DNA of 24,462 nt from a virus. Positions 1-24,462 of this stretch are shown piece after piece (the first letter of the stretch is position 1; each line of letters begins with the position of its first letter). Location: positions 1-24,462 of the IMG/VR virus record IMGVR_UViG_3300034020_000564. One strand, 5' to 3'. The notes under the pieces were generated by a model. The model was not told the origin of the DNA. It did no database searches and saw only the letters and a list, made by a program, of their open reading frames with translations. Made by a program: the position numbers and the translations under genes.

Positions 1-1
1 A

Positions 2-151
2 GACGGTGGTGTCACGCAGCAGGTGCTGGCAGCCACGCTTGAGGTCAGTGAGAAGACGGTGCAGCGTCGTGAGGAGCGTGCCGTGCAGCGTCTAGTGGAT
101 CGTCTTGGTGGTGAGCTGCCGTGGTGGGATTCGAAGGGTCGAAGCGCATGA
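2..151 (+). CDS. C-terminal part of a helix-turn-helix protein (sigma region 4-like), 5' end outside window
   Basis: The frame is open from the first bases and ends at a TGA at 149-151, giving 49 residues of a protein whose start lies outside the window. Residues about 5-32 read TQQVLAATLEVSEKTVQRRE, with a helix, a turn at EVS and a recognition helix rich in Lys/Arg. This is the layout of an HTH such as sigma-70 region 4 or a small phage regulator. It ends in WWDSKGRSA. The next gene begins inside its stop codon (ATGA), so the two are cotranscribed. An HTH DNA-binding role is inferred from the helix pattern only. Whether it is a sigma factor, a terminase-like protein or a repressor cannot be told without the missing N-terminus. 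Confidence 0.65.
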   Translation, partial: DGGVTQQVLAATLEVSEKTVQRREERAVQRLVDRLGGELPWWDSKGRSA

Positions 152-279
152 GCTGGTGGGCGTGGCTAGTCATCCCTGTGTTCAGCCTGTTTGGGTTGGC
201 TGTGGGTTGGGTTGTGGGCACGATCTTGCTGTCGTTCAGGGACGAGCCTTACGATATTTGGGAAGACTGGGAAGACTGA
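148..279 (+). CDS. Small single-pass membrane protein, 43 aa
   Basis: The ATG at 148 overlaps the upstream TGA (ATGA), which fixes the start; the stop is TGA at 277-279. The product begins MSWWAWLVIPVFSLFGLAVG, and residues about 4-29 form one uninterrupted hydrophobic helix, followed by a short acidic tail (RDEPYDIWEDWED). It is therefore probably a one-span inner-membrane protein with its charged tail in the cytoplasm. Phage proteins of this size and shape include holins and superinfection-exclusion proteins, but no lysin lies next to it and neither role is shown. It is the last gene of a rightward operon, with a hairpin 18 bases after its stop. Confidence 0.7.
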   Translation: MSWWAWLVIPVFSLFGLAVGWVVGTILLSFRDEPYDIWEDWED

Positions 280-296
280 GGCACAGGATGTGCAGA

Positions 297-317
297 CCCC
301 GCTCGAAGTGAGCGGGG
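297..317. terminator. Hairpin between convergent operons, likely bidirectional terminator
   Basis: CCCCGCTC (297-304), loop GAAGT, and GAGCGGGG (310-317) form a perfect 8-bp GC-rich stem. It sits between the rightward gene ending at 279 and the leftward gene ending at 339, so it can serve both transcripts. There is no long T run on either side, so it is either a weak intrinsic terminator or an actinobacterial-type hairpin terminator lacking a U tract. Confidence 0.7.
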
Positions 318-338
318 CTCCACACCAGAAACAATCAG

Positions 339-575
339 TCATCGAGGTAGCCCGACCAGAATGTCGTAACCCTCCACCCCAAGCTGAGACTCACCAAACG
401 TCTCATCCACGATGTCTGAACGGAAGCACAGCGACAGGTAGCACTCGTCCAACACCGTGTCCTTCGGGATATGCAACCGCTCTACCTCAGCGACCCATGC
501 CAGTACGTCATGGATCGTGGCCTTGTCCTTATCCAGCCCCACAAGAACCAGGGCACTGCTCATTACGCTATCCAT
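339..575 (-). CDS. Hypothetical protein, 78 aa
   Basis: This is the last gene of the leftward region. It is acidic (KDKATIHDVLAWVAEVERLH, then a DIVDETFGES stretch) with mixed helix and strand character, and no motif I recognise. ATG at 575 has GGAG 8 bases upstream, so it is preferred. A second in-frame ATG at 563 overlaps the upstream TAA by one base (TAATG) and is the alternative start, giving 74 aa. Either way it is translationally coupled to the gene before it and ends about 20 bases from the convergent hairpin at 297-317. No function is assigned. Confidence 0.65.
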   Translation of the reverse strand: MDSVMSSALVLVGLDKDKATIHDVLAWVAEVERLHIPKDTVLDECYLSLCFRSDIVDETFGESQLGVEGYDILVGLPR

Positions 576-757
576 GCCTCTTGCTCCTTCCGTACGTTCT
601 CAATGGCCTGCCACAACTCGTCCCGCACCACAGCATCAGGATGTGTCGTAGCCCAAGTCATCAGGTACTGCTCGATACGGTCTTTCGTATCGCGGCAGCC
701 ACGCTCATACGCCTGCCGCTTGATCCGGTCATACTCAGGTTCCAGAATGTTGTTCAT
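563..757 (-). CDS. Hypothetical helical protein, 64 aa
   Basis: The ATG at 757 has a GAGG Shine-Dalgarno 6 bases upstream. The start lies 23 bases inside the preceding gene, whose coding sequence supplies that ribosome site. The product begins MNNILEPEYDRIKRQAYERG and is strongly charged and probably all alpha-helical, with two Cys-free amphipathic stretches. It reads IENVRKEQEAWIA at the C-terminus. I recognise no family. Tight overlap on both sides supports it as a real gene in the leftward operon. Confidence 0.65.
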   Translation of the reverse strand: MNNILEPEYDRIKRQAYERGCRDTKDRIEQYLMTWATTHPDAVVRDELWQAIENVRKEQEAWIA

Positions 758-971
758 CGTCAGCCTCAGTGGGTGCGATCAGATGTGCCCCGCATGCGAG
801 ACACCTAATGTCTGTGAAATACATGGCGATCTGCCTGTCATGGAACACAGTGATCGTCGCGAAGCTCTGATTCCCACACAGACACATATGCGTAGGCCCA
901 GCGAACCTGTAATCAGGCCCACCATCAGCCAACTCATCGAAAATGTGGGACCAGGGCTTCACTTCACTCAT
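735..971 (-). CDS. Small zinc-ribbon-like phage protein, 78 aa
   Basis: The start at ATG 971 is chosen because it overlaps the stop of the upstream 54-aa gene (ATGA). A longer GTG-initiated reading from 1031 would overlap that gene out of frame and has no support. The product begins MSEVKPWSHIFDELADGGPD. It carries a CxCG motif in the middle (MCLCGNQSF) and a CxxCG motif near the C-terminus (RCLACGAHL), which together could hold one zinc ion. Small proteins with this CLCG ... CxxCG pattern are common among actinophage early genes, but their role is not known to me. A zinc-binding fold is inference from Cys spacing. Confidence 0.7.
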   Translation of the reverse strand: MSEVKPWSHIFDELADGGPDYRFAGPTHMCLCGNQSFATITVFHDRQIAMYFTDIRCLACGAHLIAPTEADDEQHSGT

Positions 972-1132
972 AGCGGTGTGACCACCAGTGAGTCGGCACC
1001 TATTGCGTGCTGACAGGAGCAGCCCTTGCACCGTGCATGGTCAGCGGCAGCCAGATCAAGGAACAGTGCCCCTCCTCCGGCCCTCCACGCCCTGTTATGT
1101 CCAGCCCCCTCCAGGCACGGCTGACAGATCAT
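968..1132 (-). CDS. Cys-rich small protein, 54 aa
   Basis: This short gene fills the gap between the WhiB-like gene and the 78-aa zinc-ribbon gene exactly. Its ATG (1132-1130) overlaps the upstream TGA and its own TGA (970-968) overlaps the next ATG, so both junctions are ATGA. The product starts MICQPCLEGAGHNRAW and has CxxC at residues 3-6 and a second cluster, CKGCSCQH, at residues 35-42. That spacing suits one treble-clef or zinc-ribbon site. It was found by reading the junctions; the double 4-nt overlap is the best evidence that it is translated. Function unknown. Confidence 0.7.
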   Translation of the reverse strand: MICQPCLEGAGHNRAWRAGGGALFLDLAAADHARCKGCSCQHAIGADSLVVTPL

Positions 1133-1413
1133 GCCGCCCTCCGATCAGTGATCGGAATGGACGGCGTCTGAAGATGCACACCCAGTTTCCGGCGCAGATA
1201 CTTCCTGTCCGTAGGTGTCGTGCCAGCCCACCAACCCTCAGACTCGGATCGGATAGCCCACATCAGGCAAGGCTCCCGTGACGGGCACGAGGCACACAGT
1301 TCCTTCAGCAGTTGCCTGTCCTTCATGCGTAGTGCGTTGAAAGATGAGGGGAAGAACACCTCGGGGTCGATCTGTCGGCACGGCTCGTCACCTGTCCACT
1401 GCGGGTAGTTCAT
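1129..1413 (-). CDS. WhiB-family transcriptional regulator, 94 aa
   Basis: WhiB-like (Wbl) proteins bind a [4Fe-4S] cluster through four cysteines and control transcription, often through the main sigma factor. Here the four Cys are C12, C40, C43 and C49, giving the family's C-x(n)-CxxC-x5-C pattern. The N-terminal DPEVFFP is the usual motif after the first Cys. The GWWAGTT turn at 60-66 matches the conserved G[VI]WGG loop and is followed by a basic helix (DRKYLRRKLG). Length is typical. ATG 1413 overlaps the integrase stop (ATGA), so it is cotranscribed with the integrase. Phage WhiB proteins can repress or mimic host Wbl regulators; here it could control the lysogeny genes or host genes. 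Family assignment is firm, target unknown. Confidence 0.93.
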   Translation of the reverse strand: MNYPQWTGDEPCRQIDPEVFFPSSFNALRMKDRQLLKELCASCPSREPCLMWAIRSESEGWWAGTTPTDRKYLRRKLGVHLQTPSIPITDRRAA

Positions 1414-2189
1414 GCGATCAACCCCACAGCCTCACTCAGTTCCTCACTGGACACGTTCGTGTAGACCTGTGTGGTTGCCACAGACGCATGGCCTAGCAAG
1501 GTTTGCACTGCACGCAGGTTCCGTGACTGTGAATGCACCTGTGTGGCGAACCTGTGACGCAGGGAGTGCGTGGAATACCCATTAGGGAGCATCTTCGACA
1601 CGATCCTGCCCACCTGTGTCGGTGTCAGGTGCCCACCGGCAGGGGAAGGGAACAGGTATACGCCTGTGCCCCGATACGGGGCCACACACGGCTCCAACAA
1701 GGGGTGAATGGGTATCAGGCGGATGCGATCCCCTTTGCCCGTGACGCGCAGCTCACTGTCGCCAATGTTGTCGGCATGCAGGGAGGCGATCTCGGCACGA
1801 CGCAGGCCTGCGTATGCAGCGAGCATCACCGCCAGCCTCGTCCGCTTCGTGGCCTGGGCGAGAGCGTCCTGCACGGCCTGCTCGGGGCACGGGTGAGGCA
1901 CACCCGCCTTCACACGGACAGGCTTCATCCCCTTCATGGGGGAGTCAGAGCGCAGCCCTTCCAGTTGCATCCACTCGAACAGCACCATCAGGGCTGACCG
2001 GGCACTGGCCTTGGTTGCTGCTGACCAGTCATCACGGGCCAGGAACAGGGCAACGTCACTCATGGTGCAAGTAGTGGGGTCAGTGTTTTCCATGAGGCGT
2101 CGGATGTAGCACTGGCGCAGCCTGCGGGTGCCCTCTGAATGTCCTGCTGCTTGGCACCAGGCGTCGAAGCCTGCGAGGTTCACGCTCAT
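1410..2189 (-). CDS. int: Tyrosine recombinase / phage integrase, 259 aa
   Basis: It catalyses site-specific recombination through a tyrosine-DNA intermediate. The catalytic set is complete: R130 (in AGLRRAEI), K152 (TGKGDRIR), H208-x-x-R211 (STHSLRHRF), H234 (LLGHASVATT) and nucleophile Y243 (QVYTN). The N-terminal 95 residues resemble a SAM-like core-binding domain. At 259 aa it is short and lacks an obvious arm-binding domain, as in XerC/D-type and small actinophage integrases. It overlaps both neighbours by 4 nt, so there is no room for attP directly beside it. It lies upstream of and is coupled to the WhiB-like gene. Likely role is phage integration; dimer resolution or inversion are alternatives. 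Confidence 0.93.
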   Translation of the reverse strand: MSVNLAGFDAWCQAAGHSEGTRRLRQCYIRRLMENTDPTTCTMSDVALFLARDDWSAATKASARSALMVLFEWMQLEGLRSDSPMKGMKPVRVKAGVPHPCPEQAVQDALAQATKRTRLAVMLAAYAGLRRAEIASLHADNIGDSELRVTGKGDRIRLIPIHPLLEPCVAPYRGTGVYLFPSPAGGHLTPTQVGRIVSKMLPNGYSTHSLRHRFATQVHSQSRNLRAVQTLLGHASVATTQVYTNVSSEELSEAVGLIA

Positions 2190-2398
2190 GCTGCGACCCC
2201 GTTCAACTCCTGACGCAGCTCATCGAGTGCCTGCTCGTCGTACCCGTAGGAATCGACAGCGATACGGGCATAGTCCATAGCCCAGCGTGGTGCCCACGGT
2301 GCCGCATAGGGATCCCAGCCCTTCTCCCCTGCGTAATGCAAGTACAGGCGTCGTGCCAGTAGTGCGATTGCCTTCTCGTCCATCTCCTTATCAGCCAC
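2186..2398 (-). CDS. Hypothetical protein upstream of integrase, 70 aa
   Basis: It starts at GTG 2398 with GGAAGGGG 7 bases upstream (an in-frame ATG follows at residue 6) and ends in an ATGA overlap with the integrase. The product begins MADKEMDEKAIALLARRLYL and is acidic and mostly helical, with an aromatic centre (GWDPYAAPWAPRWAMDYARI). It has no Cys and no HTH I can define. Its position immediately before int is where excisionases are often found. But the protein is acidic rather than basic and does not look like a winged-helix Xis, so I do not call it that. Confidence 0.65.
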   Translation of the reverse strand: MADKEMDEKAIALLARRLYLHYAGEKGWDPYAAPWAPRWAMDYARIAVDSYGYDEQALDELRQELNGVAA

Positions 2399-2447
2399 GG
2401 CGTGGCCCCTTCCTGTTGTAGTTGCCTGTCATGTTAGTATTACCCAT
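2391..2447 (-). CDS. Possible 18-aa basic peptide
   Basis: An ATG at 2447 opens MGNTNMTGNYNRKGPRRG and stops at TGA 2391-2393, overlapping the start of the 70-aa gene by 8 bases. It is strongly basic. No clear Shine-Dalgarno precedes it. The sequence also contains the ribosome site of the next gene, so it may simply be leader sequence. Listed with low confidence because similarly tiny overlapping genes elsewhere in this window look real. Confidence 0.25.
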   Translation of the reverse strand: MGNTNMTGNYNRKGPRRG

Positions 2448-2452
2448 TTCAT

Positions 2453-2563
2453 CTAGCCTGGTGACACGCCGTGAGAGTGGCAGTCACACTCGCATCTATC
2501 AGGAATCATGCAGCCCTCATGGTGCTGCTCACTCGGATGCCCGTTGCACCAGCCCGACAGCAT
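2453..2563 (-). CDS. Cys/His-rich microprotein, 36 aa
   Basis: An ATG at 2563 follows the stop of the previous gene by 10 bases, with AGGG 4 bases upstream, and reads to TAG at 2453-2455. In 36 residues there are five Cys and six His, and the core reads CNGHPSEQHHEGC, then CECDCHSHG. This density and spacing point to a metal site, probably zinc. Short CNGH ... HEGC ... CECxCH peptides are typical small phage proteins as I remember them, with no known role. It is coupled by short spacing to the upstream gene and followed by a ~55-bp leader before the next. Confidence 0.6.
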   Translation of the reverse strand: MLSGWCNGHPSEQHHEGCMIPDRCECDCHSHGVSPG

Positions 2564-2573
2564 CCGGCCCTGC

Positions 2574-2747
2574 CTAGCCTTCCGCATCGAGCCACAGAGC
2601 CTCATGGAATGCCTGAGACAACGCCGCATCAGCGTCCCGCAGGGCCGCTATCGCCTTGACAGGCGCAGCATCCATCCCCTCCAGCTCCTCCAGCACTTGA
2701 ACAGCACGCATATGGGCGTCCATCACTTGCTGTGCCAGATCATTCAT
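2574..2747 (-). CDS. Hypothetical helical protein, 57 aa
   Basis: The start at ATG 2747 is chosen because it shares its A with the upstream TGA (TGATG); a longer reading from 2801 would run through the upstream gene. The product, MNDLAQQVMDAHMRAVQVLE at the N-terminus, is an acidic protein rich in Ala, Leu and Met with heptad-like spacing, probably two helices. No Cys pair, no known motif. It is the fourth gene of a run (3482 to 2574) in which every junction is a 1-nt or 4-nt overlap. Confidence 0.65.
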   Translation of the reverse strand: MNDLAQQVMDAHMRAVQVLEELEGMDAAPVKAIAALRDADAALSQAFHEALWLDAEG

Positions 2748-2896
2748 CAGTCCACCCCCAGCCTTCGCTCCTGCTCCCACTTGATCTGGTTGTCCACCCA
2801 TGCGTCATACGCAGCAGCCTCAGCCTCAGCCAGATCACGCTCCTCACACTCAGGGCACAGGCCCAGCCTGTGCAGGGAGCAGCACTCAGTAATCAT
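2747..2896 (-). CDS. CxxC microprotein, 49 aa
   Basis: This gene is framed exactly by an ATGA overlap at its start (2896) and a TGATG overlap at its stop (2747). The N-terminus reads MITECCSLHRLGLCPECEER, giving CC-x8-CxxC, a compact zinc-knuckle-like arrangement. The rest is an acidic then basic helix (DLAEAEAAAYDAW, EQERRLGVD). The Cys-His-Cys head followed by a charged helix suggests a small metal-binding adaptor. That is inference; I do not recognise the family. Confidence 0.65.
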   Translation of the reverse strand: MITECCSLHRLGLCPECEERDLAEAEAAAYDAWVDNQIKWEQERRLGVD

Positions 2897-3042
2897 CGAC
2901 GTTCCCTCCGTCCTGTAAGTATCTGATCAGTCCTACGCACCCTGTGCTGGCCTGCCCGATGCCATCGGTACTCATCGAGTACGGCCCAGGTCACAGGGAA
3001 GGCGAAAAACACAATGAACACAAGGAAAATTAGGTCCCACAT
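2893..3042 (-). CDS. Small membrane protein, 49 aa
   Basis: ATG 3042 shares its A with the preceding TGA (TGATG). The product opens MWDLIFLVFIVFFAFPVTWA, a single strongly hydrophobic helix at residues 2-22. A basic tail follows (EYRWHRAGQHRVRRTDQILTGRRERR). By the positive-inside rule the tail should be cytoplasmic. It ends in an ATGA overlap with the CxxC gene. The role is unknown; a one-span protein with a basic cytoplasmic tail in an early operon might act at the host membrane, which is speculation. Confidence 0.65.
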   Translation of the reverse strand: MWDLIFLVFIVFFAFPVTWAVLDEYRWHRAGQHRVRRTDQILTGRRERR

Positions 3043-3482
3043 CACACACCTACCAGGGTGTCTGTGTAGCGGAACGTCCCGATCATGCGCCAGGGCTGCG
3101 AACCCTCGGGCAGGCCTTCCAGTACCGTCAGCGTGCGCGGTCCCAGCACATAGACGTACTCGATCCACAACGGATCAGCCGTGGTATCGCTCTCCATTTG
3201 GGCACCGCCTGCCTGTTCCAGCGTGTATGCCACGCCGTACCCCGGTCGAGCGATAAAGCGCCCGTCTGAATAGATGCCTTCCAGCTCGGGAGTCTGGTCA
3301 GGATCCAAGTGCGACCAGCCGTAGTTCGTGCGGATAACGGTGTCAATGACAGGCACGATCCCGTGGCGCTTGATCAGCTCCATGAGGACAGGCACTCGCG
3401 CGCCCGGTCCCCCATCCCAGTGGACATAGCGTCCTAGCCACCCATCACCAGCAGGGATGGCAACGATTGAGCGTGTAGCCAT
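3042..3482 (-). CDS. Conserved phage hypothetical protein, 146 aa
   Basis: The start at ATG 3482 is supported by AAAGGAAT 6 bases upstream; an upstream GTG at 3527 lacks this. The N-terminus MATRSIVAIPAGDGWLGRYV followed by HWDGGP matches a protein I recall from many actinophages, of unknown function. The family typically has this GRYVHWDG signature and about 140-150 residues, as here. It later contains ARPGYGVAYTLEQAGGAQM and a hydrophobic strand (LWIEYVYVLG) followed by a mostly beta C-terminus. It leads the four-gene overlap run and is preceded by a 93-bp leader containing a short perfect dyad at 3553-3564. Confidence 0.75.
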   Translation of the reverse strand: MATRSIVAIPAGDGWLGRYVHWDGGPGARVPVLMELIKRHGIVPVIDTVIRTNYGWSHLDPDQTPELEGIYSDGRFIARPGYGVAYTLEQAGGAQMESDTTADPLWIEYVYVLGPRTLTVLEGLPEGSQPWRMIGTFRYTDTLVGV

Positions 3483-3575
3483 TGTCTTATTCCTTTCATC
3501 TATGATGCGCGTATCCCCTACGGACACCCGCTCTGCACTGTTGTGTAAGTATACCCATAAGGGTCCGACATCGTG
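3483..3575 (-). promoter_or_regulatory. Leader/promoter candidate of the 3482 operon
   Basis: This 93-bp gap precedes the first gene of a four-gene overlap run, so it should hold its promoter or processing site. It contains a perfect dyad, ACCC-ATAA-GGGT (3553-3564 on +), directly followed on the minus strand by TATACTTAC, a plausible -10 hexamer (TATACT). No good -35 is visible 17 bases upstream. Confidence 0.4.
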
Positions 3576-3728
3576 CTAGATCCAGCGCGTAGAACAGGCC
3601 CACTCACAGGCCTCCCGTGGTAGCGCCCCACAGTCAGGGCAATCCCTACCCATAGCCTCATCCCTCACAGGGCAGGCGTGCCTATCGTGCCTAGCGTCGC
3701 ATCCTGAGCAGAGCAGCAGCTCCCCCAT
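3576..3728 (-). CDS. Cys-rich double zinc-ribbon-like protein, 50 aa
   Basis: ATG 3728 lies two bases after the TGA of the upstream gene and reads to TAG at 3576-3578. The product begins MGELLLCSGCDARHDRHACP and continues with a second pair, CPDCG, at residues 30-33. Two more Cys, in CEWAC, lie at residues 41-45. Seven Cys and two His in 50 residues are enough for two small zinc sites. The role is unknown. It ends the run of hairpin-separated genes that starts at 6059. Confidence 0.6.
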   Translation of the reverse strand: MGELLLCSGCDARHDRHACPVRDEAMGRDCPDCGALPREACEWACSTRWI

Positions 3729-3730
3729 GA

Positions 3731-4030
3731 TCAGGCCTCCCACAGCTCAGACCAGCCCTCAACAGGGCCACGATCGCCCACACTCTTAACGTAGGCATAC
3801 AGCTCCCGCAATTCCTCACCAGCGTGAGGCCAGTGCCTCTCAGAATCGGCGACGATATGAGGCAAGAGCTGGTATTCGAGCGCGATCCGTACATCCTCGA
3901 CTGTGTAACGCTTATCCCTAGTGGCACCAGTGCTAGCGAACATATAGAGCGCTGATCCCTGGCCCCCGTGCCAGTCGCTAGCGATACGTCGCGCCCGACC
4001 ATCACTGATCCGGCTCTTCACTCTCGGCAT
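3731..4030 (-). CDS. Hypothetical protein, 99 aa
   Basis: ATG 4030 follows a long purine-rich Shine-Dalgarno region (GGAAGGAAGGGAAG) and an upstream hairpin. The N-terminus MPRVKSRISDGRARRIASDW is basic and could bind nucleic acid. The rest is helical, with an acid/aromatic tail (VEGWSELWEA). There is a YTVEDVRIALEYQLLP segment and a WPHAGEELRELYAYVK segment, both probably amphipathic helices. I do not recognise the family. The next gene starts two bases after its stop. Confidence 0.65.
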   Translation of the reverse strand: MPRVKSRISDGRARRIASDWHGGQGSALYMFASTGATRDKRYTVEDVRIALEYQLLPHIVADSERHWPHAGEELRELYAYVKSVGDRGPVEGWSELWEA

Positions 4031-4054
4031 AGCTTCCCTTCCTTCCCTTTAGGT

Positions 4055-4103
4055 AGGTCAAGTGACCTAGTGCAAGGCCTAGAACTAGGCTAGGCCTCAC
4101 ACT
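4055..4103 (-). promoter_or_regulatory. Tandem RNA hairpins upstream of the 4030 gene
   Basis: Read on the minus strand, AGTGTGAGGCCTAG (4103-4090), loop CCTAGTT, and CTAGGCCTTGCACT (4082-4069) pair over 14 positions. Two of these pairs are G-U wobbles that are allowed only in the leftward transcript. A second dyad, AGGTCA-CT-TGACCT (4068-4055), follows directly. The pair lies between the stop at 4125 and the start at 4030 and is related in layout to the elements at 5180-5231 and 5463-5513. Confidence 0.75.
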
Positions 4104-4124
4104 AACCCACTTACCGTGCTGTAA

Positions 4125-4901
4125 CTATGCGCTGACGTATCTAGCGCCTGTGCCATGCGCCACGATGGCTACGTCAACAGCTCGAGGGCTAGCTCCCATG
4201 CGCGTACCAGCGCACGCGCCACAGTCCGAACACTGGAGAGGATTCCTGGCCCTAGTGTTAGCGCATTCCATGACATTAGGGATAGCTCTCAGGTCCGTAC
4301 CCTTAGGCACGACGTAGAAGGAACGGTAACCCTTCCCCCTAGCCTTACGCCTGTCTTCGACACTGTCTGCGCTAGCCATCAGCAGGCGTGCGTAGCCCTT
4401 ATTCACAGTGCGCCACTGGTGTGTGTAGCCAGTCCACCGGGTGGCATGCTTGACCAGTGCAGACAGCACAGCCAGGGGCACCAGTGCGGGATCCCCATAC
4501 GCTCCCAGTCGAATAGTGCGACCCTTCAACATAGGAGCGACCATGGTCGCATCCATGTGCGGATAGCCACCGCGCGCATACTTTCTCCACACAGACTGGG
4601 GAGCTTGACCTACATTGACATAGCAGGCGCGTCCCTGACGCTTACCCTCAGACTGTGTCCCCCGTAGTGGACAGTCCCCACAGATTGCCCGATCAGCATC
4701 CTGGCGGATAGCGTCCAGTGGAGACATATCAGCTCGAAGAATCCACACCTGAGCCATGTCGCCAGTCTTCCTGTTAGCACTGGCCTTGCCTGTGAGGCCT
4801 GTCACGATGGCGACGATAGGGCTACCGTCAATCCTTGACGGGCCCTCCCATATGACAGCGCCATTAGGCCTAGCCACGAAACATTCCCAGCGCTTCGGCA
4901 T
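4125..4901 (-). CDS. Conserved phage Cys-rich protein (DUF7227-like), ~258 aa
   Basis: I recognise the core IWEGPSRIDGSPIVAIVTGL ... KTGDM ... WILRADMSPLDAI as a family common in actinophages and other phages (DUF7227 as I recall), function unknown. Counting from ATG 4901, the family's CxxC lies at C74/C77 with C93 in GRACYVNVGQAP. A C-terminal C213, C224, C227, C230 cluster (CSDCGACAG) precedes RAVDVAIVAHG. These suggest bound metal. The start is uncertain. ATG 4901 overlaps the upstream gene by 32 bases; GTG 4877 gives MARPNGAVIWEG with an 8-base overlap and is a real alternative, while longer readings from 5132 are antisense-like noise over the upstream gene. It ends just before a hairpin leader. 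Confidence 0.78.
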   Translation of the reverse strand: MPKRWECFVARPNGAVIWEGPSRIDGSPIVAIVTGLTGKASANRKTGDMAQVWILRADMSPLDAIRQDADRAICGDCPLRGTQSEGKRQGRACYVNVGQAPQSVWRKYARGGYPHMDATMVAPMLKGRTIRLGAYGDPALVPLAVLSALVKHATRWTGYTHQWRTVNKGYARLLMASADSVEDRRKARGKGYRSFYVVPKGTDLRAIPNVMECANTRARNPLQCSDCGACAGTRMGASPRAVDVAIVAHGTGARYVSA

Positions 4902-5154
4902 CCCCCATGAGGGATGCCACCCCGTCGACATCGTCCCCCAGGATGTCCATAAGTACGCCGCTAGCCATCGCGCGCGCGTTCCCCGTATCCCGCACACAGT
5001 CCAGCTCAGTGACCCCGTAGCTCTCCAGCGCCAGACATCCCCGGCGAGAGAAGGCCGCGCGGACAGTAGTGAAAGGCACGCCGCTAGCGTCGGCCTCATC
5101 CCACAATGAATCGATATCCCAGGGTTCTGCACAGCGTGGGCAGTAGATATCCAT
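4870..5154 (-). CDS. Conserved small phage protein with CPRC motif, 94 aa
   Basis: The N-terminus MDIYCPRCAEPWDIDSLWDE is the start of a family I recall from actinophages, typically MxxxCPxCGEPWDxDSLH. The middle has an FSRRGCLAL segment and another Cys in ELDCVRD. The end reads MDILGDDVDGVASLMGDAEALGMF, also family-typical. One zinc site made of CPRC plus two further Cys is likely, by inference. The Shine-Dalgarno is GAAGGAAGG upstream of ATG 5154. The DUF7227-like gene begins inside its 3' end, and these two genes are frequent neighbours in my recollection. Function unknown. Confidence 0.78.
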   Translation of the reverse strand: MDIYCPRCAEPWDIDSLWDEADASGVPFTTVRAAFSRRGCLALESYGVTELDCVRDTGNARAMASGVLMDILGDDVDGVASLMGDAEALGMFRG

Positions 5155-5179
5155 AGCCTGTGTTTCCTTCCTTCAATTT

Positions 5180-5231
5180 GGGGCCAGTCCCCCAGCGCGA
5201 CCCCTAGACCAGACAGGCCTAGGAATCACGC
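5180..5231 (-). promoter_or_regulatory. Tandem RNA hairpins upstream of the 5154 gene
   Basis: On the minus strand GCGTGATTCCTAGGCC (5231-5216), loop TGTCT, and GGTCTAGGGGTCGCGC (5210-5195) pair at all 16 positions. Four of these are G-U wobbles possible only in leftward RNA. A second small stem, GGGGG-ACTG-GCCCC (5193-5180 read minus), follows, 4 of 5 pairs. The loop ACTG corresponds to the ACTT/ACTA loops of the sister elements while its arms are changed on both sides. A GAAGGAAGG ribosome site follows. Confidence 0.78.
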
Positions 5232-5245
5232 TCACAGACTGGCAG

Positions 5246-5434
5246 TCATGTAAGTCTGTGCCCGAGCTCAGTAGCCTGTACGGCTTGATTCCATGCCGTG
5301 TCGAAGCCGCGCAAATAGGCCCGGTCTAGAAGCTCTCGCGCCCCTTCCCAGATAGCCACTACCAGCACGGGCGACAGGATGATCGCCAGATATAGAGCCA
5401 GGCCCTGCCACACAGACAGATCACTACTAGGCAT
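5246..5434 (-). CDS. Small single-pass membrane protein, 62 aa
   Basis: ATG 5434 is preceded by GGGGAGGAAG, an excellent ribosome site. Residues 6-32 (VWQGLALYLAIILSPVLVV and on) are one long hydrophobic helix, followed by an amphipathic charged segment, EGARELLDRAYLRGFDTAWN. It is probably a one-span membrane protein with a cytoplasmic C-terminus. It lies between two hairpin leaders and so may be expressed as its own unit. Its TGA stop lies inside the conserved TTACATGA sequence that precedes the next hairpin. Function unknown. Confidence 0.65.
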   Translation of the reverse strand: MPSSDLSVWQGLALYLAIILSPVLVVAIWEGARELLDRAYLRGFDTAWNQAVQATELGHRLT

Positions 5435-5462
5435 AGCTTCCTCCCCTTCATATGTCGGTTCT

Positions 5463-5513
5463 AGGTCTAGTGACCTAGCGCCATCCCTAGGCCCTCAGGC
5501 CTAGGGATCACGC
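5463..5513 (-). promoter_or_regulatory. Tandem RNA hairpins upstream of the 5434 gene
   Basis: On the minus strand GCGTGATCCCTAGGCC (5513-5498), loop TGAG, and GGCCTAGGGATGGCGC (5493-5478) pair at 15 of 16 positions, one of them a wobble. The second dyad, AGGTC-ACTA-GACCT (5476-5463 read minus), differs from the 4055-4068 dyad by one loop base. It lies between the stop at 5538 and the start at 5434. Confidence 0.8.
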
Positions 5514-5537
5514 TAGCGCACTAGTGCCATGTAAGCA

Positions 5538-5777
5538 TCACGCTATAGCAGAGTCCCCATTAGCTAGGACATATTCGACCAGCTCCCGCCACAGCTCATG
5601 TCTGCCAGGGACAGGTGATGTCTGCTCCCACGGGCCCAGGGACCAGTCCCAGTCCCTCACCTGGACACAGTCAATAGCGCGCCCCCGATAGTAGATATCT
5701 GCCAGGCGTGCCTCATCCTGATACTGGATAAGCCACCCCGGATAGTCCCTATCTTCAACAGTCACAGGGTTACCCAT
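5538..5777 (-). CDS. Hypothetical protein, 79 aa
   Basis: The start is set at ATG 5777 because AAGGAAGG lies 9 bases upstream. An upstream ATG at 5798 would place that ribosome site inside the gene. The product begins MGNPVTVEDRDYPGWLIQYQ and is acidic, rich in Trp and Tyr (VQVRDWDWSLGPWEQTSPV) and probably beta-rich before a C-terminal helix (HELWRELVEYVLANG). No family recognised. It is flanked by hairpins on both sides. Confidence 0.65.
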   Translation of the reverse strand: MGNPVTVEDRDYPGWLIQYQDEARLADIYYRGRAIDCVQVRDWDWSLGPWEQTSPVPGRHELWRELVEYVLANGDSAIA

Positions 5778-5804
5778 GATTACGCATCCTTCCTTCATCT
5801 AGAC

Positions 5805-5868
5805 CTAACCCTTAGGCCTGCCCCACACCTAGACAGGGGCCTAGATGCGAGACAGGCGCAAGGGTTAG
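5805..5868 (-). promoter_or_regulatory. Branched hairpin between the 6059 and 5777 genes
   Basis: Read on +, CTAACCCTT (5805-5813) and AAGGGTTAG (5860-5868) form a perfect 9-bp outer stem. GCCCC (5820-5824) with GGGGC (5836-5840) can form an inner one, or TAGGCC (5813-5818) with GGCCTA (5838-5843) as an alternative. The structure includes the TAA stop of the upstream gene, so it could end that transcript or set the translation of the next. It shares the AGGCCTAG vocabulary of the three other leaders but not their exact layout. Confidence 0.6.
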
Positions 5869-6059
5869 ACAGCACAGTAGAAACACAGCACAGGCTGCTC
5901 AGCCTCAGGGCCAAGCTGAGTGCCACAGCCACGGCACCGGGTCGCCGCCTCAGTCGCGCAAGGATCACAGCTCACATCACCAGCGGGGATCCTCTCCTCG
6001 CAATCGATGCAATGCGTCAGCCAGTAGTCCAGCTCCACAGTGTCCACATACTCAGTCAC
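5865..6059 (-). CDS. Zinc-ribbon protein with four CxxC motifs, 64 aa
   Basis: The start at GTG 6059 is chosen because AAGGGG lies 6 bases upstream; a longer GTG reading from 6137 has no such site. The product begins MTEYVDTVELDYWLTHCIDC, then has four evenly spaced Cys pairs: CIDC, CDPC, CRGC and CFYC. This is the signature of a double zinc ribbon (two 4-Cys sites), as in rubredoxin-like or DZR proteins. The first leftward gene after the divergent region, it may be the first one transcribed. Double zinc ribbons bind nucleic acid or protein; which one applies here is unknown. Confidence 0.7.
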   Translation of the reverse strand: MTEYVDTVELDYWLTHCIDCEERIPAGDVSCDPCATEAATRCRGCGTQLGPEAEQPVLCFYCAV

Positions 6060-6142
6060 GGCGGTCCCCTTCACTCGGGCCAGGGTCAGTCCCCAGCTCA
6101 CGTCCCTAACACTACGCCTGTCTAGTAAGCCTGCCACACCAG

Positions 6143-6282
6143 ACAGGTCACGACTCGATAACGACTACATCAGGACAGGATCAACACCTGACAGCCTCGC
6201 CAGGGCCACAGCTTCGACAGGCTAGGCAGACATAAGCACAGCCAGGACAGTCGCCCCACGGCTTCGACAGGGGCAGGACAGG
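6143..6282 (+). repeat. ACAGG pentamer array, forward orientation
   Basis: ACAGG occurs five times on + in 140 bp: 6143-6147, 6175-6179, 6217-6221, 6267-6271 and 6278-6282. Two copies lie within an 11-bp direct repeat GCTTCGACAGG (6211-6221 and 6261-6271), exactly 50 bp apart. By chance a given pentamer is expected well under once in this length. Confidence 0.65.
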
Positions 6283-6284
6283 GG

Positions 6285-6307
6285 TAGCGGATAGGCCTAG
6301 CGGATAG
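6285..6307 (+). repeat. Tandem direct repeat TAGCGGATAG x2
   Basis: TAGCGGATAG at 6285-6294 and 6298-6307, separated by GCC, gives a 13-bp period. The spacing is close to one helical turn plus 3 bp. It could be a paired protein-binding site for the leftward operon. Confidence 0.6.
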
Positions 6308-6552
6308 TCTCTCCTGACGTATCCCCTGCCCTCTGTCTGTTCCTATTGTCTACACTATTAGTAGTGATTAGGGCAGGCCTCCCTCCCCCTCAGACCAGGG
6401 GGGGACTAGGGTCACTGTGCAGGCTATGGGGCATGAGCTTAGGCTACCCTTACCTACCCCCTGTCCACTATCAGACATGACCCCAGGGTGTTAAGTTCCT
6501 GTGTGTATATATATATTATCTACCCATTTTTCATTCTGTGTGGGATTGTAAT

Positions 6553-6617
6553 CCTGTTCGAGCTTGACCCCACCTGTGCCTGTTCGGGTACCTGCCTGTG
6601 GCCTGTTCTGTACCTGT
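6553..6617 (-). repeat. CCTGT (reverse ACAGG) pentamer array
   Basis: CCTGT occurs six times on + in 65 bp: 6553-6557, 6573-6577, 6579-6583, 6595-6599, 6602-6606 and 6613-6617. Two are within CCTGTTCG. This is the reverse complement of the motif arrayed at 6143-6282, so the two arrays face each other across the AT-rich tract at 6506-6518. Confidence 0.65.
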
Positions 6618-6729
6618 ATGTCCGATAATTTCTGTGAGGTCGGTCACATTTAGGTAAAATCTTGCCTTTCAGGTGTCCAGTAACAGGGGTCTGGCATCGG
6701 ATATATATATAGAACCTATTACTTACTAA

Positions 6730-6750
6730 GCCACCCCTTAGGGGGGTGGC
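6730..6750. promoter_or_regulatory. Perfect 8-bp GC hairpin upstream of terminase
   Basis: GCCACCCC (6730-6737), loop TTAGG, GGGGTGGC (6743-6750). There is no T run after it on +; on the minus strand it is followed by TTAGTAAGTAATAGG. It may terminate leftward readthrough from the late operon or mark a packaging site; the sequence does not decide. Confidence 0.5.
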
Positions 6751-6757
6751 GCTACAG

Positions 6758-6785
6758 GTGTTTCTGTCAGATGTGTTTCTGTCAG
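6758..6785 (+). repeat. 13-bp direct repeat GTGTTTCTGTCAG x2
   Basis: GTGTTTCTGTCAG at 6758-6770 and again at 6773-6785, offset by 15 bp, a short distance before the terminase gene. Tandem repeats here are compatible with terminase- or regulator-binding sites. Confidence 0.6.
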
Positions 6786-6856
6786 GTACTGCTCTGTTTA
6801 CTTCGGGTGAGCTGTGTCCTGACGGACCCTGACCCGCCGTTGTCCTATAGGTGCCG

Positions 6857-6878
6857 TTGTCCACAGGCCTGTGGATAT
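6857..6878. promoter_or_regulatory. Palindromic pair of DnaA-box-like sites
   Basis: TTGTCCACA (6857-6865) matches the GC-rich actinobacterial DnaA box. TGTGGATAT (6870-6878) is the reverse of ATATCCACA, one base from TTATCCACA. The centre, TCCACAGGCCTGTGGA (6860-6875), is a perfect 16-bp palindrome. It lies about 55 bases before the terminase start codon. Confidence 0.5.
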
Positions 6879-6930
6879 GTGCCTGTAGCCCCCCTCATTG
6901 GGTGGTCCCTGATTTGGGTGAGGAGTTCCC

Positions 6931-8811
6931 TTGGCTGCAAGTTCGGCTGGCAGGAAGCGGAATGACAATCCGGCTGAGGCGAAGAAGCGGTTTTTGAGTT
7001 TCTTGTCGGAGGGCCGCACGATTAATGATGCGCTGGCCCAGGCGGGTCGGACGCGGACGACGTATGAGGCGTGGCGGCGGCAGGATCCGCAGTTCGCGGC
7101 TGATGCGGACCGGATCCGGCAGATGCGTGTCGGGGCGCAGATGGTGCGCGGCGAGGAACTGACTTTCTCAGAGTTCTCTGAGAGGTATTTGGACGCCAAG
7201 GTGTTCCCGCACATGCAGAACGTGGTGGATCTGATCGAGGGGAATGACCCGAGCTGGCGTCATGCGGGGATGACGTATGAGCCGGGTGAGCGGGATCTGC
7301 TGATCGTGAATATGCCCCCTGAGCATGCGAAGACGACGAGCGTGACGATCAACTATGTCACCTACCGGATTTGTATGGATCCGAATATTCGGGTGATCGT
7401 GGTGTCGAAGACGATGGATATGGCGAAGAAGATGCTGTATGCCATTAAGACGCGCCTGACGCATCCGAAGTATGCGGAGATGATCGCGAACTATGCCCCG
7501 GTGGGCGGGTTTGAGAAGAACTCTGAGGCGTGGAATCAGAACATGATCTACATCTCGGACGATGCACGCGATTCGGGCGAAAAGGACCCTACGGTTCAGG
7601 CGCTGGGTATCCGTGGGCATATCTATGGTGCCCGTGCTGATCTGATCATCATGGATGACTGCGTGGATTTGACGAACGCCCACGAGTTCGAGAAGCAGAT
7701 TGACTGGTTGCAGTCCGAGGTGATTTCTCGTATCTCTTCTACGGGTGCCTTGCTGGTGGTGGGGACCAGGCTGGCGTCTAAGGATCTGTATTCGGAGATC
7801 CGTGAGCCGCAGCGGTATCCCGATGAGGTCAGCCCGTGGACGTACCTGGCGATGCCTGCCTTGTTGGATGCTGCGGACACCCCTGAGGAGTGGGTGACGC
7901 TGTGGCCTAGGTCGAATCAGCCGGAGCCTGGGGTGAAGGGCCGCGATGCGGAACCGGATGCTGATGGCCTGTATCCGAAGTGGGATGGGCCGCGTCTGGC
8001 GAAGAAGAGGGCGCGGGTGAGCCCGAGAGCATGGGCTCTGGTGTACCAACAGCAGCAGGTTGCTGATGAGGGCATCTTCATGGCTGAGGCTCTACGGGCT
8101 TCGATCAATGGCAATCGCATGACCGGGTTGATGCCGCGTGGCATGGTGAACTGCCGCCCTGAGGGGATGGATGGGCTGATATGTGTAGCTGGCTTGGACC
8201 CGGCAATGGCGGGGCACACAGCATCGGTAGTGATCGGCTTGGATCCGTCCACACAGAAACGCTACGTCTTGGACATTTGGAACAAGGCTGCGATGACACC
8301 GGACCAGATCAGGGATCTGATCAGGGAGTGGACCACTAAGTACGGTGTCGTGGAGTGGCGTGTGGAGAAGAACGCCTTCCAGTCGATGCTGACGCAGGAC
8401 CGTGAGGTGCGCGAGTACCTGGCGGGTGCTGGCGCGATCTTGCGGGAACACTTCACTGGATCCAATAAGCATGATGTGGATTTCGGTGTCGCCTCTATGA
8501 CCACGTTGTGGCATGGCTGGCAGGACAAGCATCAGATGATTGAGCTGCCGTCCACGGCGATCAGCGAGTCAGCGAAAGCCATGATTGAGCAGTTGCTCAT
8601 TTGGCACCCTGCCGCACCTAAGACTCAGAAGACCGACATTGTGATGGCGTTGTGGTTCGCAGAGCTTGCGTGCCGTGACCGAATCGCGGCGATGACGAAC
8701 TTCTCCCGCTCCCATGTGAATAACCCGTTTGCCACACGTTTCGACCGTTCCACTCGGGCGACGGTGGACTTGAACGAGTTTGAACGTAATCGAATGTTCG
8801 TAACACTGTAG
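6931..8811 (+). CDS. terL: Terminase large subunit with N-terminal HTH, 626 aa
   Basis: This is the ATP-driven packaging motor and headful/cos nuclease. Residues ~27-50 (RTINDALAQAGRTRTTYEAW) form an HTH like those of small terminase subunits. The ATPase has a variant Walker A at 128-136 (MPPEHAKTT), Walker B at 238-243 (LIIMDD) and a VVGTRL coupling motif at 276-281. The RNase H-like nuclease has D423 (AGLDPAM), E479 (RVEKNAF) and D569 (KTDIVMAL), the expected acidic triad. The start is TTG 6931 with GAGGAG just upstream. No separate small terminase gene is seen beside it. The portal gene follows after 8 bases. Confidence 0.95.
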   Translation: MAASSAGRKRNDNPAEAKKRFLSFLSEGRTINDALAQAGRTRTTYEAWRRQDPQFAADADRIRQMRVGAQMVRGEELTFSEFSERYLDAKVFPHMQNVVDLIEGNDPSWRHAGMTYEPGERDLLIVNMPPEHAKTTSVTINYVTYRICMDPNIRVIVVSKTMDMAKKMLYAIKTRLTHPKYAEMIANYAPVGGFEKNSEAWNQNMIYISDDARDSGEKDPTVQALGIRGHIYGARADLIIMDDCVDLTNAHEFEKQIDWLQSEVISRISSTGALLVVGTRLASKDLYSEIREPQRYPDEVSPWTYLAMPALLDAADTPEEWVTLWPRSNQPEPGVKGRDAEPDADGLYPKWDGPRLAKKRARVSPRAWALVYQQQQVADEGIFMAEALRASINGNRMTGLMPRGMVNCRPEGMDGLICVAGLDPAMAGHTASVVIGLDPSTQKRYVLDIWNKAAMTPDQIRDLIREWTTKYGVVEWRVEKNAFQSMLTQDREVREYLAGAGAILREHFTGSNKHDVDFGVASMTTLWHGWQDKHQMIELPSTAISESAKAMIEQLLIWHPAAPKTQKTDIVMALWFAELACRDRIAAMTNFSRSHVNNPFATRFDRSTRATVDLNEFERNRMFVTL

Positions 8812-8819
8812 GAGGCCCC

Positions 8820-10652
8820 TTGCCTAGTACCGCCGAGGTTGCTGGCCTCTATAACCGTCTTCGCGTTCAGAACAACAGCCGTGACCAGCGCATGCGTGAC
8901 ATCAAGATGGTGCGTGCAGGTCAGATGGCGAACGTGTTCCCCGAGATGTTCCCTGAGGATGGCCCGTTCACTCGCCCCATCGTGGCGAACATGGTGGATG
9001 TGGCGGCACGGGATCTGGCTGAGGTTATCGCCCCCCTGCCCTCGTTCAACTGCTCTAGCTCGTCGATGGTGAGTGATTCTGCCCGTAAGCGTGCAGAGAT
9101 GCGTACCCGTATCGCCACCTACTATGTGCAGTATTCGCAGTTGCAGAAGCAGGCTTACACGGCTGCTGACCGCTATGTGACGTATGGCTTCGTTCCTGGG
9201 ATCGTGGAGATCGACTGGGATGAGCGCATGCCGCGCATCAAGTGGCTGGATTCGATGGGCTGCTACACGGTGCGCGATAAGCGTGACCGGGTGAAGGCAC
9301 TGTTCCAGACGATCAACTACCACATCGATGATCTGATCGCGAAGTTCCCGCAGTTGGAGAACGTGATCTTGTCGCAGGCACCGGGTGCCACGACGAAGAT
9401 CGAGGTGGTGCGTTACCACGACAAGGATGTGGACATCCTGTTCTTGCCCGGTGAGGGCGGCATTGAGCTGCTGCGTACCGCTAACCCGGTGGGCAAGTGC
9501 CTCGCGGTGGAGGTGCGTCGCCCTGGCCTGGATGAGGATCCGCGTGGTCAGTTCGATGATGTGATCGCGGTTCAGGTGGCGAAGGCACGCTTCGCGCTCC
9601 TCGCGATGGAAGCAGCACAGAAGTCAGTGCAGGCACCTATCGCACTCCCCCAGGATGTGCAGGAACTGTCACTCGGTTCTGATGCGGTGCTGCGGTCCAC
9701 GACACCGGAGAAGATCCGGCGCATCCCGCTTGAGGTTCCTGCCGCTGCGTTCCAAGAGCAAGGCATTCTCGACAACGAACTGCGTCAGGGTTCCCGCTAC
9801 CCTGAGGTTCGCGGTGGCAACCTAGACGCATCCATCGTCACAGGCCGTGGCGTGCAGGCGCTGATGACCGGGTTCGACACCCAGGTCCGCACCGCGCACG
9901 CCATGTTCGCTGAGGCATACACGGATTTGATCGCCCTCTGCTTCGAGGTGGAGGAGGTCTGCTGGTCGTCGTTCCGCAAGACTGTTCGCGGAAACGACAA
10001 TGGCACCCCATATGAGGTTTCATACTCGCCCGAGAAAGACATCAAGAACGATTACTCGGTCGATGTGCAGTATGGCCTCATGGCGGGTCTGGACCCTAAC
10101 CGCGCACTGGTGTTTGGGTTGCAGGCCCGTGGGGATCGCCTCATCTCCCAGGACTGGCTACGCCGATCCCTGCCGTTCTCACTGAACGCGACAGAGGAAG
10201 AGCAGAAGCTGGACATCGAGGACATGCGTCAGGCACTGCGACAAGCGGTTGCTGGTTACGCGCAAGCCATTCCTGTCCTTGCCCAGAATGGTCAGGATCC
10301 TGGGGAGATCCTTACCCGCCTCGCGGTGATCATTGAGGGCAGGCAGAAGGGTAAGCCGATTGAGGAAGTGATCGCGGAAGCGTTCGCTCCCCCTGAGCCG
10401 CCACCCGGCATGGTTGATCCGATGGTTGATGCTGCCTCCCCGGTCCCTGGCGATCCCATGCAGGATCCCATGTCGGGTGGTGAATCGCTTGAGGGCATTG
10501 ATGCCACGGGTCGTTTGCGTGGTGTGGCTCCTGGGCAGGCTGGTTTGCCGCCCGGTGGGCGTCCTGATTTGAACTTCCTTCTCGCTGGTTTGTCCTCGCG
10601 TGGCGAGCCGAACCTGTCAGCGAATGTGTCACGCAGAGTACCTATCGGTTAA
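8820..10652 (+). CDS. Portal protein, 610 aa
   Basis: This is the dodecameric ring at the capsid vertex through which DNA enters and leaves. Position directly after the terminase, length and sequence all fit. Residues 1-50 are basic and helical (RDQRMRDIKMVRAGQMANVF), and residues 54-78 (IVANMVDVAARDLAEVIAPL) match the signature I associate with actinophage portals. Residues 521-560 are Pro/Met-rich (APPEPPPGMVDPMVD), with a flexible C-terminal tail. It starts at TTG 8820 with TAGGAGG 5 bases upstream; this is the second consecutive TTG start. The first of the small basic genes follows 11 bases later with its own AAGGAG. Confidence 0.9.
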   Translation: MPSTAEVAGLYNRLRVQNNSRDQRMRDIKMVRAGQMANVFPEMFPEDGPFTRPIVANMVDVAARDLAEVIAPLPSFNCSSSSMVSDSARKRAEMRTRIATYYVQYSQLQKQAYTAADRYVTYGFVPGIVEIDWDERMPRIKWLDSMGCYTVRDKRDRVKALFQTINYHIDDLIAKFPQLENVILSQAPGATTKIEVVRYHDKDVDILFLPGEGGIELLRTANPVGKCLAVEVRRPGLDEDPRGQFDDVIAVQVAKARFALLAMEAAQKSVQAPIALPQDVQELSLGSDAVLRSTTPEKIRRIPLEVPAAAFQEQGILDNELRQGSRYPEVRGGNLDASIVTGRGVQALMTGFDTQVRTAHAMFAEAYTDLIALCFEVEEVCWSSFRKTVRGNDNGTPYEVSYSPEKDIKNDYSVDVQYGLMAGLDPNRALVFGLQARGDRLISQDWLRRSLPFSLNATEEEQKLDIEDMRQALRQAVAGYAQAIPVLAQNGQDPGEILTRLAVIIEGRQKGKPIEEVIAEAFAPPEPPPGMVDPMVDAASPVPGDPMQDPMSGGESLEGIDATGRLRGVAPGQAGLPPGGRPDLNFLLAGLSSRGEPNLSANVSRRVPIG

Positions 10653-10663
10653 GGAGAAACATC

Positions 10664-10873
10664 ATGGCAGTTCCGGCAGCAGCGCCTAAGAAGCCTGCTA
10701 ATCAGGGTGGTAAGGCTGCGGCTTACGTTCAGCCGCCGAATGTGAATGTGTCGAATGTGTCGAACACGAATGCGCTTCCGCATCAGGTTTCTGGCTCGGC
10801 TAATTCGTGGACGAATCATGCGAATGCGAAGCAGCCGGGTGGTACTCGTGGCACGGGTAAGGGGACTCGCTGA
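10664..10873 (+). CDS. Small Asn/Gly/Lys-rich protein, 69 aa
   Basis: ATG 10664 is preceded by AAGGAG. The product begins MAVPAAAPKKPANQGGKAAA, then has an NVNVSNVSNTN low-complexity stretch and ends GGTRGTGKGTR. It is basic and probably disordered. Its TGA overlaps the next ATG by one base (TGATG). It is the first of five short, mostly basic proteins that follow the portal; such proteins could associate with packaged DNA or the portal ring, but there is no direct evidence. Family not recognised. Confidence 0.7.
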   Translation: MAVPAAAPKKPANQGGKAAAYVQPPNVNVSNVSNTNALPHQVSGSANSWTNHANAKQPGGTRGTGKGTR

Positions 10874-10944
10874 TGTGCAATTTCTGTGGGTGTCAGTCGA
10901 AGGTCGGTAACGGCTACGGTGGTAGCAAGAACGGGAGCAAGTGA
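10873..10944 (+). CDS. CxxCxC microprotein, 23 aa
   Basis: ATG 10873 shares its A with the upstream TGA, and its own TGA (10942-10944) shares its A with the next ATG, so both junctions are TGATG. The whole product is MCNFCGCQSKVGNGYGGSKN plus GSK. It has three Cys in six residues (CxxCxC) and a Gly/Ser/Lys tail. Such short products are easily missed, but the coupling on both sides argues that it is translated. It might bind one metal ion or form a disulfide. Function unknown. Confidence 0.6.
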   Translation: MCNFCGCQSKVGNGYGGSKNGSK

Positions 10945-11081
10945 TGAAGGCTCAGGCAGGTCGTACAGGCAAGGGTGGCTCCAAGGGATCGCGCACGCTG
11001 CGCCCCGAAGCCCCGGCTAAGAAGTCGCTGTACAACTCTAAGGGTCAGCTCAAGGAGCGCCCCAAGAAGCGTGGCAAGTAA
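10944..11081 (+). CDS. Basic small protein ending KKRGK, 45 aa
   Basis: ATG 10944 is coupled by TGATG to the 23-aa gene. The product, MKAQAGRTGKGGSKGSRTLR at the N-terminus, has about 12 Lys and 6 Arg in 45 residues and ends in RPKKRGK. It is a histone-tail-like, probably disordered polycation. Its last 11 bases also start the next gene (GTG within CGTGGCAAGTAA). It may neutralise DNA or bind acidic capsid surfaces, which is inference from charge. Confidence 0.65.
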   Translation: MKAQAGRTGKGGSKGSRTLRPEAPAKKSLYNSKGQLKERPKKRGK

Positions 11082-11235
11082 AGCGGCGTTCTGGGATCGG
11101 CCTAACCCGCGCAAGAAGTCCACTCCCCTGACTCCAGCTCAGAAGGCTGCTGCGAAGGCGCGTGCGAAGAAGGCGGGTAGGCCGTACCCCAACCTTGTTG
11201 ATAACGCTGCGGTGAGGAAGAAGCGTGGCAAGTAA
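11071..11235 (+). CDS. Basic small protein ending KKRGK, 54 aa
   Basis: The start at GTG 11071 gives MASKAAFWDRPNPRKKSTPL, overlapping the upstream stop by 11 bases. A longer reading from 10975 would run over the whole previous gene. It contains an Ala/Lys helix (PAQKAAAKARAKKAG) and ends VRKKRGK, the same tail as the protein before it. It starts MASK, like the protein after it. The shared 18-base junction, repeated at 11064-11081 and 11218-11235, suggests that the three genes arose by duplication or were joined through that sequence. Function unknown. Confidence 0.65.
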   Translation: MASKAAFWDRPNPRKKSTPLTPAQKAAAKARAKKAGRPYPNLVDNAAVRKKRGK

Positions 11236-11491
11236 GAAGGATTCGCGCCTGGAGCGCGCTGGCGTATCTGGCTACAACAAGCCTAAGCGCACCCCTAACC
11301 ACCCGACGAAGTCGCATGTCGTTGTGGCTAAGGAGGGTTCGCAGGTCAAGACGATTCGTTTTGGTCAGCAGGGTGTGACGGGTGACAGGCAGCCAACGAA
11401 ACGTCAGGCGTCCTTTAAAGCTCGTCATGCGAAGAACATCGCGAAGGGCAAAATGAGCGCGGCCTACTGGGCTGACAAGGTGAAGTGGTGA
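11225..11491 (+). CDS. DUF6321-like basic phage protein, 88 aa
   Basis: GTG 11225 begins MASKKDSRLERAGVSGYNKP and continues with KRTPNHPTKSHVVVAKEG and VKTIRFGQQGV. It ends FKARHAKNIAKGKMSAAYWA plus DKVKW. I recognise this as a domain common in marine and environmental phages (DUF6321 as I recall), of unknown function. Length and both ends agree with a complete domain. The start overlaps the preceding gene by 11 bases. The family is compact and basic, so nucleic-acid binding is a reasonable guess but not shown. Confidence 0.8.
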   Translation: MASKKDSRLERAGVSGYNKPKRTPNHPTKSHVVVAKEGSQVKTIRFGQQGVTGDRQPTKRQASFKARHAKNIAKGKMSAAYWADKVKW

Positions 11492-11492
11492 A

Positions 11493-11714
11493 ATGGCAGA
11501 CCAGAAGAAGGACCCACGCTCCGGTGAGTTGATTTTTCGTACTGACATCAATCGCCGTGAAAGCGCCCGGTACAGGTACTGGCGGCATGTTCAGGATCAG
11601 CAGAAGGCTGCGAAGCAGGCAGAGAAGAATGCTTCTAAGCGTCGTGCTGCTGCCAATGTTGCAGGGTCTGAGGGTCCGAAACCGCCGGGTTCTACGAAAA
11701 AGAAGCGTGCATAG
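11493..11714 (+). CDS. Basic helical protein, 73 aa
   Basis: ATG 11493 follows the previous stop by one base. The product begins MADQKKDPRSGELIFRTDIN and continues through a highly charged helix (QQKAAKQAEKNASKRRAAAN). It ends GPKPPGSTKKKRA. It is basic, with a disordered C-terminus, and completes the run of small polycations after the portal. No family recognised. Confidence 0.65.
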   Translation: MADQKKDPRSGELIFRTDINRRESARYRYWRHVQDQQKAAKQAEKNASKRRAAANVAGSEGPKPPGSTKKKRA

Positions 11715-11726
11715 AAAGGACCGGGT

Positions 11727-11990
11727 GTGGACGAGGACAACGAGTTCGAGATTATTGACGAGCAGCCTGTAGTCGTTGAAGCCACACCCTGGTTCAACTC
11801 TGACACGGTCGCAACCTCCATGATGTTCGCCTCGCAGATGGCGCAGGCCGCTGCGGAGCATTTCCAGAACCTTGCCCTACTGGCCCTTGGTCAGTCAGCG
11901 CATGAGTGGGTTCAGGTGGATCGGGAAGAGTTTGCTGAAGAAACAGCGGCTGACATTTCAAAGATCGTTGTGAAGGAGCAGGATGGCTGA
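11727..11990 (+). CDS. Acidic hypothetical protein, 87 aa
   Basis: GTG 11727 has AAAGGA 6 bases upstream. Unlike its neighbours it is strongly acidic: the N-terminus reads MDEDNEFEIIDEQPVVVEAT, and the C-terminal helix (VDREEFAEETAADISKI) is also acidic. The middle is a Met/Ala-rich helix (ATSMMFASQMAQAAAEHFQN). An acidic protein beside several polycations suggests a possible binding partner, which is speculation. The next gene begins 8 bases before its stop. Confidence 0.65.
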   Translation: MDEDNEFEIIDEQPVVVEATPWFNSDTVATSMMFASQMAQAAAEHFQNLALLALGQSAHEWVQVDREEFAEETAADISKIVVKEQDG

Positions 11991-12432
11991 GGGCCACGGC
12001 GGTATGCGCCGACCAAGCAACCCAGCTCCTGTGTCCGGTCCTGGGGCCATGTCGCGCCGCACAGACGGTCAGGGCGCGAGGTACATCGCTGGTGGCGAGT
12101 ACGGGGAAGGTCAGGAGATGATGGATCTTCAGACTTCTGCACCGATGGCACAGGCTCCCGCTACTCCGCGCCCCCGCACGGGACGCCAGGTGGTGTCGGA
12201 GGAGATGGCTCCCCCCACTCCCCTGTTTGCCCCTACGGAGCGACCGGATGAGCCGATCACGGCTGGTGCCCCTTTCGGGCCTGGACCGGGACCTGATGTT
12301 CTCGCCAACTCACCGCAGTCACGCCCCCCTGCTGTCGTGAAGTACCTGCCGTACTTGGAGCAGGCCACCCGCTGGGCTGACACGCCTGACACCTTTAAGG
12401 CGTTTGTCCGCTATCTGCAAGGTGTGCGATGA
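11983..12432 (+). CDS. Pro-rich hypothetical structural-type protein, 149 aa
   Basis: It overlaps the acidic gene by 8 bases and the next gene by 4 (ATGA). Residues 1-105 are rich in Pro, Gly, Ala and Arg (MAEGHGGMRRPSNPAPVSGP, APFGPGPGPDVLANS) and are probably disordered. Residues about 110-149 look folded and helical (VVKYLPYLEQATRWADTPDT, FKAFVRYLQGVR). A disordered arm plus small helical domain suits a head-associated linker, by inference only. Confidence 0.65.
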   Translation: MAEGHGGMRRPSNPAPVSGPGAMSRRTDGQGARYIAGGEYGEGQEMMDLQTSAPMAQAPATPRPRTGRQVVSEEMAPPTPLFAPTERPDEPITAGAPFGPGPGPDVLANSPQSRPPAVVKYLPYLEQATRWADTPDTFKAFVRYLQGVR

Positions 12433-12644
12433 AGCGTCGTGGGGCGCAGTGGCGGGAGCTGTCCTTTCTGGACAATCTTGCTGCCGCCGCCGACGCAGTC
12501 GGCTTTGACAATGCTGACATTGCGCTAGGTCTTGCTCGCGTGGACTGGCAATCAGTTCAGGATCGCGAGGAGTTCCTTCAGGCGCTGACGGGTCGAAGTA
12601 GCCGTGAAGTCATCGAGGAAGGTATGAATGCCAAGCTTCCTTGA
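12429..12644 (+). CDS. Small helical protein, 71 aa
   Basis: ATG 12429 lies in an ATGA overlap. The product begins MKRRGAQWRELSFLDNLAAA and continues with AADAVGFDNADIALGLARVD. It is a compact helical protein with a basic head and an acidic body. It resembles no family I know. Its 3' end carries the GAGGAAGG ribosome site of the giant gene, whose ATG at 12628 lies 17 bases inside it, so translation of the two is likely coupled. Confidence 0.65.
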   Translation: MKRRGAQWRELSFLDNLAAAADAVGFDNADIALGLARVDWQSVQDREEFLQALTGRSSREVIEEGMNAKLP

Positions 12645-15600
12645 GAACTTCCTAGCGGAGGCGGCTGACCGGGTTGCGCCTGACCCGAATACTGGCTTCG
12701 CGCAGTTTCTTGACAATGTGGTGCCTGACAGTAACAACATCCCAGGCCAGATCCTTGCCGCTCCAATCACGGGTCCTGTCAGGCTACTTCAGGGCGCGGT
12801 CAACATTGCCGGGTTTGTGGATGACGCGCTATCGCGTCCCGCATCGACGGCAATTCAAAGCTTTACTGTAAGCAACCCGCTGTACCGGGATGGTGTGCAG
12901 TTCTCTGACTTTGTTCAGATGTGGAACGCCTCTTCCTACATTACACCGGGTCGGGCAGCCATGACTTCCGCGTTCTCGCCCACCAGTCCGTTTGGCGGGG
13001 CCCTCTATGCGCTTAACCGTTTTGAGAACCCTGAGTGGAATCAGTTCGCTTACGCTCCTGACTCTGACTACAACCCATATGCGATGGGGCAGCAGGCCAC
13101 CGAGGAGGCTTGGGACAGTTCCGTCCTTGGCACGATTGGCAGCGGAGCTGCCGACATCGGCTGGCAGTTGCTTGCAGGCAAGGGCGTCGGTGCCGTTTCC
13201 GGTGTAGCAAAGCGTGCGGCTGGTCTTTCCACATCTATCCGTGGTGTGCGGGATCTTCAGGCACTGAATGGCACGCTGGATGATCACCTGAAGTGGGTAG
13301 AGACTGGTGGTGCTGAGGGCAAGTTTTCCACCCTAGGAACGGGTGTTGAAGACATTGCCAACACTCGCGACTTTGCGGAGATTTATGCAAGCCCCTGGCT
13401 GGGACGGTGGACCACACCTGGCTCGCGCAATCGCACGCAGCTCGCATATGTTCTCCAGGGCGTTGACGACCCCCGCTTGGTGAAGGACATCCTCCTGGCT
13501 GACCGTGGCGACTACGCCGCTATCGGTCGCTTGTTCCAAGAGGCACCGGATCATGTGTGGACACTCACGGACATGAACGCTTCTCTGCGCTCGAAGTTCA
13601 TTGAGGGTGGGCAGTACCACTTCACCCCTGATGAGGCCAAGGCCGTGACGCAGGTGTTTGACTCCGCACTTGAGCGTGACGAGTTCTTCACTGCCGTACG
13701 GGACATGTTCATGCAGACTGACGAGTCTGGACTGCTGTCAAACGTCGGTCGCAACGCGAACTTCGTTCCTATGCAAGGCATGGCTGGCAGGGCGCAGAAG
13801 TGGCTGTACCAGAATGAGATGATTCTGCGTACTGGTCAGACTGAGCGATGGATGGCTCGCCCCTTGGGTGTTGTTGGGCAGTCAAAGCCGCTAGTAACCC
13901 TGATGCAGTGGGTTGGTGGTCGTCGGCCTCTCGGTTATGTTTCCCTGTCGGGCCTTCGGCCCGATGAGGCAGTGGACGAGATGCTGTCCTACTCGGCGTC
14001 ATCTAAGGCACTGCGTGGAAATCAGACTGTGCGGATCACGCGCAAGATTGATGATGAGGTTTCGACCACAACTGAGATGACTATGGGTGATTGGCGTAAC
14101 GCTGCCATCGGTCGCCTTGGTCAGGCGAAGGTGCAAGGCGGGGATACCGCTGTTGCTGCCGAGGTTCGCAACCTTGAGGCTGAACTTCTGTCCGCAGTCG
14201 CGAATCGGTACGGCATCCCTGAGGACATTCAGGCCGACATCATCAAGGGCTTTCAGGATGCCCGAGATGTGTCGCAGGCTGAGGTTGCACGCGACGGCTT
14301 CTGGTTTGATGACGAACTGGGTAAGGCGACAGTCAACCCGGTCACTCGCCGTCAACTTGCCGACAACCTCTCCCTGCTTCCACTTGGAGAGATTGATCGA
14401 CTCTTCCGCATCGAGCGAGCGAATCTGACCAAGTCTCTTGCGATGAGAAGTCAGGACAAGGTCGCTTACGTCGCGGATTTTGTTCTGCGCGTGTGGCGCA
14501 CCAACATGCTCTTCAAGCCGGGGTACACACCGAAGAATGCGATCTTCGAGCCTGCCCTTTCATCTTTGCTTTCGCACGGCTCCATTCTGTCCCCCAGCGG
14601 CGCGATGAATGCCTTCAACAACTTCTGGATCAATCGGTCCAGGCAGCTCCGATCCATTGGCTACGCCACCGTCGATAAGACCGGGGTGTCTGGTCTCGCC
14701 CGAGACACTCGCAAGATCAGGAACCTCCACAATGAGCGCGTCTTGATCTCTAAGCAGCTTGACGATCAGGAAGCGTTCATCCAAGCACTTGAGGCTGGCG
14801 AGTACCCGCCGTCTGTGGCAACCCAATGGGGCAAGGCTGCACGGGATGAGCGTCGGGATCTGGACCGCATCCTTGCTGATATTGAGGCGACACTGGATGA
14901 CGTTGATCCCGTGTGGTCGCAGGTCCGCGAGGTGCCTAGTTTCCATTCGCTGTCAAAGCGCCTTGCCGCAGTGGAGGAACGATCCGCAGGAAGCATTGAC
15001 ACCGCCCCTCTGCGATCACAACTTGACGAGATCCGTGGCAAGATCGAGACGATTGATTCGGCAGAAAACACGGCGCAACGCCTCGCTGATGAACTAGCCG
15101 TCATCGAACTTGACCTCGGAATCCTGGGCGCAAAGACAGCCCCGAAAAAGGCGAAGCGTGAGGCGCTGCGAGAGCGTTCCCTTGGTGGCGATGAGAACTT
15201 CACTTTCACCATCAACGGTGAAGAGATCACGATCCCTGGCCTGTACAACGAGGGTGAGTTTGGGACGGCTGTTCGCGCTGAGGCGTCATCGGGTACGACC
15301 AACGCTCTTACCTATGATCCCAATAACTGGGGGGGTGTGGGTGCGGGTCGGTGGATGCGCCGTGGGGGCTTCGAGGAGGTCGCTCCGACAAGCCCTGACT
15401 ACTTCCCTGAACTTGCATACATCGCCAACCGACAGGTTCGAGGCGACGCCTTCGCGGAGATGATTCTTCGCGGCGAGTCAGTAAGCACCATCGCGGCTTG
15501 GCTACGCACCCCTGCTGGGAAACGGTACTCCAGGGGTATGCAGTGGGACGAGACGCAGATTGATGACGTTATTGCGGATCGGATTCGTCTGATCAATCAA

Positions 15601-17529
15601 TACTTTCCCACGGAGCAGGCGCGTGCCCGTCTACTCCTAGAGGATGACGTAACCCCGGCTCAGATGCAGCAGCTCCTGGGGGAATCGGAGGACTTGTTCC
15701 CGATTCACGCTGGCGAACTGATGTACAACCCGCAGGGTGGGATCAAGAAGGCGATCAACAACGCCCTCAATGCCATCTACCGGAACCTCGCGACTAAGCC
15801 TGAGGACCGCTTCGGTCGGTTCCCTTGGCTTGATCGCCAGTGGCGCATGAACGTGCAGCAGGACGCTCGCCTTCTCGCGGAGCAGGGACAGGAGTTGACG
15901 ATGGATGTCGTCAACAACCTGCGTTCCGCTGCAACGGCTCGCGCCCTGAAGGAACTGGACAACACGTTCTACAACATTCGTCGGTACTCGAATCCGGTCT
16001 TTGCCCTGCGGTACATCACTGGCTTCCCAGGTGCATACTTCAATTCGCTGTACCGCTACGCAAAGTTGGGCTACCAGAACCCCGGTCGTGCGCTCGTGAT
16101 GAGCAACGCCTATTTGTCCACATACAAGACATTTGGCGTGGACAGCGAAGGCAACCCTGTTGAGAACTGGGAGGACGCTGACTACTTTGCGTTCCCGGTG
16201 CCCGAGGACGTAAGCGACAGACTGGGCATTGACAACAAGGTGCGAGTTTCTACGCGAACCGTGGACTTCATTACACAGGGGCCGACTTTCCTGCCACACA
16301 TTATGGTCCCTACTTCGAGCATCCTGCGTTACAAGCCTACGCTTAACGCGGAGATGAAGGAGAGTCTGTCCCCCGAGTTGTACCGCATGTTTTTCCCATT
16401 TGATCAGCCTACGGTTGACAATCAGGTCACACTCGGCCCCGTAGTGTTCGATCCGATGCTAGCTGGCTGGCAGATGGATCTTGCCACGGCATTGAACCCG
16501 TCTGACCAAGATTATCTCCAAGCCTCAGGGCAACTGTTGGCCTATGAGATGACGATGTGGGAAGAGGGAGGCAGGGTTGGCCCGATGCCGACTCCCGAGG
16601 GTGCTGCGAGAGATGCTCGCAACTTCTTCTTCGGAAAGTCCTTTGCAAAGTTCATGGGATTGTCTGGCTTCAACTCACAACCCGCTGGCGCGGCACTCCG
16701 CGACGAATGGCTGAACATCAGGGCCATGTTCCCTGGTGACACGGAGCGCGCACGCGAGGAGTACCTCCGACTGCACGGTGAGAGCCATCGACACATCACC
16801 TACAGCACATCGGACTACCGCACCTACATGCCTGCCACCCCCGAGGCATACAACAGGCTCAATGACTACGCCGATTTGGCGAACAAATTGCGGCGAATCA
16901 GCCCCGACGACCCCGACTTCGTCTCACTCCTGTTCTGGGGTTCCGAAGGCAATTTCGACACCACCATCTACAACTGGATGGGCGAGAACACCATCCCAGG
17001 CGATAGCGAGAACATTCGCGGCAAGCTGTCTCCTGAGGAGATCGCTGACCGCATGGCGGTTGGTGAGTCTTGGGACCAATACAACAGGGCCAAGGCGAAG
17101 CTAGACGGGCTGAAGGCTCAGTACGGCTACACGCAGTTGCAGTCTGACGGTGAATCTGCATGGCTGTACAACGAGTGGCAGAACTGGCTCAACGCATTCG
17201 AGATGGATGACAAGAACGCTCAGTGGGTTGAGGACTTCTACAACAGGCAGACGAACAAGTCGCAGCTTGCGATTAAGGGTCTGGCTGAGGTACTCAGCGA
17301 CCGGTCGTTTATGAAGCAGGCCGCTGCTGTCCCTGGCTACCAGATTGGCGCTCGCTATCTGGAGCAGCGCCAACGCGCAGAGGCCGCGTACACCGATGCC
17401 AGCACCGAGGAGCGTGAGCGGCTCGCTGCGGAGTGGGACATGTGGGTGACGCAGAACCTGCTGCCAAGTGATTCAAACTTTGCCGGGTTCTATACCCGCT
17501 TCTTGCAGGGGAAGGACTTGGGTCTGTGA
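12628..17529 (+). CDS. Giant virion-associated protein, 1633 aa (probable internal/ejected protein)
   Basis: This is the largest gene here, lying between portal and scaffold. The N-terminus (MPSFLENFLAEAADRVAPDP) and residues ~40-70 are amphipathic, and several Gly/Ala-rich hydrophobic helices follow (LAGKGVGAVSGVAKRAAGL). Residues ~696-825 are a long charged coiled coil (RRDLDRILADIEATLDDVD). Residues ~1052-1150 (RFPWLDRQWRMNVQQDARLL, then NPVFALRYITGFPGAYFN, NPGRALVM) resemble a conserved stretch I recall from large phage head-internal or polyvalent proteins. No ADP-ribosylase, polymerase or lysozyme catalytic motif is visible. Size, position and domain make-up suit a protein packaged in the head and ejected with DNA. 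It could instead be a tape-like protein, but tape genes usually lie after the capsid. Starts with GAGGAAGG. Confidence 0.7.
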   Translation: MPSFLENFLAEAADRVAPDPNTGFAQFLDNVVPDSNNIPGQILAAPITGPVRLLQGAVNIAGFVDDALSRPASTAIQSFTVSNPLYRDGVQFSDFVQMWNASSYITPGRAAMTSAFSPTSPFGGALYALNRFENPEWNQFAYAPDSDYNPYAMGQQATEEAWDSSVLGTIGSGAADIGWQLLAGKGVGAVSGVAKRAAGLSTSIRGVRDLQALNGTLDDHLKWVETGGAEGKFSTLGTGVEDIANTRDFAEIYASPWLGRWTTPGSRNRTQLAYVLQGVDDPRLVKDILLADRGDYAAIGRLFQEAPDHVWTLTDMNASLRSKFIEGGQYHFTPDEAKAVTQVFDSALERDEFFTAVRDMFMQTDESGLLSNVGRNANFVPMQGMAGRAQKWLYQNEMILRTGQTERWMARPLGVVGQSKPLVTLMQWVGGRRPLGYVSLSGLRPDEAVDEMLSYSASSKALRGNQTVRITRKIDDEVSTTTEMTMGDWRNAAIGRLGQAKVQGGDTAVAAEVRNLEAELLSAVANRYGIPEDIQADIIKGFQDARDVSQAEVARDGFWFDDELGKATVNPVTRRQLADNLSLLPLGEIDRLFRIERANLTKSLAMRSQDKVAYVADFVLRVWRTNMLFKPGYTPKNAIFEPALSSLLSHGSILSPSGAMNAFNNFWINRSRQLRSIGYATVDKTGVSGLARDTRKIRNLHNERVLISKQLDDQEAFIQALEAGEYPPSVATQWGKAARDERRDLDRILADIEATLDDVDPVWSQVREVPSFHSLSKRLAAVEERSAGSIDTAPLRSQLDEIRGKIETIDSAENTAQRLADELAVIELDLGILGAKTAPKKAKREALRERSLGGDENFTFTINGEEITIPGLYNEGEFGTAVRAEASSGTTNALTYDPNNWGGVGAGRWMRRGGFEEVAPTSPDYFPELAYIANRQVRGDAFAEMILRGESVSTIAAWLRTPAGKRYSRGMQWDETQIDDVIADRIRLINQYFPTEQARARLLLEDDVTPAQMQQLLGESEDLFPIHAGELMYNPQGGIKKAINNALNAIYRNLATKPEDRFGRFPWLDRQWRMNVQQDARLLAEQGQELTMDVVNNLRSAATARALKELDNTFYNIRRYSNPVFALRYITGFPGAYFNSLYRYAKLGYQNPGRALVMSNAYLSTYKTFGVDSEGNPVENWEDADYFAFPVPEDVSDRLGIDNKVRVSTRTVDFITQGPTFLPHIMVPTSSILRYKPTLNAEMKESLSPELYRMFFPFDQPTVDNQVTLGPVVFDPMLAGWQMDLATALNPSDQDYLQASGQLLAYEMTMWEEGGRVGPMPTPEGAARDARNFFFGKSFAKFMGLSGFNSQPAGAALRDEWLNIRAMFPGDTERAREEYLRLHGESHRHITYSTSDYRTYMPATPEAYNRLNDYADLANKLRRISPDDPDFVSLLFWGSEGNFDTTIYNWMGENTIPGDSENIRGKLSPEEIADRMAVGESWDQYNRAKAKLDGLKAQYGYTQLQSDGESAWLYNEWQNWLNAFEMDDKNAQWVEDFYNRQTNKSQLAIKGLAEVLSDRSFMKQAAAVPGYQIGARYLEQRQRAEAAYTDASTEERERLAAEWDMWVTQNLLPSDSNFAGFYTRFLQGKDLGL

Positions 17530-18590
17530 GTAGAACCTACGTTCCAGGCTACGGCTATGTTGATGACGCTGCTGGTGGTACGCGCGGCAGTGTGCGCCCT
17601 GGCGCAAAGCGACGCGATTCGGGGCAGACGCCTACGCGGCGTCCTCAATATCAGGCTCCCATCGGACCTGGCCTGGGTGTAAATAGGCCGCCGCAGTATC
17701 AAGCCCCTATCGGTCCCGGCATGGGGCCGCAGTATGTGGTGACTCCCGACGGGCAGATCGTTGTCGCTGGGCAGCAGCAAGGTGGAATCATCGCTGACCT
17801 TGGTCGTGCATGGGTCGCATCAGTTACTGGTGGCACAACCTCTACTTCTACGGACTTTAACCCGTCTACGGGTGGCGCGGCCCTTTCTGCCTATCAGAAC
17901 AACCCACCGACCGACATGTACAAGTCTTTCGAGATGCTTCGCCCCGACGAGAAGAACTTTTGGGCCTTGATGGCTGCGAACTATCACTCTAGTTCGACAC
18001 CTGAGGCACAGTACGCGAAGTTCGCAGAGATCGCGATGCAGCAGGGGCAGGCGTCGGGTGTGTGGGCAAACCCAACGGGTATCGCCATGCGTCATGCGCG
18101 TGACATGAACTACGACATGCGTAACGTGTATGTGCCCGACGCTCGCCTCAATATGGCGATGCGTAGAGGTACGGAGCAGTTTGAGCTAGGTGCCTACGAC
18201 GCTGGCTTTGAAGGCTTCACGAACACTGTGGGTGATTCTCCTTCTGGCGGCTACCCCTCAGGCGGCGGTGGTGGCGGTTACGGCGGTGGTGGTGGCGGGT
18301 CTGTCGCTTTGACGAACCCCTCCTCTGCCCGTGGCCTTCTCATGCAAACCATGCAGGGAGCCTTGGGTCGCATCCCTACGGATGCCGAATACAGGCTGTT
18401 CATCAAGACGCTCAATGAGGCTGAGATGGACGCTCCTCGGACTGTTGACGTTGAGGGTGATCTTGCCGTTCAGTCCGGTGGCGTGGATCCCGGTGTGGTT
18501 GCTATGGACTTTGTTGAGGGCTTGCCTGAGTTCAATTCAGCCGCAGGTCAGAGATCATTTGATTCATTCATGCAGGTATTGGGGGCTTGA
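17526..18590 (+). CDS. Low-complexity structural-type protein with repeats, 354 aa
   Basis: GTG 17526 overlaps the giant gene's stop by 4 bases (GTGA). The N-terminus MSRTYVPGYGYVDDAAGGTR is followed by two copies of PQYQAPIGPG, at residues 40-49 and 56-65. Residues ~90-215 appear folded and helical (FEMLRPDEKNFWALMAANYH). A Gly-rich hinge with two GGGGGG runs lies at about 240-259, then a C-terminal helical domain with GALGRIPTDAEYRLFIKTLN. This head-linker-tail build suits a virion-internal or head-completion protein. No family recognised. Confidence 0.6.
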   Translation: MSRTYVPGYGYVDDAAGGTRGSVRPGAKRRDSGQTPTRRPQYQAPIGPGLGVNRPPQYQAPIGPGMGPQYVVTPDGQIVVAGQQQGGIIADLGRAWVASVTGGTTSTSTDFNPSTGGAALSAYQNNPPTDMYKSFEMLRPDEKNFWALMAANYHSSSTPEAQYAKFAEIAMQQGQASGVWANPTGIAMRHARDMNYDMRNVYVPDARLNMAMRRGTEQFELGAYDAGFEGFTNTVGDSPSGGYPSGGGGGGYGGGGGGSVALTNPSSARGLLMQTMQGALGRIPTDAEYRLFIKTLNEAEMDAPRTVDVEGDLAVQSGGVDPGVVAMDFVEGLPEFNSAAGQRSFDSFMQVLGA

Positions 18591-19894
18591 TGGCTGAGGA
18601 GCGCAAGAGCCCGAAGAAGCAGGCTTGGGTAATCGAGCAGGCGAAGCGAGAAGTTGACCAGGCTGAGCAGGCCCTGAAGGTTGCTGAGACAGCACAGGAA
18701 AAGCAGGACGCGCGCGAGGATTTGCGTGAGGCCAAGGAGCGTCTCGCTGGTCTTCAGCGCACTACTCGCCGCGACCGGCGTGCAGATGCTTCCGTGGATC
18801 AGGCGCAGGCTGCTGTTGACGCTGCCGAGAAGACACCTGGCTCCGCTGATGATCGAAAGGCTCAGGCTCGTCTTGATGAGGCGAAGGCCCAGGCGGGTAA
18901 GACAGAGGAGCGCAAGGATGCTGCTCGTGGTGATGCCCGTGAGTCCTTCTACGCCGCTATGGGTCCGCAGATTGCTGAGGCGATTAAGCAATTTCCTGAG
19001 CTGCGCGAGTTTTTCCGTAAGGCCATTGAGGGTCGCTGGGATGCTGCAAAGCAGCAGCGGGAGCTAAATGACCCTGACAATCCTTGGCATGCTTTCTGGG
19101 AGGCCAAGGGCGAATACTGGCGTGCGGGTTTCCAGGCTCAATTCGGCCCTAACGTTACTGCGGGTGTCTGGAACGACCGTGTCAATAAGGCACTTGAGGC
19201 GATTGATGCGGCTGCCCTTGAGAAGGGTGTGGTGCTGACAGCACAGGAACGCCAGAACCTTGCCCGACGTTACTGGTATTCAGAGTGGTCTAGCGACAAT
19301 GACGCACTCTTGTCGTGGATGCAGGAACGCAGGGCCACAAAGGAGGAGCAGGGCACCAACGTCTCAGATGATCCTGAGGCGCTGACCGATCCCCTGCTTC
19401 CCGCGAGCCGTAACACCAAGATGCGTGAACTTGCGGATCTTGCCGAGGCTTATGGTCTTTCGTATGACGAGGCCACTCTTGGCATGTGGGCTGACGCCAT
19501 CCTTGACAATAAGAAGAACGTCAACGGGATTCAGGACACGCGGTTCAAGGAGTTCTTGGTTCAGCAGTCACGCTCGAAGTATGCCGGGTTCGGGGATCAG
19601 TTGGATGGGGACACTAATCTGCGTCAGCTCGCTGGCGGTTACATCAGTGAGCTGTCACGCCTCATGGAGTTGTCTCCCGCAGATATTCGACTCACGCCAG
19701 ACAAAATGGATCCACTGCTGCTGCGTGCCCTGACTGACATTGACCCAGGGACGGGCAAGCCACGTCGTGTCCCCTTGTGGGAGTTTTCTAAGCAAATTCG
19801 CCAGGATGATCGTTGGCAGTTTACGAATAACGCGAGGGAAACCTATATGTCTGCTGGCACAAAGTTTGCCAAGGCTCTCGGGCTGGCGGGGTAG
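18590..19894 (+). CDS. Coiled-coil internal virion-type protein, 434 aa
   Basis: ATG 18590 shares its A with the previous TGA (TGATG); a TTG three bases earlier is less likely. Residues 1-120 are a long Ala/Glu/Lys/Arg coiled coil (KREVDQAEQALKVAETAQEK, and on). The C-terminal part reads LAEAYGLSYDEATLGMWADA, FLVQQSRSKYAGFGDQLD, LSPADIRL, DPLLLRAL. I associate this pattern with large head-internal or ejection-type phage proteins. It is probably delivered in the virion together with its neighbours. The next gene starts two bases after its stop. Confidence 0.6.
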   Translation: MAEERKSPKKQAWVIEQAKREVDQAEQALKVAETAQEKQDAREDLREAKERLAGLQRTTRRDRRADASVDQAQAAVDAAEKTPGSADDRKAQARLDEAKAQAGKTEERKDAARGDARESFYAAMGPQIAEAIKQFPELREFFRKAIEGRWDAAKQQRELNDPDNPWHAFWEAKGEYWRAGFQAQFGPNVTAGVWNDRVNKALEAIDAAALEKGVVLTAQERQNLARRYWYSEWSSDNDALLSWMQERRATKEEQGTNVSDDPEALTDPLLPASRNTKMRELADLAEAYGLSYDEATLGMWADAILDNKKNVNGIQDTRFKEFLVQQSRSKYAGFGDQLDGDTNLRQLAGGYISELSRLMELSPADIRLTPDKMDPLLLRALTDIDPGTGKPRRVPLWEFSKQIRQDDRWQFTNNARETYMSAGTKFAKALGLAG

Positions 19895-19896
19895 GT

Positions 19897-21222
19897 ATGG
19901 CTAAGAAGACTCCTGAGCAGCAGTATCAGCAGAGGATCGACACGGCCCTGGCTAATGGTCAGTTGACCCCGCAGCAGGCGGCTGACCTGTCCTCCATGCT
20001 GTCTGAGAATGCGAACGCTAGGGGGCAGCTTGGCCCCGGCCTTCGTAATGATCTGAACTCAAACTTTAGGCTGTACACCTCGCAGAATCCTTCAAGTGGC
20101 GGCAATCAGGGCGGCAATAACGGCGGCGGTACGGGAGGCACTGGGGAGATCCCGCCGAAGCCCATTGTCCCCGGTATGGACTTCTACTGGGATGGCACCC
20201 GCTGGGTTGGCTACCAGGTGGGCGAGTCCGACGCTGACCGTGCTGCCCGTGAGGCTGAGGAGCAGCGTAAGCGTGACGAGGCAGCAGCGAAGCAACAGCA
20301 ACGCGGTCGGGCCAGGGATCAGTTCAAGTCAGTCCTAGGCGGCCTCGGGTTCACTACTGCCTTCGGTTTCACTCAGGCTGAGATCGACACCCTCTACTCC
20401 AGCATCGACGGATGGCTTGCTGACGGTTGGGCTGACGGCTACGAAGGCGGCGACAACCTGCTTATGTTGTTCCGCACCAGCGATCAAACCAAGCAGATTT
20501 ACAACAAGCGATTCCCTGGGATGCAGGCTTTGGCTTCACGGGGGCAAGCCATCAGTGAGGGCGAGTACGCTCGCTTGGAAACCTCGTACCGCGAGGTAAT
20601 GCGCGGCTCAGGCATCGACACAAGGTTTTACGATTCGTTTGATGATTACGGTCGTTTCATCGCTGGAAACGTGTCTGCCGCTGAAGTTCAGGACCGGATT
20701 ACTGCCGCAAAGACTACGGCGAACCCGGCTGTTTTGGGTGAGCTGAGGGAGTATTACGGCATTGATGAGGGCACGGCTTACGCCTTTCTGCTGGGTTTGA
20801 CGGACGAGAAGGGCATCGCCCTGGATGCTGCGGCTCAGGCCCGTGATCAGCAGACGATCCGTGACATTAGCCGGAACATTCAGATCGGTGGCATGGCTGA
20901 GGCTGCTGGCTTCGGCATGACCAGGGATCAGGCGGCGACGCTGGCTGGGACGAGTGTGGGCCAGACGATTGATCCGTTTGATATTCGCACGAGAGCGCAA
21001 CTCGAAGGAACCTTTGGTCAGGCCCGTCGCGTAGCGGACAGGGAGACAACCCTTGCTGGAATCGACAATGAGGCGTTTGACCAGAGAGACGCTTTGGCTT
21101 CTGCTTTCGGTGATCGACAAGCGCAGCTCGCGTCGGAGAGGCGTGGTAAGAGGGAGCGTGCTCGGTTCTCTGGATCGAGTGGGGCTTCTTCGGGTTCTCT
21201 CGCCCTTGAAAGGAACCTCTAG
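19897..21222 (+). CDS. Structural-type protein with Gly-rich linker, 441 aa
   Basis: It starts at ATG 19897, two bases after the previous stop, with GGCGGGG upstream. Residues 1-60 are helical (MAKKTPEQQYQQRIDTALAN). A Gly/Asn linker (GGNQGGNNGGGTGGTGE) follows at about 67-84. Residues ~90-110 (MDFYWDGTRWVGYQVGES) look like a small beta motif. Then come a charged helix and a folded region with YNKRFPGMQALASRGQAISE, YARLETSYREVMRGSGID and FGMTRDQAATLAGTSVGQTI. It shares style with the 18590 gene (FPGMQAL, EYYGIDE), so the two may be distant relatives; an alignment would be needed. The role is inferred to be internal to the head. Confidence 0.6.
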   Translation: MAKKTPEQQYQQRIDTALANGQLTPQQAADLSSMLSENANARGQLGPGLRNDLNSNFRLYTSQNPSSGGNQGGNNGGGTGGTGEIPPKPIVPGMDFYWDGTRWVGYQVGESDADRAAREAEEQRKRDEAAAKQQQRGRARDQFKSVLGGLGFTTAFGFTQAEIDTLYSSIDGWLADGWADGYEGGDNLLMLFRTSDQTKQIYNKRFPGMQALASRGQAISEGEYARLETSYREVMRGSGIDTRFYDSFDDYGRFIAGNVSAAEVQDRITAAKTTANPAVLGELREYYGIDEGTAYAFLLGLTDEKGIALDAAAQARDQQTIRDISRNIQIGGMAEAAGFGMTRDQAATLAGTSVGQTIDPFDIRTRAQLEGTFGQARRVADRETTLAGIDNEAFDQRDALASAFGDRQAQLASERRGKRERARFSGSSGASSGSLALERNL

Positions 21223-21224
21223 GC

Positions 21225-21266
21225 GTGGATGACTACAGCTGGTACAGGGTTCACACGGGCAAGTAA
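21225..21266 (+). CDS. Possible 13-aa minigene
   Basis: GTG 21225 follows the previous stop by two bases, with AAAGGAA upstream, and reads MDDYSWYRVHTGK to TAA 21264-21266. It ends 7 bases before the tRNA-like element. It may be an ordinary leader peptide or chance; nothing else supports it. Confidence 0.25.
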   Translation: MDDYSWYRVHTGK

Positions 21267-21273
21267 TTGCCTC

Positions 21274-21352
21274 GGGGGTGAATGGATAGCGGGACTGTAA
21301 AGCCTCACGAAGGACACAGACTCAGACACGGGTTCGATTCCCGTCACCTCCA
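21274..21352 (+). tRNA. Degenerate tRNA-like sequence
   Basis: GGGGGTG (21274-21280) pairs with CACCTCC (21345-21351), a 7-bp acceptor stem with one wobble. ACGGG-TTCGATT-CCCGT (21328-21344) is a perfect T arm with the invariant loop sequence. The 3' end reads ACCC rather than ACCA. CTGTAAA fits a tRNA-Tyr (GTA) anticodon loop, but its stem has only about three good pairs, and the 5' half of the D stem is missing. It is probably a decayed tRNA, or a tRNA-derived attP-like core. Confidence 0.45.
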
Positions 21353-21365
21353 CCCACAACCGGAT

Positions 21366-21399
21366 CTATCGGCCCCGGTGTGCGTCATAAGACCGATAG
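21366..21399. promoter_or_regulatory. Dyad upstream of scaffold gene
   Basis: CTATCGG (21366-21372) and CCGATAG (21393-21399) form a 7-bp inverted repeat with a 20-base loop. The remainder of the gap (21400-21474) contains only the scaffold ribosome site (GAGGGTGAGG). It could be an attenuator separating the internal-protein genes from scaffold and capsid. Confidence 0.4.
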
Positions 21400-21474
21400 C
21401 CACAGCCATGCGTCTACTTCCCCAGTGATGCATGTGGGTGGCGACTTCCACGGATGAGAAGAGGGTGAGGGCAT

Positions 21475-21975
21475 ATGGCCCAGCATGAGTACGACCTGCC
21501 TGACGATTTCGATGATTACGATGACGGCGCTATGACCCAGGTGCGTAAAGCACACAAGGCAGCGCAGCGTCGCATCAAGGAACTCGAACAGGAACTGACA
21601 GGTTTCCGAGTTGAATCTCGTAAGCGCAGCGTGCAGGAAGTTCTCACCTCGCGTGGCTACAACCCGAAGATCGCTGATTTGATCCCTGAGGGTCTGAGTA
21701 ACGAGGCAGAGATTACGTCTTGGCTCGATGACCGAAGCGATGTGTTCCAGCCCACTGCGGCTGTGAATGGTGGATCGCAGGCCGAGGAGCAGATGGGTAA
21801 TCAGCCTGACATTCAGGTGCCCCAGGGCTATCAGCAGTTCAACGATGTTGTGAACGCGGGACAAGCACCTGTGGGTGACGAGTCGCAGTTGATGGCGTTG
21901 ATCGCCGCTGCGAAGACGCCAGAAGAGCTGAACAGGATTCTGTTTCAGAACTCTGGCGGTCCCCCGGTGTACTGA
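21475..21975 (+). CDS. Capsid scaffolding protein, 166 aa
   Basis: It lies directly before the major capsid gene, the usual place for scaffold. The N-terminus is very acidic (DLPDDFDDYDDGAM), followed by a coiled coil at ~22-48 (QVRKAHKAAQRRIKELEQEL). Residues ~50-85 contain KRSVQEVLTSRGYNPKIADL, then come a Gln/Gly/Pro-rich linker and a C-terminal helix (MALIAAAKTPEELNRILFQN), which in scaffolds often binds the capsid protein. This build and length are typical. ATG 21475 has GAGGGTGAGG upstream. It directs capsid assembly and would leave or be cleaved before packaging. Confidence 0.8.
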   Translation: MAQHEYDLPDDFDDYDDGAMTQVRKAHKAAQRRIKELEQELTGFRVESRKRSVQEVLTSRGYNPKIADLIPEGLSNEAEITSWLDDRSDVFQPTAAVNGGSQAEEQMGNQPDIQVPQGYQQFNDVVNAGQAPVGDESQLMALIAAAKTPEELNRILFQNSGGPPVY

Positions 21976-22018
21976 CCAAGTCCAATCTACTAACCGCGAA
22001 AGGTGGTGAATCTCAACA

Positions 22019-22978
22019 ATGGCTAATGCCTACACTGGTTCGGCTACGATCAGCAACCAGACTGGCATGACTAACCTTGTCCAGTCCGCTTATGATCGCT
22101 ATGTTGAGATGGCCCTGCGTTCGCAGCCGCTCATCCGTGATGTTGCTGATAAGCGTCCTGTGCAGCAGGCCATGCCGGGTTCGTCCGTTGTGTTCCAGAT
22201 TTATGCTGATCTGGCTCAGGCAACTTCGACCCTTACTGAGAACGTCGATCCTGATGCTGTTGCGCTGAGCAACACCAGCACGGTGACGGTGACCCTGGCT
22301 GAGTACGGCAACGCTGCCCTGCTCACCCGCAAGCTGGGTCTGTTCTCGCTGTCTGATGTTGACCCGGCTGCGGCTGACATCATTGCTTACAACATGGCTG
22401 ACTCGCTTGATGCGGTTGCCATGACGGAACTTCGTGGCGGCAGCAATGTGCGCTACGCCCGTGACGCTTCTGACACTCCTGCCGCAACCAATCAGGTTGA
22501 GGCGACGGACACCATCGCCCTGACGGATGTCCGCTTCTGTGTGTCGAAGCTGCGTGCGGGTCTTGCAGTTCCGCGTCAGGGCAGCCTCTACGCTGCATAC
22601 ATTCACCCTGAGGTTTCGCACGACATTCGTAGCGAGACGACGGGTGGAGGTTTCCAGGATCTCCACAAGTACGACGCTTCGGAGAACTTCTGGCCTGGTT
22701 TCATCGGTACGATTGATGGCGCGTACTTCATTGAGACGCCGCGCATGTACAATACGACCGATGGTTCGTCTTCGGCTCGCGTGTTCCGCACGATCATCGT
22801 TGGCAAGCAGGCGCTTGCTGAGGCTGTCGCGGAGGAGCCGCACACCATTGTCGGTCCTGTGACTGACAAGCTCATGCGTCACCGCCCTCTGGGCTGGTAC
22901 GGCGTTCTGGGCTGGAAGCGTTACCGCGAGGCGGCGCTCTGGCGCATCGAGTCTTCGAGCTCGATCAACGCATCCTGA
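22019..22978 (+). CDS. Major capsid protein (N4-gp56-like, HK97 fold), 319 aa
   Basis: This is the shell protein of the head. The N-terminus MANAYTGSATISNQTGMTNL and the QSAYDRYVEMALRSQPLIRD segment, the body with MPGSSVVFQIYADLAQATST, and the C-terminal LGWYGVLGWKRYREAALWRI plus ESSSS follow the N4-gp56 capsid family. In that family the last strand reads GW...G...R....RIE. There is no long N-terminal delta domain, consistent with a separate scaffold. The Shine-Dalgarno is AAAGGTGG, 12 bases upstream of ATG 22019. A strong hairpin follows 13 bases after the stop, as expected for the most abundant virion protein. Confidence 0.92.
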   Translation: MANAYTGSATISNQTGMTNLVQSAYDRYVEMALRSQPLIRDVADKRPVQQAMPGSSVVFQIYADLAQATSTLTENVDPDAVALSNTSTVTVTLAEYGNAALLTRKLGLFSLSDVDPAAADIIAYNMADSLDAVAMTELRGGSNVRYARDASDTPAATNQVEATDTIALTDVRFCVSKLRAGLAVPRQGSLYAAYIHPEVSHDIRSETTGGGFQDLHKYDASENFWPGFIGTIDGAYFIETPRMYNTTDGSSSARVFRTIIVGKQALAEAVAEEPHTIVGPVTDKLMRHRPLGWYGVLGWKRYREAALWRIESSSSINAS

Positions 22979-22991
22979 TCTAACTGATCAA

Positions 22992-23033
22992 CCTGTAGGG
23001 GTCACCTCAAATAGTGGGGGTGGCCCCTACAGG
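22992..23033 (+). terminator. Strong hairpin terminator after capsid gene
   Basis: CCTGTAGGGGTCACC (22992-23006) and GGTGGCCCCTACAGG (23019-23033) pair over 15 positions, one a G-U wobble, with a 12-base loop. There is no T run after it, so it is probably partial and sets the drop in expression between capsid and the genes downstream. It may also protect the capsid mRNA 3' end. Confidence 0.8.
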
Positions 23034-23053
23034 CGTTGGAAGGATTTATCTGT

Positions 23054-23371
23054 ATGGCTTGTAGGACCGGATGTATCACAAAAGACCATGCCTCTTATGG
23101 GGATTGCCTGAGATCGGCTTCTCTGCGAGTGGGCTGGGGTAAGTCACACCTGGGCATTGACCGGACCAGGGAGCGTGGCAAGCAGGCTGAACTGGATCTG
23201 TACAAGACCGCGAGGTCGGCAGGGATTCAGCCTGCGACAACTAGGACTCCCGATATCCGTAAGGCGATTGAGATATCGGAGAAGGCAGGCGCTGCCTTTG
23301 ATGCAACAAACAACACCTTCAGCAACGGTGCCCATTACAGCCCTAAGACGGGGCAGGTAGTTCAATTCTAA
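23054..23371 (+). CDS. Conserved small phage protein with Cys-rich N-terminus, 105 aa
   Basis: ATG 23054 has GGAAGGA 9 bases upstream; a TTG at 23036 is less likely. The N-terminus MACRTGCITKDHASYGDCLR is typical of a family I recall from actinophages (MACRxGCxTxDHxSYGECLR), which often lies near the capsid gene. The later part reads RGKQAELDLYKTARSAGIQP, then IRKAIEISEKAGAAFDA, again as in that family. C3, C7 and C18, with the His, may bind metal. Function unknown; a virion or head-assembly role is inferred from position. Confidence 0.75.
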   Translation: MACRTGCITKDHASYGDCLRSASLRVGWGKSHLGIDRTRERGKQAELDLYKTARSAGIQPATTRTPDIRKAIEISEKAGAAFDATNNTFSNGAHYSPKTGQVVQF

Positions 23372-23380
23372 GGAGTACAG

Positions 23381-23809
23381 GTGGCGAACGCTGTCTTCCC
23401 TAAGGCCAAGGAAGGCTTCCTCGATGGAAGCATTGATCTTGACACGGCGGTTATCAAGGTTGCCCTGGTTCGGGGTTACACATATTCTTCCGCACACAAC
23501 ACTGTGTCTGAGGTGACTGGTGCTGGTGCGACTTTGCATGCTACGTCTGGTGCGCTCACTAGCAAGACGGTGACTGATGGCGTGTTCGATGCGGCTGATG
23601 TGACGTTTACGACGCCTGCGTCTAGCGCAAGCGATCATGCGCTGCTGCTGTTTCAGTCGTCTGCTTCGACTGGTGGCGCTGATGTGTCCTCGTCCTCGCA
23701 GCGTCTGATTGCGTGGATTGACACGGGCACGGGTATCCCGATTAAGCCTGCCGGTGGCGACATCACCGTGGTGTGGGATAGCGGCGCAAACAAGATTTTC
23801 TCCCTGTAG
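23381..23809 (+). CDS. Conserved beta-rich phage protein, 142 aa (candidate decoration protein)
   Basis: GTG 23381 has AAGGAG 8 bases upstream. The sequence MANAVFPKAKEGFLDGSIDL, then IKVALVRGYTYSSAHNTV, VTDGVFDAADVTFTTPAS and ITVVWDSGANKIFSL follows a widespread phage family of about 130-145 residues, of which I recall only uncharacterised members. It is all-beta with regular Thr/Ser/Val strands, like capsid decoration or tail proteins. Position shortly after the capsid gene favours a surface virion protein. Confidence is high that it is a gene, low on role. Confidence 0.75.
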   Translation: MANAVFPKAKEGFLDGSIDLDTAVIKVALVRGYTYSSAHNTVSEVTGAGATLHATSGALTSKTVTDGVFDAADVTFTTPASSASDHALLLFQSSASTGGADVSSSSQRLIAWIDTGTGIPIKPAGGDITVVWDSGANKIFSL

Positions 23810-23820
23810 GGGCTGACTGA

Positions 23821-24462
23821 GTGACTGTCCAGATTCAGGACATCACTGAACGTCCGGTCCTGCTCCTCGGTTGGAGTTTGGATCTGACGGTTTACCCGAC
23901 CGGGATTGGCTCGTCTGAGGCTGTGGGTACAGCGCAGGCGAACACCACTATTGCCGTGTCTGGGGTTGCTCCTGCTGGCACTGTGGGCACGGCCCAGGTG
24001 AATGCTGCCTTGTCTGTGGATGGGATTGCTGCTGGTTCTGGGGCTGTGGGTTCTCCTGCCCTGACAGCGGTAGTGGCACCTTCGGGGCTTGCCTCTGCTG
24101 GTGCAGTCGGCACGGCCCAGGCCAACACGACTGCCCCTGTCTCAGGTGTCGGTTCCTCTGCCGCTCTGGGTACGACGACAGCGTTCACCTCGATGAACAT
24201 CGCAGGGTTCGCCTCTACGGGTGCCGTGGGTGAACCGAGCCTGAACCTAGTGATGACCCCTGATGGGATTGCTGGGACTGAACTGTTCGGGGATGCGGAC
24301 ACTATCGCCACCGTGTTCATCATCCCTGGACCCGTGGATCCGTCTAACGACTTCGGGACGGTGACTGTGACTCGTAAGGGCTGGCTGTTCAGGACACCCC
24401 GCAACACCTACCAGTGGCGGCTCTTCAAGGAGTACGAGGGCATCTCACTGCTGAGGGAAGAC
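23821..24462 (+). CDS. Repeat-rich structural-type protein, 3' end outside window
   Basis: The frame is open from GTG 23821 to the window edge (214 codons) with AGGGG upstream. After MTVQIQDITERPVLLLGWSL it contains about seven ~20-residue units of the type G[IV]xSxxAVGTAQxNTxxxV, for example GVAPAGTVGTAQVNAALSVD and GLASAGAVGTAQANTTAPVS. The units end at about residue 160, followed by IIPGPVDPSN and a non-repeated part (TRKGWLFRTPRNTYQWRLFK). Short AxG repeats of this kind occur in phage tail fibre and decoration proteins. It could coat the virion surface or form a fibre; the missing C-terminus prevents a firmer call. Confidence 0.7.
   Translation, partial: MTVQIQDITERPVLLLGWSLDLTVYPTGIGSSEAVGTAQANTTIAVSGVAPAGTVGTAQVNAALSVDGIAAGSGAVGSPALTAVVAPSGLASAGAVGTAQANTTAPVSGVGSSAALGTTTAFTSMNIAGFASTGAVGEPSLNLVMTPDGIAGTELFGDADTIATVFIIPGPVDPSNDFGTVTVTRKGWLFRTPRNTYQWRLFKEYEGISLLRED

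Follow-up and report, generated by a model that had tools for sequence, protein, structure and literature searches.

Long leader hairpins conserved as RNA structure before leftward early genes in a probable phage genome fragment and its relatives

Almost all of the larger gaps between leftward early genes in the window contain long hairpins that are under selection as RNA structure in the leftward transcripts. These elements are cis-acting RNA leaders, as evident from their structure, strand, position, and conservation. The window analysed here is the whole IMG/VR virus record IMGVR_UViG_3300034020_000564 (24,462 bases), which is probably a phage genome fragment. Its small early genes are located on the leftward strand from ~6137 to the left end, passing the integrase at 1410–2189, and a rightward block with terminase, portal, and capsid genes starts at 6931. 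A megablast search of the window against phage records gave no match, and a terminase scan over prokaryote genomes likewise gave none, so that the host could not be named.

Four long hairpins, E1 to E4, of about 23–30 pairs each, are found on the leftward strand. Each lies between the stop codon of the upstream gene and the Shine-Dalgarno sequence of the next, and ends 25–32 nt before the next ATG. The stems are composed of paired segments split by 1x1 or 2x2 mismatches, which are mostly G·G. E1 (4059–4113, minus strand; 23 pairs, one G·G mismatch) follows the stop codon of a phrog_2554-like gene (4125–4898) and precedes gene 3731–4030, whose ATG is 28 nt downstream and whose ribosome site reads AAAGGGAAGGAAGGGAA (4034–4050, minus strand). 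E2 (5183–5243, minus strand; 26 pairs, two G·G mismatches) precedes gene 4870–5154, with the ATG again 28 nt downstream and the ribosome site GAAGGAAGGAAA at 5162–5175 (minus strand). E3 (5467–5524, minus strand) has 23 Watson-Crick pairs and one G-U pair, interrupted by 2x2 and 1x1 mismatches, and is located 32 nt before the ATG of gene 5246–5434 (ribosome site GAAGGGGAGGAA, 5438–5450, minus strand). The longest, E4 (5805–5868, minus strand), spans 30 positions, with 23 Watson-Crick pairs, 6 G-U pairs, and one C·C mismatch; its 5' arm contains the stop codon of the upstream gene, and the ATG of gene 5538–5777 is at 5777, 27 nt downstream (ribosome site GAAGGAAGGA, 5786–5796, minus strand).

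At a hairpin score of at least 14, E1 to E4 were the only hairpins on the leftward strand of the whole window, and five first-order Markov versions of the window yielded no hairpin scoring at least 15. The original prediction had named E1, E2, and E3, with stems of 14–16 pairs. All three were found at the predicted positions on the leftward strand, but their stems are considerably longer than claimed once the mismatch-separated segments are included, and the stronger E4 had been missed. A possible fifth element (3500–3534, minus strand, before gene 3042–3482; ~11 pairs, G·G mismatch) is weak and not established. This weak leader, GTAGGGGATACGCGCA...ATGAAAGGAA, is common to the window and to contig L044 (~370–400, minus strand), and different genes seem to stand behind it in the two.

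The strand on which these hairpins act was assessed by re-detecting hairpins with a neutral score, in which G-U and A-C were treated alike. The 686 control hairpins from other loci had 1001 G-U and 1000 A-C combinations, while the four stems of the window, read on the leftward strand, have 15 and 0, respectively (p about 4e-4). Seventeen elements on eight contigs (the window, L004, L016, L044, L022, L024, L025, and L029) have 76 G-U and 0 A-C; the nominal p of 5e-18 for this set is overstated, as the elements are not all independent. The base composition of the leaders alone predicts a G-U:A-C ratio of about 1.45:1, the expectation against which the 15 to 0 of the window was judged. A clade-A covariance model scored E1 to E3 at 60–66 bits on the leftward strand and 20–37 bits on the opposite strand; these same elements, read leftward, were themselves part of its training set. 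A ribosome site and start codon follow within 12–50 nt for 12 of 12 strong hairpins of the window, L004, L016, and L044 on the RNA-favoured strand, and for 0 of 12 on the other strand. The group L083–L086 had no such case on the favoured strand and 2 on the opposite one, which is probably due to GGGGG-type ribosome sites beyond the search pattern, and these contigs were left out of the support for orientation.

Covariation provides the second line of evidence. Alignment A1, composed of 10 elements in one register from the window, L004, L016, and L044, has 86% of its cells paired, as compared with 31–42% in slid-register controls. Compensatory changes on both sides occur in 13 of its 30 pairs, a level matched by 0 of 500 shuffles, and RNAalifold predicted an identical core structure from this alignment. 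In alignment A2 (5 elements; second group, L024, L025, and L029), both sides changed in 10 of 31 pairs, again matched by 0 of 500 shuffles. In two sets of orthologous leaders from Streptomyces phages, double-sided changes affect 8 of 24 pairs and 8 of 25 pairs, respectively, and the mismatches keep their positions. The outer stems also keep primary sequence (AGTG/CACT and, in A1, an invariant U·G pair), and the arms of the elements share CTAGTG-like words. Together with the G-U/A-C asymmetry, the covariation in A1, A2, and the phage orthologs upholds the originally proposed selection for RNA structure in leftward transcripts.

A covariance search of relatives, which had been suggested as a check, revealed copies not seen before. 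In L022, the A2-group model identified an element outside its training set (59.5 bits, E 2e-13), and L024 yielded a weaker extra element (E 3e-6). Searches of the whole records of the other terminase relatives with the clade-A model gave no hits. A pattern of 23 bases taken from the 3' arm of clade B matched already known contigs only, and the early proteins encoded behind the hairpins, used as queries, gained no further contigs.

A second, smaller dyad competes with the long hairpin. It forms between the outer 3' arm of the long hairpin, which serves as its 5' arm, and the linker leading to the ribosome site, which serves as its 3' arm; only one of the two structures can therefore form at a time. 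The dyad had been described previously as a separate second structure, but the overlap makes the two alternative folds. The small dyads on the minus strand are TAGGTC-ACTT-GACCTA in E1 (4053–4068), where the 5' arm coincides with the outer 3' arm of E1, TGGGG-GACTGG-CCCCA in E2 (5180–5195), and CTAGGTC-ACTA-GACCTAG in E3 (5461–5478). For E2 and E3, the structure predicted after in silico removal of the 5' arm of the long hairpin was the small dyad. Across 53 leaders, the best pairings between arm and linker total 264, as compared with 216 ± 8.4 when linkers were permuted among leaders (maximum of 249 in 1000 permutations; z about 5.7), and this competition is conserved across leaders. The arms of the small dyad vary on both sides, as had been noted; across the leaders they read AGGTC/GACCT, AGGGC/GCCCT, GGGGG/CTCCC, and GGCCT/GGGCC. 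An ACT[AGT] loop is found repeatedly in the group of the window and in some Streptomyces phage leaders.

The leaders extend to cultured phages. The nearest named terminase relatives are Streptomyces Beephvirinae, at about 48–49% identity, and leader hairpins occur in Manuel, Immanuel3, FlowerPower, WRightOn, Abafar, Stella, RosePharie, and Zeigle. Manuel and Immanuel3 have the genome layout of the window, and most of their sizeable leftward early gaps contain a segmented hairpin ahead of the ribosome site. The eight Beephvirinae genomes have 75 gaps of 30 bases or more, and the neutral detector found a hairpin in 57 of these (G-U 125, A-C 49), a count that takes in weak hairpins, fixed A·C mismatches, and nearly identical genomes. 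The Beephvirinae leaders resemble those of the window in genome layout and in their location ahead of leftward early genes; their stems are likewise segmented by mismatches at fixed positions, and a small dyad precedes the ribosome site. They differ in stem sequences and in the mismatches themselves. Strong leader hairpins are also present in L083–L085, L087, and L089, whose terminases are 48–72% identical. In contrast, L003, L006, L011, L013, and L018, with terminases 83–99% identical to that of the window, have no such hairpins, and have mostly short gaps and different ribosome sites. Since these phages do without them, the elements are not essential to such phages. The idea of a family-wide element accordingly holds for the copies in relatives and in cultured Beephvirinae, but not for several of the phages closest by terminase. 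Leaders and genes are not strictly linked, since the window and L004, L016, and L044 have different genes behind their hairpins.

The product of the gene upstream of E1 (P0001; 4125–4898, minus strand) matches phrog_2554, of unknown function (E 5e-77), which has relatives in numerous phages of Mycobacterium, Gordonia, Klebsiella, and the Roseobacter group. Long intergenic hairpins near phrog_2554 genes of other phages (L116, 5730–5781; L117, 6342–6399; L107, 5104–5155) are possibly independent instances of the same habit. L091 (3125–3334) has three successive perfect inverted repeats of 15–16 bp that are spaced by ~87 bases and differ in sequence.

Judging from the shape and place of the elements, we regard RNase III-type processing leaders as the most likely reading, at about an even chance, with the small dyad serving as the 5' end of the product. 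Gene order suggests that the leftward early genes are co-transcribed as a polycistronic mRNA, in which each leader would fold as a long irregular hairpin of about 23–30 pairs. Host RNase III would cut this hairpin, a site specific for double-stranded RNA, in the style of T7 early mRNA, splitting the transcript into separately translated messages. With the 5' arm lost through the cut, the outer 3' arm would re-pair with the linker before the ribosome site, and the downstream message would then begin with the resulting small hairpin of 5–7 bp, which would shield it from decay that depends on the 5' end and keep its ribosome site accessible. Several observations count against processing: E4 lacks a small dyad, in silico removal of the 5' arm increased the predicted exposure of the ribosome site for E2 and E4 with no such rise for E1 or E3, and L003, L006, L011, L013, and L018 do without the elements. 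The outer stems keep more sequence than a generic double-strand cutter needs, and a specific RNA-binding protein could be involved.

The mutual exclusivity of two conserved folds also suits a bistable switch that acts on translation or attenuation without cutting, which we hold to be about half as probable as processing. The choice of fold would be made by ribosomes as they complete the upstream gene, or by a protein of the phage or host, and would determine how the following gene is translated. In E2 and E4, the stop codon of the upstream gene is within or beside the 5' arm, and the conserved AGTG/CACT and ACT[AGT] loop suggest specific recognition. However, the ribosome site is outside both hairpins, and its predicted exposure shifts without a consistent direction. 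Sequestration of the ribosome site as a means of translational control was unsupported by the predicted exposure after removal of the 5' arm. In a broader form, to which we likewise give a minor share of probability, a phage-wide class of bistable leader RNAs, with a long and a competing small hairpin that often has the loop ACU[AGU], would provide a common post-transcriptional switch operated by a phage or host factor, in phages ranging from metagenomic ones to Streptomyces Beephvirinae.

It is unlikely that the hairpins are simply stabilisers or decay barriers at 5' or 3' mRNA ends, blocking exonucleases whichever enzyme makes the end. The stems are long, G+C-rich, and intergenic, with one per gap, and the leaders are retained although the genes behind them differ, as would suit such barriers; a plain barrier, though, needs neither conserved mismatches nor an alternative dyad. 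There is very little probability left for inverted repeats that act as DNA, as operator or promoter sites similar to the extended start-associated sequences (ESAS) of cluster K mycobacteriophages. CTAGTG-like words in the arms and the position before start codons would fit, but the DNA operator or ESAS reading was rejected on the 76 G-U to 0 A-C asymmetry and the compensatory changes on both sides. Scanning the elements for an E. coli-type promoter consensus and checking them for U-tract terminators gave no match, the former also speaking against DNA sites. Intrinsic terminators or a mobile palindromic repeat family, the least probable of all, would account for strong stems within intergenic gaps, but the stems always face a ribosome site that follows them at an almost constant spacing, and the differences between homologous copies are paired changes; the terminator reading was dropped for lack of a T tract after the stems.

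Two other RNAs were observed in the rightward part of the window. An RNA of 82–90 nt (window 21274–21355, plus strand; L194 4421–4502, L195 3186–3267, and L197 2428–2517) matches both ends of tmRNA (RF00023, 42–50 bits) and lacks the message part. It is located upstream of the capsid gene, at the position of the tRNA array of Beephvirinae, and is present in three of four relatives. Its acceptor stem has an apparent G3-U70 pair, which is the mark of alanine identity, and the L197 copy is called tRNA-Pro by ARAGORN; the RNA may mimic tmRNA or be an unusual tRNA. A hairpin of 15–17 pairs follows the capsid gene (window 22992–23033, plus strand; L195 1511–1552, minus strand; L197 4229–4266, plus strand), right before the GGAAGG-type ribosome site of the next gene, with paired changes between relatives. 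It occurs also in phages without early leaders and may be a late-gene counterpart of the early leaders.

To our knowledge, little is known about post-transcriptional control in actinobacteriophage early operons, and in these leaders the selection on RNA structure is clear and can be measured at one gene after another. Cultured phages carry them, making the mechanism testable in Streptomyces. If processing is correct, T7-type transcript processing would be extended to phages of Actinobacteria; should the competing hairpin instead prove to be a genuine switch, it would exert shared control over many phage genes at once.

The open-licence literature yielded no earlier description of these elements, which is not in itself proof of novelty. 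No Rfam 15 family matches the hairpin region, the sole match in the window being tmRNA at 21274–21355. Two papers on Beephvirinae (PMC11536984 and PMC9753666) do not mention hairpins or intergenic elements, and the hairpins are unannotated in the Beephvirinae records fetched. The original prediction likened the elements to the start-associated sequences (SAS) and ESAS of cluster K mycobacteriophages, and the likeness in layout stands: both recur within a genome, contain inverted repeats, and directly precede the starts of a subset of non-structural genes. The likeness goes no further than layout. ESAS are imperfect 17-bp inverted repeats with conserved half sites; the repeats keep a sequence consensus, and departures from it do not support RNA pairing (PMC3203893), whereas the elements here covary as RNA and have the G-U asymmetry. 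ESAS contain SigA-like promoters (PMC11373665). They are paired with the 13-bp SAS GGGATAGGAGCCC at the start codon, while the leaders inspected here have no SAS and their ribosome sites read GAAGGAAGG and similar. Judged by these sequence features, the elements fail to qualify as members of ESAS.

A closer parallel is found in T7, in which R0.3, R0.5, R1, R1.1, and R1.3 are RNase III processing sites of the early mRNA. The elements here have the T7-type layout of a long irregular intergenic hairpin shortly before a ribosome site, in genes whose order suggests co-transcription. With the identical detector, the leader hairpins of T7 genes 0.3, 0.5, 1, and 1.3 end 22–35 nt before the start codon and contain 11 G-U and 1 A-C. 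The two sets are thus alike as irregular intergenic hairpins of an early transcript, a short distance from the start, rich in G-U and poor in A-C. They differ in length, with 9–17 stem positions in T7 and 17–30 here by the same detector, and in that cleavage here is a proposal. The elements also have a conserved competing small dyad, and no sequence in common with the T7 sites was seen. They appear to be a variant, not described before as far as we found, of intergenic processing or leader hairpins.
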